Shown: one piece after another, positions 1-64,000 of the stretch | How the letters are laid out: every line of letters starts with the position of its first letter | Numbering within the stretch: position 1 is the stretch's first letter | Assembly: GCF_001889265.1 (NCBI RefSeq) | Contig: NZ_CP018151.1 | Coordinates: 2,666,001-2,730,000, forward strand | Source: Microbacterium sp. 1.5R | GTDB lineage: Bacteria; Actinomycetota; Actinomycetes; Actinomycetales; Microbacteriaceae | Direction: 5' to 3' | DNA length: 64,000 nt | The notes under the pieces: model-generated | What the model saw: only the letters and a program-made list of their open reading frames with translations | Told to the model about the DNA's origin: nothing | Database searches by the model: none | Position numbers and translations under genes: made by a program

Positions 1-206
1 ACGACAGCCTCGCCCGCCTCGGTGAGACGGGCAGGCTTGGTGCGCACGACGAGGACCCGTCCGAGCTGCTCCTCGAGCGTCTTGAGCCGCTGGCTCACGG
101 CGGAAGGAGTCACACGCAGCACCCGCGACGCCGCGTCGAGGGTTCCCTCGTCGGCCACGGCGGCGACAGTGGCGGCAAGCTCCGGATCGATCTTCACATT
201 AGCCAT
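1..206 (-). CDS. lysG: LysR-family regulator, probably LysG/ArgP (3' part outside window)
   Basis: Only the first 68 codons are present; the gene runs off the left edge. The start is the ATG at 206-204. The visible protein is a LysR N-terminal winged helix: KIDPELAATVAAVADEGTLD followed by AASRVLRVTPSAVSQRLKTL, the classic recognition helix region, then EEQLGRVLVVRTKPARLTEA. It is divergent from lysE, the arrangement known for LysG/LysE in corynebacteria and ArgP/ArgO in E. coli. The likely role is to activate the basic amino acid exporter when lysine or arginine accumulates. Family assignment is firm. The specific LysG identity rests on the neighbour. Confidence 0.85.
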   Translation of the reverse strand, partial: MANVKIDPELAATVAAVADEGTLDAASRVLRVTPSAVSQRLKTLEEQLGRVLVVRTKPARLTEAGEAV

Positions 207-212
207 GCTAAT
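198..212. promoter_or_regulatory. Candidate LysG operator (LysR T-N11-A box)
   Basis: Perfect inverted repeat ATTAGC-CAT-GCTAAT with T199 and A211 forming a T-N11-A LysR box. It covers the start codon of the LysR gene and lies 57 bases before the lysE start. The position suggests autoregulation and lysE control. This is inferred from sequence only. Confidence 0.5.
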
Positions 213-268
213 GGCGCACAAGGAATCATCGCTGGTGCTCATGTCCGTGGCATCCGTACCGTGGACTC

Positions 269-928
269 ATGCTCTCCGTCTTCTCGGGTCTCGGACTCGG
301 CCTCTCCCTGATCGTCGCCATCGGCGCGCAGAACGTGTTCGTCCTCCGTCAGGGCATCCGCAGAGAGAACGTCCTGCCGGTCGTCATCATCTGCGCCGTG
401 TCCGACGCCCTGCTCATCGCCGCCGGCGTCGCGGGACTCGGCTTCGTCATCTCCGCAGCCCCGTGGCTCGTGGTCGTCGCGCGCTGGGCGGGGGCCCTGT
501 TCCTCCTGGCCTACGGCATCCTCGCCGCCCGCCGCGCCTGGAGGGGCGGCGAAGAGCTGCGAGTCGACCGGACCGGTGCGGAGGGCTCGGCGCCCGGGTC
601 GGGCGGCGGAACCACGACGGCGACCCGCACCGCGCTCGCTCCCGTGATCGCGACGGCTCTCGCCCTGACCTGGTTGAACCCGCACGTCTACCTCGACACC
701 GTCCTGATGCTCGGGTCGATCGCCGCGACGCACGGCGACGAGCGCTGGCTGTTCGCCGCCGGAGCGATCGCCGCCAGCATCCTGTGGTTCACCGCGCTGG
801 GGTTCGGCGCCCGCTATCTCGGCCGCTGGCTGCGCACGGAACGAGCGTGGCGCATCCTCGACGCGCTGATCGCCGTCGTCATGATCACCCTGGCTGTCAG
901 CCTGGTGCTGCCGGTGCTCGGCGGCTGA
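269..928 (+). CDS. lysE: LysE-family basic amino acid exporter
   Basis: A 219-residue membrane protein of the LysE/ArgO translocator family, which exports L-lysine and L-arginine by proton or hydroxide exchange. The N-terminus has the family signature GLGLGLSLIVAIGAQNVFVL, and a second conserved patch is ALTWLNPHVYLDTVLMLG near residues 134-151. Five to six hydrophobic segments are visible. The loop at about residues 95-122 is Gly/Thr-rich. No Shine-Dalgarno lies before the ATG. A TACCGT -10-like hexamer ends 6 bases upstream, so a leaderless transcript is possible. The divergent LysR gene is the expected partner. Confidence 0.95.
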   Translation: MLSVFSGLGLGLSLIVAIGAQNVFVLRQGIRRENVLPVVIICAVSDALLIAAGVAGLGFVISAAPWLVVVARWAGALFLLAYGILAARRAWRGGEELRVDRTGAEGSAPGSGGGTTTATRTALAPVIATALALTWLNPHVYLDTVLMLGSIAATHGDERWLFAAGAIAASILWFTALGFGARYLGRWLRTERAWRILDALIAVVMITLAVSLVLPVLGG

Positions 929-958
929 CCCTGCGTCGCAGACGTGAGCGGACGCCCG

Positions 959-1780
959 TCAGTCGCCGTCGAGGGGCCGAAGGATGCGAGTGAGGAACCT
1001 CTGGGTGCGCTCGTGCTGCGGCGCGCCGAAGGTATCGGCCGGCGCGCCCTGCTCGACGACCACACCCGCGTCCATGAAGAGCACATGATCCGCCGCCTCG
1101 CGCGCGAAGCTCAGCTCATGCGTCACCACGACCATGCTCCACCCCTCGTCGGCGAGCTCCTTGATCACGAGCAGGACCTCCCCCACGAGCTCGGGGTCGA
1201 GTGCGCTCGTCGGCTCGTCGAACAGCAGGAGGTCGGGACGCAGCGCGAGAGCGCGGACGATGCCGACCCGCTGCTGCTGACCGCCGGAGAGCTCGTGAGG
1301 TCGAGCATCGGCCTTGTCGGCGAGCCCCACGCGGGCGAGCAGGACGCGGGCCTCGGCGACCACCTCGGCCTTGGGTCTGCCCTGCACCCGCCATGGTCCC
1401 TCGATCACGTTCTCGAGCACCGAGAAGTGCGGGAAGAGGTTGTGATGCTGGAAGACCATCGCCGACCGATCGCGCAGCGCGAGACGCTTCTGCGCGCGCG
1501 TGCGCTTCGCCACCGGATCCGACGGGGCGAAGTCGATGTCAGGGCCCCCGGCCACGACGATGGTCCCGGCATCCGGCGTCTCGAGCCCGTTGAGCGCACG
1601 CAGCACCGTCGTCTTGCCCGATCCGCTCGGACCGATCAGCACGACGACCTCTCCGCGGTGCAGCGTGAGGTCGATGCCGCGGAGCACCTCGTTGTCGCCG
1701 AAGCGCTTGTGAAGGCCGCGGGCGGTGAGCAGGGCGTCGGCTGTGGACCTGGGTGAGTGCGCCGGATCAGTGAGCGACAT
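959..1780 (-). CDS. Amino-acid ABC transporter, ATP-binding subunit
   Basis: A 273-residue ATPase of the polar amino acid uptake (HisP/GlnQ/TcyC) family. Walker A is GPSGSGKTT at 50-58, the Q-loop is FQHHNLFPH near 110, the signature LSGGQQQR is at 164-171, Walker B LLLFDEP at 184-190 and the H-loop TH at 220-221. Its start overlaps the 3' end of the permease gene by 14 bases, so the two are translationally coupled. It would energise import by the membrane and binding proteins encoded just upstream. The binding protein suggests cystine, but the substrate is not provable here. Confidence 0.93.
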   Translation of the reverse strand: MSLTDPAHSPRSTADALLTARGLHKRFGDNEVLRGIDLTLHRGEVVVLIGPSGSGKTTVLRALNGLETPDAGTIVVAGGPDIDFAPSDPVAKRTRAQKRLALRDRSAMVFQHHNLFPHFSVLENVIEGPWRVQGRPKAEVVAEARVLLARVGLADKADARPHELSGGQQQRVGIVRALALRPDLLLFDEPTSALDPELVGEVLLVIKELADEGWSMVVVTHELSFAREAADHVLFMDAGVVVEQGAPADTFGAPQHERTQRFLTRILRPLDGD

Positions 1781-2432
1781 TGCGATCGAGTCTCCTCTCG
1801 AGTGCGCTCTGGCCGAACGACAGCACCAGGCAGATCACCCAGTACACGAGCGCGGCAGCCAGGTAGACGACCATGAACTCCAGGGTCGCCGCCGCGATCT
1901 GCTGCGCCACCTTGAAGAGCTCGGTGACGAGGATCAGCGAGGCCAGCGACGTGTCCTTCACCAGCGAGATGAACGTGTTGGACAGCGGAGGCACCGAGAC
2001 CCGCGCTGCCTGGGGAAGGATCACCCGCGTGAGTGTGCGCGTGCGATTCATGCCGACCGTGTACGCCGCCTCCCACTGCCCCTTCGGGACGGAGAGGATG
2101 GCGGCGCGCACCACTTCGGCTCCGTACCCGCCGACGTTCAGCGACAGTGCGATGATCGCGCTGGTCCACGGATCGAGCTTGAGTCCGATCGATCCGAGCC
2201 CGTAGAAGATCACGAACAGCTGCACGATCATCGGCGTGCCGCGGATGACCGAGATGTAGAACCTGGCGATGCCCGACAGCACGGGATTGACCGAGATCCG
2301 CATCAGCGCTGCGCCGATGGCGAGCACGAGACCCAGCGCGAAAGAGATCAGCGCGAGCGGAACCGTCACCGTCACCCCCGCGAGGGCGATCGGTCCGAGC
2401 GAGTCGAAGAACAGCTGCCAGGGATTCTCCAT
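1767..2432 (-). CDS. Amino-acid ABC transporter, permease subunit
   Basis: A 221-residue permease of the HisM/GlnP/TcyB family. It has about five hydrophobic segments and the cytoplasmic EAA loop that docks the ATPase, seen as GQWEAAYTVGMNRTRTLTRV followed by ILPQA (about residues 117-141). A single permease gene suggests a homodimeric channel, as in cystine and glutamine systems. It lies 3 bases downstream of the binding-protein gene and overlaps the ATPase gene, so the three form one operon transcribed leftward. Confidence 0.92.
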   Translation of the reverse strand: MENPWQLFFDSLGPIALAGVTVTVPLALISFALGLVLAIGAALMRISVNPVLSGIARFYISVIRGTPMIVQLFVIFYGLGSIGLKLDPWTSAIIALSLNVGGYGAEVVRAAILSVPKGQWEAAYTVGMNRTRTLTRVILPQAARVSVPPLSNTFISLVKDTSLASLILVTELFKVAQQIAAATLEFMVVYLAAALVYWVICLVLSFGQSALERRLDRNVAH

Positions 2433-2435
2433 GGG

Positions 2436-3248
2436 TTACTGGGTCACGTCTTCGCCGAAGTACTTGTCGCTGATCTCGGCCAGGGTGCCGTCGGCACGCA
2501 GCTCTTCCAGAGCGCCGTCGATCGCCTCGACGAGGTCCGTCTTGTCCTTGGTGAAGACGAATGCCTGCTCACCGGCCTCGTCGGTCTCGGCGGCGATCTT
2601 CAGGCCGGACGGGCTGTTGGTGGTCTCATAGTCGAGGAAGGTCAGCTTGTCGTTGACGGTCGCATCGACGCGGCCCTGACGCAGCAGCTCGACGGCCTGC
2701 GCCCACCCCTCGACGCCTTCGACGGTGGCACCGGACTCGGTGGCCAGCTCGTACCAGTTGCTGGTGAGAGACTGCGCCGTCGTCGTGCCCTCGAGGTCGT
2801 CGAACGACGAGATCGAGTCGTCGTCCTCGGCGACGACGATGACTCCCGGCGAGACGGTGTACGGGGTGCTGAACAGGTACTTCTCCTGGCGCTCCTCGTT
2901 GATGCTCACCTGGTTGGCGATCACGTCGAAACGGCCCGCGTCGAGACCGGCGAAGATCGCATCCCACTGGGTCTCCTGGAACTCGACCTCGAGGTCGAGC
3001 TTGTCGGCGACCGCCTGGATGATCTCGACGTCGAATCCGGTCAGGTCGCCGGTTCCGCCGTCATCGTGGAAGCTGAACGGACGGTACGTGCCCTCGGTGG
3101 CGACCGTCAGCGTGCCGTCCGTGACGAGGCCGAAGCCGGATCCGCTCTCACTCGAGCTGCTGTCGGCAGGCGTGGTGCTTCCGCTGCACGCGGTGAGTGC
3201 TGCTGCGGCGACGACCAGTGCGGTGACGGCGATGATGCGACGGGACAT
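2436..3248 (-). CDS. Amino-acid ABC transporter, substrate-binding lipoprotein (cystine-like)
   Basis: A 270-residue extracellular binding protein. The start chosen is the ATG at 3248, which has CAGGAGGG upstream and gives a clean lipoprotein signal: positive n-region MSRR, hydrophobic core, lipobox LTAC with Cys21, then a Ser-rich linker. An in-frame ATG 17 codons earlier would spoil the signal. The mature part is a type-3 periplasmic fold. The stretch FDVIANQVSINEERQEKY resembles cystine binders (TcyA/FliY). First gene of the importer operon. Substrate assignment is tentative. Confidence 0.9.
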   Translation of the reverse strand: MSRRIIAVTALVVAAAALTACSGSTTPADSSSSESGSGFGLVTDGTLTVATEGTYRPFSFHDDGGTGDLTGFDVEIIQAVADKLDLEVEFQETQWDAIFAGLDAGRFDVIANQVSINEERQEKYLFSTPYTVSPGVIVVAEDDDSISSFDDLEGTTTAQSLTSNWYELATESGATVEGVEGWAQAVELLRQGRVDATVNDKLTFLDYETTNSPSGLKIAAETDEAGEQAFVFTKDKTDLVEAIDGALEELRADGTLAEISDKYFGEDVTQ

Positions 3249-3302
3249 GTGACCCTCCTGGGGTGCGGTGAGGCGCGAGTGCTGTGACGCGGAACTCATT
3301 CA

Positions 3303-3358
3303 CAGTACGCGGCATCGGACCGGCATCCCAACATCCGATGACGTCCGATGTCGTACTG
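3303..3358. repeat. Nested inverted repeats upstream of the ABC importer
   Basis: CAGTAC (3303-3308) and GTACTG (3353-3358) enclose CATCGGA (3313-3319), TCCGATG (3334-3340) and a second TCCGATG (3344-3350). The block lies 55-110 bases upstream of the binding-protein start. It could be an operator for a regulator of amino acid uptake or a folded leader; nothing in the window identifies the regulator. Confidence 0.4.
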
Positions 3359-3365
3359 CACGCAG

Positions 3366-3394
3366 AAAGGCCCCCGCAGAATGCGGGGGCCTTT
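3366..3394 (-). terminator. Intrinsic terminator of rplK-rplA
   Basis: Perfect 12-bp stem AAAGGCCCCCGC / GCGGGGGCCTTT with a 5-base loop, 12 bases past the rplA stop. It ends on a short T stretch on the minus strand. Confidence 0.85.
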
Positions 3395-3406
3395 CCGGAA
3401 TCACAC

Positions 3407-4096
3407 TCAGATGGCGTTGACGTCCAGCGGGATGCCGGGGCCGAACGTGGTCGACACGGCGCCCTTCTGGATGTAACGGCCCTTCGAGCTCGACGGCTTG
3501 AGGCGGACGATCTCCTCGAGCGCTGCGCCGATGTTCTCGTCGAGCTGCTCGGCCGAGAACGACGACTTGCCCACGACGAAGTGCACGTTGGCGTGCTTGT
3601 CGACGCGGAACTCGATCTTTCCGCCCTTGATCTCCTCGACGGCCTTGGCCGTGTTGGGGGTCACGGTGCCGGTCTTCGGGTTCGGCATGAGTCCACGCGG
3701 ACCCAGGACCTTTCCGAGACGACCGACCTGGCCCATGAGCTCCGGGGTCGAGACGGCCGCGTCGAACGCGGTCCAGCCTGCGGCGACCTTCTCGATGAGC
3801 TCGGCGCCGCCGACCTCATCTGCACCTGCGGCGATCGCTGCCTCGGCCGCGGGGCCGGTGGCGAAGACGATGACGCGGGCGGTCTTACCGGTGCCGTGGG
3901 GCAGGATGACGGTGCCGCGCACCATCTGGTCTGCCTTGCGGGGGTCGACGGCGAGCTTCAGCGCGACCTCGACGGTCGAGTCGAACTTCGACGAGCCGGT
4001 CTCCTTGGCGAGGGCGACTGCCTCGGTGGGAGTGTAGAAACGGTCTGCCTCGATCTTCTCGGCGGCAGCCTTGTAAGCCTTGGACTTCGTAGCCAT
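3407..4096 (-). CDS. rplA: 50S ribosomal protein L1
   Basis: A 229-residue L1, the normal bacterial length. L1 forms the mobile stalk at the E site of the large subunit. In many bacteria it represses its own operon by binding the rplK leader mRNA. Conserved features are [20 protein letters not shown], then [20 protein letters not shown], and the C-terminal [20 protein letters not shown]. The start is the ATG at 4096, 11 bases after the rplK stop. A longer in-frame reading exists upstream but only shadows rplK. Confidence 0.98.
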
Positions 4097-4107
4097 GATT
4101 ATTCTCC

Positions 4108-4539
4108 TCAGCCCTCGACCGTGATGCCCATGGAACGGGCGGTGCCGGCGATGATCTTCGAGGCAGCCTCGATGTCGTTCGCGTTCAGGTCGGCCTGCTT
4201 GGTCTCGGCGATCTGACGGACCTGGTCCTTGGTGATCTTCGCCACCTTGACCGTGTGCGGCGTCGACGAGCCCTTGGGCACGCCGGCGGCCTTCTTGATG
4301 AGCTCCGCGGCCGGCGGGGTCTTCAGGATGAACGTGAAGCTGCGGTCCTCGTAGACGGTGATCTCGACGGGGATGACGTTGCCGCGCTGCGACTCGGTCG
4401 CGGCGTTGTACGCCTTGCAGAACTCCATGATGTTGACGCCATGCTGACCGAGCGCGGGGCCGATCGGCGGCGCCGGGTTGGCTGCACCGGCGTTGATCTG
4501 AAGCTTGATCAGGCCGGTCACCTTCTTCTTCGGTGCCAT
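4108..4539 (-). CDS. rplK: 50S ribosomal protein L11
   Basis: A 143-residue L11, part of the GTPase-associated centre with 23S rRNA helix 43/44 and the thiopeptide target site. It shows the Pro-rich N-domain linker [20 protein letters not shown] and the C-terminal RNA-binding domain ending in [12 protein letters not shown]. An AGGAAGAGG ribosome binding site precedes the ATG. It is cotranscribed with rplA from a promoter in the 190-base gap after nusG. Confidence 0.98.
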
Positions 4540-4650
4540 ATCCTCTTCCTTTCATCGAACGGATGCCGGTTGCATCCGCTCTCCCGCGAACCCGGCATCT
4601 CCGGGCTGCGGTCGTATGCGCGCACGCCGAAGCGGCACACAAACCAGACA

Positions 4651-4680
4651 AGTCTACCTGATGCGGAGCGGGCCCGGGAA
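4651..4680 (-). promoter_or_regulatory. Candidate promoter for rplK-rplA
   Basis: On the minus strand: TTCCCG (-35, 4680-4675), an 18-base spacer and TAGACT (-10, 4656-4651). It lies about 110 bases before rplK, just past the nusG terminator hairpin. The long leader is where L1 autoregulation would be expected. Confidence 0.45.
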
Positions 4681-4686
4681 CGCGAG

Positions 4687-4714
4687 AACGGCCGCCCCGA
4701 ATGGGACGGCCGTT
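4687..4714 (-). terminator. Terminator after nusG
   Basis: Hairpin AACGGCCG / CGGCCGTT (4687-4694 and 4707-4714) extended by three inner G-C pairs after one mismatch. It starts 16 bases past the nusG stop. It separates secE-nusG from rplK-rplA. Confidence 0.7.
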
Positions 4715-4730
4715 ATCGGAGAAGCGTAGG

Positions 4731-5786
4731 TCAGACCATCTTCGTGACCTGGTCGAACGACAGCTCGACCGGGGTCTCGCGCTCGAAGAGCGACACGAGC
4801 ACCGTGAGCTTGCCGCTCTCGGGCTTGATCTCGCTGATCGAACCGGGAAGACCCGCGAACGAGCCCTCCTTGATCGTGATGGTCTCGCCGACCTCGAAGT
4901 CGACCTCGGCCGGAAGCGGACGAGCGACGGCGAGGCCGCCCTTCGACGCGATGTTCTTGGCGGTCGGGACGTCCTTGACCTCGACGAGCGACTTCAGCAT
5001 GTTGAAGGCCTCTTCGAAGCGCAGCGGCGTCGGGTTGTGGGCGTTGCCCACGAAGCCGGTGACGCCAGGCGTGTGACGCACGACCGACCAGGTGTCCTCG
5101 GTGAGCTCCATGCGCACGAGCACGTAGCCGGGGATGCGCACGCGGGTGACCATCTTGCGCTGGCCGTTCTTGATCTCGACCACGTCTTCCATCGGGACCT
5201 CGATCTGATAGATCTCGTCCTCGACCTCGAGCGTCGACTTGCGCTGCTCGATGTTGGCCTTGACCTTGCGTTCGAATCCGGCGTAGGAGTGGATGACGTA
5301 CCACTTGCCCGGAAGCATCCGCAGGTCGAGGCGGAACGCCTCATACGGGTCTTCCTCGGCGTCGTCGCCCTCTTCGGACTCATCGTCGTCGGACTCGGCC
5401 ACGGCGTCATCGTCGCCGTTGATGTCGGGTCCGTCGTAAGGGGTGACCTCGTCGGCCTCAGCGGCCTCGAGCTCGGCGGTCTCTTCCGCCACAGAATCGT
5501 TCAGGACCTCAGCGGCAGCCTCAGACTCGGCCGCTTCGTCCAGGTTGAGAGCGTCGTTCACGATCGCGTCCGCCTCCGGGTCGTCGATTTCGATGTCGTT
5601 GTCGTCGTCCTGCACATCGGCGTCGGCGTCTCCGTCGACGTCCTCGATGTGGAGGGCGACATGTTCGGCCGAGGTGACCGACTGCTCTTCCGCAGCGAGC
5701 ACGTTGCCCTCCTGGGCCTCGTCCTCTTCGCTGGACTGCTCAGCAGCAGTCGCCCAGTCGGCGTCGTCGGAATATCGTTCAGACAC
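4731..5786 (-). CDS. nusG: Transcription termination/antitermination factor NusG with long acidic N-terminus
   Basis: A 351-residue NusG. The conserved part begins near residue 158: the NGN domain ([20 protein letters not shown]) binds RNA polymerase, and the C-terminal KOW domain ([20 protein letters not shown]) binds S10 or Rho. The first ~155 residues are Asp/Glu/Ala-rich with no recognisable fold. Actinobacterial NusG proteins often carry such an extension; this one is long. The GTG at 5786 is preferred, with GGAAAG seven bases upstream; an in-frame TTG at 5801 would overlap that site. It follows secE by 41 bases, the classic pair. Confidence 0.95.
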
Positions 5787-5827
5787 GTTGTTTCTTTCCA
5801 ATCACTGCGGCCAGGGCCGCGAGGGCG

Positions 5828-6100
5828 TCAGGCGCCCGGGACCCCGAAGACGATGTGCGTGACCCAGGCGAACAGGGTGTCGAGTCCGTAGACGATGCCC
5901 ATGACGATGAGAACGAAGACGAGCACCACTGCGGTGAACTTGACCAGTTCCTTGCGGGTCGGCGTGACGACCTTGCGCAGCTCGGCGATGACCTGACGGA
6001 AGAACAGAGCGATGCCCCCGAAGAAGCCCACGATGCCACGCTTCTTCTCGCGGGTGGCGCCGGCCGCGACGACCTCGCCGCGCGGTTCGTCCTGATCCAT
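5828..6100 (-). CDS. secE: Preprotein translocase subunit SecE
   Basis: A 90-residue SecE with the single-TM form typical of Gram-positive bacteria. The amphipathic segment FFRQVIAELRKVVTPTRKEL is followed by one hydrophobic helix (about residues 53-75). It clamps SecY in the SecYEG channel. The ~25-residue N-terminal part is polar and variable. It sits between tRNA-Trp and nusG, the usual trnW-secE-nusG order. Confidence 0.96.
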   Translation of the reverse strand: MDQDEPRGEVVAAGATREKKRGIVGFFGGIALFFRQVIAELRKVVTPTRKELVKFTAVVLVFVLIVMGIVYGLDTLFAWVTHIVFGVPGA

Positions 6101-6120
6101 CCTGAATGTACCTTTCGTGT

Positions 6121-6136
6121 GTCAGCGTGTGCTGAC
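6121..6136 (-). other. Hairpin between tRNA-Trp and secE
   Basis: GTCAGC-GTGT-GCTGAC, a perfect 6-bp stem 3 bases past the tRNA 3' end. It is a possible processing signal for a tRNA-secE cotranscript. Confidence 0.4.
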
Positions 6137-6139
6137 GCG

Positions 6140-6212
<73 letters not shown>

Positions 6213-6213
6213 A

Positions 6214-6229
6214 GAGACCGGGAGGTCTC
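6214..6229 (-). other. Hairpin abutting the tRNA-Trp 5' end
   Basis: GAGACC-GGGA-GGTCTC, a 6-bp stem starting 2 bases before the mature tRNA 5' end. It could shape the RNase P substrate. No function is proven. Confidence 0.35.
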
Positions 6230-6368
6230 GGGGTGTCATCTCCATCCTGCCATCGTTACCCGACCGCAAGGACCGGGGCACGGCGAAAGAATGCAGACAA
6301 CAACTGCTCGTCAAGCATACGGCATCCGTCGGTCAGCGCCGAACCGGGCCCGCTCTCGTCGTTGTTGT

Positions 6369-6374
6369 TAGGCT
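6369..6374 (+). promoter_or_regulatory. Weak -10 candidate for the Hsp90-family gene
   Basis: TAGGCT fits the actinobacterial TANNNT -10 and lies 30 bases before the GTG start. No convincing -35 is seen. Confidence 0.25.
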
Positions 6375-6404
6375 CGGCGGGCGGACGAAACGGGAGGGGG
6401 CGCA

Positions 6405-8228
6405 GTGAGCGCTGACGTGCAGCAGTTCCAGGTGGACCTGCGCGGTGTCGTCGACCTCCTGAGCCGCCACATCTACTCGAGTCCTCGCGTGTATCTGCGC
6501 GAACTGCTGCAGAACGCCCGCGATGCGATCACCGCACGCCGCGAGGTCGACGGGCAGGGCGGGAGCATCCGCATCACCGCGCTGACGGACACCACGGGCG
6601 AGTTCGTCCTGCGCGACGACGGGATCGGCCTGACCGCAGCCGAGGTAGGCGACCTGCTCGCCACGGTCGGCCGCAGCTCGAAGCGCGACATCTTCGACCT
6701 CCCGCGCAGCGACTACCTCGGTCAGTTCGGCATCGGCCTGCTGAGCTGCTTCATGGTCGCCGATTCGATCGTCATCCGCTCGCGCAGCGTCCGGGGCGGC
6801 CCGGCCGTCGAGTGGACGGGCAGCGCGGACGGGACCTTCCGCGTCGTGGAGATCGACGACGATCTGCCGATCGGCACGAGTGTGCATCTCCGCCCTCGTT
6901 TCGACGCCGACGAGCTGCTGCGCCCCGCGGCCGTGCGAGAGCTGGCCACCGCCTTCGCCGAGTTCCTCCCCGTGCGGGTGATCCTCGACTCTCCGAGCGG
7001 CGACGTCGACATCACCCGGCGCGCGCCGTTCCTCGACCCCGCCGACGACATCGACGGCGCCGTGCAGTACGGGCGCGACCTGCTCGGTGCGAGCCCGCTC
7101 GACGTGATCGAGCTCAGCGAGCCGGCCACCGGCACACGGGGACTCGCCTACGTCCTGCCCTACGCTCCCCCGCCGGGCGCCCGCCAGGCGACGCGCATGT
7201 ATCTCGGCAGGATGCTCCTGGGCGAGCGGGTCGACGACGTGCTGCCCGAATGGGCGTTCTTCGTGCGCGCCGTGGTCGATTCGACCGGCCTCGCCCCGAC
7301 GGCGAGCCGCGAATCGCTCGTCGACGACGCGGCCCTCGAGCGTGTGCGCGAGCAGCTCGGTGCCGGCATCCGCCGCTGGGTGCTCGAGCTGGGCCTGCGC
7401 GAACCGCACAGACTCGCCCAGTTCGTGGCGATCCACGAGGTCGGTCTGAAGTCGCTGGTGCGGCACGACGACGAGCTCGCGCAGTTCATCACGCGCTGGC
7501 TGACCCTCGAGACCACCCACGGAACGATGCGCATCGGCGACCTCGTCGAACGATACCCGCACGTGCGATTCGCGCAGTCGGTCGACGAGTTCCGCCAGGT
7601 CGCAGGGATCTCCCCCGGGTCCGAGGTGCTGGTCAACGGCGGCTACCTGTACGACGCGGACCTCGTGCGGATGCTGCCGGAGCTCTACCCGCACGTGACG
7701 ATCGAACTCGTCGACGTGGCCGGGGAGCTCGATCGTCTCGACCCTCCGCCGCTGGACGACCGCGACGCCGCGCTGGCCCTCGAGGCCCGCGCCGGCGGCG
7801 TGCTGACCGCATCCGGCTGCTCCGTCACCGTGCGGTCGATCGACCAGCCCGAACTCGCAGCGCTGTACGTCGCCGACCCTGAGGTGCTGCGCAGGATCGA
7901 CCGCGGCCGCACGAAGGGCATCACCGGATCGCTGTGGGGCGGGGTGCTCGACCGCATCGACTCGACCCTCTCGGCCTCCCGCGACGACGATCTCAGCGCG
8001 CGCCTGTGCCTGAACTGGTCGAACCGCGTCGTGCGCGCGCTCGTCCGCGTGCAGGACGACGCGGTGTTCGCCCGCACCGTGCAGCTGCTCTACATCCAGG
8101 CGCTGCTGGCGGGACACCATCCGCTCTCCGACGCCGATCGCGCACTCATGTCGACCGCGCTCTCGGACCTCGTCTCGCTGTCCGCCGGCATCGAAGCGGA
8201 TTCGATCCCCTTCGACGACGCCCCCTGA
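6405..8228 (+). CDS. Hsp90-family ATPase (HtpG-like, divergent)
   Basis: A 607-residue protein starting at a GTG with GGGAGGGGG upstream. The N-terminal GHKL ATP-binding domain is intact: helix RELLQNARDA with E33 and N37, the DDGIG motif at 71-75, and the lid/glycine motif LGQFGIGLLSCFMVAD at 105-120. The middle domain keeps the catalytic arginine in TASRESL (R302). The C-terminal ~100 residues are helical and presumably dimerise. Length is near that of HtpG (about 624), but the sequence is divergent. It probably folds or remodels a client protein using ATP. The 932-residue TPR protein 51 bases downstream on the same strand is a likely partner. Confidence 0.9.
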   Translation: MSADVQQFQVDLRGVVDLLSRHIYSSPRVYLRELLQNARDAITARREVDGQGGSIRITALTDTTGEFVLRDDGIGLTAAEVGDLLATVGRSSKRDIFDLPRSDYLGQFGIGLLSCFMVADSIVIRSRSVRGGPAVEWTGSADGTFRVVEIDDDLPIGTSVHLRPRFDADELLRPAAVRELATAFAEFLPVRVILDSPSGDVDITRRAPFLDPADDIDGAVQYGRDLLGASPLDVIELSEPATGTRGLAYVLPYAPPPGARQATRMYLGRMLLGERVDDVLPEWAFFVRAVVDSTGLAPTASRESLVDDAALERVREQLGAGIRRWVLELGLREPHRLAQFVAIHEVGLKSLVRHDDELAQFITRWLTLETTHGTMRIGDLVERYPHVRFAQSVDEFRQVAGISPGSEVLVNGGYLYDADLVRMLPELYPHVTIELVDVAGELDRLDPPPLDDRDAALALEARAGGVLTASGCSVTVRSIDQPELAALYVADPEVLRRIDRGRTKGITGSLWGGVLDRIDSTLSASRDDDLSARLCLNWSNRVVRALVRVQDDAVFARTVQLLYIQALLAGHHPLSDADRALMSTALSDLVSLSAGIEADSIPFDDAP

Positions 8229-8230
8229 TC

Positions 8231-8264
8231 TCGCTCCGACCGCTCGCTCCGACCGCTCGCTCCG
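8231..8264 (+). repeat. 13-base tandem repeat, 2.6 copies
   Basis: Units TCGCTCCGACCGC at 8231-8243 and 8244-8256, then TCGCTCCG at 8257-8264. The array fills the gap between the Hsp90-family stop and the TPR gene start. Confidence 0.9.
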
Positions 8265-8279
8265 TTCGAAGGATCCCCC

Positions 8280-11078
8280 ATGACCAGTCCGAAGAAGCGC
8301 TTCTCTCAGCTCATCGAGGAGATCGACCGCACGCCCTGGGGTCCGGCGGAGCAGGCGCTGGTGGCGGATGCCGTCTCGCTCGCCGTCGAGCTCGGCGACG
8401 AGCGGCTCGAGTACGAGGCGCGGATGAGGCAGACCGCCTCCGCGAACATGAACGGCGCGACCGATGTGATGCTGAACTCGTTCGCGTGGTGCCTCGCCCG
8501 ACACGACTCCGACCCGCAGCGCTTCCCCGCCGACCTCGACTACGGCGGCGCCGATCTGATGTGGCAGTTCAAATGGATGGCGTCTTCTCTGCGTTCGTCG
8601 CCCGCGTTCTCGACCGAGCAGATCACCGCGGTCCTCGACGACATGGAGACGCACTATCGCAAGGCAGGGCTCGGCATGAGCGGAGTGCTCACGGCCCGAT
8701 TCGAAGACGCCTGGGACGCCGGTCGACTCGACGACGCCGAGGCTCTGCGCGCGCAGCTCGAGGCCACACCCCGAGACGACCACAGCCACTGCGACGCCTG
8801 CGGACGCAGCCAGTTCGCCGGCTTCTTCGCCGAGACCGATCGAGATGCCGAGGCCATCCGACTCGTCGAGGAGATGCTCGAAGGCGGCTTCTCGTGCGGC
8901 GAAGAGCCCGAGCACGCACTGTCGCGCGTGCTCGTGCCCTACCTTCGTGCCGGGCGCTTCGACGAGGCGAGGAGCGCGCACCTGCGCAGCTACCGGCTCG
9001 CGAAGGACAACCCGGACAACCTGCGGATCGTCGCCCACAACATCGTGTTCGCCGCCCTCACCGGCAACGAGGCACGCGCGCTCGCGCAGGTCGAGCGTCA
9101 CATCGGCTGGCTCGCTCACGACGGACTCAACGTCGATGCCCACTTCGCCGCGCTGGCGGCGTTCGCCTTCGCCCTCGATCGTGTGACCGCGGCGGGTCAC
9201 GGCGATGCCACGGTGCGCGGTGCCGACTCCCCCGCGCTCGAGGAGTTCTTCGGCGAGCACGACGGAGCCTGGGGCGCCGCCGAACTCGCCGCCACCGCGT
9301 GGGCTGCCGCCGAGCGCATCGGCTCGGACTTCGATCTGCGGGACGGCACCGAGGGCCACGCCCGCAGCCTCACCCGCCTGCGCGCTCTCGCCGACGAGCA
9401 CTACGACGTGCCCATCCGTTCGGATGCCTTCGTCACGGCTCCGGACGCGGCGACACCCGACGATCCCGACGCATGGTTCGAACGGGTCATGAACCTCGCC
9501 CAGTTCGGCGCGGAGCACGAGACGTTGCGGGCCCTGCCGCACGCGCTGAGCATCGAGGACCCCTCGAAGCTCGCCGAGCTCCTGTCGATGCGCCTCGGCA
9601 TCCTGATCGCCCTCGACCGAGCAGAAGAGGCTGCCGACCTGCTGCCCGCGCGGATCGATGCCCTGCGCGCCGCAGGCCTCGACGCACAGGCCGATCTCGA
9701 ACTGCGCCTCGGTCTCGCGACCTTCGGCCTGAACACCCCCGAGGCTGCGGCGGCGCTCGAGGACGAGCTCGCGAACACGGACGCTCTGCCCGCATGGTCG
9801 CGCGGAGACCTGGCGATCAGCCGCGCGTCGCTGCACCTGCACGCGGATGAACCCGGCGCCGCCCTCGACATGGCAGAGATCGCGGCTCGCGCCTTCGCCG
9901 AGGCCGAGGACGCGCGCCTCTCGAACACGACGACGCTCGTCGCCATCTCGGCCGTGCTGCAGAAGGGCGACATCGAAGCGGCATCCGCTCTGCTCGATCG
10001 CTTCTTGGCCCAGGACGATCTCAGCATCGGTCATCGCGCGCAGGCGCTGCAGACGCGCGCGAAGGTGCGCGGCGGAAGCGAGTCGTTCGCGGAGGGCGCT
10101 GCGGATGCCGACGAGGCGACCCGTCTTCTCGCCGGGCTCGGTGCGACCACGGCCCTGGCCGCCGCGCACCTGCTCGCGGGGGCGCTCTGGGAGGACGCGG
10201 GCGACCCGGAGAAGGCCGTCACCCGCTACCGGGTCACCTCGCGGCTCGTCGCGCAGGAGGGCGGCGACCAGGCGGGCGCGGAGTTCCGGCTCGCGCGCGC
10301 GATGCTCGCGGCCGGGGACGCCGAGGTGGCGGCCGAGCTGTTCGGACAGGTGCTCGAGCGCGAAGAGCAGGCCGAGGTGCCCGCCGCCTCCCGAGCGATG
10401 ACGGCGTCTCTTCTCGCGCGCGCCCTCGGATCGGCCGGCGAGTTCGGACAGGCTGTCGGTGCATTCGGGTATGCGGGCGAGCTCTTCGCCGAGGCGGAGG
10501 AGCATGCGGACCAGGCGATGGCGCTGACCGAGCGCGCCAAGATCCTCGCCCGGTTCGACGAGCACGCGGAGGCGATCGCGACACTCGAATCGGCATCCGA
10601 GATCGTGCGCCGGGCCCCCGAGGCGGTCGGCGCCCTCGCTGACGTGCTGCACAACCTCGGACAGGCTTATGCGGCCACGCAGGACGACCGCGCCTTCGCC
10701 CTCTTCGACGAGGTCGCCGCGCTCGCTCAGGAGCACGAGGCGGCGTGGCTGCTCGCCGACGTCACCGACTCGCGGGGCCGGGCGCTCGCCCAGTTCGGCC
10801 GCACCGACGAGGCCGTCGCCGCTGCGCTCACCGCGGCCGACGGATTCGCGGCGATCGGGGATGCGGGCTCGGCCGGCGGCTCCGAGCTGTTCGCCGCCCG
10901 TCTGCTGGTCGGCGACGACCGGGCCGCGGACTCCGTGCCGATCTACCGCAGTGCCCTCGAGCACTCCGACGGCTACCCGCCGCTGCAGCAGGTCTCGGCG
11001 CTCGAACTCGGCAACGTGCTCGAGGCGCTCGGACGCCACGGCGAGGCGACCGAGGTGCGGGCACTCCTCGACAGCTGA
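8280..11078 (+). CDS. Large tetratricopeptide-repeat protein, possible partner of the Hsp90-family ATPase
   Basis: A 932-residue soluble, Ala-rich, almost all-helical protein. No signal peptide or membrane segment is seen. Repeats of the TPR type are clear, for example LRAGRFDEARSAHLRSYRLA and AALWEDAGDPEKAVTRYRVT-like units, mostly in the C-terminal half. Near residues 168-212 there is a compact Cys/His cluster: H168, H170, C171, C174, C206, H212. This could bind a metal. The gene directly follows the Hsp90-family gene on the same strand. Eukaryotic Hsp90 recruits TPR co-chaperones, so a functional pair is plausible but inferred. It is convergent with the pyruvate oxidase gene, with only 18 bases between the stops. 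Confidence 0.85.
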   Translation: MTSPKKRFSQLIEEIDRTPWGPAEQALVADAVSLAVELGDERLEYEARMRQTASANMNGATDVMLNSFAWCLARHDSDPQRFPADLDYGGADLMWQFKWMASSLRSSPAFSTEQITAVLDDMETHYRKAGLGMSGVLTARFEDAWDAGRLDDAEALRAQLEATPRDDHSHCDACGRSQFAGFFAETDRDAEAIRLVEEMLEGGFSCGEEPEHALSRVLVPYLRAGRFDEARSAHLRSYRLAKDNPDNLRIVAHNIVFAALTGNEARALAQVERHIGWLAHDGLNVDAHFAALAAFAFALDRVTAAGHGDATVRGADSPALEEFFGEHDGAWGAAELAATAWAAAERIGSDFDLRDGTEGHARSLTRLRALADEHYDVPIRSDAFVTAPDAATPDDPDAWFERVMNLAQFGAEHETLRALPHALSIEDPSKLAELLSMRLGILIALDRAEEAADLLPARIDALRAAGLDAQADLELRLGLATFGLNTPEAAAALEDELANTDALPAWSRGDLAISRASLHLHADEPGAALDMAEIAARAFAEAEDARLSNTTTLVAISAVLQKGDIEAASALLDRFLAQDDLSIGHRAQALQTRAKVRGGSESFAEGAADADEATRLLAGLGATTALAAAHLLAGALWEDAGDPEKAVTRYRVTSRLVAQEGGDQAGAEFRLARAMLAAGDAEVAAELFGQVLEREEQAEVPAASRAMTASLLARALGSAGEFGQAVGAFGYAGELFAEAEEHADQAMALTERAKILARFDEHAEAIATLESASEIVRRAPEAVGALADVLHNLGQAYAATQDDRAFALFDEVAALAQEHEAAWLLADVTDSRGRALAQFGRTDEAVAAALTAADGFAAIGDAGSAGGSELFAARLLVGDDRAADSVPIYRSALEHSDGYPPLQQVSALELGNVLEALGRHGEATEVRALLDS

Positions 11079-11104
11079 CTCAGAGGACCTGCTGACTCAG
11101 AGGA
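11074..11104. repeat. 17-base direct repeat spanning two convergent stop codons
   Basis: GCTGACTCAGAGGA occurs at 11074-11087 and 11091-11104. Copy one carries the TPR stop TGA; copy two carries, on the minus strand, the pyruvate oxidase stop. Confidence 0.85.
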
Positions 11105-12821
11105 ACTGACGCCAGTTGGCCCGCGCGAGGTCGAGCAGCTCGTCTCCCTTGCCCGACATCACCGTGCGGATCGCGTACAGAGCGAAGCCCTTGACCTGCT
11201 CGGCCTCGATCGCCGGGGGCATCGACAGCTCCTGGCGCTCGGTCACGACGTCGAGCAGCGCAGGGCCGTCATGCGCGAGCACCTCGCGGACGGCATCCGG
11301 CAGGTCCTCGCTGTTCTCGACCCGACGGGCGAAGATCCCCATGGCCTCGGCGATGGCCGCGAAGCTCGGGTTGTCGAGCGCGGTGCCGTAGTTGACGAAG
11401 CCCGCGGCCTTCATCTCGAGCTCGACGAAGTTCAGCGACGAGTTGTTCACGACGACGGTCTTCACGGGCAGCTTGTTCTGCGTGAGCGTGAGCAGTTCGC
11501 CCAGCATCATCGCGAGCCCTCCGTCGCCGGCGAGCGCGACGACCTGACGATCCGGATGCGAGACCTGCGCGCCGATGCCGTGCAGCAGCGCATTCGCCAT
11601 CGACCCGTGTGTGAACGAGCCGATCAGGCGTCGGTTCTCGGTCATCGACAGATAGCGGGCGGCCCACACGGTGGGCGAGCCGACGTCGGCGGTGAAGATC
11701 GCGTCATCCGCGGCCTGCTCATCGAGCAGCCGGGCGAGGTACTGCGGATGGATGGGGCGGCCCGCCTTGGTCGGCGTCGCGAGGTCGTCGAGCTTGGCCC
11801 TGGTCTTGCGATAGTGCGCGGTGGAGTCGTCGAGGTGACCGCGGTCTTTCGTCTCGGCGAGTCGCGGCAGCAGCGCCGTGACGGTCGCGCCGACGTCGCC
11901 GACCAGGCCCAGATCGAGCGGATGCCGTCTGCCGAGCTGCGAGCCGCGGATGTCGACCTGGATCGTCGTGGCGTGCTCGGGATAGAACTGCTCGTAGGGG
12001 AAGTCGCTGCCCAGCACCAGCAGCGTGTCGGCGGCTTCCATCGCCCGGTAGCCGGAGGCGAAGCCGAGCAGCCCCGTCATGCCGACGTCGAACGGGTTGT
12101 CGTACTCGATGAACTCCTTGCCCCGGAGCGCGTGCACGATCGGCGCACCGAGTCGGTCGGCGAGTGCGATGACCTCGTCGTGAGCCCCCTCGACACCCGC
12201 GCCTGCGAGGATCGTTGTCTTCTTCGAGGCGTTGAGCAGCGTCGCGGCGCGCGCGAGCTCGTCTCCGCTCGGCACGATCACGGGGTGGGAGCGTTCGATG
12301 ACCACGGCTCGGTCGTCGGCGATCTCCGAGAGCGCGACGTCGCCCGGGATCACGAGCACCGCGACCCCGCGCTGCTCGATGGCGGCGCGCATCGCGATCT
12401 CCAGCAGGCGCGGCATCTGCTTGGGGTCGGCGACGTACTCGACGTAGACGCTGCACTCGCGGAAGAGCTCCTGCGGGTGGGTCTCCTGGAAGTACCCGGT
12501 GCCGATCTCGGTGGTGGGGATGTGCGCGGCGATCGCCAGCACCGGCACCCGCGAGCGGTTCGCGTCGAAGAGTCCGTTGATCAGGTGCAGGTTGCCCGGA
12601 CCGCACGAACCGGCGACCACCGCGAGCTCACCCGTGAGCGACGCATCGGCCGCCGCCGCGAATGCCGCGGACTCCTCATGCCGCACGTGCACCCAGCGGA
12701 TGCCGCCGTCCTTCCGGAGGGCGTCGGTGAACCCGTTGAGGGAGTCGCCCGGGAGGCCGTAGACACGGTCGATCCCGTTGGCGCGGAGGGTCCTGACGAT
12801 GTTCGCTGCGACGGTTGCCAT
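11097..12821 (-). CDS. poxB: Pyruvate dehydrogenase (quinone) / pyruvate oxidase, PoxB type
   Basis: A 574-residue ThDP- and FAD-dependent enzyme; E. coli PoxB has 572. It would decarboxylate pyruvate to acetate and CO2 and pass electrons to the membrane quinone pool. The N-terminal PYR domain has the catalytic Glu in VHVRHEESAAFAAAAD. The central FAD-binding domain follows, and the C-terminal PP domain has the ThDP motif GDGGLAMM with NNSSLNFVE. The C-terminal tail EQVKGFALYAIRTVMSGKGD resembles the lipid-activated tail of PoxB. It stands alone, behind a terminator from the operon upstream. The acetate it makes can enter the glyoxylate shunt encoded at 26814-29831. Confidence 0.92.
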   Translation of the reverse strand: MATVAANIVRTLRANGIDRVYGLPGDSLNGFTDALRKDGGIRWVHVRHEESAAFAAAADASLTGELAVVAGSCGPGNLHLINGLFDANRSRVPVLAIAAHIPTTEIGTGYFQETHPQELFRECSVYVEYVADPKQMPRLLEIAMRAAIEQRGVAVLVIPGDVALSEIADDRAVVIERSHPVIVPSGDELARAATLLNASKKTTILAGAGVEGAHDEVIALADRLGAPIVHALRGKEFIEYDNPFDVGMTGLLGFASGYRAMEAADTLLVLGSDFPYEQFYPEHATTIQVDIRGSQLGRRHPLDLGLVGDVGATVTALLPRLAETKDRGHLDDSTAHYRKTRAKLDDLATPTKAGRPIHPQYLARLLDEQAADDAIFTADVGSPTVWAARYLSMTENRRLIGSFTHGSMANALLHGIGAQVSHPDRQVVALAGDGGLAMMLGELLTLTQNKLPVKTVVVNNSSLNFVELEMKAAGFVNYGTALDNPSFAAIAEAMGIFARRVENSEDLPDAVREVLAHDGPALLDVVTERQELSMPPAIEAEQVKGFALYAIRTVMSGKGDELLDLARANWRQFL

Positions 12822-12905
12822 GCTTCCAACCTACGCCCGGGTGCCGCGGAGGGATCCGGCATCCGTCGAACATCCGCTCTCCGGATGCCGCACTGCGGAG
12901 ACGAT

Positions 12906-12939
12906 GATGGGGGCGGATGCCGTGGCATCCGCCCCCATC
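12906..12939 (-). terminator. Terminator of the putrescine/GABA operon
   Basis: A perfect 16-bp stem GATGGGGGCGGATGCC / GGCATCCGCCCCCATC, 13 bases past the last gene of the operon (stop at 12952). Confidence 0.85.
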
Positions 12940-12951
12940 AGGGAGAGTCGC

Positions 12952-14316
12952 TCAGCCGATGCGGATCAGCTTCTTGTTGACGAACTCGTCGGCGGCGAGG
13001 TGACCCAGCTCACGCGACGTGCCGCTGCGCTTGATGCCGCCGAACGGCAGCTCGGGGCTGTCGGCCAGCACCAGGTTGACGTAGACCATGCCCGCCTCGA
13101 TGTTGTCGGCGACACGCTCGGCCTGCTCGGCATCGGTCGTGAAGACGTACGAGCCGAGCCCGAAGGTCGTGTCGTTCGCGAGGGCGACAGCGGCATCCTC
13201 ATCGGCGACCCGGTAGACGACCGCCGCGGGGCCGAAGAGCTCCTCGCGGTAGACGTTCATGTCGGGCGTCACGTCGGCGAGCACGGTCGGGGCGAAGAAC
13301 GCCCCGTCGCGGGTGCCGCCGGTCAGCAGCGTCGCTCCCTGCTCGACGGCCTGGTCGATCTGCTTCTGCAGGTTCTCCGCCGCCGTCTCCGACGAGACCG
13401 GGCCGAGCACGGTGTCGTCGAGCGTCGGGTCGGTCGCCTGCACCGATGCCATCGCGGCCGTGAACTTCTCGACGAACGAGTCGTACAGGTCGTCGACGAT
13501 GATGAAACGCTTCGCGCCGTTGCACGCCTGGCCGTTGTTGTCGAGACGCGCGTCGACGCCCGCCTGCACGGTGGCGTCGAGGTCGTCGGTCGAGAGCACG
13601 ATGAACGGGTCGGACCCGCCGAGCTCGAGCGCGACCTTCTTGAGGTTGCGTCCGGCGATCTCGGCGACCGCTGCGCCTGCGCGCTCCGAGCCGGTGAGCG
13701 AGACGCCCTGCACGCGCGGGTCGGCGATCATGTCGGCGATCTGCTCGTTGGTCGCGAGGACGTTCTGGTACGCGCCCGTCGGGAATCCGGCGTCGTGGTA
13801 GATCGCCTCGATCGCGGTCGACGACTCCGGGCACTGCGGAGCAGGCTTCAGCAGGATCGTGTTGCCGACGATCAGATTCGGCGCAGCGAAGCGGACGATC
13901 TGATAGGCCGGGAAGTTCCACGGCATGATGCCGACGAGCGGTCCGAGCGACGACCGGCGCACGATCGCCGAGCCCTCGCCGAGGATCGCGATCGGCTGGT
14001 CGGCCATGATGGCCTCGGCCTGGTCGGCGTAGTACTCGGCGATGTCGGCGGCGAAGTCGACCTCTCCGAGGGCGGCCTCGCGGGGCTTGCCCATCTCGCG
14101 CACGAAGACGTCGGCGAGCTCCTCGCGGCGCTCGCGGTGCAGCTCGGCGGCGCGACGGAGGAGCGCTGCGCGCTCAGCCACGGTCGAGGACCGGGACCAT
14201 TCGCGGTGCGCCTCGTCGGCGGCCGCGACAGCCGCCTCGATCTGCGCATCCGTGAACGTGTCGAAGGACGCCAGCGTCTCTCCGGTGGCGGGGTTGATGA
14301 CGGCGTAATCGGTCAT
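12952..14316 (-). CDS. NAD(P)-dependent aldehyde dehydrogenase, Sad/GabD type
   Basis: A 454-residue aldehyde dehydrogenase close in length and motifs to E. coli Sad (YneI). Visible: PWNFPAYQIVRFAAPN, the general base Glu in ELGGSDPF (near 234), the nucleophile Cys in NNGQACNGAKR (near 264) and EELFGPAAVVYR. The likely substrate is succinate semialdehyde. Because a second succinate-semialdehyde dehydrogenase lies 25 bases upstream, this one may instead oxidise 4-aminobutanal made by the amine oxidase of the same operon. Last gene of the operon. Confidence 0.88.
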   Translation of the reverse strand: MTDYAVINPATGETLASFDTFTDAQIEAAVAAADEAHREWSRSSTVAERAALLRRAAELHRERREELADVFVREMGKPREAALGEVDFAADIAEYYADQAEAIMADQPIAILGEGSAIVRRSSLGPLVGIMPWNFPAYQIVRFAAPNLIVGNTILLKPAPQCPESSTAIEAIYHDAGFPTGAYQNVLATNEQIADMIADPRVQGVSLTGSERAGAAVAEIAGRNLKKVALELGGSDPFIVLSTDDLDATVQAGVDARLDNNGQACNGAKRFIIVDDLYDSFVEKFTAAMASVQATDPTLDDTVLGPVSSETAAENLQKQIDQAVEQGATLLTGGTRDGAFFAPTVLADVTPDMNVYREELFGPAAVVYRVADEDAAVALANDTTFGLGSYVFTTDAEQAERVADNIEAGMVYVNLVLADSPELPFGGIKRSGTSRELGHLAADEFVNKKLIRIG

Positions 14317-14341
14317 GTTCTCTCCTCCTCTGGCCGACCGG

Positions 14342-15808
14342 TCAGGAGACCGGGATCAGCGTGTACTTGGTGGACAGGTACTCGTGGATGCCCTCGAGAC
14401 CGCCCTCGCGGCCGACGCCGGACTGCTTGACGCCGCCGAAGGGGGCGGCGGCGTTCGACACCACGCCCACGTTGAGACCCATCATGCCGGTCTCGAGCCT
14501 GTCGATCATCCGCTGCCCGCGCTGCAGGTTCTCGGTGAACACGTACGAGACCAGCCCGTACTCGGTGTCGTTGGCGAGACGGACGGCCTCGTCCTCGTCC
14601 TCGAAGGTCGCGATCGCCAGCACCGGGCCGAAGATCTCCTCGCGGAGGATCGCCGAGCCCGCCACCACGTCGGTGAGCACGGTCGGCTCGTAGAAGGTGC
14701 CCGTGCCCTCGACGGCCTTGCCACCCGCGAGCAGGGTCGCGCCGCGCTCGACGGCGTCGTCGACGAGCTCGCCGGCCTTCGCGACGGCATCCTCGTCGAT
14801 CAGCGGGCCGATGGCCACGCCCTCTTCGGTGCCGCGGCCGATCTTCATCGCGTTGACGCGCTCGGTGACCTTGCGGCCGAATTCCTCGGCGACGTCCTTG
14901 TGCACGATGAAGCGGTTGGCAGCGGTGCACGCCTGGCCGATGTTGCGGAACTTCGCGGCCAGTGCGCCGTCGACGGCCTTGTCGAGGTCGGCGTCGTCGA
15001 AGACGACGAACGGCGCGTTGCCGCCGAGCTCCATCGACACGCGCAGCACGCCCTCAGCGGCCTGGGCGATGAGCTTGCGGCCCACCTCCGTCGAACCGGT
15101 GAACGACAGCTTGCGCAGGCGCGGGTCGGCGATGATCGGGGCCGAGAGCGCCGACGACTTGGATGTCTGCACCACGTTCACGACACCGGCGGGGAGGCCG
15201 GCCTTCTCGAGCAGCGACGTGAAGAACATCGTCGTCAGCGGCGTGAGTGCCGGGGGCTTGATCACCACGGTGCAGCCGGCGGCGAGCGCCGGCGCGATCT
15301 TGCGAGTGGCCATCGCGAACGGGAAGTTCCACGGCGTCACGAAGAACGAGGGGCCGACGGGCCGCTGCGAGACGACCATGTGGCCGGTGCCCTCCGGGTT
15401 GATGCCGTAGCGACCGCTGATGCGCACGGCCTCCTCGCTGAACCAGCGGAGGAACTCGCCGCCGTAGCCGACCTCGCCGCGCGCCTCGGCGAGCGGCTTG
15501 CCCATCTCGAGGGTCATCAGCAGCGCGAGATCCTCCTTGTGCTCCTGCACGAGGTCGAATGCCCGGCGCAGGATGTCGCTGCGGGTGCGAGGTGCGGTCG
15601 CGGCCCATGCGTCCTGCGCGGCGACTGCCGCATCCAGCGCGCGGATGCCGTCACCCGGTGTCGCGTCGGCGATCGTGCGGATGACCGCACCGGTCGCGGG
15701 GTCCTTCACGTCGAACGTGCCCCCGGTCTCGCCGTCGATCCACTCTCCCCCGATGAAGAGGCCGGTGGGGATGCTGTCGAGCAGCGCCTGCTCAGTCTGA
15801 GTGCTCAT
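14342..15808 (-). CDS. gabD: Succinate-semialdehyde dehydrogenase
   Basis: A 488-residue aldehyde dehydrogenase of the GabD family, which converts succinate semialdehyde to succinate. The start is the ATG at 15808. Motifs: TPWNFPFAMATRKIAPALAA, the SFTGSTEVGRKL cofactor loop, general base in MELGGNAPFVVF (near 262), Cys in GQACTAANRF (near 293), EEIFGPVLAI and the C-terminal FGGVKQSGVGREGG. It acts after GABA transaminase in putrescine/GABA breakdown. It lies between the permease and the second aldehyde dehydrogenase on the same strand. Confidence 0.93.
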   Translation of the reverse strand: MSTQTEQALLDSIPTGLFIGGEWIDGETGGTFDVKDPATGAVIRTIADATPGDGIRALDAAVAAQDAWAATAPRTRSDILRRAFDLVQEHKEDLALLMTLEMGKPLAEARGEVGYGGEFLRWFSEEAVRISGRYGINPEGTGHMVVSQRPVGPSFFVTPWNFPFAMATRKIAPALAAGCTVVIKPPALTPLTTMFFTSLLEKAGLPAGVVNVVQTSKSSALSAPIIADPRLRKLSFTGSTEVGRKLIAQAAEGVLRVSMELGGNAPFVVFDDADLDKAVDGALAAKFRNIGQACTAANRFIVHKDVAEEFGRKVTERVNAMKIGRGTEEGVAIGPLIDEDAVAKAGELVDDAVERGATLLAGGKAVEGTGTFYEPTVLTDVVAGSAILREEIFGPVLAIATFEDEDEAVRLANDTEYGLVSYVFTENLQRGQRMIDRLETGMMGLNVGVVSNAAAPFGGVKQSGVGREGGLEGIHEYLSTKYTLIPVS

Positions 15809-15857
15809 GGAATCTCTTTCTGTGGGGAGGATGGGATGCCGGTGCCGCGGGATTCCG

Positions 15858-17402
15858 TCAGCGCCGGCGGTTGCTCGCGGGAGCATCCATGCTGAGGGTC
15901 TCGCCGCGGAAGAACGCCGGGCGCTTGATGGACTGCCAGATCATGATGACGATGCCGATCACGATGATGCCGACGCCGAGGACGAACACGAGTCCGAGGC
16001 CCCCGATGTTCGATCCGCTGCCGTACGCGGGGTCCATCGAGTCGATGAGCGTCGTGACGAACAGGACGGCGAGGATCGCACCGCCGACGAGCGGGAACAG
16101 GAACGTGAAGAAGAAGCTCCTGGCGGAGTCGAACCACTGCTTGCGGAAGTACCAGACGCACGCGAACGCGGTGAGGCCGTAGTAGAAGCAGATCATCATG
16201 CCGAGCGACAGGATGGTGTCGGTGAGGACGTTCTCGCTGACGAGGCGCATCACGGCGTAGAAGACGGATGCGACGACGGCCGACACGATCGTCGAGTAGC
16301 CCGGCGTGAAGAACCGCGGGCTGACCCGTGCGAACTTCTTGGGCAGGGCGCCGTAGTGCCCCATCGCCAGCAGCGTGCGAGCGGGTCCGACTGCGGTCGA
16401 CTGCAGCGAGGCCGCCGAACTCGACAGCACCGCGAGCGAGACCAGGAACGCCAGCGGTCCGAGGATCGGATCCGAGAGCGCGAAGAACACGTTCGCCGAG
16501 ATGTCCTCGTTCGCGAGCCCGTAGTCGCCCGTGCCGACGCCGGCGAACATGATGAGGCCGATGGCCAGCAGCAGGTAGAGGGCGACGACGACGACGACCG
16601 TGACCATCGCGGCGCGCCCCGGCGTCTTGGCCGGGTCCTTCGTCTCCTCGTTCATGGTGAGGACGACGTCCCAGCCCCAGAAGATGAAGATCGACAGCGA
16701 GAGCCCTGCGGCGAAGGCGCTGAAGGACGGAACCTCGAACGGGTTGAACCACGACCACGAGAAGGGGGTCGGCTCGGGAGCGTCTCCGGAGACGGCCTTG
16801 ACGATCGCGACGGTGGCGAAGACCACGAGCACGAGCACCTGGAAGCCGACGAGGATGTACTGGAACTTCTGCGTCGTCTGCATGTCGCGGTACGACACGA
16901 GCGTCGCGCCGAGCATGAAGAGCAGGCACACGACGACGTTGATGATCGGGTTGAACGCCAGGTCGGCGATCTCGGGGTTTCCGCTGAGCTGGGCGATCAG
17001 CAGGAAGAGGAACTCGACCGCGATGCCGGCGAGGTTCGACAGCACGATGACGGTGGCGGCGATCAGGCCCCAGCCCGTCATCCAGCCGATCCACGGCCCG
17101 AACGCCCGCACTCCCCACGTGAACGAGGTGCCGGAGTCCGGCATCATGCGGTTGAGCTCGCGGTAGCCGAAGGCGGTCAGGAGCATCGGGATGAAGCCGA
17201 CGAGCATGATCGCGGGCACCTGGGTGCCGACGACGGCGACCGTCGGGCCGAGCGATGCGGTGAGCGTGTAGGCCGGCGCGATGGTCGAGACGCCGATGAC
17301 GACGGCTCCGAGCACTCCGACGGCACCCGCACTCAGCCCTTTCTGCGAGATGCCGGTCGTCACACCGGATGCGGGCTCCGTCGCCCGGTTCGTGCTGCTC
17401 AT
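15858..17402 (-). CDS. APC-superfamily amino acid/polyamine permease
   Basis: A 514-residue membrane protein with about 12-13 hydrophobic segments. The N-terminal APC motif is seen as ISTIAPAYTLTASLG-like sequence, and PDSGTSFTWGVRAFGPWIGW is the typical loop after TM2. Its ATG shares one base with the stop of the universal stress gene (TGATG), so translation is coupled. Context suggests uptake of putrescine, GABA or a related amine for the oxidase and dehydrogenases of this operon. The substrate cannot be read from sequence. Confidence 0.9.
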   Translation of the reverse strand: MSSTNRATEPASGVTTGISQKGLSAGAVGVLGAVVIGVSTIAPAYTLTASLGPTVAVVGTQVPAIMLVGFIPMLLTAFGYRELNRMMPDSGTSFTWGVRAFGPWIGWMTGWGLIAATVIVLSNLAGIAVEFLFLLIAQLSGNPEIADLAFNPIINVVVCLLFMLGATLVSYRDMQTTQKFQYILVGFQVLVLVVFATVAIVKAVSGDAPEPTPFSWSWFNPFEVPSFSAFAAGLSLSIFIFWGWDVVLTMNEETKDPAKTPGRAAMVTVVVVVALYLLLAIGLIMFAGVGTGDYGLANEDISANVFFALSDPILGPLAFLVSLAVLSSSAASLQSTAVGPARTLLAMGHYGALPKKFARVSPRFFTPGYSTIVSAVVASVFYAVMRLVSENVLTDTILSLGMMICFYYGLTAFACVWYFRKQWFDSARSFFFTFLFPLVGGAILAVLFVTTLIDSMDPAYGSGSNIGGLGLVFVLGVGIIVIGIVIMIWQSIKRPAFFRGETLSMDAPASNRRR

Positions 17403-18286
17403 CAGCGGACTCCTGCTTCGGCGCGGGTGCGCGGGACGACGATCATGGGAACGGGCAGTTCGTGCAGCATCTTCGCTGCGGTCGAGCCCAGGAACAGGCG
17501 GCGCGGTTGCGCCAGGCGACTGGAGCCGACGAGGACGACCTCGCCGGGGAGCCACGAGAGGTTCGCGACGGCATCTTCGACGGTGTCGCCGGGGGCCTCT
17601 TCGACCTCGGCCTTCAGCTCGTCGGGCAGCAGGCTCTTGGCGACCTCGAGCACGTCGTTCGCGTGCGCGTCGCCGACCACGCGGATCGCGCCGGTGTCGA
17701 GACCGGGCGGCACGTCGAACGGCACGAGCGAGACGAGGCGCAGGCCGACACGGGACTCGGTGGCGATCGCGGCGGCCTCGTCGAGGAGGTTGTCGGCACC
17801 CGCGCGGTTGCCGACCGCGGCCGTCACGCGAGGAAGCACGTGATCGTCCTGGTCCGCGGTGCCCGCGGGGGCGAGCGCGACGGGGATGGTCGATGAGTGC
17901 AGCAGCTCCGACGCGACGCTGCCGAGGCGGTGGCGGCCGAAGATGCTGCCGCCGGCCGTGCCGATGACGATCAGCCTGGCGCCGAACTCCTCGCCGGCGG
18001 CGATCAGCCCTTCGGCGAAGGACTCGCCGAACCGCACGTGGCCCGTGCGGGTGAGCTCCTGCGGCAGTCGGACGACCGCATCCTCGAGCCATTCCTTCGC
18101 CTGGCGGCGGATGTGGTCCTCATACGCCCGCTCGGGGGGAACGGCCGCGCTGCGGGTGCCCTCCGACGGCAGCACGATCACGAGGTGCAGCACCGCGCCG
18201 AGGCTGCGGGCGAGCCGCGCGCCGAGCGCTGCGGCATCCGCTCCCGCATCCGTCGCGGTGTACCCGACGACGACCGCGCCGGTCAT
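17402..18286 (-). CDS. Universal stress protein, tandem UspA domains
   Basis: A 294-residue cytoplasmic protein with two UspA-like halves. The first runs from AVVVGYTATDAGADAA to the ATP-loop-like VIGTAGGSIFGRHRLGSVAS (about residues 112-131). The second ends with VLVGSSRLAQPRRLFLGSTA, then MIVVPRTRAEAG. Each half has a G-2x-G-9x-G(S/T)-type nucleotide loop. It is coupled on both sides by TGATG overlaps, between the amine oxidase and the permease. This placement hints at protection or regulation linked to hydrogen peroxide made by the oxidase. Confidence 0.88.
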   Translation of the reverse strand: MTGAVVVGYTATDAGADAAALGARLARSLGAVLHLVIVLPSEGTRSAAVPPERAYEDHIRRQAKEWLEDAVVRLPQELTRTGHVRFGESFAEGLIAAGEEFGARLIVIGTAGGSIFGRHRLGSVASELLHSSTIPVALAPAGTADQDDHVLPRVTAAVGNRAGADNLLDEAAAIATESRVGLRLVSLVPFDVPPGLDTGAIRVVGDAHANDVLEVAKSLLPDELKAEVEEAPGDTVEDAVANLSWLPGEVVLVGSSRLAQPRRLFLGSTAAKMLHELPVPMIVVPRTRAEAGVR

Positions 18287-19668
18287 CAGCCGACCTCGGC
18301 GGTGTCGCCGGCGGCGCGCGTCGCTTCGACGATGTTCGAGGCGACGAGGTGCCCCATGCGGATCGCGCCGTCGACGTGCTGATATCCGGCGCCCGCCATG
18401 TCGCTGCACGCGAAGTGGATGGGGCCGACGGCCGAGCGGAGGTCGGCGCCGTAGCGGTGGAGTCCGCCCATGTCGAAGCTCGCCGCGTACGCTCCGCGGG
18501 TCCACTCCTCCGTGCCCCAGTCGCTCTCGTAGTAGACGACCGGGTTCTTCGCCTCGTCGCCGTAGTAGTGCGAGAGGGACTCGAGGATGCGCTCCTTGCG
18601 CTCCTCGGCCGACAGCGTGAACAGGTCGTCGGCGTTCTGGTCGCTGACGAAGCCGACCAGGGTGCCGCGCTCGTCGCCGTGGTTCGTGTTGTCGTACGCC
18701 TCGTGCGCGAGCTCGTACGGGCTGAACGCGGTGCCGCTGAGGCCCTGCTCGCGCCAGAACGGGCGGTCGTAGACGGCGTGCACCTTGATGACGAAGCCCA
18801 TCGAGATGTGCTGGTGCATCTGGTGCTGGCGGCGGGGAAGCGGCGGGACGAAGGCGATACGGCTGTAGAGCACCGGGGCATGCGCGAGGATCGCGAAGCG
18901 GGCGCGCACGGTGGTGTCGTCGGTCGTGGCGGTCACACCGTCGACGCCCCACTCGAGCGAGCGCACCGGCTGGTTGAGGATGACGTCGTCGCCCAGGCGC
19001 TCGGCGAGCAGCAGCGGCACCTTCTGCAGACCGCCCACCACCCGCTTGTCGAGGATGAAGTCGGCGTCGACGAGGTTGGAGTACGACCCGGCGGATGCCG
19101 CCATGAGCAGCGACTGCAGCAGCGAGAACGAGTGCGTCGGCTTGGTGAGCATCGCGGAGCCGGTGGCGAAGGCGAGATTGCGCACGGCCTCGTCATCGTC
19201 GGTCTGCACACGCAGCCAGGCGTCCCAGGTGATCGAGTCCCATTCCTTCGCGAGCGGGTGCTCCCACGGACGGTCGGGGTCGATCTCGGCGACCATGGCG
19301 TCGAGGCGCTCGGTGATCTCGGCGATGACGGCCTCGGTCTCAGCGGACACCGGGAACATCTCGCCGGTGAAGCGATGCGTCTGCCCGTCCGGACCGACGT
19401 AGACGCTGTCGCCCTCGCGGTAGCGGCTGTAGGTCTCGAGCCCCAGCTCCTCGATGGTGTCCTTCAGGGCGTCCTGGTCGGGCGAGACCCACTGGCCGCC
19501 GATCTCGAGCATGGCGCCGTCGATGACGTCGGTCCACAGTCGTCCGCCGACGCGGTCACGCGCCTCGAGTACGGCGACCGACAGGCCGGCCTTGCGCAGG
19601 TCGTTCGCCGCCGTGAGCCCTGCGGCTCCGGCTCCGACGATCAGCACGTCGCGAGTGATCTCAGCCAT
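18286..19668 (-). CDS. Flavin monoamine oxidase, probable putrescine oxidase
   Basis: A 460-residue FAD amine oxidase. The dinucleotide-binding motif is VLIVGAGAAGLTAANDLRKA with E at the strand end (VAVLEARDRVGGRLW), followed by GGQWVSPDQ. The C-terminal FAD region is IHFACSDMAGAGYQHVDGAI. The start is the ATG at 19668 with AAGGAG six bases upstream; an in-frame ATG five codons earlier is less likely. Actinobacterial putrescine oxidases have about this length. The reaction would be putrescine + O2 to 4-aminobutanal, NH3 and H2O2. Neighbouring aldehyde dehydrogenases and GABA transaminase support a putrescine route, but substrate is inferred. Confidence 0.87.
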   Translation of the reverse strand: MAEITRDVLIVGAGAAGLTAANDLRKAGLSVAVLEARDRVGGRLWTDVIDGAMLEIGGQWVSPDQDALKDTIEELGLETYSRYREGDSVYVGPDGQTHRFTGEMFPVSAETEAVIAEITERLDAMVAEIDPDRPWEHPLAKEWDSITWDAWLRVQTDDDEAVRNLAFATGSAMLTKPTHSFSLLQSLLMAASAGSYSNLVDADFILDKRVVGGLQKVPLLLAERLGDDVILNQPVRSLEWGVDGVTATTDDTTVRARFAILAHAPVLYSRIAFVPPLPRRQHQMHQHISMGFVIKVHAVYDRPFWREQGLSGTAFSPYELAHEAYDNTNHGDERGTLVGFVSDQNADDLFTLSAEERKERILESLSHYYGDEAKNPVVYYESDWGTEEWTRGAYAASFDMGGLHRYGADLRSAVGPIHFACSDMAGAGYQHVDGAIRMGHLVASNIVEATRAAGDTAEVG

Positions 19669-19696
19669 CTGCTTCTCCTTCATTGGAAAGGTTGTG

Positions 19697-19737
19697 CCGG
19701 CCGCGACTCGAAATCCCCCGATCCTCGTCGCGGCCGG
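19697..19737 (-). terminator. Hairpin between gabT and the amine oxidase gene
   Basis: An 11-bp perfect stem CCGGCCGCGAC / GTCGCGGCCGG around a 19-base loop in the 111-base gap. It may terminate or attenuate transcription leaving gabT, so the amine oxidase operon could have partly separate control. Confidence 0.55.
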
Positions 19738-19779
19738 ACGTGTGGTGGCAGTCGCGGACGAACCGCGGCTGCTGGTCTG

Positions 19780-21147
19780 TCAGCCCGCGGTGGCGGCGAG
19801 CGCGGCCGCGACGACGTCGAGGCCCTCGTTCAGGAGGTCGTCGCCGATCGAGAGCGGCGGGAGGAACCGGATGACGTTGCCGTAGGTGCCGCACGTCAGG
19901 ACGATGACGCCCTGCGCGACGCAGGCCTTGGCGACCGCGGAGGTGAGGGCGGCGTCGGGCGCGTTGGTCTCGGGGTCGACGAACTCGGCGGCGATCATGG
20001 CGCCGTGGCCGCGGATGTCTCCGATGCGGGTGTCCTTCTCCTGCATGGCTCCGAGGCGTGCCGTGAGGATCTCGCCGATCTCGCGAGCGCGCTCGATCAC
20101 GCCGTCGTTCTCGAACACATCGATCGCGGCGAGCGCCGCAGCGCAGGCGATCGGGTTTCCGCCGTAGGTGCCGCCGAGGCCGCCTGCGTGCGAGGCGTCC
20201 ATGATCTCGGAGCGCCCCGTGACGGCGGCGAGGGGCAGACCGCCCGCGATGCCCTTGGCGGTCGTGATGAGGTCGGGCTCGATGCCGAAGATCTCGCTCG
20301 CGAACATGTGGCCGGTGCGGGCGAAGCCGGTCTGCACCTCGTCGGCGATGAACACGACGCCGTTCGCGCGGGACCACGAGGCGATCGCCGGGAGGAAGCC
20401 CTCCGCCGGGACGATGAAGCCGCCCTCTCCCTGGATCGGCTCGATGATGACGGCGGCGAGGTTGTCGGCGCCGATCTGCTTCTCGAGCTGCAGGATCACG
20501 CGGGCGGCGGCCTCTGCGCCGTCGAGACCGTCGCGGAACGGGTACGACATCGGCGCACGGTACACCTCGGGGGCGAACGGGCCGAAGCCGCTCTTGTACG
20601 GCATCGACTTCGCGGTCAGCGCCATGGTGAGGTTGGTGCGGCCGTGGTAGCCGTGGTCGAAGGCGACGACGGCCTGGCGACCGGTGTGCTTGCGGGCGAT
20701 CTTGATCGCGTTCTCGACGGCCTCGGCGCCGGAGTTGAACAGGGCGCTCTTCTTGGCGAAGTCGCCGGGAGTGAGGCGGTTGAGCGCTTCGGCGACGCCG
20801 ATGTACGACTCGTACGGCGAGATCATGAAGCAGGTGTGTGTGAACTGCGCGGCCTGCGCGGCCACGGCTGCGGCGATCTTGGGGTGCGCGTTGCCGACGG
20901 TCGTCACGGCAATGCCGGAGCCGAGGTCGATCAGCGAGTTGCCGTCGGCATCCACGACCACTCCCCCGCCGGCGGCGACGGCCGCGACGGGAACCGTGTG
21001 CCCGACGCCGGCGGCGACGGCATCGGCCTTGCGGGCGAGGATCTCGGCCGAGCGGGGGCCGGGAAGGTCGGTGACGAGACGACGCTCCTGGGGGAGGTCG
21101 GGTCCGCCGAGCGGGACTGCAACAGCTGCGGTGTCGAGGAGAGCCAT
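19780..21147 (-). CDS. gabT: 4-aminobutyrate-2-oxoglutarate transaminase
   Basis: A 455-residue class-III PLP aminotransferase. It moves the amino group of GABA to 2-oxoglutarate and gives succinate semialdehyde. Motifs: GSGIAVTTVGNAHPKI, NSGAEAVENAIKIARKHTGR, the PLP aspartate in FIADEVQTGFARTGHMFA, and the Schiff-base lysine in DLITTAKGIAGGLPLAAVTG. The start is the ATG at 21147. No Shine-Dalgarno is visible, but TACGCT ends seven bases before it, so a leaderless mRNA is likely. It is divergent from the PucR regulator. Confidence 0.94.
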   Translation of the reverse strand: MALLDTAAVAVPLGGPDLPQERRLVTDLPGPRSAEILARKADAVAAGVGHTVPVAAVAAGGGVVVDADGNSLIDLGSGIAVTTVGNAHPKIAAAVAAQAAQFTHTCFMISPYESYIGVAEALNRLTPGDFAKKSALFNSGAEAVENAIKIARKHTGRQAVVAFDHGYHGRTNLTMALTAKSMPYKSGFGPFAPEVYRAPMSYPFRDGLDGAEAAARVILQLEKQIGADNLAAVIIEPIQGEGGFIVPAEGFLPAIASWSRANGVVFIADEVQTGFARTGHMFASEIFGIEPDLITTAKGIAGGLPLAAVTGRSEIMDASHAGGLGGTYGGNPIACAAALAAIDVFENDGVIERAREIGEILTARLGAMQEKDTRIGDIRGHGAMIAAEFVDPETNAPDAALTSAVAKACVAQGVIVLTCGTYGNVIRFLPPLSIGDDLLNEGLDVVAAALAATAG

Positions 21148-21263
21148 GTCCGTGAGCGTACGACCGCATCCGGCGTCGGCGCATTCGCCCGGCTGTACAA
21201 TCTGGGAGAGATCATCGCCCGACCGTATAAGCGCTGATCCGGATGCCGAGAGGACCGCAGCGC

Positions 21264-22772
21264 ATGGACGACGCCGAACAGCCCACGCTGCGCGCTCTCT
21301 TCCGGCGCCGCGATCTCGGGCTCGTGCTGATCTCGGACGCGGACGGCCTTCCGGACGGCGCCCTCGATCGCCCCCTGCGGTGGGTGCACAGCTCCGACCT
21401 CGCCGACCCGACGCCGTTCCTCGCCGAGGACCTCGCACTGCTGACGACGGGCACCCAGTTCGACGTCGGCACCGATTTCGACGTCTACGTCGGGCGGCTG
21501 GCGGATCGCGGGGTGCTCGGCCTCGGATTCGGCACGGACGTGCACCGTGCCGCGATCCCCGACGAGCTGATCCTCGAGTGCGCACGCCGCGGGATCCCCC
21601 TCTTCGAAGTCCCCTATCGCACGCCCTTCATCGCCGTCGCCCGCGCGCACTCCGAAGCGATCGCGGCGCAGGCCTACGCCCGCAGGTCGTGGGCGCTCGA
21701 CACCCAGCGCGCACTCGCACTGGCCGCGCTGCGCCCCCGCGGACTCGACGCGACCGTCGCAGAGCTCGGCCGCCGTCTGGATGTCTGGGCCGGAATGTAC
21801 GACGCGTCCGGCGCCCTGCAGCTGTCGCACCCCCGATCGGCCGTCACTGCAGGACGACTGACCGAGCTCGGCGAACGGGTCACCGAGATCCTCACCCGTG
21901 GGCTCGAGGCCGGGCAGTCGCTCACGATCGACGATCAGACGTTCACGCTCTTCACGGTGGGGCGCGGCGGACACCTGCGCGGGGTGATCGCGTTGGCTGT
22001 CGATGCGCTCGACGCCGAGGCGCGCACGGTCGTGACGTCGGTGATCGCGATGGCCGGACTCGCGCTCGAGCAGAGCGACCAGCTCGCCCGCAGCAAGCGT
22101 CGGCTGAACTCGCAGCTGCTGAGCTCGCTGCTCGACGACGATCCGTCCCTCGCGCGGAAGGTCCTCGGCTCGATGCCCTCGGCACCCGTGGTGGTCGCGA
22201 TCGCCGCGGATGCTCCGACCGGCCCGTTCGCCGACTGGTGGGATCGGCGCAGGGCCGAGCACGGCACCGCCAGCTTCCTCGCCGAATCATCCGAGGGCGT
22301 GGTGCTCTGCCTGTCCATGGCCGATGACGCACTGCTCGACGAGGTCGCAACCCGGTTCGGCATCCGCATCGGCGCGTCCGGCTCAGAGTCGTACGACGCG
22401 TTCTCCCGAGCCCACGCACAGGCGCTCGCGGCGCTCCGTCAGCAGTCCGGCGCCGGGGTGTTCCACTTCGCCGATGCCGCCGGATCCAGCATCCTCAGCG
22501 CACTGGCCACGGATGAGGCCCGACTGGTCGCCGAATCGCGGCTCGCGCCGATCCGCGACCACGACGCGCGATCCGGCGGCGACCTCGAACGGTCGCTGCG
22601 CACCTGGCTCGAGCACGATGCGAAGGCGGATCCTGCGGCGGCGGCACTCGGTGTGCACCGCCACACGCTGCGGTCGCGGATCGCCCAGGCCGGAGCGCTC
22701 CTGGGAAGCGACCTGTCGTCGTTCCCCGCCCGCGCCGAGCTGTGGACGCTGCTGCAGACCGCACGGGACTGA
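21264..22772 (+). CDS. PucR-family transcriptional regulator of the putrescine/GABA cluster
   Basis: A 502-residue regulator with an N-terminal PucR sensory domain (about 1-130: LRALFRRRDLGLVLIS to GIPLFEVPYRTPFIAVARAH), a central GGDEF-like/GAF-like region, and a C-terminal PucR helix-turn-helix around DPAAAALGVHRHTLRSRIAQ. The start at 21264 has GAGAGGA nine bases upstream; an in-frame ATG at 21243 is less likely. It is divergent from gabT, the usual position for a local activator of GABA or polyamine use. Confidence 0.9.
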   Translation: MDDAEQPTLRALFRRRDLGLVLISDADGLPDGALDRPLRWVHSSDLADPTPFLAEDLALLTTGTQFDVGTDFDVYVGRLADRGVLGLGFGTDVHRAAIPDELILECARRGIPLFEVPYRTPFIAVARAHSEAIAAQAYARRSWALDTQRALALAALRPRGLDATVAELGRRLDVWAGMYDASGALQLSHPRSAVTAGRLTELGERVTEILTRGLEAGQSLTIDDQTFTLFTVGRGGHLRGVIALAVDALDAEARTVVTSVIAMAGLALEQSDQLARSKRRLNSQLLSSLLDDDPSLARKVLGSMPSAPVVVAIAADAPTGPFADWWDRRRAEHGTASFLAESSEGVVLCLSMADDALLDEVATRFGIRIGASGSESYDAFSRAHAQALAALRQQSGAGVFHFADAAGSSILSALATDEARLVAESRLAPIRDHDARSGGDLERSLRTWLEHDAKADPAAAALGVHRHTLRSRIAQAGALLGSDLSSFPARAELWTLLQTARD

Positions 22773-22853
22773 ACCGGGGTCCTCGACCGAACGGCCGGCG
22801 GTCCCCGCCCGGCGGAGTGGGCGGATGCCGGGCCTCCGCCATCCGCGCGCCCT

Positions 22854-23480
22854 TCAGTCGGGCCGTCGTTCGGCGGGGTGGAGGTAGCGCCCGACGAACT
22901 CCTCGAAGAGCGGGACCATGTCGACGGAATCGTCGAGGAGCCATTGGAGCTGGATGCCGTCCATGACCGCGCTGATCAGCCGGGCCGCCCGAGCGGGGTC
23001 GATGTCCTCGCGCACCTCTCCGTCGGCCTGACCTCGCCGCAGGATCTCTTCTGCGGCCACGGCGCGCTCGCGGTATCGGGCGGCGAAGTCGGCGTGCGAC
23101 GGGTGGTCGGGGTCTGTGGCCTCCGCCGAGACGATCGCGTAGAGCGCGGTGAGACCCCGCGAGGTCTGGTTGTGCGCGACGACGCGCGTGGCCTGTTCGA
23201 TCAGGGTGTGCTCGGCAGGGTCGCCCGCCGCCTCCCGCACCTTCTCGTCACGCTGGTGGAGCACCTCGGCGAAGAGCTCCTCCTTGCCCGCGAAATGGTG
23301 CAGCAGGCCGGTCGGCGTCACGCCGACGCGCTTCGCGATCTCCCGCAGGGATCCACCGTGGAATCCCGTGCGGGAGAACACCGCGAGCGCTTCGTCGACG
23401 ATCGCCTGCCTGCGCGCCTGGCCGGTGGCGTAGGGACCGCGAGGCCGTCGCGCCGCCATCGCCTGCTCATCCGTGCTCAT
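22854..23480 (-). CDS. TetR-family transcriptional regulator
   Basis: A 208-residue regulator. The N-terminal helix-turn-helix is IVDEALAVFSRTGFHGGSLR, then EIAKRVGVTPTGLLHHFAGK, residues about 27-66. The C-terminal part is a helical ligand domain with no recognisable ligand motif. It lies 36 bases behind the secreted glycosidase-like gene on the same strand, so it may be cotranscribed and control it. The target is not known. Confidence 0.9.
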   Translation of the reverse strand: MSTDEQAMAARRPRGPYATGQARRQAIVDEALAVFSRTGFHGGSLREIAKRVGVTPTGLLHHFAGKEELFAEVLHQRDEKVREAAGDPAEHTLIEQATRVVAHNQTSRGLTALYAIVSAEATDPDHPSHADFAARYRERAVAAEEILRRGQADGEVREDIDPARAARLISAVMDGIQLQWLLDDSVDMVPLFEEFVGRYLHPAERRPD

Positions 23481-23516
23481 GCGCCCGTCCTGTCTCTCGG
23501 CGCGAAAGCGCGGACC

Positions 23517-25070
23517 TCAGCCGTGGTGGCCGTTCCCTGTTCCCCACGACGAGCCGAACACCTGCTGCCGCATGGCGGGCCGCAGGCGCTGCTCCATGTC
23601 GCGATCCACGAAGTAGTCCTTGAGTGTATCTTTCGTGAGCTCGTTGCCGATCGCGGCCATGATCATCGACTGGTCGAGCGACAGGTAGCGCTCGGCGATC
23701 GTGCCGCTCTTCACCGCCACCGCGTCGAAGAACCCGCCGGGGCCGTAGGCGCCGAGGTCCGTCTCGATGCCGCGCAGGTTGTCGAGCGCGCCCGTGCGAT
23801 CGTACGGAAGCGCCAGGAACGCGGCGTGCGGCGTCACGACCCCGTCACCGAACTCCGGAGCGGGATCGGTCCCCGTGGTGCATCCGGGCCTGTCGATGTC
23901 GACGTCGGTCTTCTCCGCGTCCGAGGTGTACCCGTCCGCCCGCATCCCGGCTACGTCGACCCCGTACTCCGCGTACCCGCCGAACGGGTCGCTCGCGGGC
24001 GAGAAGCCCCAATAGCCGTATCCGGCCTCGTCCAGCCCGTGCTGCTTCTGCACGGCGACGGTGATCGGGTGGTTGAGCTTCCACGAACGCGGACCCCACG
24101 TGGTCTCCGGCACGAGCAGGTCGGGCATCAGCGACTCGAACATGCTGCCGCCCCAACTCGGCACGAACGACATCCCGTCATATGCGTAGGCGCCCTCCCA
24201 CACCTCGACGCCGTCATAGGTGCGGTACTCGCCCTGAGGGAGCTGCTCCTGCCACGCCCAGTCGCACCCGGGAGGCATCGTGCGATGCGTGCCGTGCAGG
24301 GCGGTAGCAGGGATCTGCCCGTTCGCGATGCCGAGGTAGGTCGCGATGCGGCTCTCGCTCACGGTCGTGTCGTAGTGGTGGCACGTGTAGAACGCGGTGT
24401 CCCCCGAGCCGTTGTACATCGGCGCCTCGACGCTGCAGTCCGGCGGAGCCGCATCCCAGAAGCCCCCGCGGTTCGTGCCTGCAGGGAGTCCTGCCGCGCC
24501 TTCGGGGTCGAAGAACGCCGCGAAGTCCATGGAGTCGTACAGCGCGTCCGCCTGCTGCGCGAGGTCGGGCTCCGCTTCGCGGACGATGCGCAGTGCGGCG
24601 GCGAGCCACCCGTTGTCGACCGTGCTGAGGAACGGGTGCACCGGGTCTCCCGAGTCGGGCCATGTCGTGAGCTTCTCGCCGGTCGTCGGCGAGTACCAGT
24701 TGTAGAACATGCCGCTGGCGTCGTTGCGCTCGAGGGTTCCGAGCGTCTCCAGCGTCGTCGACATGCGATCGCGCGCCTCCTCGTCGCTGATGACTCCGAG
24801 GTCGCGAGCCGTGACCGTCGACCACAGGTATCCGCCGATGTTCGTCGGCGAGGTGTAGGCGCTCGGCGTCTCGAGGTCGCCGCTCACGTTGTCGGCGGGA
24901 AGGCCGGTCTCCTCATCGGTCATCGCGTCGAGGGAGTGCCAGGTGTCCACCGCCCAGCGGTTCAGGTCACCGGTGCCGGGGCGTCCACCGCCGGCCGTCG
25001 CGGGCCCGGCGACCGTCAGGCCCGCAGTCACGAGTCCGATCGTCGCCAGCGTGCTCATCCATCGCTTCAT
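23517..25070 (-). CDS. Secreted glucoamylase-like / GH144-type protein
   Basis: A 517-residue exported protein. The Sec signal is MKRWMSTLATIGLVTAGLTV ending near AGPATA. The mature part matches the Glycoamylase-like (alpha/alpha)6 family, related to beta-1,2-glucan-active GH144 and the C-terminal part of cyclic glucan synthases. Visible family patches: SPTNIGGYLWSTVTARDLGV, LSTVDNGWLAAALRIVREAE, MSFVPSWGGSMFESLMPDLL and GYGYWGFSPASDPFGGYAEY. It probably acts on an extracellular glucan. Exact specificity cannot be read from sequence. Confidence 0.78.
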   Translation of the reverse strand: MKRWMSTLATIGLVTAGLTVAGPATAGGGRPGTGDLNRWAVDTWHSLDAMTDEETGLPADNVSGDLETPSAYTSPTNIGGYLWSTVTARDLGVISDEEARDRMSTTLETLGTLERNDASGMFYNWYSPTTGEKLTTWPDSGDPVHPFLSTVDNGWLAAALRIVREAEPDLAQQADALYDSMDFAAFFDPEGAAGLPAGTNRGGFWDAAPPDCSVEAPMYNGSGDTAFYTCHHYDTTVSESRIATYLGIANGQIPATALHGTHRTMPPGCDWAWQEQLPQGEYRTYDGVEVWEGAYAYDGMSFVPSWGGSMFESLMPDLLVPETTWGPRSWKLNHPITVAVQKQHGLDEAGYGYWGFSPASDPFGGYAEYGVDVAGMRADGYTSDAEKTDVDIDRPGCTTGTDPAPEFGDGVVTPHAAFLALPYDRTGALDNLRGIETDLGAYGPGGFFDAVAVKSGTIAERYLSLDQSMIMAAIGNELTKDTLKDYFVDRDMEQRLRPAMRQQVFGSSWGTGNGHHG

Positions 25071-25190
25071 CGTGTCTCCTCATCGAGAACGGCGCCGCCG
25101 AGCGCGGCGCTCCGACCTGCGAAAACCTAACACGTGTTCGTTGTTCGCTCAACCCCCTCCTCGTGACAGGAAGGCGACCGGAATCGACGG

Positions 25191-25242
25191 CGCGTGCGGG
25201 CGCTCAGCGCGGCGCGTACGGGCGCTCAGCGCGGCGCGTGCG
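25191..25242. repeat. 22-base tandem duplication over the regulator stop codon
   Basis: Copies at 25191-25212 and 25213-25234 differ by one base (CGCGTG versus CGCGTA), followed by a partial copy. The stop of the RamB-like gene (25226-25228) lies in the second copy, and the same stop triplet recurs in the other. Confidence 0.9.
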
Positions 25243-26677
25243 CCTCGAGGAACTCGTACACATCCGTCGTGTCGACGCCCGGGAAGGCCCCGGTCGGCAG
25301 TGTGGCGAGCAGAGTGCGCGGGGTCCTGACGTTCGGCCACGAGTTCTCGCGCCACCGCCCTTCGAGGTCGGCGGGCGCCCGCCGGCAGCACACCTCGACC
25401 GAGTGCTTCGAGACTCCGCGATGCGGGGTGTCGCGCCCGACGAACCACTTCGTGTCGTCGAATCGCACGCCGACGCTGACCGAGTGCAGTCCCTCACTCG
25501 ACGCCTCGACGCGGGCCGTGCACCAGTAGGTGCCGTTGCCCGTGTCCGTGTACTGGTAGTACGGGTTGAAGCGGTCGTCCTCGTCGAACACCACGCGGCT
25601 GGTCCATCGGCGGCAGCACATCTGCCCCTCGATCGATCCGAGGCGATCGGTCGGGAAGTTCACGTCGTCGTTCTCGTACGCCTTCGTGATCGTGCCCGAC
25701 TCGTGCACCTTGAGGAAGTGCACGGGGATGTCGAGGTGGCGCGTCGCGAGGTTCGTGAATCGGTGCGCAGCGGTCTCGTACGACACCGAGTACGCGTCGC
25801 GCAGATCCTCGATCGAGATCGCCCTGCGCGTCTTCGCATCCTTCAGCGCCGGCACGACGTCGGCCTCCGGCACCAGCAGCGCCCCGGTGAGATAGTTCGT
25901 CTCGACGCGCTGGCGCAGGAACTCGGCATAGCTGCGCGGCTCGGAGTGACCGAGGATGCGGCTGGACAGCGCTTGCAGCACCGCGGTCCGGGCATCCCCC
26001 TTGGCCGGGACGCTGCTCGAGAGGTACAGACGTCCGTTCGCGAGGTCGGCGACGCTGCGGGTGGTCTGCGGCAGGTCCGGGGCGTAGTGCAGGGTGAATC
26101 CGAGGTACGCGGCGATCTCGGAGGCCGTCCGCTGGGTGAGGGGTCCGCCAGGGTGCCCGACCGCCGCGAGGATCTCCGCCGCCTTCGTCTCGAGATCGGC
26201 GAAGTGGTTGTCCTGCCGCCGCATGAGGTGGCGGAGCTCGACGTTCGCGCGCCTGGCCTCCTCGGGAGTGGCCGCGCGCTCATCCTTGAGTCGGTCGATC
26301 TCGCCGTGCAGTGCGAGCAGGGCCTTGAGCGCGTCCGTCGGCATGCTCTTCGCGATCCGGAAGGGCTCGATGCCGAGAGCCTGGAAGGTCTGCCCCTTCA
26401 TGGCCCGTTCGAGGGCGATCTCGATCGCACTGCGTTCGTCGAGCGGCTCGCCCTCGAGCAGCGCGTCGATCGTGACGCCGAGAGCGCGCGCGATCGACTG
26501 CAGCTGCGTGAGCTTGGGCTCGCGCTTGCCCGTCTCGATCATCGACATCTGGCTGGGCGCTCGATCGACCGCCGCCGCGAGGTCGTCGAGGGTCATCCCG
26601 CGCGCCGTGCGCAGCTGACGGATGCGGCGTCCGATCGTGAGGGCGTCGGCGTCTTCTTCGACCGCTGGAGTGCTCAT
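25226..26677 (-). CDS. ramB: RamB-like XRE regulator of acetate/glyoxylate metabolism
   Basis: A 483-residue regulator. An XRE helix-turn-helix occupies residues about 15-72 ([20 protein letters not shown]). A middle ImmA/IrrE-like domain lacks a recognisable HExxH: the corresponding helix reads [12 protein letters not shown]. The C-terminal domain has two paired-cysteine motifs, MCCRRW and EVCCRRAP, typical of short-chain fatty acyl regulators. In Corynebacterium, RamB represses aceA and aceB, and here the gene is divergent from aceA-aceB. The start is the ATG at 26677; CAGAAT ends seven bases upstream with no Shine-Dalgarno, so it may be leaderless. Confidence 0.85.
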
Positions 26678-26743
26678 GCGGCCGATTCTGTCACAGAAAC
26701 AGAATTTCGGGGGATCTTCACTCCCCGATCGGCCATCGAAGGG

Positions 26744-26755
26744 TGCGAACTTCAC
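26744..26755 (-). promoter_or_regulatory. Possible RamB-type box upstream of aceA
   Basis: The minus strand reads GTGAAGTTCGCA, one change from the core AAGTTTGC of corynebacterial RamB sites. It lies about 60 bases before the aceA start in the divergent intergenic region. Confidence 0.35.
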
Positions 26756-26813
26756 ACACAGTGGAAACACGCCACCCGGCTTCACGGTCCGGGCATCCAA
26801 CGGAGGAGACACC

Positions 26814-28139
26814 ATGACGAACACCGCCCAGAACCACACCCCCCGCCCCGCAGGGCTGCGCGCCGGGGACCAGGTTCAGACGGCCGCCGAGCTCCGGGAG
26901 ATCTGGGAGACGGATCCCCGCTGGGACGGCGTCGAGCGCACGTACACGGCAGAGGACGTCATCCGCGTCCGCGGCTCGGTCCGCGAGGACGCGACGCTCG
27001 CGCACCGCGGAGCCGAGAACCTGTGGAACCTGCTGCACACCGAGGACTACGTCCGGGCACTGGGCGCCTACACAGGCGGGCAGGCGGTGCAGCAGGTGCG
27101 GGCGGGCCTCAAGGCCATCTACCTCTCGGGCTGGCAGGTCGCGGCCGACGGCAACCTCGCCGGTCAGACCTACCCCGACCAGTCGCTGTACCCCGCCAAC
27201 TCGGTGCCGGCGGTCGTGCGTCGCATCAACAACGCGCTGATCCGTCAGGACCAGCTCGAGCACGCCGAGGGCGACGTCACGCAGGACTGGCTCGCGCCGA
27301 TCGTCGCCGACGCCGAGGCGGGCTTCGGAGGACCGCTCAACGCCTACGAGCTCGCGCAGTCGCTGATCCAGGCCGGTGCCGCAGCCATCCACTGGGAGGA
27401 CCAGCTCGCGAGCGAGAAGAAGTGCGGCCACCTCGGCGGAAAGGTGCTCGTGCCGACGCAGCAGCACATCCGCACCCTGAACGCCGCGCGTCTCGCCGCC
27501 GACGTGGCCGGAGTCCCGACGGTGATCATCGCCAGGACGGATGCTCTCGCGGCCGACCTGCTCACCAGCGATGTCGACGAGCGCGACCAGCAGTTCACCA
27601 CCGGCGAGCGCACGACCGAGGGCTTCTACCGCATCCGCCCCGGCATCGAGTCGGTCATCAGCCGAGGCCTCGCCTTCGCGCCGTACGCCGATCTGCTGTG
27701 GGTCGAGACGGGTGAACCCGACATCGAGCTGGCACGTGAGTTCGCCGCCGCGATCCATGCCGAGTTCCCGGGCAAGCTGCTCGCCTACAACTGCTCACCG
27801 AGCTTCAACTGGAAGCGCCACCTGTCGGACGCCGAGATCGCGACGTTCCAGCAGGAGCTGGCTGACCTGGGCTACAAGTTCCAGTTCATCACGCTCGCCG
27901 GCTTCCACGCCCTGAACCACTCGATGTTCGACCTCGCCCGCGGCTACGCCGATCGCGCCATGAGCGCGTACGTCGAGCTGCAGGAGGCCGAGTTCGCCGC
28001 GGAGGCGAACGGCTACACCGCCACCAAGCACCAGCGCGAGGCGGGCACCGGCTACTTCGACGTCATCTCTACCGCGCTCAACCCCGACAGCGCGACCCTC
28101 GCCCTCGCCGGCTCCACCGAAGCCGCGCAGTTCCACTGA
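26814..28139 (+). CDS. aceA: Isocitrate lyase
   Basis: A 441-residue enzyme that splits isocitrate to glyoxylate and succinate, the first step of the glyoxylate shunt. The catalytic signature KKCGHLGGK with the nucleophilic Cys is near residues 201-209; [20 protein letters not shown] and [12 protein letters not shown] are the other active-site regions. The ATG has GGAGGAGA upstream. It is followed 24 bases later by aceB, so the two shunt enzymes form an operon controlled by the divergent RamB-like gene. Confidence 0.97.
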
Positions 28140-28163
28140 GCCACTTGTGAAGGACACACGATC

Positions 28164-29831
<1,668 letters not shown>

Positions 29832-29838
29832 GACTCTG

Positions 29839-29886
29839 ACGAGGAGCCCCTCGGATGCCGCCATCGGCAGCCGAGGGGCTCCTCGT
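29839..29886 (+). terminator. Terminator of aceA-aceB
   Basis: A perfect 16-bp stem ACGAGGAGCCCCTCGG / CCGAGGGGCTCCTCGT. The 16-base interior contains its own TGCCG-CCAT-CGGCA hairpin. Confidence 0.85.
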
Positions 29887-29942
29887 GCGTGATGCGGAGG
29901 ACCGCCGGAGCCCGCCGCCGCCGGCGGGCGTAGCCTGAGAAC

Positions 29943-30377
29943 ATGAGCGACGTGTGGTCCGACATCTCGTCCGAGTTCCTTCACCTCTACCCGCGAGGGC
30001 GCCGACTGATCGCGGTCGCCGGAGCGGATGCCGAGCGCTCGCGTCGAGCGGCGGACGACCTCGCGACGGCGCTGATCGCCGCCGGGCAGCACGTCGAGCG
30101 TGCGCACAGCGCGGATGCCGATGAAGCGGCGTTGCGCGGCGACGTGATCGCTCCGTTCCGCACCGGCTCCGATCCGGCGACGGTCCTGATCGTCTCGGGC
30201 CCGGCAGCGCTGCTCAGCCCGACGGCGAGGGGCATCTGGAACTTCATCGTGTGGCAGCTCGCCGATGATGAGTCCCCGCACTCGATCGCCGGCGCGATCG
30301 TCGACGTGACGGACCCGGCGGCTCCGACGCGGCGTTTCGCCGACTACTGCGCGCTGCCTTCCTCGTTCGGCGCGTGA
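29943..30377 (+). CDS. Hypothetical protein with a degenerate nucleotide-kinase-like fold
   Basis: A 144-residue soluble protein, not confidently recognised. The start RRLIAVAGADAERSRRAADD followed by LATALIAAGQHVERAHSADA has the beta-strand/loop/helix pattern of actinobacterial uridine-kinase-like P-loop proteins. The GxxxxGK[ST] loop is absent, with ADAERSRR in its place. A second hydrophobic strand, ATVLIVSGPAALLSP, matches where such proteins have Walker B. It may be a non-catalytic relative. It has no operon partner: aceB ends at a terminator upstream, and the AraC gene converges. Confidence 0.65.
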   Translation: MSDVWSDISSEFLHLYPRGRRLIAVAGADAERSRRAADDLATALIAAGQHVERAHSADADEAALRGDVIAPFRTGSDPATVLIVSGPAALLSPTARGIWNFIVWQLADDESPHSIAGAIVDVTDPAAPTRRFADYCALPSSFGA

Positions 30378-30808
30378 CGCCGAGGGGGATTCGCGGGTGC
30401 CCCGGTCTCCCCTGACCGAAGCACCCGCACGTCCACCCGCGCCCTCGCGCAGGTGGTCCGTCATGCCCGACGCTTTCGCGCCTGTCCCCCGAACTTCCGG
30501 ACGGGCGATCCCGCCGCGTCCGGAAGCCGTGACGGCCGATGCGCCAGGAGCGGAGCTCCGTCGCGATCTGCCGTCATGGCCCGCCTGGGGACACGGGCAG
30601 GTTCAGGTTAGGAGCGGCTCCGACGATCCGGAAGCGCCGCAGGACGTTGCGTCACCCGGTGCGCTCGGCCCGGCACGCAGAACCCGCGTTGGCACCAGAT
30701 TCGCGATCATGTGTCACTCTCTGTCGGGGTCGGCGAAGCAGCCGGACAGCACACGGCAGGCCCGCGCGGGCGCGCGCGTCGGTCCGCGACGGACAGCCCC
30801 GACCGGGT
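30378..30808. other. Intergenic stretch without a supported gene
   Basis: About 430 bases between two convergent genes. Open frames exist but lack family similarity, ribosome binding sites and codon pattern. No RNA gene was recognised. The only clear structure is the hairpin at its right end. Confidence 0.6.
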
Positions 30809-30823
30809 CGGCCCGATGGGCCG
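30809..30823 (-). terminator. Hairpin after the AraC-family gene
   Basis: CGGCCC-GAT-GGGCCG, a perfect 6-bp stem 8 bases past the stop at 30831. A larger outer pairing, GCCCCGACC with GGTCGGGGC, can enclose it and the stop codon. Confidence 0.5.
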
Positions 30824-30830
30824 GCCTCGG

Positions 30831-31910
30831 TCAGGCGGTCGGGGCGGACTGCTCGTCGCTGAGCAGCATCGCCTCGGCGAGACGCGGCGGCTGCGTGCGG
30901 GCCGCGAGGCGGAAGGCACTGGGACTGTGCCCCACGTGCCGGGAGAACTGGGCCCGAAGCGCGGACGCGTCGGCGAAACCGGAGCGGGCTGCGACCGCCG
31001 CAAGGTCCTGCGGGGGCGTCGACAGCAGCTCTTCGCGCGCCGTCACGAGACGCCGACGCAGCAAGCGGTTCGCGGGGCTCTCGTCGGCACCTTCATACAG
31101 GCGGAACAGCTGGCGACGGCTGACGTGCAGGTCGGCGGCGAGCTCTGCGATGCCGAATGCCGGATCACGATGCCGCCGCTCGATGATGCGCCCCGCCTCC
31201 GCGCGGAACTCACTCGTCCGGCTGGTCTCGCCGTCGCCGGGGAACTGTCGGAAGAGCCCTCGCACGAGCGCGATCAGCGCCGCCTCGGTGCCGGCGAGCG
31301 CCCCCTGACCCTGATCCGGATCCTGCGCCCACTCGAACAGCATCCGCGCGAGCGAGGCTCCCGCTGCCCGGGTGAGTGGGGTGTCCGGGAACATGTCGGC
31401 CCCTCGAGCGAGGACGTGCCGATAGCCGGGGAGGGCCGCCACGGGAACGACGACCCCGGTCGAGTTGGTGACCCCGAACTGCTCGACGGCCGATGGGCCC
31501 AGGCTCGACATGAAGCCGACGCGGCCGACGCCCATGGCCTGCACCCCCGCCGCGGTGTTCAGGCGCTGCCCGCCCTGCTGCACCATCCCGACGATGATGA
31601 TGTCCTCGCCCTCGGCGATCGCTCGCTCGTAGCTCACGGTGTGCGCCGTCTCGAGGGTGCTGTAGAGCATGGTCGAGCCGATGGACCTGCGAAGCAGCGC
31701 CGCCTCGAACGCATCCGGGTCGTCGGCCCTCATCGCGCCGAAGTTCGACAGCTGCAGCATGCCGATTCGACCGTCGAGGCGAATGACCTGCTCGGAGAAC
31801 CACGAGGGAAACGCGAACGCCTCGGCGCCTCCGATCGATGACGACCACAGTCCACCCGAAAGCCGGGCGAGCCAGCCGGCCAACTCCGCGTCGTCGATCA
31901 TTCGCCCCAT
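30831..31910 (-). CDS. AraC-family transcriptional regulator
   Basis: A 359-residue regulator with the AraC DNA-binding domain at the C-terminus (about residues 235-335): FGIAELAADLHVSRRQLFRL then LAAVAARSGFADASALRAQF, ending SRHVGHSPSAFR. The first ~220 residues resemble the AraC-binding-like sensory domain of oxygenase-pathway activators, with no identifiable ligand. Starts at 31910 and 31901 are both possible. It stands alone behind its own promoter; no target gene is evident. Confidence 0.88.
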   Translation of the reverse strand: MGRMIDDAELAGWLARLSGGLWSSSIGGAEAFAFPSWFSEQVIRLDGRIGMLQLSNFGAMRADDPDAFEAALLRRSIGSTMLYSTLETAHTVSYERAIAEGEDIIIVGMVQQGGQRLNTAAGVQAMGVGRVGFMSSLGPSAVEQFGVTNSTGVVVPVAALPGYRHVLARGADMFPDTPLTRAAGASLARMLFEWAQDPDQGQGALAGTEAALIALVRGLFRQFPGDGETSRTSEFRAEAGRIIERRHRDPAFGIAELAADLHVSRRQLFRLYEGADESPANRLLRRRLVTAREELLSTPPQDLAAVAARSGFADASALRAQFSRHVGHSPSAFRLAARTQPPRLAEAMLLSDEQSAPTA

Positions 31911-31966
31911 CGCAACCCCCAGCGGAAGCCCGCCGCGTGCGCATCGGCTGCTCCGTCCCCGCCCTC

Positions 31967-31995
31967 ACCCTAGGTTCGCGCCAGAAGCCATGCAA
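31967..31995 (-). promoter_or_regulatory. Promoter of the AraC-family gene
   Basis: On the minus strand: TTGCAT (-35, 31995-31990), a 17-base spacer and TAGGGT (-10, 31972-31967), about 57 bases before the start codon. This is one of the best sigma-A-type matches in the window. Confidence 0.55.
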
Positions 31996-32046
31996 TATAC
32001 GTTGCGTGCGGCCGCGACAGCGGCGCGCCGCCAGCCGTCTTGCGCG

Positions 32047-32556
32047 TCAGCGGAACGACGCAGCCACCGAGTTGCGGTGATAGTCGAACACGATGCTGGT
32101 CCTGGTCGAGGCGACGCTGCTCTGGGCCGACAGATGCTCGAGCACGAACTCCCGCATCTCCGATGAGTCGGCCACCGCGATGTGCAGCAGGAAGTCGTCA
32201 TCCCCGCCGAGGAAGAAGACCTGGATCACCTGGGGCAGAGCGCGCACACGGTCGGCGAACTCGACGATGCTCTCGCGCCGAGCGCTCGGTCGAAGGCTCA
32301 CTCCGATGATGGCCTGCAGGCCGGCGCCCAACTTCCGCTCGTCGACGCTGGCATGGAAGCCGCTGATGACTCCGCGTTCGACGAGTGCGCGCAGACGCGC
32401 GTGCGCGGTCGACGGCGCGACTCCGAGGTGACCCGCGAGCTCGGCGTTCGTCATCCGACCGTCCGCGCTCAGCAGCTGTACGATCCTCGCGTCGATGGCG
32501 TCGAGAGCCGGTGCCCGAAGGGTGTTCGGCTGAGGGGTTTCGGGTGACGTCTCCAT
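32047..32556 (-). CDS. Lrp/AsnC-family regulator, probably of ald
   Basis: A 169-residue feast/famine regulator. The helix-turn-helix is LDAIDARIVQLLSADGRMTN followed by AELAGHLGVAPSTAHARLRA (about residues 18-60). The C-terminal RAM ligand domain follows (GAGLQAIIGVSL to FLLHIAVADSSEMREFVLEH). It is divergent from alanine dehydrogenase, the layout of mycobacterial AldR-ald, so it likely responds to alanine. The start at 32556 has no Shine-Dalgarno; CATAAT ends seven bases upstream, which suggests a leaderless mRNA. Confidence 0.92.
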   Translation of the reverse strand: METSPETPQPNTLRAPALDAIDARIVQLLSADGRMTNAELAGHLGVAPSTAHARLRALVERGVISGFHASVDERKLGAGLQAIIGVSLRPSARRESIVEFADRVRALPQVIQVFFLGGDDDFLLHIAVADSSEMREFVLEHLSAQSSVASTRTSIVFDYHRNSVAASFR

Positions 32557-32602
32557 GCGAACGATTATGCAGGAATCACCCCAAGCGCGAATCTTCTTCA
32601 GG

Positions 32603-32616
32603 CATTCTGTCGAATG
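32603..32616. promoter_or_regulatory. Candidate Lrp-type operator between lrp and ald
   Basis: Inverted repeat CATTC-TGTC-GAATG. Related GAAT/ATTC half-sites occur at 32573, 32589 and 32632 in the same 115-base gap, as expected for a multi-dimer Lrp regulator. This is a pattern-based inference. Confidence 0.4.
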
Positions 32617-32671
32617 ATCGAAGTTTCTGCGATTCTGAAATGCACTCACGCAACCGTCACTTGGAGGATCG

Positions 32672-33766
32672 ATGAAGATCGGCGTGCCGACCGAGGTCAA
32701 GAACAACGAGAACCGCACCGCGCTCACCCCCGCAGGCGCAGACCGTCTGGTGCACGAGGGCCACCGCGTGCTCGTGCAGTCCGGGGCGGGCGTCGGTTCG
32801 GGCATCTCCGACGAGGCCTATCGGATCGCGGGTGCCGAGATCGTCGACACCGCCGAGGAGACCTGGGGCGAGGCGGAGCTGCTCATCAAGGTCAAGGAGC
32901 CGATCGCCCAGGAGTACGGGTTCCTGCGCTCGGATCTCACCCTCTTCACCTACCTGCATCTGGCCGCCGACCGAGCGCTGACGACGGCGCTCGTCGACGC
33001 GGGCACCACCGCCGTCGCCTACGAGACGGTGCAGCTGCCCGACCGCAGCCTCCCTCTGCTCGTGCCGATGAGCGAGATCGCGGGACGCCTGTCCGTGACG
33101 ATGGGGTCATACTCCCTCATGCGATCCGCAGGAGGACGGGGCGTGCTCATGGGAGGCATCGCGGGCGCCCCGCGCGCCAAGACCGTCGTGATCGGCGGCG
33201 GTGTCGCCGGTGAGCACGCGGCCGCGAACGCGCTCGGGCTCGGATCACAGGTGACCGTCATCGACATCTCGCTGCCGCGACTCCGCGAGCTCGAGCACCG
33301 CTACGGCGGTGCTCTGCAGACCCGCGCGTCGAGCCGGTACGACATCGCCGAAGAGCTCGCGACGGCCGACCTGGTCATCGGATCCGTGCTCATCCCCGGG
33401 GCTGCGGCGCCGAAGCTCGTGACCGACGACATGGTCGCGACCATGAAGCCCGGATCCGTGCTGGTCGACATCGCCATCGACCAGGGCGGATGCTTCGAAG
33501 GCTCGCGCCCCACGACGCACGACGACCCGACGTTCGCGGTGCACGACTCGATCTACTACTGCGTCGCGAACATGCCGGGCGCGGTGCCCGAGACGGCCAC
33601 GCGGGCATTGACCAATGCCACACTCCCGTATGTCTCGGCCATCGCCGGCAAGGGGTGGGAGCGTGCAGCAGCCGACGACACCGCACTGGCCCAGGGCCTC
33701 AACGTCCAGGGTGGCCGCATCACCCTGGATGCCGTTGCGCGCGCGCACGGCATGCACACCGCCTGA
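32672..33766 (+). CDS. ald: Alanine dehydrogenase
   Basis: A 364-residue NAD-dependent enzyme that interconverts L-alanine with pyruvate and ammonia. Visible: the N-terminal [20 protein letters not shown] with the substrate arginine, KVKEP with the catalytic lysine region, [13 protein letters not shown] with the catalytic His, and the Rossmann motif [20 protein letters not shown]. The ATG has TTGGAGG upstream. It is probably controlled by the divergent Lrp-type gene. The C-terminal ~25 residues close the usual length. Confidence 0.96.
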
Positions 33767-33839
33767 GCGGCGAGCATCAGCACGAAAGAACCGTGATTCT
33801 TGACGACCATTCACTCGTCATCGGCGAGGTCGACCCGGG

Positions 33840-33852
33840 TACGCTCGTAGTC
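33840..33852 (+). promoter_or_regulatory. -10 box of a probable leaderless aminotransferase transcript
   Basis: TACGCT at 33840-33845 ends seven bases before the GTG start at 33853, and no Shine-Dalgarno is present. This places the transcript start at or near the first base of the GTG. Confidence 0.45.
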
Positions 33853-35052
33853 GTGACCGAACGCGCTCCTCTCTCCCGCAAGCTCTCCGCCATCGCCGAA
33901 TCCGCGACCCTCAAGGTCGACGCCAAGGCCAAGGCACTCAAGGCCGAAGGCAAGCCGATCATCTCGTACGCCGCCGGCGAGCCCGATTTCGCGACCCCGC
34001 AGTTCATCGTCGACGCGGCCGCCGAGGCGCTCGCCGATCCCGCCAGCTACCGGTACACCCCGGCTCCGGGCCTGCCCGCGCTGCGCGAGGCGATCGCCGC
34101 GAAGACGCTGCGTGACTCCGGCCTCGAGGTCTCGCCGAGCCAGGTCATCGTGACCAACGGCGGCAAGCAGTCGGTCTACCAGGCGTTCCAGGCCGTGGTG
34201 AACCCGGGCGACGAGGTGCTTCTGCCTGCGCCGTACTGGACGACCTACCCCGAGGCGATCCGTCTTGCGGACGGCACGCCGGTCGAGGTCTTCGCGGGCG
34301 CCGATCAGGACTACAAGGTCACCGTCGACCAGCTCGAGGCCGCTCGCACCGAGCGCACGACCGCGCTCGTGTTCGTGTCGCCCTCCAACCCCACCGGATC
34401 GGTGTACACGGCCGAGGAGACGGCGGCGATCGGCGAGTGGGCACTCGAGCACGGCATCTGGGTCATCTCCGACGAGATCTACCAGAACCTCACCTATGAG
34501 GGCGTCAAGGCGACCTCCATCGTCGAGGCCGTGCCCGCGGTGGCGGGGCAGACGATCCTCGTCAACGGCGTCGCGAAGACCTACGCCATGACCGGCTGGC
34601 GCGTGGGCTGGATGGTCGGACCGGCGGATGCCATCAAGGTCGCCGCGAACCTGCAGTCCCACCTGTCGAGCAACGTCAACAACGTCGCACAGAAGGCGGC
34701 GATCGCTGCCCTCAACGGGCCCCAGACCGAAGCCGAGCAGTTCCGCGAGGCGTTCGACCGCCGCCGCCGCCTCATCGTGTCCGAACTGTCGAAGATCGAC
34801 GGACTCGTGGTGCCGAACCCGCTGGGCGCCTTCTACGTCTACCCCGACGTGCAGGGTCTGCTCGGACGCACGTGGGGCGGCAAGACGCCGACGACCTCGC
34901 TCGAGCTCGCCGACCTCATCCTCGAGCAGGCCGAGGTGGCCGTCGTCCCGGGCGAGGCATTCGGTCCCTCCGGGTACATCCGCATGTCGTACGCGCTCGG
35001 CGACGACCAGCTCCTCGAGGGTGTGCAGCGACTGCAGCGTCTGTTCGCCTGA
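33853..35052 (+). CDS. aspC: Aspartate aminotransferase-type class I aminotransferase
   Basis: A 399-residue PLP enzyme of the Iα/Iγ aminotransferase group. It likely moves amino groups between aspartate and 2-oxoglutarate. Motifs: [44 protein letters not shown], the PLP aspartate in [15 protein letters not shown], the Schiff-base lysine in [20 protein letters not shown], and the substrate arginine in GYIRMSYAL. The GTG at 33853 is where the family N-terminus begins. In related genomes this gene lies next to murB and upstream of tRNA-Trp-secE; here the tRNA is 27 kb away. Confidence 0.93.
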
Positions 35053-35070
35053 GGCCGGTCTGCGACGAGA

Positions 35071-35472
35071 TCACTCCTCGTCGTGGAAGCCGATCAGCCA
35101 GCGGATGCCGTAGCGGTCGGTGACGGTGCCGTCGTAGTCGCCCCACGCGCGCTTCTGCAGGGCGTCGGTCACTCGGCCATGCTCTGACAGCCGGTCGAAC
35201 CAGCTCGTCAGCGTCGACGCGTCGGCGGTGCCGAGCAGAGAGAGGAACATCCCGCTCATCTGCACGGCATCGTCGTCCGCACCGGCATCCGCTCCCGCCA
35301 GTTCGACCGGTCCTGAGAGCTGCCCGTGGGCGACCGCATCGGCCGGACCGTCTGCACGACCCGCACTGGCATAGTCGACGAGCTGAAGCTCTCCTCCGAA
35401 GACGTCACGGTAGTGCTCCAGCGCTTCGGCCGCGTTTCCGGGAAACAGCAGGTACGGGATCAGTCCGCTCAT
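35071..35472 (-). CDS. VOC-superfamily (PhnB-like) protein
   Basis: A 133-residue cytoplasmic protein of the glyoxalase/bleomycin-resistance fold, PhnB-like subgroup. The N-terminus MSGLIPYLLFPGNAAEALEH followed by YRDVFGGEL is the family opening. The C-terminus RAWGDYDGTVTDRYGIRWLI is typical of PhnB proteins. The start is the ATG at 35472. The role is unknown; many members lack enzymatic activity. It sits between two convergent conserved genes and is probably an independent small gene. Confidence 0.85.
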   Translation of the reverse strand: MSGLIPYLLFPGNAAEALEHYRDVFGGELQLVDYASAGRADGPADAVAHGQLSGPVELAGADAGADDDAVQMSGMFLSLLGTADASTLTSWFDRLSEHGRVTDALQKRAWGDYDGTVTDRYGIRWLIGFHDEE

Positions 35473-35534
35473 GCCGCGAGTGTACGGCGAACGGGCGACG
35501 TTGTCAGGCGGGCGCGGGCTCGCTGCGTCGCGAC

Positions 35535-36677
35535 TCAGAGCTCGACGCCGAGCAGCACGGGCTCCGGCTGCAGCACGAGACCGAACTCCGAATGGACGCG
35601 GCTCTGGATGAATCGTGCGAGCTCCGAGACCTCGGCCGCTGTCGCCCCGCCCCGGTTGGTGAGGGCGAGCGCGTGCTTCGTCGAGACCGAGGCGCGCGAG
35701 CGCGGCAGCTTGAACCCCTTGCGGATTCCGGCCTGCTCGATCAGCCACGCTGCGCTCACCTTGACGTCGGGGGCCTCCGGCTTGGCGGGAGGGACATACC
35801 CGTCGTACGAGGCGAGCGGGATCACCGTGACGGTATCCAGATCCGGGGTCACCGGCCACCGCGGGCACTCGGGCGGCAGAGCACGGGCCACGACCTCCGG
35901 CACGATCGCATTCTGGAAGAACGAGCCGACGCCATGGGTGTCCGGATCGTTCTCGTCGAGCAGCATCCCCTTCGAGGCGCGGGTGGCGAGGATCCGCTCG
36001 CGCACCCAGGTCAGCGGCACCGGGGCGTCGGAGTCCAGACCCAGCGCCCTCCTGAGCTGCTCGCCGCGCACCACCCGCTCGTCAGCGACGAGAAGGTCGA
36101 CCGTGACCGACAGGATGACGGCCCGACGCTGCGGCACGCTGCCGTAGTGATGCTTGAGCACGGAGGTGCGGAAACCGAGCCCCAGTTCGGATGCCGGCAC
36201 CACCGACACCTCGCCGGTGGCCTCGTCGATCAGCTCGACCTCGACCAGGGTCTCCTGGATCTCCTGCCCGTACGCCCCGATGTTCTGCACGGGCGAGGCG
36301 CCGACGGTGCCCGGGATGCCGCTCATCGCCTCGAGACCGGCGTAACCGTGCTCGACCGCATAGGCGACGAGATCGTCCCAGCCATGCCCCGCCTGCACAC
36401 GCAGCCTGATGCGTCCCGCGTGCGGCGAGGGCAGCTCCTCGATGCCGCGGGTGAGGACGCGGATGACCGTCCCCTCGAACGACTCGTCGCCGATGAACAG
36501 GTTGGATCCTCCGCCCAGCACGAACCACTCGTCGCCGCGTGACCACACATCGGTGAGCGCGTCGATCAGCTCCGCCGTGGTCGATGCCTCGAGCATGCGC
36601 TCGGGGGCGCCTCCCGTGCGCAGGGTCGTGAGAGTCGCGAGCCTCAGCGGCTCGACCTCGTGCACAGCGCCACCCAT
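35535..36677 (-). CDS. murB: UDP-N-acetylmuramate dehydrogenase
   Basis: A 380-residue FAD enzyme that reduces UDP-GlcNAc-enolpyruvate to UDP-MurNAc with NADPH in peptidoglycan synthesis. The FAD domain shows FVLGGGSNLFIGDESFEGTV and GLEAMSGIPGTVGASPVQNI. The catalytic serine lies in HGVGSFFQNAIV. C-terminal SAAWLIEQAGIRKGF and THALALTNRGGATA-like patches are present. Its ATG overlaps the stop of the MaoC-type gene (TGATG), so the three hotdog/murB genes are coupled. Confidence 0.96.
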   Translation of the reverse strand: MGGAVHEVEPLRLATLTTLRTGGAPERMLEASTTAELIDALTDVWSRGDEWFVLGGGSNLFIGDESFEGTVIRVLTRGIEELPSPHAGRIRLRVQAGHGWDDLVAYAVEHGYAGLEAMSGIPGTVGASPVQNIGAYGQEIQETLVEVELIDEATGEVSVVPASELGLGFRTSVLKHHYGSVPQRRAVILSVTVDLLVADERVVRGEQLRRALGLDSDAPVPLTWVRERILATRASKGMLLDENDPDTHGVGSFFQNAIVPEVVARALPPECPRWPVTPDLDTVTVIPLASYDGYVPPAKPEAPDVKVSAAWLIEQAGIRKGFKLPRSRASVSTKHALALTNRGGATAAEVSELARFIQSRVHSEFGLVLQPEPVLLGVEL

Positions 36678-37078
36678 CAGGAGGCGACGCGCAGCTGCGC
36701 CTTGACGAGGACCGTCGTCTCAGCGAACGTGACTTTGAGATCGATCCGAGTCGACTCGTCGTCGACGGCACCGACGGTCGCGATGACGTGGAGGTCCGCT
36801 CCCTCGGTCGGGTGCACCACGACCGGCTTGGTGAAGCGCACGCCGTAGTCGAGGATCCGCGTTCCCGGTTCGAGGGCCGCGACGACCACCGACGACGCGA
36901 TGCCCATCGTGAGCATGCCGTGCGCGAGCACTCCCGGCAGACCCACCTCGGCGGCGATGTCGTCCCGGTAGTGGATCGGATTGAAGTCACCCGATGCTCC
37001 TGCGTACCGCACGAGCGATTCGCGGGTGAGATGGACGGCGCGCTCCGCGACGACGTCTCCGACAGCGAACGGCATCAC
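36677..37078 (-). CDS. MaoC-family hotdog dehydratase (HadB-like)
   Basis: A 133-residue single-hotdog protein with the hydratase-2 motif YAGASGDFNPIHYRDDIAAE; the catalytic Asp and His are near residues 31 and 36. In mycobacteria the homologous HadB works with HadA or HadC as a 3-hydroxyacyl-ACP dehydratase. Its start overlaps the upstream hotdog gene by 4 bases (ATGA); a second ATG follows directly. The pair next to murB is a conserved actinobacterial arrangement. The substrate here is not established. Confidence 0.9.
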   Translation of the reverse strand: MMPFAVGDVVAERAVHLTRESLVRYAGASGDFNPIHYRDDIAAEVGLPGVLAHGMLTMGIASSVVVAALEPGTRILDYGVRFTKPVVVHPTEGADLHVIATVGAVDDESTRIDLKVTFAETTVLVKAQLRVAS

Positions 37079-37530
37079 TCGGCTCCTTCTTCCGCGCCGA
37101 CCAGCAGCACGCTGGTGGCGGTGACGACGTGCTCGCCGTCGGCATCCGTGATCTCGGCCGCGCTGGTGATCATGGCGTTGCCGCCCATCATGCGGATGCC
37201 GGTCACGCGCAGTCGACCTGTGAGCTCGTCACCCGCGACGATGGGGCGCGAGTACGCGAACTTCTGCTCGGCGTGGATCGTGCGCGCCAGGACGATGCCG
37301 GAGTCCGGTTCGGCGAGGAGCTGCTGAAGAGTGTGGTCCTGGATGACCATCGCGAACGTCGGGGGCGCGACGACGTCGGCGAAACCGGCTGCGCGAGCCG
37401 CCTCGACGTCGGTGTGCTGCGGTGCATCGGCGAAGACGGCACGCGCGAACTCACGCACCTTCTCACGGCCGACGAGGTAGGGGGACGTCGGCGGGAACTC
37501 CCGGCCGACCAGATCTTGGTTGACTGCCAC
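37075..37530 (-). CDS. FAS1-type dehydratase domain / MaoC N-terminal-like protein (HadA-like)
   Basis: A 151-residue hotdog protein that lacks the catalytic GDxNPIH motif. It begins MAVNQDLVGREFPPTSPYLV, then KVREFARAVFADA and VVAPPTFAMVIQDHTLQQLL, all typical of HadA-type non-catalytic partners. It likely forms a heterodimer with the next gene product, supplying the substrate-binding subunit. It overlaps that gene by 4 bases. Confidence 0.88.
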   Translation of the reverse strand: MAVNQDLVGREFPPTSPYLVGREKVREFARAVFADAPQHTDVEAARAAGFADVVAPPTFAMVIQDHTLQQLLAEPDSGIVLARTIHAEQKFAYSRPIVAGDELTGRLRVTGIRMMGGNAMITSAAEITDADGEHVVTATSVLLVGAEEGAE

Positions 37531-37590
37531 CCCTCGATCCTACTTTCTCGGTCATGGGGCGCGGTGCCCGTAAGCCGGAACTAAGGGCGT

Positions 37591-38391
37591 TCAGTCCTTC
37601 TTCTTGCGCCCCTTGATCGCCTTCATCGCCATCTGCACCGCGATCACCACGAGGTATGCCGCGAACAGCATGTTGCCCACCGTGGGGTCGATCAGGGTGG
37701 CCAGCCAGGCTCCGAGCGCGGTGGTCGTGCAGGCGGAGACCCCGACGATCGCCGCGGCCACGAGATCGACGTTGTGATTGCGCAGGTTGCCGATGGTGCC
37801 CGAGATCGCGGTCGGGATCATCATGAGCAGCGACGTGCCCTTGGCCACGAGGTCGCTCGTACCGAATGCGAGCATCAGCACGGGCACCACGATCACGCCC
37901 CCGCCGACACCGATCAGACCGGCGAGGACTCCGGTGCCGACTCCGACCGCGAGCAGCGCGAGCCCGTTGAGCAGCTCCAGCTCGAACTCGGCGTCGCGCG
38001 AAGGGACCACCAGGAACAGGCTCACGATCACGATCACCAGGAAGCCGACGAAGAACCAGCGCAGCACCGTCTGCGAGATCTTCGGCAGCAGCCGCGTGCC
38101 GATCTGCGCCCCCACCACGGCGCCTGCCGCCAGGATGAGAGCGGGGATCCACGCCACCGATCCGTTGATCGCGTAGGAGATCACGCCCACCGTCGCCGTC
38201 GGGACGATCGCTGCGAGCGACGTGCCGGCGCCGAGACGCTGATTGAAATGCAGGAAGAGCACGAGCAGCGGAACGATCACCGTGCCGCCGCCGACGCCGA
38301 AGAGGCCGGAGAGGAGGCCTGCGATCAGGCCGATTCCGATGAATGCCGTATAGGCGCGAGGCCCTCTGCTCAGGGTCTCTGCATCGCTCAC
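37591..38391 (-). CDS. TauE/SafE-family sulfite/anion exporter
   Basis: A 266-residue membrane protein with about eight hydrophobic helices in two halves. Each half begins with the family motif: GLLSGLFGVGGGTVIVPLLV (about residues 24-43) and GVLAGLIGVGGGVIVVPVLM (about 154-173). The family moves sulfite, sulfonates or other organic anions; the substrate is not predictable. The C-terminus is Lys-rich (KGRKKKD). It is divergent from the acyl-CoA ligase gene. Confidence 0.9.
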   Translation of the reverse strand: MSDAETLSRGPRAYTAFIGIGLIAGLLSGLFGVGGGTVIVPLLVLFLHFNQRLGAGTSLAAIVPTATVGVISYAINGSVAWIPALILAAGAVVGAQIGTRLLPKISQTVLRWFFVGFLVIVIVSLFLVVPSRDAEFELELLNGLALLAVGVGTGVLAGLIGVGGGVIVVPVLMLAFGTSDLVAKGTSLLMMIPTAISGTIGNLRNHNVDLVAAAIVGVSACTTTALGAWLATLIDPTVGNMLFAAYLVVIAVQMAMKAIKGRKKKD

Positions 38392-38524
38392 CGGATCAGC
38401 CTACTCTCCGCGGCGTCGGCACCTCGGTCATGTGTCCTCCATACCCCTGGGACCGGGTCTCCTCCTGTGCGACACTGGATCGCATCAGACGGCGTCGTCG
38501 ATGACCCGGATCGAAGGAGATCTC

Positions 38525-40096
38525 ATGGTGCGCAGTTCCTATCCCGATGTCGAGATCCCCGCGGTCTCGATCCACCAGTTCCTCTTCGGAGACGTCGAGG
38601 AAGACCGTCTCGACGCGGTCGCCCTCGTCGACGGAGTCAGCGGCGCCACCACGACCTACCGTCAGCTGATCGCCCAGATCGACCTCTTCGCGGGCGCGCT
38701 CGCAGCGCGAGGGGTGGACGTCGGGACGAAGGTCGGGGTCCTCTGTCCCAACATCCCGGCCTTCGCGACGGTCTTCCACGGCATCCTGCGGGCAGGAGCG
38801 ACGGCGACCACGATCAACTCCCTGTACACGGCCGAGGAGATCGCGAACCAGCTGACCGATGCCGAGGCGACGTGGCTGATCACCGTCTCGCCGCTGCTGC
38901 CGGGCGCGAAGGCCGCCGCGGACGCCGTCGGACTCGCCGACGACCACGTGATCGTCCTCGACGGCGCCGAGGGGCATCCGTCGCTGCCTGCCCTGCTCGG
39001 CGAGGGTCGCCCCGCTCCCGAAGTGAGCTTCGACCCGGCGACGCATCTCGCCGTACTCCCCTACTCCTCGGGAACGACCGGCCGGCCCAAGGGCGTCATG
39101 CTGACCCACCGCAACCTGATCGCGAACGTCAGCCAGTGCCGCTCGACGATCTCTCTCGGTGACGACGACCGAGTACTCGCCGTCCTGCCGTTCTTCCACA
39201 TCTACGGGATGACGGTGCTGCTGAACTTCGCGCTGCGCCAGCGCGCGGCTCTTGTCACGATGCCGAAGTTCGACCTGACGGAGTTCCTCCGGGTCGTGCA
39301 GGAGCACCGGACGAGCTGGGTCTTCATCGCGCCGCCGATCGCCGTCGCGCTCGCGAAGCATCCGCTCATCGATCAGTACGACACCTCCGCGATCAAGGTC
39401 ATCTTCTCGGGGGCTGCTCCGCTCGACGGCGCTCTCGCATCCGCAGTGGCCGATCGGCTGGGGTGCACGGTCTGTCAGGGCTACGGAATGACGGAGACGA
39501 GCCCTGTCACGCACGCGATCCCGTACGACCGCCCTGACATCGACCGCTCGTCCGTCGGGATGCTGCTCGCGAACACGGAGGCGCGTCTCGTCGCGGAGGA
39601 CGGCTCCGATGTCACTGCGCCGGCCGAGGGCGCCAGCGAACCGGGCGAGCTGCTGATCCGCGGTCCCCAGGTGATGGCCGGATACCTCAACCGGCCGGAT
39701 GCGACGGCCGAGATGCTCGACGGCGACGGCTGGCTCCACACCGGCGACGTCGCGACGGTGACGCACGACGGCATCTTCCGGATCGTCGACCGTCTCAAGG
39801 AGCTCATCAAGTACAAGGGCTACCAGGTCGCGCCGGCCGTGCTCGAGGCGGTCCTGCTCGAGCATCCGGCCATCGCCGATGCGGCCGTGATCGGCGTGCC
39901 CGACGCGGATGGGCAGGAGGTACCCAAGGCGTTCGTGGTCGCGCAGCAGGGAGCAGACCTCGACGCGGATGCGGTGATGGCGCACGTCGCCGCCCATGTC
40001 GCGCCTCATGAGAAGGTGAGGCAGGTCGAGTTCATCGACGCCATTCCCAAGTCGGCATCCGGCAAGATCCTTCGCAAGGATCTGCGCGCACGCTGA
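38525..40096 (+). CDS. Acyl-CoA synthetase, 4-coumarate-CoA-ligase-like
   Basis: A 523-residue AMP-forming ligase of the ANL superfamily. The phosphate loop is YSSGTTGRPKGVMLTHRNL, followed by FFHIYGMTVLL, the adenine motif GYGMTETSP, WLHTGDVATV, the hinge DRLKELIKYKGYQVAP and the catalytic lysine in PKSASGKILRKDL. It would activate a fatty or aromatic acid to its CoA thioester. The ATG has GAAGGAGA upstream. It shares a bidirectional terminator with rplQ. Substrate unknown. Confidence 0.92.
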   Translation: MVRSSYPDVEIPAVSIHQFLFGDVEEDRLDAVALVDGVSGATTTYRQLIAQIDLFAGALAARGVDVGTKVGVLCPNIPAFATVFHGILRAGATATTINSLYTAEEIANQLTDAEATWLITVSPLLPGAKAAADAVGLADDHVIVLDGAEGHPSLPALLGEGRPAPEVSFDPATHLAVLPYSSGTTGRPKGVMLTHRNLIANVSQCRSTISLGDDDRVLAVLPFFHIYGMTVLLNFALRQRAALVTMPKFDLTEFLRVVQEHRTSWVFIAPPIAVALAKHPLIDQYDTSAIKVIFSGAAPLDGALASAVADRLGCTVCQGYGMTETSPVTHAIPYDRPDIDRSSVGMLLANTEARLVAEDGSDVTAPAEGASEPGELLIRGPQVMAGYLNRPDATAEMLDGDGWLHTGDVATVTHDGIFRIVDRLKELIKYKGYQVAPAVLEAVLLEHPAIADAAVIGVPDADGQEVPKAFVVAQQGADLDADAVMAHVAAHVAPHEKVRQVEFIDAIPKSASGKILRKDLRAR

Positions 40097-40114
40097 GTCC
40101 AGACGCCGGATGCA

Positions 40115-40156
40115 CGAAGAAGCCCGCCGTCCCTCACGGGGCGGCGGGCTTCTTCG
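40115..40156. terminator. Shared bidirectional terminator (acyl-CoA ligase and rplQ)
   Basis: A 15-bp perfect stem CGAAGAAGCCCGCCG / CGGCGGGCTTCTTCG with a 12-base loop between two convergent genes. A-rich and T-rich flanks are present on both sides. Confidence 0.9.
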
Positions 40157-40170
40157 AGTGAGCGAGGTGC

Positions 40171-40728
40171 TTACTCGGACTTCTTCTCGACAGCGTCCTC
40201 GGCGGCAGCCTCGGCTGCTTCGCCCTCGGCCTGCGACTCGGCGCCGGCCTCGACGGTCTCGTCTGCCGGAGCCTCCTCGACGGGAGCCTCCTCAGCGGGA
40301 GCCTCCTCGACGACCTCGGCCGGCTTCTCAGCCTTGGCAGCCTTCTTGGTGGACTTCGCCTTGGGGGTGACGGGCTCGAGAACGAGCTCGATCACTGCCA
40401 TGGGGGCGTTGTCACCCTTGCGGTTGCCGACCTTCGTGATGCGGGTGTAGCCACCCTCACGGTCTGCGACCAGCGGTGCGATCTCGGCGAAGAGCGTGTG
40501 CACGACGCTCTTGTCGCCGATGACCGAGAGAACGCGACGACGAGCGTGCAGGTCTCCGCGCTTGGCGAAGGTGATCAGGCGCTCGGCGAGCGGACGCAGG
40601 CGCTTGGCCTTGGTCTCGGTCGTCTTGATCGACTTGTGGGTGTACAGAGCCGCCGCGAGGTTGGCAAGCAGCAGGCGCTCGTGTGCGGGGCCGCCTCCGA
40701 GGCGGGGACCCTTAGTGGGCTTGGGCAT
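40171..40728 (-). CDS. rplQ: 50S ribosomal protein L17 with acidic C-terminal tail
   Basis: A 185-residue L17. The conserved core [20 protein letters not shown] to [13 protein letters not shown] fills the first ~118 residues and is the usual bacterial length. The rest is a low-complexity tail: a short [13 protein letters not shown] segment, then about 45 Glu/Ala residues with [17 protein letters not shown] repeats. L17 lies near the exit tunnel. Last gene of the cluster, 33 bases after rpoA. Confidence 0.97.
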
Positions 40729-40761
40729 AATCGTCTAACTCCTGGTCAGAAAGGTCGGGTA

Positions 40762-41751
40762 TCAGAAGGACTCGTCTTCGCTGCCGCCGTAGAAGTGGGC
40801 GCCGTCGAAACCGGGCACCGAATCCTTGAGCGACAGACCGAGCGAGATGAGCTTGTCACGCACCTCGTCGACCGACTTCTGGCCGAAATTGCGGATGTTC
40901 ATGAGCTGCGTCTCCGACAGGGCGACGAGCTCGGAAACAGTGTTGATGCCCTCACGCTTCAGGCAGTTGTACGAGCGGACGGAGAGGTCGAGGTCCTCGA
41001 TCGGCATCGACAGCTCGCTGGAGTTCACTGCCTCCACCGGTGCCGGGCCGATCTCGATGCCCTCAGCCTCGACGTTCAGCTCGCGGGCGAGACCGAACAG
41101 CTCGGTGAGCGTCTTCGCAGCCGAAGCGACGGCGTCGCGGGGGCTGATGGCCGACTTGGTCTCGACGTCGAGGACGAGCTTGTCGAAGTCGGTGCGCTCA
41201 CCCGCACGGGTGGCGTCGACGCGGTAGCTGACCTTGAGCACCGGCGAGTAGATCGAGTCGATCGGGATCTGACCGGCCTCGGCATACTCGTTGCGGTTCT
41301 GCGTCGCCGAGACGTAGCCGCGGCCACGCTCGATCGTGAGCTCGAGCTCGAACTTCGCCGTCTCGTTGAGCGTCGCGATGACGAGCTCGGGGTTCTGGAC
41401 CTCGACACCGGCCGGAGCCGAGATGTCAGCGGCGGTCACTTCGCCCGAACCGGTCTTGCGCAGGTAAGCGGTGATGGGCTCGTCGCGCTCCGACGAGACC
41501 ACGAGCTGCTTGATGTTGAGGATGATCTCGGTGACATCCTCCTTCACGCCGGGGATGGTGCTGAACTCGTGCAGCACGCCGTCGATGCGAACGCTGGTGA
41601 CCGCGGCGCCGGGGATCGACGACAGCAGGCTGCGACGAAGCGCGTTGCCGATCGTGTATCCGAAGCCGGGCTCCAGAGGCTCGATGATGAACCGGCTACG
41701 GTTCTCGACGATCTTTTCCTCGGTCAGTGTGGGACGCTGTGCAATAAGCAC
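40762..41751 (-). CDS. rpoA: RNA polymerase subunit alpha
   Basis: A 329-residue alpha subunit with a GTG start ([13 protein letters not shown]) and AAAGGAA upstream. The N-terminal assembly domain shows [20 protein letters not shown] and [13 protein letters not shown]. The C-terminal DNA- and activator-binding domain shows [20 protein letters not shown], then [15 protein letters not shown]. It follows rpsK after a 135-base gap holding two hairpins; rpsD, present there in many bacteria, is absent. Confidence 0.98.
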
Positions 41752-41820
41752 TCTGTGTTCCTTTCGATCACATGCCCGCTATATGACATGTGGTGGGGTG
41801 AGGTCTTGAGTTTTGGGAGT

Positions 41821-41875
41821 CGATGCCCGCGCTGGCGGGCGTCGAGCCGCTCGGACCCGAAGGACCGAGCGGCTC
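41821..41875 (-). terminator. Tandem hairpins between rpsK and rpoA
   Basis: First on the minus strand is an 11-bp perfect stem GAGCCGCTCGG / CCGAGCGGCTC (41844-41875), starting 11 bases past the rpsK stop. It is followed by a second stem of about 10 bp (41821-41844) with CGATGCCCGC / GCGGGCGTCG. They may attenuate or process the mRNA before rpoA. Confidence 0.65.
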
Positions 41876-41886
41876 AACAAGCCGGA

Positions 41887-42285
41887 TCAGACGCGGCGGC
41901 GCTTCGGCGGGCGGCAGCCGTTGTGCGCCTGCGGCGTGACGTCCTGGATCGAGCCGACCTCGAGGCCGGCGGCCGTCAGCGAACGGATCGCGGTCTCGCG
42001 ACCCGAGCCCGGTCCCTTGACGAAGACGTCGACCTTCTTGACGCCGTGCTCCTGCGCCTGGCGGGCGGCCGACTCGGCAGCCATTCCAGCGGCGTAGGGC
42101 GTCGACTTGCGCGAGCCCTTGAAGCCCACGCCACCCGACGATGCCCAGCTGATGACAGCGCCGGACGGGTCGGTGATCGAGACGATCGTGTTGTTGAACG
42201 TCGACTTGATGTGGGCGTGGCCCAGCGCGATGTTCTTCTTTTCCTTGCGGCGCGGCTTGCGCGCGGCGGCCTTGGGTGCAGCCAT
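41887..42285 (-). CDS. rpsK: 30S ribosomal protein S11
   Basis: A 132-residue S11 from the 30S platform. Conserved regions: [40 protein letters not shown] and the C-terminal [20 protein letters not shown] ending KRRRV. The N-terminus is Ala/Lys/Arg-rich. It follows rpsM by 31 bases, the normal S13-S11 order. Confidence 0.98.
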
Positions 42286-42316
42286 GAAAGTGTTCTCCTA
42301 GTCCCTGGGGCCGCGC

Positions 42317-42691
<375 letters not shown>

Positions 42692-42823
42692 GCGGTTCTC
42701 CTGAGTGTTGTGGAGGTGTGGAGCAGGATCGGTGCTCGGGCCTCCGCCCCGAGGTGTCCCCCACTCGCGTGGGATCTGATCCTGCCGTTGTGTGTATTGA
42801 GTTGTGAGTCAGATCCGAAGAGT

Positions 42824-42842
42824 CCGTCGGCATCGCCGACGG
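42824..42842 (-). other. Hairpin just past rpmJ
   Basis: CCGTCGGC-ATC-GCCGACGG, a perfect 8-bp stem 4 bases after the rpmJ stop. It could be a weak terminator or an mRNA-stabilising structure between infA-rpmJ and rpsM. Confidence 0.45.
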
Positions 42843-42846
42843 GCGC

Positions 42847-42963
42847 TCAGCCCTGGCGCTGCTTGTGGCGCGGGTTGCTCTTGCAGATGACCATGACGCG
42901 GCCGTGACGGCGGATCACCTTGCAGTGATCGCACATGGGCTTGACGCTGGGGTTGACCTTCAT
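42847..42963 (-). CDS. rpmJ: 50S ribosomal protein L36
   Basis: A 38-residue L36, read directly from the minus strand: [20 protein letters not shown] followed by [18 protein letters not shown]. The zinc ligands Cys11, Cys14, Cys27 and His33 are all present, so this is the zinc-binding (C+) form. It lies between infA and rpsM, the standard position. Confidence 0.98.
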
Positions 42964-43027
42964 GATGTGTCCTATTCGCTGTCTTCACCGGGCAGGCTGA
43001 GTGCCTGGGGTGTTACTTCTCGACCGA

Positions 43028-43249
43028 TCAGCGGTAGCGGTAGACGATTCGTCCGCGGGTCAGGTCGTAGGGGCTGAGCTCCACGACCACACGGTCTTCG
43101 GGGATGATGCGGATGTAGTTCTGCCGCATCTTGCCTGAGATCGTTGCAAGGACCTTGTGTCCGTTGGAGAGCTCAACGCGGAACATCGCGTTGGGCAGAG
43201 CCTCGGAGATCACGCCCTCGATCTCGATGACACCGTCTTTCTTAGCCAT
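43028..43249 (-). CDS. infA: Translation initiation factor IF-1
   Basis: A 73-residue OB-fold protein of normal length. It binds the 30S A site during initiation. Sequence landmarks: [40 protein letters not shown], and [14 protein letters not shown] at the end. It is preceded by about 100 bases of leader after a strong promoter and followed by rpmJ. Confidence 0.98.
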
Positions 43250-43357
43250 AGCCTCGCTGACGCTTCTGCAGACCGGTCGATCTGCGGTGGGTGATTGGAT
43301 TGCGATACCTCTGCCGATTCAGACACGCCGAATCAAGGCGCAAGGCACCAAGGATCT

Positions 43358-43386
43358 ATGTTATCCGACAACGGGAGTTCCGGCAA
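43358..43386 (-). promoter_or_regulatory. Promoter of the infA-rpmJ-rpsM group
   Basis: On the minus strand: TTGCCG (-35, 43386-43381), an exact 17-base spacer and TAACAT (-10, 43363-43358). The predicted start is near 43351. The -35 box lies inside the terminator of the upstream thioredoxin-like gene. Confidence 0.6.
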
Positions 43387-43413
43387 CCTGAGCAGAATGC
43401 CGGAACTCCCGTT
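43370..43413 (-). terminator. Terminator of the thioredoxin-like gene
   Basis: A 16-bp perfect stem AACGGGAGTTCCGGCA / TGCCGGAACTCCCGTT with a 12-base loop, 17 bases past the stop. Confidence 0.85.
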
Positions 43414-43430
43414 GATCGGACCAGACGGGA

Positions 43431-44090
43431 TCAGCCGAGGATCTTGGCGAACTCCGCCTCGATCTCGCTGTTCTCGATGCGGTTCCCGTTGACCTCGACG
43501 GTCGGGGTTCCGGTGATCTCATGCGCCTTCGTCTGCGAGTCGGCGAACTTGTTGTAGGTGCCGTCGGCGATGCAGTCAGCCGCGGCGCCCGCCCCGGCCT
43601 GCTCGGCGAGCGCGCTCAGCTCCTCGACGCTGAGACCGGCCGAGTTCTCCTCCGGCTGGTTCGCGAAGAGCAGGTTGAAGTAGTCGAGAGTCGAGTCGGG
43701 AGCCTCGGCGGCGACGCAGTACATCGAGCCGGCCGACAACGAGGAGTACTCCCCCGTCGTCGAGTAGCGGTTGAGGATCGACACCGGGTGGATGTTCAGC
43801 GTGATCTTGTCGTCGGCGGCTGCCGCCTGCAGCTGCTCGCCGTAGACGTCCTCGAACTGCCCGCAGACGGGGCACATGAAGTCGACGTAGGTGTCGATCT
43901 CGTCCTCGCCCGACCCGAACGAGATGGCGCCGGTCTCCTCGTTCACGATCGAGCTCTGCGGGGCCGTGCCCGGGGAGGTCGCCTGGTTGTTCAGGAACAC
44001 GACGACGAAGGCCAGAACGGCCAGCACGACCACCACTGCCGCCGAGACGCCGATCACGAACCAGTTGGTGTTGCTCTTCGCGGCTGCCAT
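43431..44090 (-). CDS. Membrane-anchored DsbA-family thioredoxin-like protein
   Basis: A 219-residue protein. A single N-terminal membrane helix (WFVIGVSAAVVVVLAVLAFV) anchors an extracellular thioredoxin fold. The active site is FMCPVCGQF, a CPVC motif in the DsbA-like subfamily. The cis-proline loop is GTPTVEVNG. It probably forms or reshuffles disulfides in exported proteins. The ATG at 44090 matches the family N-terminus; an in-frame ATG at 44120 is possible. It lies between map and infA, with its own terminator. Confidence 0.9.
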   Translation of the reverse strand: MAAAKSNTNWFVIGVSAAVVVVLAVLAFVVVFLNNQATSPGTAPQSSIVNEETGAISFGSGEDEIDTYVDFMCPVCGQFEDVYGEQLQAAAADDKITLNIHPVSILNRYSTTGEYSSLSAGSMYCVAAEAPDSTLDYFNLLFANQPEENSAGLSVEELSALAEQAGAGAAADCIADGTYNKFADSQTKAHEITGTPTVEVNGNRIENSEIEAEFAKILG

Positions 44091-44246
44091 TGCTTTCCGT
44101 TTCTGTCGCGGTCCGCCCATGGCGGACCCGGCTTGAAGTCCTCGGGCGCACGCGCACCCATACACCCATTGTGCCCGGAGAAACCTATGCGCACGTTGTG
44201 ATCGAGCGCTGGATCGCCGATCGCGCCGTGACCGACAGCGCCGGCT

Positions 44247-45095
44247 TCAGGCGATCGGGGTCGGCGTCACGCCGAACGGGGCGAGACCGGCCGCTCCCCC
44301 GTCTGCCGCGGTCAGCACCCAGATCCCGTCCGCGTGCAGTGCGACGCTGTGCTCCCAGTGCGAGCCGTCGGTGCCGTCGACCGTCGAGACGGTCCAGTCG
44401 TCGTCCTCGACGAAGGTCTCGTCGCTGCCGGCAGTGACCATGGGCTCGATCGCCAGCACGAGACCGGGCTTGACCTCGGCGCCCGGGTCGGGCGTGCGGT
44501 AGTTGAAGACGCTGGGCGCCTCGTGCATCTTGCGTCCGATGCCGTGGCCGACGTACTCGCGCAGGATGCCGTACGTCTCGCCGGAGACGGCTGACGGGCC
44601 CTGTGCCTCGATGTAACCCTGGATCGCGGCTCCGATGTCACCGAGGTGCGAAGCGGACGCCATGGCGGCGATCCCCGCCCACATCGAGCCCTCCGTGACC
44701 CGCGAGAGCTCCTCGCGCCGGGCGACCAGCTCGGGGCGCGTCTCATCAGGGACGACGACGGTGATGGCGCTGTCGCCGTTCCAGCCCTGGAACTGCGCGC
44801 CGCAGTCGATCGAGACGATGTCGCCTGCCTGAAGGACCCTCTCACCCGGGATGCCGTGGACGACCTCTTCGTTCACCGAGATGCAGGTGGTGTGCCGGTA
44901 TCCGCGAACGAGCTGGAAGTTCGATTCCGCGCCACGGGCGAGGATCACACGGTTCGCTTCGGCGTCGAGCTCGAGAGTCGTGACACCGGGTCGTATCAGC
45001 GGGCGCACGGCGTCGAGCGCAGCCGCCGTGATGAGACCGGGCTCCACCATCGCACGCAGCTGAGCCGCGCTCTTGTAGATCGACTTGCGGAACAT
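44247..45095 (-). CDS. map: Methionine aminopeptidase type I
   Basis: A 282-residue MetAP1 that removes the initiator methionine. The five metal ligands are recognisable: the two Asp in VSIDCGAQFQGWNGDSA, the His in GHGIGRKMHEAP, and the Glu in LAIEPMV and WEHSVALHADG. The substrate-pocket histidine is in RGYRHTTCISVNEEVVHGIP. No N-terminal SH3-binding extension is present. It follows adk by 10 bases in the usual secY-adk-map order. Confidence 0.96.
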   Translation of the reverse strand: MFRKSIYKSAAQLRAMVEPGLITAAALDAVRPLIRPGVTTLELDAEANRVILARGAESNFQLVRGYRHTTCISVNEEVVHGIPGERVLQAGDIVSIDCGAQFQGWNGDSAITVVVPDETRPELVARREELSRVTEGSMWAGIAAMASASHLGDIGAAIQGYIEAQGPSAVSGETYGILREYVGHGIGRKMHEAPSVFNYRTPDPGAEVKPGLVLAIEPMVTAGSDETFVEDDDWTVSTVDGTDGSHWEHSVALHADGIWVLTAADGGAAGLAPFGVTPTPIA

Positions 45096-45105
45096 CGTTC
45101 GGTGA

Positions 45106-45702
45106 TCAGGCCGCGAGGCGCAGACCGCGTGCGGTCAGCGCCGCGAACACGCGCTCGGTGATCTCGTCGAGCGAGCCCACGCCGTCGATGCGGTCGACGA
45201 TCCCACGGGGGCCGTAGACCTCGAGGATCGGGGCCGTCTCGTGCTCGTAGATGTCGAGACGGTGTGCGATCGCCTCATCCGTGTCATCCGAGCGACCCTG
45301 CTCCGCTGCACGGAGCTTGAGACGCTCGATGCTCTCTTCGCGCGGGACGTCGAGCAGGATGACGGCGTCGAGGGACTCCCCCCGGGCACCGAGGAACGCG
45401 TCGAGGTGCTCGACTTGCGCGGCATTGCGGGGGTATCCGTCGAGCAGGAAGCCCTTGGCTGCATCGTCCTGCGAGAGGCGATCGCGAACGATCTCGCTGG
45501 TGAGCTCGTCGGGAACGAGATCACCCTTGTCGAGGATCGCCGTGACCTGCTGGCCGAGCGGCGTGCCCTCCTTGATGTTCGCGCGGAAGATGTCGCCCGT
45601 CGAGACGACCGGGATGCCGTAGGACTCTGCGATGCGGACGCCCTGCGTCCCCTTCCCCGAGCCCTGCGGACCGACGATGAGGAGACGAGCTGATCGAGTC
45701 AT
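45106..45702 (-). CDS. adk: Adenylate kinase
   Basis: A 198-residue enzyme interconverting ATP + AMP and 2 ADP. The P-loop is VGPQGSGKGTQ, the AMP site STGDIFRANIKEGTPLGQQV, and the core DGYPRNAAQVEHLD. The LID is the short form: after RLKLRAAEQGRSDDTDEAI there is no zinc-binding Cys insertion. The start ATG overlaps the secY stop by 4 bases (ATGA). Longer readings upstream are shadows of secY. Confidence 0.97.
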   Translation of the reverse strand: MTRSARLLIVGPQGSGKGTQGVRIAESYGIPVVSTGDIFRANIKEGTPLGQQVTAILDKGDLVPDELTSEIVRDRLSQDDAAKGFLLDGYPRNAAQVEHLDAFLGARGESLDAVILLDVPREESIERLKLRAAEQGRSDDTDEAIAHRLDIYEHETAPILEVYGPRGIVDRIDGVGSLDEITERVFAALTARGLRLAA

Positions 45703-47021
45703 CGGAGGAGCCCTTCGTAGTGTCGCTGCTGCAGCTGTGCGTCGATCTGCTTGACCGTCTCGAGACCGACACCCACGATGATGAGGATCGAGGCGCCGCC
45801 GAACGGGAAGTTCTGGTTGGCCCCGACGGTGGCGAGAGCGATGAGCGGGATCAGGGCGATGAGGCCGAGGTAGATCGACCCGGGCAGCGTGATGCGCGTG
45901 AGCACGTAGTCGAGGTACTCGGCAGTCGGACGACCGGCACGGATGCCGGGAATGAACCCGCCGTACTTCTTCATGTTGTCGGCGACCTCGACCGGGTTGA
46001 AGGTGATCGCGACGTAGAAGTACGTGAAGCCGATGATCAGCAGGAAGTACACGGCCATGTAGATCGGGCTGTTGCCGGTCGTGAAGTTCGCGCTGATCCA
46101 GGTGACCCACGCTGCCGGCTCGGAGCCGTCCTGCGGGGTGTTGAACTGTGCGATGAGCGCCGGGATGTACAGCAGCGACGAGGCGAAGATCACGGGGATC
46201 ACACCGGCCATGTTGACCTTGATCGGAATGTACGTGTTGGTGCCGCCGTAGGTGCGGCGACCGACCATGCGCTTGGCGTACTGCACCGGGATGCGCCGCT
46301 GGGACTGTTCGACGAAGACGACGAGGCCCATGACGATGATTCCCACCAGAAGCACCAGGAGGAAGACCTCGAAGCCCTTGCTCTCCCAGATGAGCCACAT
46401 GGCTCCGGGGAACGTGGCGGCGATCGAGGTGAAGATGAGCAGCGACATGCCGTTGCCGATACCGCGCTCGGTGACGAGCTCTGCGAACCACATGATGAGG
46501 CCCGTGCCGGCGGTCATCGCCATGATGATGAGCAGCTGCGCCCACCACACGTCGTTGGTGAGGAGGTTCTGGCACGCGGCGATGTCGGTGGTGCCGAAGA
46601 GCTGACCGCTGCGGGCCACCGTGACCAGCGTCGTCGACTGCAGCAGTGCGAGGGCGATGGTGAGGTAGCGCGTGTACTGGGTCAGACGGGCCTGGCCGGC
46701 CTGGCCCTCTTTGTGCAGAGCCTCGAAGTGAGGGATGACCACGCGAAGGAGCTGGGTGATGATCGTCGCGGTGATGTACGGCATCACGCCGAGGGCGAAG
46801 ATCGAGAGCTGGAGGAGCGCGCCACCCGAGAACAGGTTGACGAGTCCGAGGAGTCCCTCCGTCCCGGAGTTCAGCGCGAGGCACTCCTCGACGTTCGGGA
46901 AGTTCACGAACGGAGCAGGCACATTCGAGCCAAGCCGGTAGATGGCGACGATGGCGAGGGTGAAACCGATCTTCCGACGCAGGTCGGGCGTGCGGAAGAT
47001 CCGCGCGATGGCGCTAAACAA
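45699..47021 (-). CDS. secY: Preprotein translocase subunit SecY
   Basis: A 440-residue channel protein with ten transmembrane helices. Landmarks: the N-terminal IGFTLAIVAIYRLGSNVPAP, GVMPYITATIITQLLRVVIP, GIGNGMSLLIFTSIAATFP and the C5 cytoplasmic loop with R in VGRRTYGGTNTYIPIKVNMA. With SecE (6100-5828) it forms the Sec channel. It begins 101 bases after rplO, across a terminator-like hairpin. Confidence 0.98.
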   Translation of the reverse strand: MFSAIARIFRTPDLRRKIGFTLAIVAIYRLGSNVPAPFVNFPNVEECLALNSGTEGLLGLVNLFSGGALLQLSIFALGVMPYITATIITQLLRVVIPHFEALHKEGQAGQARLTQYTRYLTIALALLQSTTLVTVARSGQLFGTTDIAACQNLLTNDVWWAQLLIIMAMTAGTGLIMWFAELVTERGIGNGMSLLIFTSIAATFPGAMWLIWESKGFEVFLLVLLVGIIVMGLVVFVEQSQRRIPVQYAKRMVGRRTYGGTNTYIPIKVNMAGVIPVIFASSLLYIPALIAQFNTPQDGSEPAAWVTWISANFTTGNSPIYMAVYFLLIIGFTYFYVAITFNPVEVADNMKKYGGFIPGIRAGRPTAEYLDYVLTRITLPGSIYLGLIALIPLIALATVGANQNFPFGGASILIIVGVGLETVKQIDAQLQQRHYEGLLR

Positions 47022-47083
47022 GGACGTCCTCCTGAAAGGTTGCCGATCCCTGAAGGACGGCTGAAAGAACAGGCTAACCCATA

Positions 47084-47112
47084 AGAGGGGCCGGAGAATC
47101 TCCGACCCCTCT
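47084..47112 (-). terminator. Terminator-like hairpin between rplO and secY
   Basis: A 13-bp stem with one mismatch: AGAGGGG-c-CGGAG, loop AAT, CTCCG-a-CCCCTCT. It begins 11 bases past the rplO stop. It may reduce read-through into secY-adk-map. Confidence 0.7.
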
Positions 47113-47122
47113 CATGAAGTGG

Positions 47123-47749
47123 TTACTTGACGGATCCGCCAGCCGCCACGATCTTCTGCTCGGCGGAACCCGAGACCTTGTCGACCGCGACGGTGAGCTT
47201 CACGGCGATGTCGCCGTCTCCGAGAACCTTGACCTTCTCGTTCTTGCGAACGGCACCCTTGGCGACCAGGTCGCTGATGGTGACGTCGCCACCCGTGGGG
47301 TACAGCTCCGCGAGCTTCTCCAGGTTGACGACCTGGTACTCGACGCGGAACGGGTTCTTGAACCCGCGCAGCTTCGGGGTGCGCATGTGCAGAGGCATCT
47401 GCCCACCCTCGAAGCCGACGCGAACGGTGTTGCGAGCCTTGGTGCCCTTGGTACCGCGACCCGCGGTCTTACCCTTGGAGCCCTCACCGCGACCGACACG
47501 GGTCTTCGCGGTGTTGGATCCGGGGACCGGACGCAGGTGGTGCACCTTCAGCACGCCGGGGCGGGATGCCGGAGCATCCTTCTTCGGCGCAGCCTTCTTG
47601 GCAGCCGGCTTCTTGACGGCGTCGGCCTTGGCCTCGGTCGCCTTCGCCGGTGCCTTCTTGGCGGCGGGCTTCTTCTCGGCTGCGGCCTTGGGAGCGGCAG
47701 CCTTCTTCGGGGCCTTCTCGGCGCCTGCGGCTTCGTTCTTCTCAGCCAT
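47123..47749 (-). CDS. rplO: 50S ribosomal protein L15 with Lys/Ala-rich N-terminal extension
   Basis: A 208-residue L15; most bacterial L15 proteins have about 145-150 residues. The conserved core starts at [20 protein letters not shown] near residue 66 and includes [20 protein letters not shown] and [20 protein letters not shown]. The first ~64 residues are Lys/Ala/Pro low complexity ([20 protein letters not shown]). Microbacteriaceae L15 proteins commonly have such a tail. The start overlaps the rpmD stop (TAATG). Confidence 0.96.
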
Positions 47750-47934
47750 TAGTCGATCTCCTCAACCTTGACGAGGTGGGCGACGGTCTTGACGTAACCG
47801 CGCGTCTGCGCGTCGTCGGGGCGAACGGTGCTGTCACCGATTCGCTTCAGACCGAGGCTGCGCAGCGTGTCACGCTGGTTCTGCTTCTCGCTCACCTTGG
47901 ACTTGACCTGCGTGACCTTCAGGCGCGCAGCCAT
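47749..47934 (-). CDS. rpmD: 50S ribosomal protein L30
   Basis: A 61-residue L30 of standard length: [40 protein letters not shown] and [17 protein letters not shown]. It shares one base with the end of rpsE (TGATG) and with the start of rplO, so these three genes are translationally coupled. Confidence 0.98.
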
Positions 47935-48629
47935 CAGGCACCTACCTTCTGTGCGGCGATGGCGTCAGCCTCCGCACGGACGAGACGCGCGGGTGCGACC
48001 TGGTCGAACTCGAGGCCACGACGTGCGGCGACCGCACGGGGCTCCTCGAGCATCTTCAGGGCCGTCACCGTCGCGTGCACGATGTTGATCGTGTTCGACG
48101 AGCCGAGCGACTTCGACAGCACGTCGTGGATGCCGGCGCACTCGAGCACGGCGCGAACCGGACCACCGGCGATGACACCGGTACCGGCAGCGGCCGGACG
48201 AAGCAGGACGACGCCTGCTGCGGCCTCACCCTGCACGGGGTGCGGGATGGTGCTGCCGACGCGCGGAACGCGGAAGAAGTTGCGCTTGGCCTCTTCGACA
48301 CCCTTCGAGATCGCCAGAGGGACCTCGCGGGCCTTGCCGTAGCCGACGCCCACCAGACCGTTGCCGTCGCCGACGACCACGAGAGCGGTGAAGCTGAAGC
48401 GACGACCACCCTTCACGACCTTCGAGACGCGGTTGATGGTGACCACGCGCTCGAGGAACTGGTTGTCCCCACGGTCGCGGGAGTTGCGGTCACGGCCACC
48501 CTGGTTGCGGTCGCTACGGCCGCCACGGCGGTTGTCGCGCTGAGACGGCTCTGCCTGCGTGGTGCCGGTGGCAGTCTCGGAAGTGGCAGCTGCCGCTTCG
48601 GTCACTTCGTTCTCCTTGTTGTCACTCAC
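47934..48629 (-). CDS. rpsE: 30S ribosomal protein S5
   Basis: A 231-residue S5; E. coli S5 has 167. The core begins at [20 protein letters not shown] near residue 58 and shows [20 protein letters not shown] and [20 protein letters not shown]. The ~57-residue N-terminal extension is first acidic (Glu/Thr/Ala), then Arg/Gly/Asp-rich ([20 protein letters not shown]). S5 shapes the mRNA entry site and decoding accuracy. The start overlaps rplR by 4 bases. Confidence 0.97.
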
Positions 48630-48985
48630 AGTGCCAGACCCCCTTCGCGGGCGCCGTCGGCGATGGCGGCGACACGACCGGCGTAGCGGTTTCCGCCACG
48701 GTCGAACACTGCCTCGGAAACGCCGGCAGACTTCGCACGCTCGGCGAGAAGCTCGCCGACCTTGCGGGCCTTGGCGGTCTTGTCACCCTCGAGCGAACGC
48801 AGGTCGGTCTCGAGCGTCGATGCCGACGCGACGGTGTGACCCTTGCTGTCGTCGACAAGCTGCACGAAGACGTGGCGAGCCGAGCGGTTGACGACGAGAC
48901 GCGGACGCGCCTCGGTGCCGACGACCTTCTTGCGAAGGCGGGCATGACGACGCGCGCGGGCGTCAGACTTTGACTTGAGAGCCAT
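48626..48985 (-). CDS. rplR: 50S ribosomal protein L18
   Basis: A 119-residue L18, which binds 5S rRNA with L5. Landmarks: [40 protein letters not shown] and the C-terminal [20 protein letters not shown]. It overlaps rpsE by 4 bases and starts 2 bases after the rplF stop. Confidence 0.98.
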
Positions 48986-48987
48986 GG

Positions 48988-49524
48988 TTACTTACCACTC
49001 TTTCCGGCCTTGCGACGCACGACCTCGCCGGCGTAACGCACGCCCTTGCCCTTGTACGGCTCGGGCTTGCGGATCTTGCGGATGTTCGCAGCTGCCTCGC
49101 CGACAGCCTGCTTGTCGATACCACTGACGGTGAGCTTGTTGGTGCCCTCGACCGTGAGCGTGATACCGGCGGGCGGGTCGATGAGGACCGGGTGCGAGAA
49201 GCCGAGGGCGAACTCGACCGAGCTGCCCTTCTGAGCGACACGGTAACCGGTTCCGACGACCTCGAGACCCTTGGTGTAGCCCTGGGTCACGCCGATGATG
49301 TTGTTGTTGATGAGCGTGCGGGTCAGGCCGTGAAGCGACCGGGACTCACGCTCGTCGTCGGGACGGGTGACGAGAACCTGGTTCTCCTCGACCGCGACCT
49401 CGATGGGCTTGGCGACCGTCAGGGTGAGCTCACCCTTGGGGCCCTTCACCGCGACCTCACGGCCGTCGACCGAGATGGTCACGCCCGCGGGAACGTCGAT
49501 GGGAAGTCGTCCAATACGCGACAT
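48988..49524 (-). CDS. rplF: 50S ribosomal protein L6
   Basis: A 178-residue L6 of normal length, at the factor-binding region near the sarcin-ricin loop. Landmarks: [40 protein letters not shown] and the C-terminal [20 protein letters not shown]. It lies 6 bases downstream of rpsH. Confidence 0.98.
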
Positions 49525-49530
49525 TTTCGA

Positions 49531-49929
49531 TTACCACACGTAGGCGAGAACTTCTCCGCCCACGCCCTTCTGCTCTGCCTGACGGTCAGTGAGGAGACCG
49601 GAGGAGGTGGACAGGATGGCCACGCCGAGTCCGCCGAGGACCCTGGGCAGCTCGGTGGACTTCGCGTAGACGCGGAGGCCGGGCTTCGACACGCGCTTGA
49701 TGCCCGCGATCGAACGCTCACGGTTGGGGCCGTACTTCAGCTGCAGGGTGAGGTTCGATCCGACGCGAGCGTCAGTCGTCTCCCATCCAGCGATGTAGCC
49801 CTCCTGCTGGAGGATCTCGGCGATGTGCGTCTTGAGCTTGCTCGACGGCAGGGTCACGGAGTCGTGATGCGCCGAGTTCGCGTTGCGCAGACGGGTCAGC
49901 AGATCTGCGACCGGGTCTGTCATTGTCAT
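49531..49929 (-). CDS. rpsH: 30S ribosomal protein S8
   Basis: A 132-residue S8, which binds the central domain of 16S rRNA and in E. coli regulates the spc operon. Landmarks: [20 protein letters not shown] and the C-terminal [20 protein letters not shown], then [12 protein letters not shown]. The start at 49929 has AAAGGAAAA upstream. It follows rplE after a 120-base gap; rpsN, normally between them, is missing. Confidence 0.98.
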
Positions 49930-50003
49930 TGTTGTTTTCCTTTGTTCATGAGGTTCCGGCTGCCGTTACACGACAGACGGCCTGCGATGACACGCAATCT
50001 TCA

Positions 50004-50009
50004 ATTGTA
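50004..50009 (-). promoter_or_regulatory. -10 candidate before rpsH
   Basis: Minus-strand TACAAT, 75 bases before the rpsH start and 7 bases past the hairpin that follows rplE. No clear -35 is visible because the region is occupied by the hairpin. Confidence 0.3.
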
Positions 50010-50015
50010 CGGGAT

Positions 50016-50042
50016 CGGGCGGGGCGCTGTGCGCCCCGCCCG
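50016..50042 (-). terminator. Strong hairpin between rplE and rpsH
   Basis: A 12-bp perfect G-C stem CGGGCGGGGCGC / GCGCCCCGCCCG with a TGT loop, 7 bases past the rplE stop, at the position where rpsN is usually found. Confidence 0.75.
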
Positions 50043-50049
50043 AAACCGC

Positions 50050-50640
50050 TTACGCCTGGGCGTCTTCCGTACGGAAGGGGAAGCCGAGGTGACGAAGAAG
50101 CGCGCGACCTTCGTCGTCCGTCTTCGCGGTGGTGACGACGGTGATGTCGAAACCGCGAACCCGGTCGATCTTGTCCTGATCGATCTCGTGGAACACGCTC
50201 TGCTCCTGGAGACCGAAGGTGTAGTTGCCGTTTCCGTCGAACTGCTTGCCCGAGAGGCCGCGGAAGTCGCGGATACGGGGCAGAGCGAGCGAGACGAGAC
50301 GGTCCAGGAACTCCCACGCACGGTCACCGCGGAGGGTGACGTGTGCGCCGATGGCCTGGCCCTCGCGCAGCTTGAACTGCGCGATCGACTTGCGAGCCTT
50401 CGTGACGAGCGGCTTCTGACCGGTGATCTTGGTGAGATCGTCGATCGCGCCGTCGATCACCTTGCTGTCGCGGGCCGCTTCACCGACACCGGTGTTCACG
50501 ACGACCTTGACCAGACCGGGGATCTGCATCACGTTGGTGTAGCCGAACTCATCCTGCAGCTTCTGCTGGATCTCGGCCTTGTACTTCGCCTTCAGGCGGG
50601 GCTGGATCTTGCCAGCCACCGCAGCGTCGGTGGTTGCCAT
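50050..50640 (-). CDS. rplE: 50S ribosomal protein L5
   Basis: A 196-residue L5, which binds 5S rRNA and contacts the P-site tRNA. Landmarks: [40 protein letters not shown], and [20 protein letters not shown] near the C-terminus. The start overlaps the rplX stop (TGATG). Confidence 0.98.
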
Positions 50641-50999
50641 CAGAGGTCCTTACCTGACTTCTTCGCGTACCGCACACGGACGGTGCGCTTGACGCCGTCC
50701 TTGGTCTGCTCCTCGACCCGGTGGCCGACCTTGGTCGGCTTCTTGGTCGAGGGGTCGACGAGTGCGACGTTCGAGATGTGGATGGAGGCCTCGACAGTCT
50801 CGAGGCCGCCCGTCTTGGTGCCACGCTGCGTCTGTCCGACGCGCGTGTGCTTGGTGACGTAGTTCACGCCTTCGACGATGACGCGGTTCTTGTCGGACAG
50901 GATCTCGAGGACCTTGCCCTGCTTGCCGCGGTCGCCGCCACGCTCCTGCGTGGCTCCGGTGATGACCTGAACCAGGTCACCCTTCTTGATCTTCGCCAT
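50640..50999 (-). CDS. rplX: 50S ribosomal protein L24
   Basis: A 119-residue L24, an assembly-initiating protein with a KOW domain: [51 protein letters not shown]. It starts 3 bases after the rplN stop and is coupled to rplE. Confidence 0.98.
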
Positions 51000-51002
51000 G
51001 AC

Positions 51003-51371
51003 TTAAATAACCTCCGGCGCCAGCGAGACGATCTTCATGAACTTCTTGTCACGAAGCTCGCGACCGACCGGTCCGAAGATACGGGTGCCGCGGGGCTCCC
51101 CGTCGTTCTTCAGGATCACGGCGGCGTTCTCATCGAACTTGATGTACGAGCCGTCGGGACGACGCGTGGACTTGACCGTGCGGACGATGACGGCCTTGAC
51201 CACATCGCCCTTCTTGACGTTGCCGCCGGGGATCGCGTCCTTGACGGTCGCGACGATCGTGTCACCGAGTCCGGCGTAACGACGGCGCGAGCCGCCGAGC
51301 ACACGGATGGTGAGCAGTTCCTTCGCGCCGGTGTTGTCGGCGACCTTGAGGCGGGATTCCTGCTGGATCAC
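51003..51371 (-). CDS. rplN: 50S ribosomal protein L14
   Basis: A 122-residue L14 at the subunit interface, standard length. Landmarks: [40 protein letters not shown] and the C-terminal [20 protein letters not shown]. It overlaps rpsQ by 4 bases. Confidence 0.98.
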
Positions 51372-51688
51372 TTGGCCTTCTCCAGAATCTCCACCAGACG
51401 CCAGCGCTTCGTGGCGCTGAGCGGGCGGGTCTCGTTGATCAGGACGAGGTCGCCGATGCCGGCGGAGTTCGCCTCATCGTGCGCCTTGACCTTCGAGGTG
51501 CGGCGGATGACCTTGCCGTAAAGCGGGTGCTTCACGCGGTCCTCGACCTCGACCACGATGGTCTTGTCCATCTTGTCGCTGATGACGTAGCCACGACGCG
51601 ACTTGCGGTACCCACGGGCATCCGCATCGCGAACATCGTGCTCTGCGTGCTCAGCCTCGACGGCAGCTTCCTTCTTGGTGGCCATCAC
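51368..51688 (-). CDS. rpsQ: 30S ribosomal protein S17
   Basis: A 106-residue S17. The OB-fold core [20 protein letters not shown] to [15 protein letters not shown] is the usual ~80 residues, preceded by ~26 charged residues. Two consecutive ATGs (51688 and 51685) overlap the rpmC stop; the second gives a TGATG junction and is equally likely. Confidence 0.97.
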
Positions 51689-52002
51689 TCAGCCTCTTCC
51701 TTCACGGCGTCGTCAGCGGAGTCCGCCTTCTTCGCCTTCGACTTGGTCGCCTTCTTGGCCGGAGCCTCGACCGGAGCGGGCGTCGCACGGATGCCCAGCT
51801 CGCGTTCGCGGATCACGGTGTACAGGCGCGCGATGTCGCGCTTGACGGCGCGGATGCGGCCGTGGCTCTCCAGCTGGCCGGTGGCCGACTGGAAACGGAG
51901 GTTGAACAGCTCCTCCTTGGCCTTACGCAGCTCCTCAACGAGGCGCTGGTCTTCGAACGTGTCGAGCTCTGCCGGAGCGAGCTCCTTGGTGCCGATCGCC
52001 AT
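51685..52002 (-). CDS. rpmC: 50S ribosomal protein L29 with C-terminal extension
   Basis: A 105-residue L29; the usual length is 60-70. The core is [20 protein letters not shown], then [20 protein letters not shown] and [20 protein letters not shown]. The last ~35 residues are Pro/Ala/Lys then acidic ([20 protein letters not shown]). L29 lies at the tunnel exit near trigger factor and SRP docking sites. Its start is coupled to the end of rplP. Confidence 0.97.
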
Positions 52003-52421
52003 TACGCGTCGCCCTCCTCGCGCTTGATGATGCGTGCCTTCAGCGGCAGCTTGTGGATTGCTCGGGTGAGGGCCTCGCGAGCGAGCTCCTCATTGACGCC
52101 TGCGACCTCGAAGAGGACGCGACCCGGCTTGACGTTGGCGACCCACCACTCGGGGGAACCCTTACCGGAACCCATGCGGGTCTCGGCAGGCTTCTTGGTG
52201 AGGGGGCGGTCGGGGTAGATGTTGATCCACACCTTTCCACCACGCTTGATGTGACGCGTCATCGCGATACGAGCGGACTCGATCTGACGGTTGGTCACGT
52301 AAGCGGGGGTGAGGGCCTGGATGCCGAAGTCGCCGAAGGAGACCTTCGTGCCACCGGTGGCCTGGCCATCACGCTTGGGGTGATGCTGCTTGCGGTACTT
52401 GACCTTGCGGGGAATAAGCAT
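52002..52421 (-). CDS. rplP: 50S ribosomal protein L16
   Basis: A 139-residue L16 near the A site and peptidyl transferase centre. Landmarks: [60 protein letters not shown]. Coupled to rpsC (its ATG shares a base with the rpsC stop). Confidence 0.98.
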
Positions 52422-53176
52422 CAGGCAGACGCTCCTTCTGCGACAGGGGCCTCGTTGCGCGGCGCGCGGCGGCGGTCGCCACCACGGTCGTCACGACGGG
52501 ACTTCGGGGCGTTGGCCTGCTCGCGAGCAAGCTCCTTGTTGGTCAGGTCACCCTTGTAGATCCAGACCTTCACGCCGATGCGGCCGAAGGTGGTCTTCGC
52601 CTCGTAGAAGCCGTAGTCGATGTTCGCGCGCAGCGTGTGCAGCGGCACACGACCCTCGCGGTAGAACTCCGAGCGGCTCATCTCGGCGCCGCCGAGGCGG
52701 CCGGAGACCTGGATGCGGATGCCCTTGGCGCCAGCGCGCTGCGCGCCCTGGAGACCCTTGCGCATCGCACGACGGAACGCCACGCGAGCAGACAGCTGCT
52801 CGGCGATGCCCTGTGCGACGAGCTGAGCGTCAGCCTCGGGGTTCTTGACCTCGAGGATGTTCAGCTGGATCTGCTTGCCCGAGAGCTTCTCGAGGTCGCC
52901 GCGGATGCGCTCGGCCTCGGCGCCACGACGACCGATCACGATGCCCGGACGGGCGGTGTGGATGTCGACGCGGACGCGGTCACGGGTGCGCTCGATCTCG
53001 ATGTTCGAGACACCGGCGCGGTCGAGCTGCGTCTTCAGCAGGTTGCGGATCTTGATGTCCTCGGCGACGTAGTCGGCGTAACGCTGACCCGGCTTCGTCG
53101 AGTCCGAGAACCAACGCGACACGTGGTCCGTGGTGATGCCGAGGCGGAAGCCGTACGGGTTTACTTTCTGTCCCAT
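52421..53176 (-). CDS. rpsC: 30S ribosomal protein S3
   Basis: A 251-residue S3 at the mRNA entry channel. Landmarks: [20 protein letters not shown], the KH domain [20 protein letters not shown], and [20 protein letters not shown]. The C-terminal ~30 residues ([20 protein letters not shown]) are a low-complexity tail longer than in E. coli. It is coupled to rplV and rplP. Confidence 0.98.
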
Positions 53177-53574
53177 TACTTGCTCGCCTTCTTGTTGCTG
53201 TCGCTTGCAGCGGCCGGAGCCGCCTCAGGCGTCGAGAGCACGACCGTGATGTGGCTCGTGCGCTTCTTGATCTGGAAAGCGCGACCCTGTGCACGAGGCT
53301 GGAAACGCTTGAGCGTCGTCCCCTCGTCTACGTAGGCGTTAGCCACGTACAGGTCCTGCTCGTCGAGGTACTCGCCGTCACGATCCGCCTTGACCTGTGC
53401 GTTGGCCATGGCCGACGCGACAAGCTTGTAGATCGGCTCACTGGCGCTCTGCTGTGCGAACTTCAGGATCGCCAGAGCCTCCTGGGCCTGCTTGCCCTTG
53501 ATGAGCGCGACGACACGACGAGCCTTCTGAGGGGTCACGCGGATGTGTCGCACGCGTGCGATGGACTCCACCAT
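53176..53574 (-). CDS. rplV: 50S ribosomal protein L22
   Basis: A 132-residue L22 whose beta-hairpin lines the exit tunnel. Start at the ATG 53574 with GGAGAG upstream: [20 protein letters not shown]. The hairpin region is [21 protein letters not shown] short Ala/Pro/Ser-rich tail follows. The gene starts 25 bases after rpsS. Confidence 0.97.
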
Positions 53575-53599
53575 TTCTCTCTCCTCTATCGCCACCGCG

Positions 53600-53881
53600 T
53601 CAGCGGCGGCGGCCCTTCTTGTCGTCCTTCTCGTGGCCGCGGAAGGTGCGGGTGGGCGCGAACTCGCCCAGTTTGTGGCCGACCATGGTCTCGGACACAA
53701 ACACGGGGATGTGCTTGCGACCGTCGTGGACCGCGATCGTGTGACCCAGCATGGCCGGGATGATCATGGACCGGCGAGACCAGGTCTTGATGACGTTCTT
53801 GGTGCCGGCTTCGTTCTGCACGACCACCTTGCGAAGCAGGTGATCGTCGACGAAGGGGCCCTTCTTAAGACTGCGAGGCAT
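53600..53881 (-). CDS. rpsS: 30S ribosomal protein S19
   Basis: A 93-residue S19 of standard length from the 30S head: [40 protein letters not shown] and [20 protein letters not shown]. It lies 12 bases after rplB. Confidence 0.98.
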
Positions 53882-53893
53882 CTTCTCTTACTC

Positions 53894-54733
53894 CTACTTA
53901 CGCTTCTTGCCGGCGTTACGACGACGCACGATGTACTTGTCGCTTTCCTTGTTGGCGTGACGGGTGCGACCCTCAGCCTGGCCCCACGGGGAGACGGGGT
54001 GACGTCCACCGGACGTCTTGCCCTCACCACCACCGTGCGGGTGGTCGACCGGGTTCATCGCGACACCACGGACGGTCGGGCGGACGCCCTTCCAGCGCAT
54101 GCGGCCGGCCTTGCCCCAGTTGATGTTCGACTGCTCGGCGTTGCCGACCTCGCCGATGGTCGCGCGGCAGCGCGCATCGACGTTGCGGATCTCGCCCGAG
54201 GGCAGACGCAGCTGGGCGAAGTTGCCATCCTTGGCCACGAGGCGGACGGATGCACCGGCCGAACGTGCCATCTTCGCGCCGCCACCGGGACGGAGCTCGA
54301 TCGCGTGGATGACGGTACCCGTCGGGATGTTCTTCAGCGGGAGGTTGTTGCCCGGCTTGATGTCGGCACCAGCACCCGACTCGACGACGTCGCCCTGCTT
54401 CAGCTTCGCCGGCGCGAGGATGTAGCGCTTCTCGCCGTCGAAGTAGTGCAGCAGCGCGATGCGTGCCGTGCGGTTGGGGTCGTACTCGATGTGAGCGACG
54501 CGGGCGTCGACGCCGTCCTTGTCATTGCGACGGAAGTCGATGACACGGTACTGGCGCTTGTGGCCACCACCGATGTGACGGGTCGTGATGCGGCCCTGGT
54601 TGTTGCGACCACCGGTCTTCGAGAGCGGGCGCAGCAGCGACTTCTCCGGCGTCGATCGGGTGATCTCGGCGAAGTCAGCCACCGACGAGCCGCGACGGCC
54701 CGGGGTCGTGGGCTTGTACTTGCGAATAGCCAT
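53894..54733 (-). CDS. rplB: 50S ribosomal protein L2
   Basis: A 279-residue L2, needed for subunit joining and peptidyl transfer. Landmarks: [40 protein letters not shown] and the catalytic-region [20 protein letters not shown] with the conserved histidine. Normal length. It lies 20 bases after rplW. Confidence 0.98.
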
Positions 54734-54753
54734 TATTGTCCTTATCCCCCGGA

Positions 54754-55077
54754 TCAGCCGATTGCCGTGAAGATGTCGATGGTGCCCGACTTCAGGGTCA
54801 CGATGGCGCGCTTGGTGTCCTTGCGCTTGCCGGTGCCGAAGCGGGTGCGACGAGCCTTGCCGACGCGGTTGAGGGTGTTGACCCCTGCGACCTTGACGCC
54901 GAAGATCTTCTCGATGGCGAGCTTGATCTCGGTCTTCGAAGCGCGCGGGTCCACGAGGAAGGTGTACTTACCCTCGTCGATGAGACCGTAGCTCTTCTCG
55001 GACACGACCGGCTTCAGGATGACGTCGCGCGGGTCCTTGTTCAGGGCCGTCTGGAGAACAGATGCCTGCTCGCTCAT
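54754..55077 (-). CDS. rplW: 50S ribosomal protein L23
   Basis: A 107-residue L23, the tunnel-exit protein that docks trigger factor and SRP. Landmarks: [54 protein letters not shown]. It overlaps rplD by 4 bases. Confidence 0.98.
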
Positions 55078-55736
55078 GCGGAGACCTCCTGGTTGGCGCC
55101 GGACTTCGAGGCGATGAAGCCCTCGATCGCGGCCTGGGTGAAGACGATGTCGTCGGAGACGAGAACGTCGTAGGCGTTGAGCTGGTCGAACGTCAGAACG
55201 TGAACGTTGCTGAGGTTGCGGATGCTCTTGAGCGCGAGCTCGTCGTTGCGCACGATGACGACCAGGACGTTCTTCGACGTGGCGACCTGCGAGAGGAAGC
55301 TCACGGCTGCCTTCGTCGAGGGGGCGCCATCGGTGCCGAACGTGTCGATCACGTGCAGACGGTCCCCGCGGAAGCGATCGCTGAGTGCACCACGGAGGGC
55401 TGCGGCGATCATCTTCTTGGGGGTGCGCTGCGAGTAGTCGCGCGGCTTGGGGCCGTGCACGATTCCACCACCGGTCATGTGCGGCGCGCGGATCGAGCCC
55501 TGACGGGCGTTACCCGTGCCCTTCTGCTTGAAGGGCTTGCGGCCTGCACCCGAGACCTCACCGCGACGCTTGGTCGAGTGGGTTCCCTGGCGAGCCGCCG
55601 CGAGCTGCGCGACGACGACCTGGTGGATGAGCGGGATGTTCGTCTTGGCGTCGAACAGTTCGGCGGGAAGCTCGATCGAGCCAGCCTTCTTGCCGTCTGC
55701 CTTGAGGACGTCAAGCGCGAGAGTGGAGTCAGCCAT
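55074..55736 (-). CDS. rplD: 50S ribosomal protein L4
   Basis: A 220-residue L4 with its tunnel loop [20 protein letters not shown], then [20 protein letters not shown]. In E. coli L4 represses the S10 operon. A C-terminal [20 protein letters not shown] segment is normal. The gene begins 2 bases after the rplC stop. Confidence 0.98.
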
Positions 55737-55738
55737 GA

Positions 55739-56398
55739 TCAGGCACCCTTCACTGCGTTGCGGACGTAGACGATGCGACCACGAGCACCGGGGACGGCGC
55801 CCTTGACGAGCAGCAGACCCTTCTCGATGTCGACGGCGTGCACCGTGAGGTTGAGGACGGTCACGCGCTCGCCACCCATACGGCCGGCCATGCGCATGCC
55901 CTTGAAGACGCGGCTCGGGGTCGACGATGCGCCGATGGAGCCGGGCTTGCGGTGGTTGCGGTGCGAACCGTGCGAAGCCGAGACGCCCTTGAAGTTGTGA
56001 CGCTTCATGACACCGGCGAAGCCCTTGCCCTTGCTCGTGCCGACGACGTCGACGAGCTGGCCGGCTTCGAAGGTGCCGTCGACCGTGAGCTCCTGGCCCA
56101 GCGAGTAGTCAGCGGCATCCGCGGTGCGGATCTCGGTGACGTGACGACGCGGCGTGACGCCGGCGGCCTCGAAGTGAGCGGTCAGCGGCTTGTTCACCTT
56201 GCGCGGGTCGATCTGGCCGTACGCGATCTGCACGGCGTTGTAGCCGTCCTTCTCGGGGGTACGGATCTGCGTGACCACGTTCGAGGCGAGCTCGATGACG
56301 GTGACGGGAACGAGCTTGCCGTTCTCGTTCCACACCTGGGTCATGCCGAGCTTGGTGCCGAGCATGCCCTTGGAAATCTTGGAGTTGATGTCAACCAT
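55739..56398 (-). CDS. rplC: 50S ribosomal protein L3
   Basis: A 219-residue L3, start at the ATG 56398 with GAGGT upstream. Landmarks: [20 protein letters not shown], the central extension [20 protein letters not shown] reaching the peptidyl transferase centre, and [13 protein letters not shown]. It lies 8 bases after rpsJ. Confidence 0.98.
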
Positions 56399-56406
56399 GT
56401 CCGACC

Positions 56407-56715
56407 TCAGAGCTTGATCTCGATGTTGACATCGGCAGGCAGGTCGAGACGCATCAGCGAGTCGACAGCCTTCGGCGTCGGGTCGACGATGTCGATCAGA
56501 CGCTTGTGGGTGCGCATCTCGAAGTGCTCGCGGCTGTCCTTGTACTTGTGGGGCGACCGGATGACGCACACGACGTTCTTCTCGGTCGGAAGGGGCACGG
56601 GGCCGACGACTGTTGCGCCCGCACGGGTCACGGTGTCGACGATCTTGCGTGCGGACGTGTCGATGACCTCGTGGTCATACGACTTCAGGCGAATGCGGAT
56701 CTTCTGTCCCGCCAT
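56407..56715 (-). CDS. rpsJ: 30S ribosomal protein S10 (NusE)
   Basis: A 102-residue S10, start ATG 56715: [40 protein letters not shown] and the C-terminal [16 protein letters not shown]. Besides its 30S role it binds the NusG C-terminal domain and NusB in antitermination, linking to nusG at 5786. First gene of the superoperon, preceded by a long non-coding stretch. Confidence 0.98.
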
Positions 56716-57151
56716 TGTCTGCTCTCTCTCTTTAAGCGTCTTACCGACCTGGGCCGGGTGACCCAGGGGCATTGGACGCACGTCGGCGCTGTTCGCGCCT
56801 CGGCACTCGAACGGCTCTCGCGAGTCGATCTGCTGCACCACTGTTCTGCTGTCATCCCGCACGCCTCGGCGAGCGGATGTCCGACCTCCGCCGCGCACGG
56901 CGAAGCCCTCGTGATGAAGATGTCGGGATCGTTCTGCCACCCGCGGCCTAGGTCCCTGCGCGTCTGCGCCGCCTATGCACTGTCGTGATGGTGATCCGGC
57001 TGACGCTGAGCGCGCCGGAATGTCGAACCTGTCTATTCTGCCACGGCCGATTTCACTTGTGCAAACCCGGGCGTGTCGCAGTCGCTGAGCATCCCCTGAG
57101 TGCGCACCCCAGCCGTCGGATCGGCGCCTCTGATCGACGCCGCCGACGACC

Positions 57152-57167
57152 CCTCAGCGCGCTGAGG
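57152..57167. repeat. 16-base perfect palindrome
   Basis: CCTCAGCGCGCTGAGG, fully self-complementary, 4 bases from the stronger hairpin at 57171. Possible regulator site or part of a folded RNA. Confidence 0.6.
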
Positions 57168-57170
57168 AGA

Positions 57171-57202
57171 GCGGGGCGAGGCATCCCCATGCCTCGCCCC
57201 GC
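57171..57202. terminator. Orphan hairpin upstream of the S10 operon
   Basis: A 14-bp perfect stem GCGGGGCGAGGCAT / ATGCCTCGCCCCGC with loop CCCC. It is not near any stop codon. It may end an unannotated small RNA or be part of the rpsJ leader. Confidence 0.55.
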
Positions 57203-57518
57203 TTGGGGAGGGCGTTCAGTGCGAGGGGGCACACCGAACGCGAGGACTCCGGCGTGAAGGGACGCCGGGTTCCTCGACCGAGGGCGCGGCGAAGAGACCG
57301 CCGCGCGGGCGGGAAGACGTCTGAGCGCACAGAGTGCGCGCGTCGCACGATGATCCCCAAAATCGTTATCCCCAGTTTGACGCGGCGAACCGCGTGAATT
57401 CGGGAAGTCGAACCCCTTCGACATCCCTGATCGCAAGTTCCCCAGGCGATCGTCATCCATTCTAAGGGAACCCGGACGTGAAACGCGATACCGGCGGGCC
57501 GAATACTTGGTGCCGCAC

Positions 57519-57563
57519 GCAGAGGAGCGGCGACTCCCCCGTGGGGGGAATCGCCGCTCTGCG
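57519..57563 (-). terminator. Terminator of the small antitoxin-family gene
   Basis: A long imperfect stem: GCAGAGGAGCGGCGA pairs with TCGCCGCTCTGC after one bulge, with an inner CCCCC-GT-GGGGG. It begins 16 bases past the stop at 57580. Confidence 0.75.
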
Positions 57564-57579
57564 TCTCAGACGCGTGGTC

Positions 57580-57792
57580 TCACTCGTTGCCGACGGCCTT
57601 GTCGGCGCTGTCGCGGATCTCGTCGATCTTGTCAGCGGCACCCGGTGCGATCTTCTTGGCGAAGTCGGCGACGCCGTCGAGCACCTTGTCGCTGATGTCT
57701 TCCGCCTGCTCGCTCTTCACTGCCTCGGCGATCTTGTCCTTGTTCTGCTCGTACAGATCCTTGCCCTTGTTGACAGTCTCATCGATACCCAT
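57580..57792 (-). CDS. Small Rv0909-like antitoxin-family protein
   Basis: A 70-residue, highly charged, predicted all-helical protein: MGIDETVNKGKDLYEQNKDK, IAEAVKSEQAEDISDKVLDG and KIDEIRDSADKAVGNE. The repeating K/D helices resemble the MT0933/Rv0909 antitoxin-like family. The start chosen is the ATG at 57792; a longer in-frame reading is less likely. No toxin gene is adjacent, so it may not act as a real antitoxin. Confidence 0.75.
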   Translation of the reverse strand: MGIDETVNKGKDLYEQNKDKIAEAVKSEQAEDISDKVLDGVADFAKKIAPGAADKIDEIRDSADKAVGNE

Positions 57793-57887
57793 GCGGGCCC
57801 CCTTGTGTGCGATCAGTGCGACGGATCCCCGACGCACGTTCATTCTGCACGCAACCGGTGGTCGGCGGAAGACGCATCCGGGCCGGT

Positions 57888-58907
57888 CTAGGACAGCCAG
57901 TAGTTCTTCTTGACGGTCACTTCCTGCACGATGATCCCGGTGTTCAGCGCGCGGATCTCAGCGAAGAGGCGCACCGGACCGGAGAGGAAGTACGGCAGCG
58001 AATACTGTCCGTAAGTCGGCGAGTTGGGGGCCTCCGCTCTGGTGACCGGGACTTCGAACGGCGGCTGCGGCGCGCTGGCGATCGGGGCTCCGCTGGAATT
58101 CAGAGTCTCGGCGACGATGCGCAGTTGGAAGCCCTTCGTCACCTTGGCCGTCGTCAGGTAGATCGCGACGTCACCGGTCTCTTTGACCGTCGCACTGCTG
58201 TGCGCCAGCCAGTACAGATCTGCGGCCACCGGGATCCTGGTCCAGAGCCCCCTCGGCACGACGGCGTTCCACTGGTAAGTGCTCGACTGATGGATGGGCA
58301 CGGGGTCCTCCGATGGTGGCTTGATGGGACCGCCTTCGACATAGTTCTCGAAGTCGACCGAGTTGGTGAACCCGAGCTGGAGCGGTGTTCCGCCGATCCA
58401 GAGGGACACATGGACGTGTGGGCCGTAGCCCGTCTCGCTTCCGAAACCGGACGCACCCGAATAGGCGATCAGCTGTCCGCGCGAGACGCGTGCACCCAGC
58501 GGCACCGTGCTCGACTGCAGGTGCAGGTAGCGGATGTAGTTGCCGTCGTCCGTCCGCAACGCCAGGTAGCGCCCGGTCGCCGTCGTCGTGGAGTCCTTGC
58601 GATCGACGATGACCCCACTGGTGGCCGCGCGGATCGGCGTGCCTCGGACGACCGCGTAGTCGGTGCCCGGCTCGCCCGACGGCGGATTCCGATTCTTGTG
58701 CCCCATCCACGAGCTCGAGATCGGCACGATCCCGCATGGTCGCAGGTAGGTTCCCTCGGCGCTCGCGCGAAGGGTCGGAGAGAAGAACTCCCACCCCACC
58801 GCGGCCGCGCCGAGCACGAAACCGGTGCCGAGAAGCACTCCCCTGCGAGAGACGAACGACTGCGTCGCCTCGGTCGACGAGGGCTCGGAGTCCCCCGCGT
58901 CGCACAC
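57888..58907 (-). CDS. Exported M23-family (LytM-like) protein with altered zinc site
   Basis: A 339-residue protein starting at a GTG that overlaps the upstream stop (TAGTG). The N-terminus carries a Tat-type signal, SRRGVLLGTGFVLGAAAVGW at about residues 21-40. The M23 domain covers about residues 65-190: GTDYAVVRGTPIRAATSGVI supplies the Asp, and GYGPHVHVSLW the HxH. The first zinc His expected in HxGxD is Glu here (EPGTD). The ~150-residue C-terminal domain is unrecognised. It may be an inactive cell-wall-binding relative. It is coupled to the lipoprotein gene. Confidence 0.8.
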   Translation of the reverse strand: MCDAGDSEPSSTEATQSFVSRRGVLLGTGFVLGAAAVGWEFFSPTLRASAEGTYLRPCGIVPISSSWMGHKNRNPPSGEPGTDYAVVRGTPIRAATSGVIVDRKDSTTTATGRYLALRTDDGNYIRYLHLQSSTVPLGARVSRGQLIAYSGASGFGSETGYGPHVHVSLWIGGTPLQLGFTNSVDFENYVEGGPIKPPSEDPVPIHQSSTYQWNAVVPRGLWTRIPVAADLYWLAHSSATVKETGDVAIYLTTAKVTKGFQLRIVAETLNSSGAPIASAPQPPFEVPVTRAEAPNSPTYGQYSLPYFLSGPVRLFAEIRALNTGIIVQEVTVKKNYWLS

Positions 58908-59416
58908 TAGCGATCGCCGCCTTCGTTCTCGCCGCGGATGAGGTTCTGGATCTGTTCCTCGGGCAGGGGCTCGAGAGATGCCGAGGACATGCCGAGCTGA
59001 GGCGCGGAGGCCGATCCCCCGATCGTGCATTGAGCCTGAGCCTCGAGGCCCGAGGCCTGTGCGGGGACCAGGACGAGCCATTCCGGAGACACCAGCCGGT
59101 GCTCGATGCGTGTCTTCTCGGCGGAGAAGACGACGTCGGCAGGGAACGCCGAGAGGGTCGCGTCGACACAGATCTGCGCCAGCTCCTCACCGGAGAACTC
59201 GCCGAACTCCGCCGATGACGTCGGCGTCGGAGTCGGTGTCGACGTCGGGGTCGGTGTCTCCGACCCGGTTTCGGTCGCCGACGGCGCGGGCTCTGCGCTC
59301 GATGTGGGCACGGGGCTCGACGCGCCCGGCAGCGAGGCACAGCCCGAGACGCCACCGATCAGGACGACGACAGCCAGAGCACTCGCGGCTACATGCCGGG
59401 CAAGGGGGGATCTCAT
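58907..59416 (-). CDS. Hypothetical lipoprotein
   Basis: A 169-residue protein. The signal is MRSPLARHVAASALAVVVLI ending in lipobox GGVSGC (Cys26). A Ser/Pro/Thr low-complexity linker follows, with PTPTSTPTPTPTS. The compact C-terminal ~100 residues (SGEELAQICVDATLSAFPAD) match no family I recognise. Translation is coupled to the M23-like gene, so the two may act together at the cell surface. Confidence 0.8.
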   Translation of the reverse strand: MRSPLARHVAASALAVVVLIGGVSGCASLPGASSPVPTSSAEPAPSATETGSETPTPTSTPTPTPTSSAEFGEFSGEELAQICVDATLSAFPADVVFSAEKTRIEHRLVSPEWLVLVPAQASGLEAQAQCTIGGSASAPQLGMSSASLEPLPEEQIQNLIRGENEGGDR

Positions 59417-59494
59417 GATTCTGAATGTACCGAGCGACGCCGCGCAGCCCTGGATACGACGCGGACAGTCGCCGCGAATGTCGTCGTACGGACG

Positions 59495-61006
59495 TCAGTG
59501 CGCACTCGCACCGGGGGCTACCACGGCACGGACGGTGCGGAAGAGAATGATGAGATCCTGGATGAGCGACCAGTTCTCGACGTAGTACAGGTCGAGTCGG
59601 ATCGTCTCCTCCCACGAGAGCGACGAGCGTCCGCTCACCTGCCACAGTCCGCTCATACCGGGCTTCACCAACAGGCGACGATGGGCGAAGTCGTCGTACA
59701 GCGCGACCTCGGAAGCGCGCTGCGGGCGAGGCCCCACGAGGCTCATGTCCCCGAGGAACACGTCGATCAGCTGCGGCAGCTCGTCGATCGAGTGCTTGCG
59801 GAAGAAGCGTCCCACTCTGGTGATCCGGGGATCGTCGTTGATCTTGAACAGCGGCGTTCCACCGTCGCCCTGAAGATCGAGCAGCGTCGCCAACTGATCG
59901 TCAGCGTCGGCGACCATCGATCGGAACTTGCGCATGCCGAAGGTCTTCCCACCCCGACCGATGCGCTCCTGGTGATAGAAGATGCTTCCCGGGCCTTCGA
60001 TGCGGATCGCGATGGCCGCGATGAGGAAGACCGGCGAGAGGAGGACCAGCAGCAACGAGGATCCGACGATGTCGAACGCGCGCTTGAGGAACCGCTTGGA
60101 GCCCTCCATCCGAGGGAAGTCGACGTGCACGAGGGGCAGGCCGGCAACAGGCGTCGCGTGCATGCGGGGTCCGGCGATGTCGGTCAGCACCGGAGCCATG
60201 ATGAGCTGGATGTCCCGGTCGGACACCGAGTAGCCCAGCCGACGCATCGTCAGCGGATCGAGGTCGTCGGAGCCGACGATGATCAGCGCGTCGAAGCGCA
60301 CCTCGTCGAGCACCTTCTCGACGTTCGCGATGTCCCCCAGCACCTCGAAGCCCGAGATGTCTGCCGCCGACGTGTTCTCGGTGATCACGCCGACGATCTC
60401 GTACCCGCTGCTCTTCGCCCGCCGGATCTCGCGCGCGACGAGGGCGACCTTCGACGGCTCGCCGATGACCACCGCCCTGTGCAGATACTGGCCGGTCTTC
60501 TGCCGCCCCCTCAACCATTGGCGACACATCCATCGCGACATGAGGAGAAGCACCAGGCCGAGCGGGAAGACGACCGCGACGAGCGCCCTCGACAGCTCCA
60601 TCCCGAGGAAGAACGCGATCGCGACGGTGACGGCGAACACCGCGACCGAGGCGTTCACGATGCGACGGTATTCGTCAGCCCCGTGCCCGACCGTGTGGCG
60701 GTCGCGCGAATCCGTGACGTCGAGTGCGACCAGCCAGAGGAATCCGATCGCGCCCAGCACCACGAGATACGAGACGCGAGGGCCGCCGGGCCAGGACACA
60801 CCGGTGAGCAGCCCGGGAAGGACGACTATCGAGGATACGACCAGCGTGACCAGGACCACGATCACGTCGTTGTAGAAGAGACGGCTCGCGTAGAGCCGAG
60901 TCCAGGCGACCCGCCGCGCCTTCTTCGCGCGCACCGGAGTCGTCTCCGACGGCTCGCGTGACGAGCCGGAGCCACCGTGCTCGAGCTGAACGACGACGAC
61001 TCTCAC
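59495..61006 (-). CDS. Polyprenyl glycosylphosphotransferase (exopolysaccharide initiation)
   Basis: A 503-residue membrane enzyme that transfers a sugar-1-phosphate to undecaprenyl phosphate, the first step of exopolysaccharide assembly. Four hydrophobic segments lie at about residues 45-155. A CoA-binding-like domain follows (AVVIGEPSKVALVAREIRRA). The catalytic Bac_transf domain runs from about 305: KRFLKRAFDIVGSSLLLVLL, GMRKFRSMVADADDQ and the DE motif FRKHSIDELPQLIDVFLGDM, then SLVGPRP. The first start is a GTG at 61006; a GTG at 60934 with GGAGA upstream is an alternative. Confidence 0.92.
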   Translation of the reverse strand: MRVVVVQLEHGGSGSSREPSETTPVRAKKARRVAWTRLYASRLFYNDVIVVLVTLVVSSIVVLPGLLTGVSWPGGPRVSYLVVLGAIGFLWLVALDVTDSRDRHTVGHGADEYRRIVNASVAVFAVTVAIAFFLGMELSRALVAVVFPLGLVLLLMSRWMCRQWLRGRQKTGQYLHRAVVIGEPSKVALVAREIRRAKSSGYEIVGVITENTSAADISGFEVLGDIANVEKVLDEVRFDALIIVGSDDLDPLTMRRLGYSVSDRDIQLIMAPVLTDIAGPRMHATPVAGLPLVHVDFPRMEGSKRFLKRAFDIVGSSLLLVLLSPVFLIAAIAIRIEGPGSIFYHQERIGRGGKTFGMRKFRSMVADADDQLATLLDLQGDGGTPLFKINDDPRITRVGRFFRKHSIDELPQLIDVFLGDMSLVGPRPQRASEVALYDDFAHRRLLVKPGMSGLWQVSGRSSLSWEETIRLDLYYVENWSLIQDLIILFRTVRAVVAPGASAH

Positions 61007-61051
61007 CCCCCTTGACTGTGCTGACGCCAGAACGGGAGCAAGTATATCGGT

Positions 61052-61082
61052 CTCGGAAGCCCCGGAATCCGGGGCTTCCGAG
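61052..61082 (-). terminator. Terminator of the DUF4012 gene
   Basis: A 14-bp stem CTCGGAAGCCCCGG / CCGGGGCTTCCGAG with an AAT loop, 5 bases past the stop at 61087. Confidence 0.8.
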
Positions 61083-61086
61083 CACG

Positions 61087-62823
61087 TCAGCCTGCGCAGT
61101 CGTCGGTGACCACGGGCTTCGTGCCGTTGACCATCGGGTTCGTCCGCACCGCGAGCGGGCCGTAATCACCGCTCGGTCCGACGAATGTGGCCGTCACGTC
61201 GACAGAGTCTCCCGGATCGAACCACGCTTCGAATGCGACGACGGGGCGTCCGAGATCGTCGATGTCGCGGTGGGCGATCGATACCTCGTCGCCGTTGAAC
61301 GTCGCGTCGCTGAGAGTGGTCCCCGGAGGCCCGTAGACATAGATCGTGTCTCGGAAGCGGGCGCCGAAGGTCATACTCTGCACGTACCGCGGCAGAGCCT
61401 CGGCCTGGCGCTGCGTGAGTGGTAGACCGAGCGACGCAGTCGCGGTGAAGGTGGCGGTGTCGGCCTCGCAGGTGGCCGTGGCGCTCGTCGCCGTCTCGGT
61501 GAAGTAGTCGATCTTCGAGCCGTTGGTGTTGTTGAAGTAGATGCCCATGGTCGTCGTGTCGGAGTTCACGGTGGGGAGCACACCACTGATCCTGGCGCCT
61601 TCGATCGCCTCGGCGACCTGCGAGTCATCGCTCCAGACCAACACGCTGCCCTGTGACGCACTTTCCGTGATCGCCCACATCATGTCCTTGAGATCGAAGT
61701 CGCCGGCGGCGATCGCTTCGAAGACAGCGGCCGCCGTATCGGCGAAGAACCCGTCGACGAGGTCGGGCTCCTTGTACGAATCCCAGCGGCCGTAGACCTC
61801 GCTGAGAAGCAGAGAGACGGCGTTGTCCTCCGAGAGCATCTCGCCGGAGGACAGCTCGATGGGGCCGGTCGCCTTCAGGATCCGAGACAGGGCGAGGGGG
61901 TCGATCGAGATGACGCCGGCGATCTCATCGTCGGCGATGTCCCGCTGCCACCATGCGCGCATGATCTTCGCCGCCGTCGGGAAGTCAGGGCGACTCATGC
62001 TCGTGTTGATGTGATCGACCAGGTAGCTCGTGTACAGATCGATGGCACTCTGCGGGACATCGACGTCGACAGCGACGCCGTTCTGATAGTTGCCGCTGTC
62101 GCCTTGTCCCCCGATGGCGATCGAGCCGGCATCGACGCGCACGAGGGTCTGGGCCGCTGCGCTGCCTCCGAGGGCGAGGGTCTCCGCATTGTTCTGGAAG
62201 ACGAGCAGGTAGTTGCGCTCCCCGTCCCCTCCGAGCAGCGTCGGGAGAGCGGCGATCATCGGCGCCGCGGACCCCATGACCTCGTCGACCTTGTCGACGC
62301 CGTCACGCACGACGGAGACGAGGAACGGCGACTTCGAGACGGAATCCAGCCCATCGGCGAGCTCAGTGATGTTCTTCGCCTGGTCGTCGGTGGCGGCGAG
62401 AAGCCGCTCGGTGATCGAGCCGGTCGAGTCCTCGTCACCCATCACGGGCAGCGCGACGTCGTTGACGAGCGTGTCGAGCGACTGTGCCGAGAGACGCACA
62501 CCCTTGAGGTTGTCGCCCAGGACGGGGATCCACTCCATGACCCACCACACCGGATCGGAGGCCGCTGCTCCGGCACTGGCGGCACTTTCGGACAGGTCGG
62601 GCAGCACCGCATCGACGTCACCGCCGTCCTGGATCTCAGCGATGAGCGCCTGGCTCTCGACGAGGCCGTCCTTCACCGTGATGGCTCGCAGGCCCACCCA
62701 GCACACCGCGATGAGGAACGCGATGATGACCACGATGACGATCGCCCAGATCCGCCGTCGGCGCCGCTGGCGGCCCGAGCTCGGGTTGTCGATGACCTTC
62801 GCATCCTGACGGTCTGCGCTCAT
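61087..62823 (-). CDS. DUF4012-family membrane-anchored protein
   Basis: A 578-residue protein. A basic N-terminus (GRQRRRRRIWAIV) precedes one transmembrane helix at about 26-46; the rest is extracellular. The family hallmark region is NYLLVFQNNAETLALGGSAA, followed by IDPLALSRILKATGPIELSS. DUF4012 proteins are frequent in actinobacterial exopolysaccharide clusters, where they may help polymer attachment or processing, but no function is established. The sugar transferase gene lies downstream on the same strand. Confidence 0.88.
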   Translation of the reverse strand: MSADRQDAKVIDNPSSGRQRRRRRIWAIVIVVIIAFLIAVCWVGLRAITVKDGLVESQALIAEIQDGGDVDAVLPDLSESAASAGAAASDPVWWVMEWIPVLGDNLKGVRLSAQSLDTLVNDVALPVMGDEDSTGSITERLLAATDDQAKNITELADGLDSVSKSPFLVSVVRDGVDKVDEVMGSAAPMIAALPTLLGGDGERNYLLVFQNNAETLALGGSAAAQTLVRVDAGSIAIGGQGDSGNYQNGVAVDVDVPQSAIDLYTSYLVDHINTSMSRPDFPTAAKIMRAWWQRDIADDEIAGVISIDPLALSRILKATGPIELSSGEMLSEDNAVSLLLSEVYGRWDSYKEPDLVDGFFADTAAAVFEAIAAGDFDLKDMMWAITESASQGSVLVWSDDSQVAEAIEGARISGVLPTVNSDTTTMGIYFNNTNGSKIDYFTETATSATATCEADTATFTATASLGLPLTQRQAEALPRYVQSMTFGARFRDTIYVYGPPGTTLSDATFNGDEVSIAHRDIDDLGRPVVAFEAWFDPGDSVDVTATFVGPSGDYGPLAVRTNPMVNGTKPVVTDDCAG

Positions 62824-62896
62824 GAAGGACTTGCCTCTCGTGCTGAATTGATCTGGGGAATTGTACCTGCGGCCCCTGAGGCCGCCGTCGACTGCC

Positions 62897-64000
62897 TCAC
62901 TCCACCGCGGAGGTGATGAACACCGGAGACGGGCCGAGAGTCAGCGTGACTTCGCCGTCCTCGGGCTCGAACGACTGCGAGAGGCCTGACATGTCCGTGA
63001 CGGTCAGTGGCGCATCCGATGCGAAGGTGCGCTGGACCTCGCCCTGCGCCGCCCAGGCGATTCGGGTCTCGTCATCTCCGGCTCCGAAGACCTGGACCGT
63101 GCTCGTATCGTCGGATTCGTCGGTGGTGAATGCCTTGTCGCGAAGCTGCGTGATCATCAGCGCCTGGGCGAAAGCACCCGGCTTCGGCGCCAACGCCACC
63201 ACGTTCGCGCGCGGTGCGTGCTCGTAGAGTCCGAAGTTCGCCTCGCCTGCTGCGGGATCGGGCGTGTCGTTGACCAGGTCGTACCAGAAGTACTTCTCGA
63301 CCCCGTTCGCGAAGGCCAGCGCCTCATTGCGAACCATCATCTGTCCCTGCTCGAGCGCGGAGACGCCGTCGTAGTGCGTCGGGAAGCCCATCTCGGTGAC
63401 CCACACCGGCCGGGTCTCCCCCGCCGCCTCCTGCATGTCGGCATACGACTGCTGCACGGTGCCGGCGATCAGATCGGCGTCGCGGTTGATCCACGACTCG
63501 TATGGGTGATAGCTCGCAGCATCGGTCACGGCCATCCCACCCGCCTGCCAGAACCCGACGAACCAGTCACGGTCGTAGAGGGCCGTGGATCCCGTGACGA
63601 TCGGGAGGTCGGGGTACGCGGTGCTGACGTGGTCGCGAACGGACTGCGCGATCGGGACGTAGCACGCGGGCGCCGAACCGCAGGCCGTGTCATTCTCTCG
63701 GTGATTGAACTCGTTGAGCACCTCGAGGCCGACGAGGTCGAACCTGTCAGCGACGGCCTTCGCATAGGCGCCGTAGGCCTGGATCGCGGCCTCGTCGCCT
63801 GGGGCCTTCCTGGCGCCGTAGAGTCGGTTGCCGTACACGACGAGGCCCAGCAGCTTCACGTCGTTCGCGTGCATGCGCTCGAACTCGCGTACGTAATTCT
63901 GGTCCCACGCGTACTGGCCGGCCACCTTCTCGTTGCGCTCCCACGAGATGTCGTTGCGCACCTCGGCGAAGCCGATGGCGGCCGCGAGCGAGCCGGTGCC
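62897..64000 (-). CDS. Glycoside hydrolase of the cellulase clan (GH5/GH39-like), 5' end outside window
   Basis: 368 codons are visible; the frame stays open to the window edge, so the N-terminus is missing. The TIM-barrel signature AAAIGFAEVRNDISWERNE is at the visible start. The acid/base Glu is likely in LVGLEVLNEFNH, and the nucleophile in RPVWVTEMGFPTHYDG. A C-terminal beta-rich domain follows. It is likely exported and acts on a polysaccharide, possibly the polymer made by the neighbouring cluster. Confidence 0.85.
   Translation of the reverse strand, partial: GTGSLAAAIGFAEVRNDISWERNEKVAGQYAWDQNYVREFERMHANDVKLLGLVVYGNRLYGARKAPGDEAAIQAYGAYAKAVADRFDLVGLEVLNEFNHRENDTACGSAPACYVPIAQSVRDHVSTAYPDLPIVTGSTALYDRDWFVGFWQAGGMAVTDAASYHPYESWINRDADLIAGTVQQSYADMQEAAGETRPVWVTEMGFPTHYDGVSALEQGQMMVRNEALAFANGVEKYFWYDLVNDTPDPAAGEANFGLYEHAPRANVVALAPKPGAFAQALMITQLRDKAFTTDESDDTSTVQVFGAGDDETRIAWAAQGEVQRTFASDAPLTVTDMSGLSQSFEPEDGEVTLTLGPSPVFITSAVE

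Follow-up and report, generated by a model that had tools for sequence, protein, structure and literature searches.

A divergent Hsp90 and a TPR protein encoded as a conserved, co-inherited gene pair in Microbacterium and other bacteria

In a stretch of 64,000 nucleotides from Microbacterium sp. 1.5R (the whole of which we call the window), an HSP90 gene is followed by the gene of a large TPR protein, and the two were shown to form a conserved, co-inherited two-gene unit. We consider it probable that they constitute one functional module, in which a divergent Hsp90 ATPase has a TPR protein of its own as adaptor or regulator. The two genes are arranged as follows:

6405..8228, + strand: HSP90 family protein gene (NF010683 type), 607 aa, with GHKL ATPase N, middle and C-terminal domains
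8229..8279, + strand: intergenic spacer of 51 nt between the HSP90 and TPR genes
8280..11078, + strand: gene of the linked partner, a 932-aa TPR solenoid protein (P0002)

A preliminary description of this DNA had proposed a divergent Hsp90 that keeps its ATPase core, and the analysis bore this out. With 681.3 bits against a curated cut-off of 455, the window HSP90 is a member of NF010683 (PRK14083, 'HSP90 family protein'), a family that is named for Hsp90 alone and whose entry mentions no partner. Against the canonical HtpG model NF003555 it reached 149 bits, below the cut-off of 371, and 142 bits when this model was scanned across its own genome; the same scan returned no HtpG above the cut-off, and the window HSP90 was the sole Hsp90 found in that genome. 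In the predicted fold, compared by VIA-align, the N, middle and C-terminal domains take up the Hsp90 arrangement, and the ATPase residues E33, N37, DxGxG and R302 were invariant in 42/42 HSP90 proteins compared. On this model the protein is a full-length but divergent Hsp90 ATPase, which has its three-domain fold and its ATPase residues in common with canonical bacterial HtpG (NF003555) and TRAP1. A 1568-aa open frame on the − strand (window 6333-11039), antisense to both the HSP90 and the TPR gene, was taken as a high-GC artefact.

The 932-residue TPR protein reported downstream on the same strand was likewise confirmed, as a predicted TPR solenoid, and comparison of loci revealed how regularly such a neighbour is found. 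A TPR homologue was encoded directly downstream and on the same strand in 60/60 loci above the NF010683 cut-off, two of which (L001 and L011) correspond to the window. In contrast, the partner was seen in 0/20 loci below this cut-off, which scored 145-197 bits with NF010683 and were called HtpG-type on these scores; these stretches reach just 269-870 nt beyond the HtpG stop, so that this control could overlook a distant partner. In a larger set of 180 loci, made up of the 20 HtpG-type loci and 160 others, 154 of the 160 passed an iterated TPR HMM (L092 and L093 at only 1e-7 to 1e-8), while counting each place once by hand gave 65/68 places and 77/80 loci, two sets that may overlap in genomes. 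The partner start codon can overlap the HSP90 stop by 4 nt in 79/154 relatives, and a gap is present in 54/154.

Six of the 160 loci failed the iterated HMM. Specifically, both pairs of genome G368 (L090 and L091) have the order flipped, with the TPR gene directly upstream of HSP90 and a 4-nt overlap; their partners are strongly diverged, that of L091 being connected to the family by hhalign (probability 92, E 7e-7) and that of L090 by a similar start only. The NF010683 HSP90 of L100 (genome G712) has a 297-aa TPR neighbour, again with a 4-nt overlap, in which no homology to the window partner was detectable. The stretch of L148 stops at the contig edge. That of L170, titled Schlesneria, which we take to be a planctomycete, ends 55 residues into the partner, and these residues still match the core HMM (E 8.5e-8). 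Finally, in L154 (Dermabacter), one gene intervenes between HSP90 and the partner; judged from its sequence, it reads as NAD-synthetase-like. Thus, all NF010683 places examined had a nearby TPR gene except the contig-end L148.

To the same effect, the two genes occurred together in whole genomes. Among 296 genomes of the class, 36 had an HSP90 above the cut-off, 37 had a strong partner and 35 had both, which amounts to 35/38 genomes having either (Fisher p = 6e-42). HSP90 places adjoined a partner place in 40 of 41 cases, so that the adjacency, which the preliminary description had suggested following across actinobacterial genomes, is not specific to this strain. Conversely, 40/43 strong partner places adjoined HSP90; the three orphans (G171, G204 and a second copy in G756), which may be undercounted with two candidates scored per genome, imply that the partner can work apart from HSP90. 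A strong partner match was one with E up to 1.4e-59, a line placed at a gap in the list: among the matches listed, the next weaker rows lay at 9e-32 and down, all starting at model position ≥420. These rows fall outside the conserved core and seem to reflect TPR similarity of a general kind or fragments of the same genes, and for this reason 145 further genomes of a raw tally of 182 were left uncounted. Chance adjacency of the two genes was ruled out by the 60/60 versus 0/20 comparison, the larger locus set and this co-occurrence.

We compared the inheritance of the two proteins in 143 pairs from 147 loci. The HSP90 and partner-core trees agreed (Mantel r 0.91), and the nearest neighbour was identical for both proteins in 97/143 pairs. 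Vertical inheritance by itself would produce such a tree correlation; more weight falls on the reversed gene order and the behaviour of paralogues. In five two-copy genomes, inferred to be Streptomyces, the partner split matched the HSP90 split in 5/5, and with a mean distance of 0.92 between copies and 0.08-0.15 within, these HSP90 copies are old paralogues. Given order flips, an intervening gene and matched paralogous pairs, the linkage looks selected.

Within the partner gene, the following parts were distinguished:

8280..9365, + strand: conserved partner core, approximately residues 1-362, also present in the Listeria and Paenibacillus partners, which have 320-353 aa
8790..8801, + strand: C171-x2-C174 motif of the partner core, kept in 142/143 partners
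8895..8897, + strand: C206, the third cysteine conserved in the partner core, kept in 142/143 partners
9366..11075, + strand: C-terminal TPR superhelix extension, missing from Firmicutes partners and some actinobacterial ones

The predicted structure of the TPR protein is an all-helical solenoid (mean pLDDT 93.5), a superhelix of helix-turn-helix repeats. Pfam recorded a near miss with TPR_12 (29.3 bits versus a gathering score of 30.1), a relative of the protein (L184) passed the Pfam TPR gathering score with 42.1 bits, and the PDB sequence matches of the TPR protein included no co-chaperone. Partners diverge approximately twice as fast as HSP90 and differ in their C-terminal parts; that of L089 is a short variant of 371 aa. 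The cysteine triad of the core is present in all three Firmicutes partners aligned and in the Dermabacter partner sequence, and the sole exception among 143 partners (L155) has lost all three residues together; P0002 has one further cysteine, C71. In the predicted model, C171 and C174 begin helix 172-185 and C206 comes directly after helix 189-202. Judged from these positions, all three are probably located at one end of a helical hairpin. This C-x2-C...C triad is likely to form a zinc or thiol site.

At some loci, the partner is associated with a YbjN domain (PF10722), which is either fused to its C-terminus or encoded next door (L049/L085, L056, L059/L087, L169 and L202, a lower bound given flanks of only 1.5 kb at many loci). 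The orphan partners L199 and L200, which have no Hsp90 neighbour, also carry or adjoin YbjN, and Pfam confirmed the fusion in L087, L169 and L199. Where fused, the domain sits on the C-terminus of a short TPR core.

Homologous pairs were found beyond the actinobacteria, in Listeria, Paenibacillus and one planctomycete (L170). In Paenibacillus cellulosilyticus, the HSP90 gene overlaps by 4 nt with that of a 353-aa partner. The Listeria monocytogenes HSP90 reached 799 bits with NF010683, and its two partners, encoded in tandem, measure 324 and 320 aa. In hhalign, these three Firmicutes partners matched the actinobacterial family with probability 100 and E 1.2e-43 over residues 10-362; additional Firmicutes partners were found as sequence matches alone. 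In the Listeria locus (L182), the HSP90 gene and the two tandem partner genes are followed by that of a SUKH/SMI1-KNR4 protein. One of the Listeria partner genes is probably lmo0941, since lmo0942 is described as adjoining fri in a passage of PMC3534079, as does the HSP90 gene in the Listeria locus; the function of lmo0941 is given as unknown in a passage of PMC6901971.

In Pseudomonas aeruginosa and on a Xanthomonas vasicola plasmid, the gene of a related Hsp90 precedes one whose TPR matches are weak and sub-threshold. The P. aeruginosa region, which we take to be PA1068-PA1069, and the Xanthomonas pair have the same layout as the window pair, but the Xanthomonas Hsp90 reached 277 bits with NF010683, under the cut-off of 455, hhalign comparisons of the proteobacterial partner gave probabilities of 62 and 0.2, and the core HMM gave no match to it. 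On the Pseudanabaena plasmid ABRG53a (L183), a TPR gene lies two genes on from an Hsp90-like gene, and this locus is a possible defence relative. The Hsp90-like protein of L183 has 877 aa, with a weak, sub-threshold CAP12-type TIR match near its C-terminus, and its neighbourhood contains TIR, VWA, AAA, helicase and TPR genes. The alphaproteobacterial plasmid pSWIT01 (L187) has an Hsp90 gene with no annotated TPR neighbour. A scan of viral contigs yielded six stretches that fit a pattern, none of which was confirmed as a relative. Of 34 matches in phage records, the strongest, which was the one examined further, is an unannotated 6.6-kb faecal contig (L213) with the same pair; it may be bacterial DNA.

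We also inspected the DNA around the HSP90 gene, where one further feature was recognized:

6277..6326, strand not assigned: conserved non-coding block upstream of HSP90, nearly identical between the window and 11 closely related Microbacterium

This block lies around GGCGAAAGAATGCAGACAACAACTGC and may belong to the HSP90 gene or to a divergent neighbour. A 13-nt direct repeat, ctcgctccgaccg, occurs three times in the spacer between the two genes (window 8230-8268), with two changes in the last copy. We found no CIRCE match within the window, one HAIR-like match at 2178, which is at chance level, and no exact match to a SigR-type promoter.

Earlier work on bacterial Hsp90 touches on the family at several points. 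HtpG 'Group C' was described in 2006 as a second-copy group in a passage of PMC1525184, which also assigns two HTPGs of different groups to S. coelicolor; the second has 615 aa and can be likened by size to NF010683-type HSP90. The word 'tetratricopeptide' is absent from the main text of that article. The preliminary statement that HtpG has no known TPR partner of this kind agrees with a 2019 passage according to which bacterial Hsp90 lacks cochaperones (PMC6520445), but has to be qualified, as PA1069 is noted in an excerpt of PMC4053335 to form an apparent operon with an Hsp90 gene. Other excerpts list PA1069 among AmrZ targets, up 3.2-fold (PMC3946381), and among the proteins in a BatR co-IP (PMC13411936), and report that on heat shock PA1069 goes down while htpG goes up (PMC4957987). 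The fall of PA1069 argues against a simple heat-shock role, though homology of PA1069 to the window partner is unproven. The 'PA1068' of PMC9995270 is a strain number and irrelevant to the gene. In a literature search confined to sources other than subscription journals and preprints, we found no paper describing the HSP90/TPR module in the text seen, and none containing exact phrases for an HtpG co-chaperone.

A chaperone module, which the preliminary description had raised as one option, is the explanation that in our view best accounts for the conserved, co-inherited unit, and it probably applies. The TPR core would dock on HSP90 and serve as adaptor or regulator; the partner would thereby bring specific clients and/or set the HSP90 ATPase cycle. 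Being constant, the core is likely to be the Hsp90-facing part, and the C-terminus, being variable, the client-facing part. The latter may choose the client by means of a long TPR superhelix here and YbjN elsewhere, with nothing in this position in Listeria, and the cysteine triad might either stabilize the docking surface or make docking redox/metal-dependent. Eukaryotic Hsp90 has TPR co-chaperones such as Hop, FKBP51 and PP5, and the pair described here likewise combines an Hsp90 with a TPR protein. Unlike the eukaryotic system, however, it has a partner core with its own cysteine motif and an HSP90 without an EEVD-type tail (none in 42/42 HSP90 tails checked), which makes eukaryotic-style tail binding unlikely and speaks against the co-chaperone-like mechanism first suggested by analogy.

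A broader version of this idea, which we put forward only tentatively, is that of an ancient co-chaperone module of Actinobacteria, Firmicutes and Planctomycetes, with a zinc/thiol-switch TPR core, interchangeable client-selecting C-termini and a non-EEVD contact. A contact other than the EEVD clamp would then mean that the Hsp90-TPR partnership arose more than once.

Alternatively, the Hsp90 could be a private chaperone that keeps the TPR protein folded, the latter being its main client or a scaffold on which a client complex is built; the genes would be linked because such a client cannot work without its chaperone. That HSP90 is linked strictly to a single partner fits this arrangement, as do the approximately twofold faster divergence and differing C-terminal parts of the partner, and its ability to occur alone while HSP90 places had a nearby TPR gene save at the contig end of L148. 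We nevertheless regard it as unlikely, because a TPR solenoid predicted with such confidence (pLDDT 93.5) is no obvious obligate Hsp90 client, and because even the 320-aa short forms of Listeria are still linked. Less probable again is a stress pathway shared without contact, in which the operon merely coordinates the dose of both proteins. Co-inheritance fits this, and a YbjN-domain protein joins some loci; in our judgement, however, a linkage that persists when the order is reversed, a gene is inserted or paralogues diverge goes beyond usual co-regulation.

The distribution and chromosomal setting of the pair bear on the remaining alternatives. HSP90 above the cut-off was present in 10/296 genomes sampled across the phylum, 36/296 of the class, 40/299 of the family Microbacteriaceae (41 NF010683 places, all covered by loci but those of G443, G494, G539, G566 and G480) and 31/99 of the genus Microbacterium (32 places, eight of them looked at). 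Such a patchy spread implies that the job of the module is not essential. Among 31 loci (L101-L131), a hand count within each locus stretch found the aldehyde dehydrogenase located downstream of the pair in the window in 27, the TPP enzyme in 19 and at least one of both in 30; L141, L147, L149 and L150, also from Microbacterium, have neither beside the pair. When ten neighbouring ORFs were chosen for Pfam searches, four gave matches (ABC transporter, solute-binding protein, TPP enzyme and aldehyde dehydrogenase) and the other six gave none, one of these being judged not a real protein. The shared neighbours in L101-L131 argue for a chromosomal rather than a mobile module, and it is one that occupies a fixed site in one Microbacterium clade and is often absent elsewhere. 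A mobile or defence island was rejected on the grounds of these metabolic neighbours, the lack of any whole-protein PADLOC match to a defence model for either HSP90 or the TPR protein, and the lack of a confirmed viral relative. An anti-phage or other defence sensor built from a GHKL ATPase and a repeat protein, as also raised in the preliminary description, would suit the patchy occurrence (31/99 Microbacterium), weak ATPase-domain matches to models of TmtA and restriction enzymes, and the Hsp90-like and TPR genes near TIR and helicase genes on the Pseudanabaena plasmid, but is highly improbable, as the PADLOC matches span only approximately residues 8-127 of HSP90, with none on the TPR protein, the viral contig scan gave no confirmed relative, and the neighbours at the fixed site in a Microbacterium clade are metabolic.

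It has long been asked what role Hsp90 plays in bacteria and whether helpers assist it. The near-constant pairing suggests that some bacteria own a dedicated Hsp90 helper, contrary to the usual view that there is none; if the ancient-module reading is true, bacteria do possess dedicated Hsp90 co-chaperones. A closely linked partner of the sole Hsp90 found in an organism would offer a direct route to its clients and to how it is regulated, and could show whether the Hsp90-TPR partnership evolved independently of eukaryotes.
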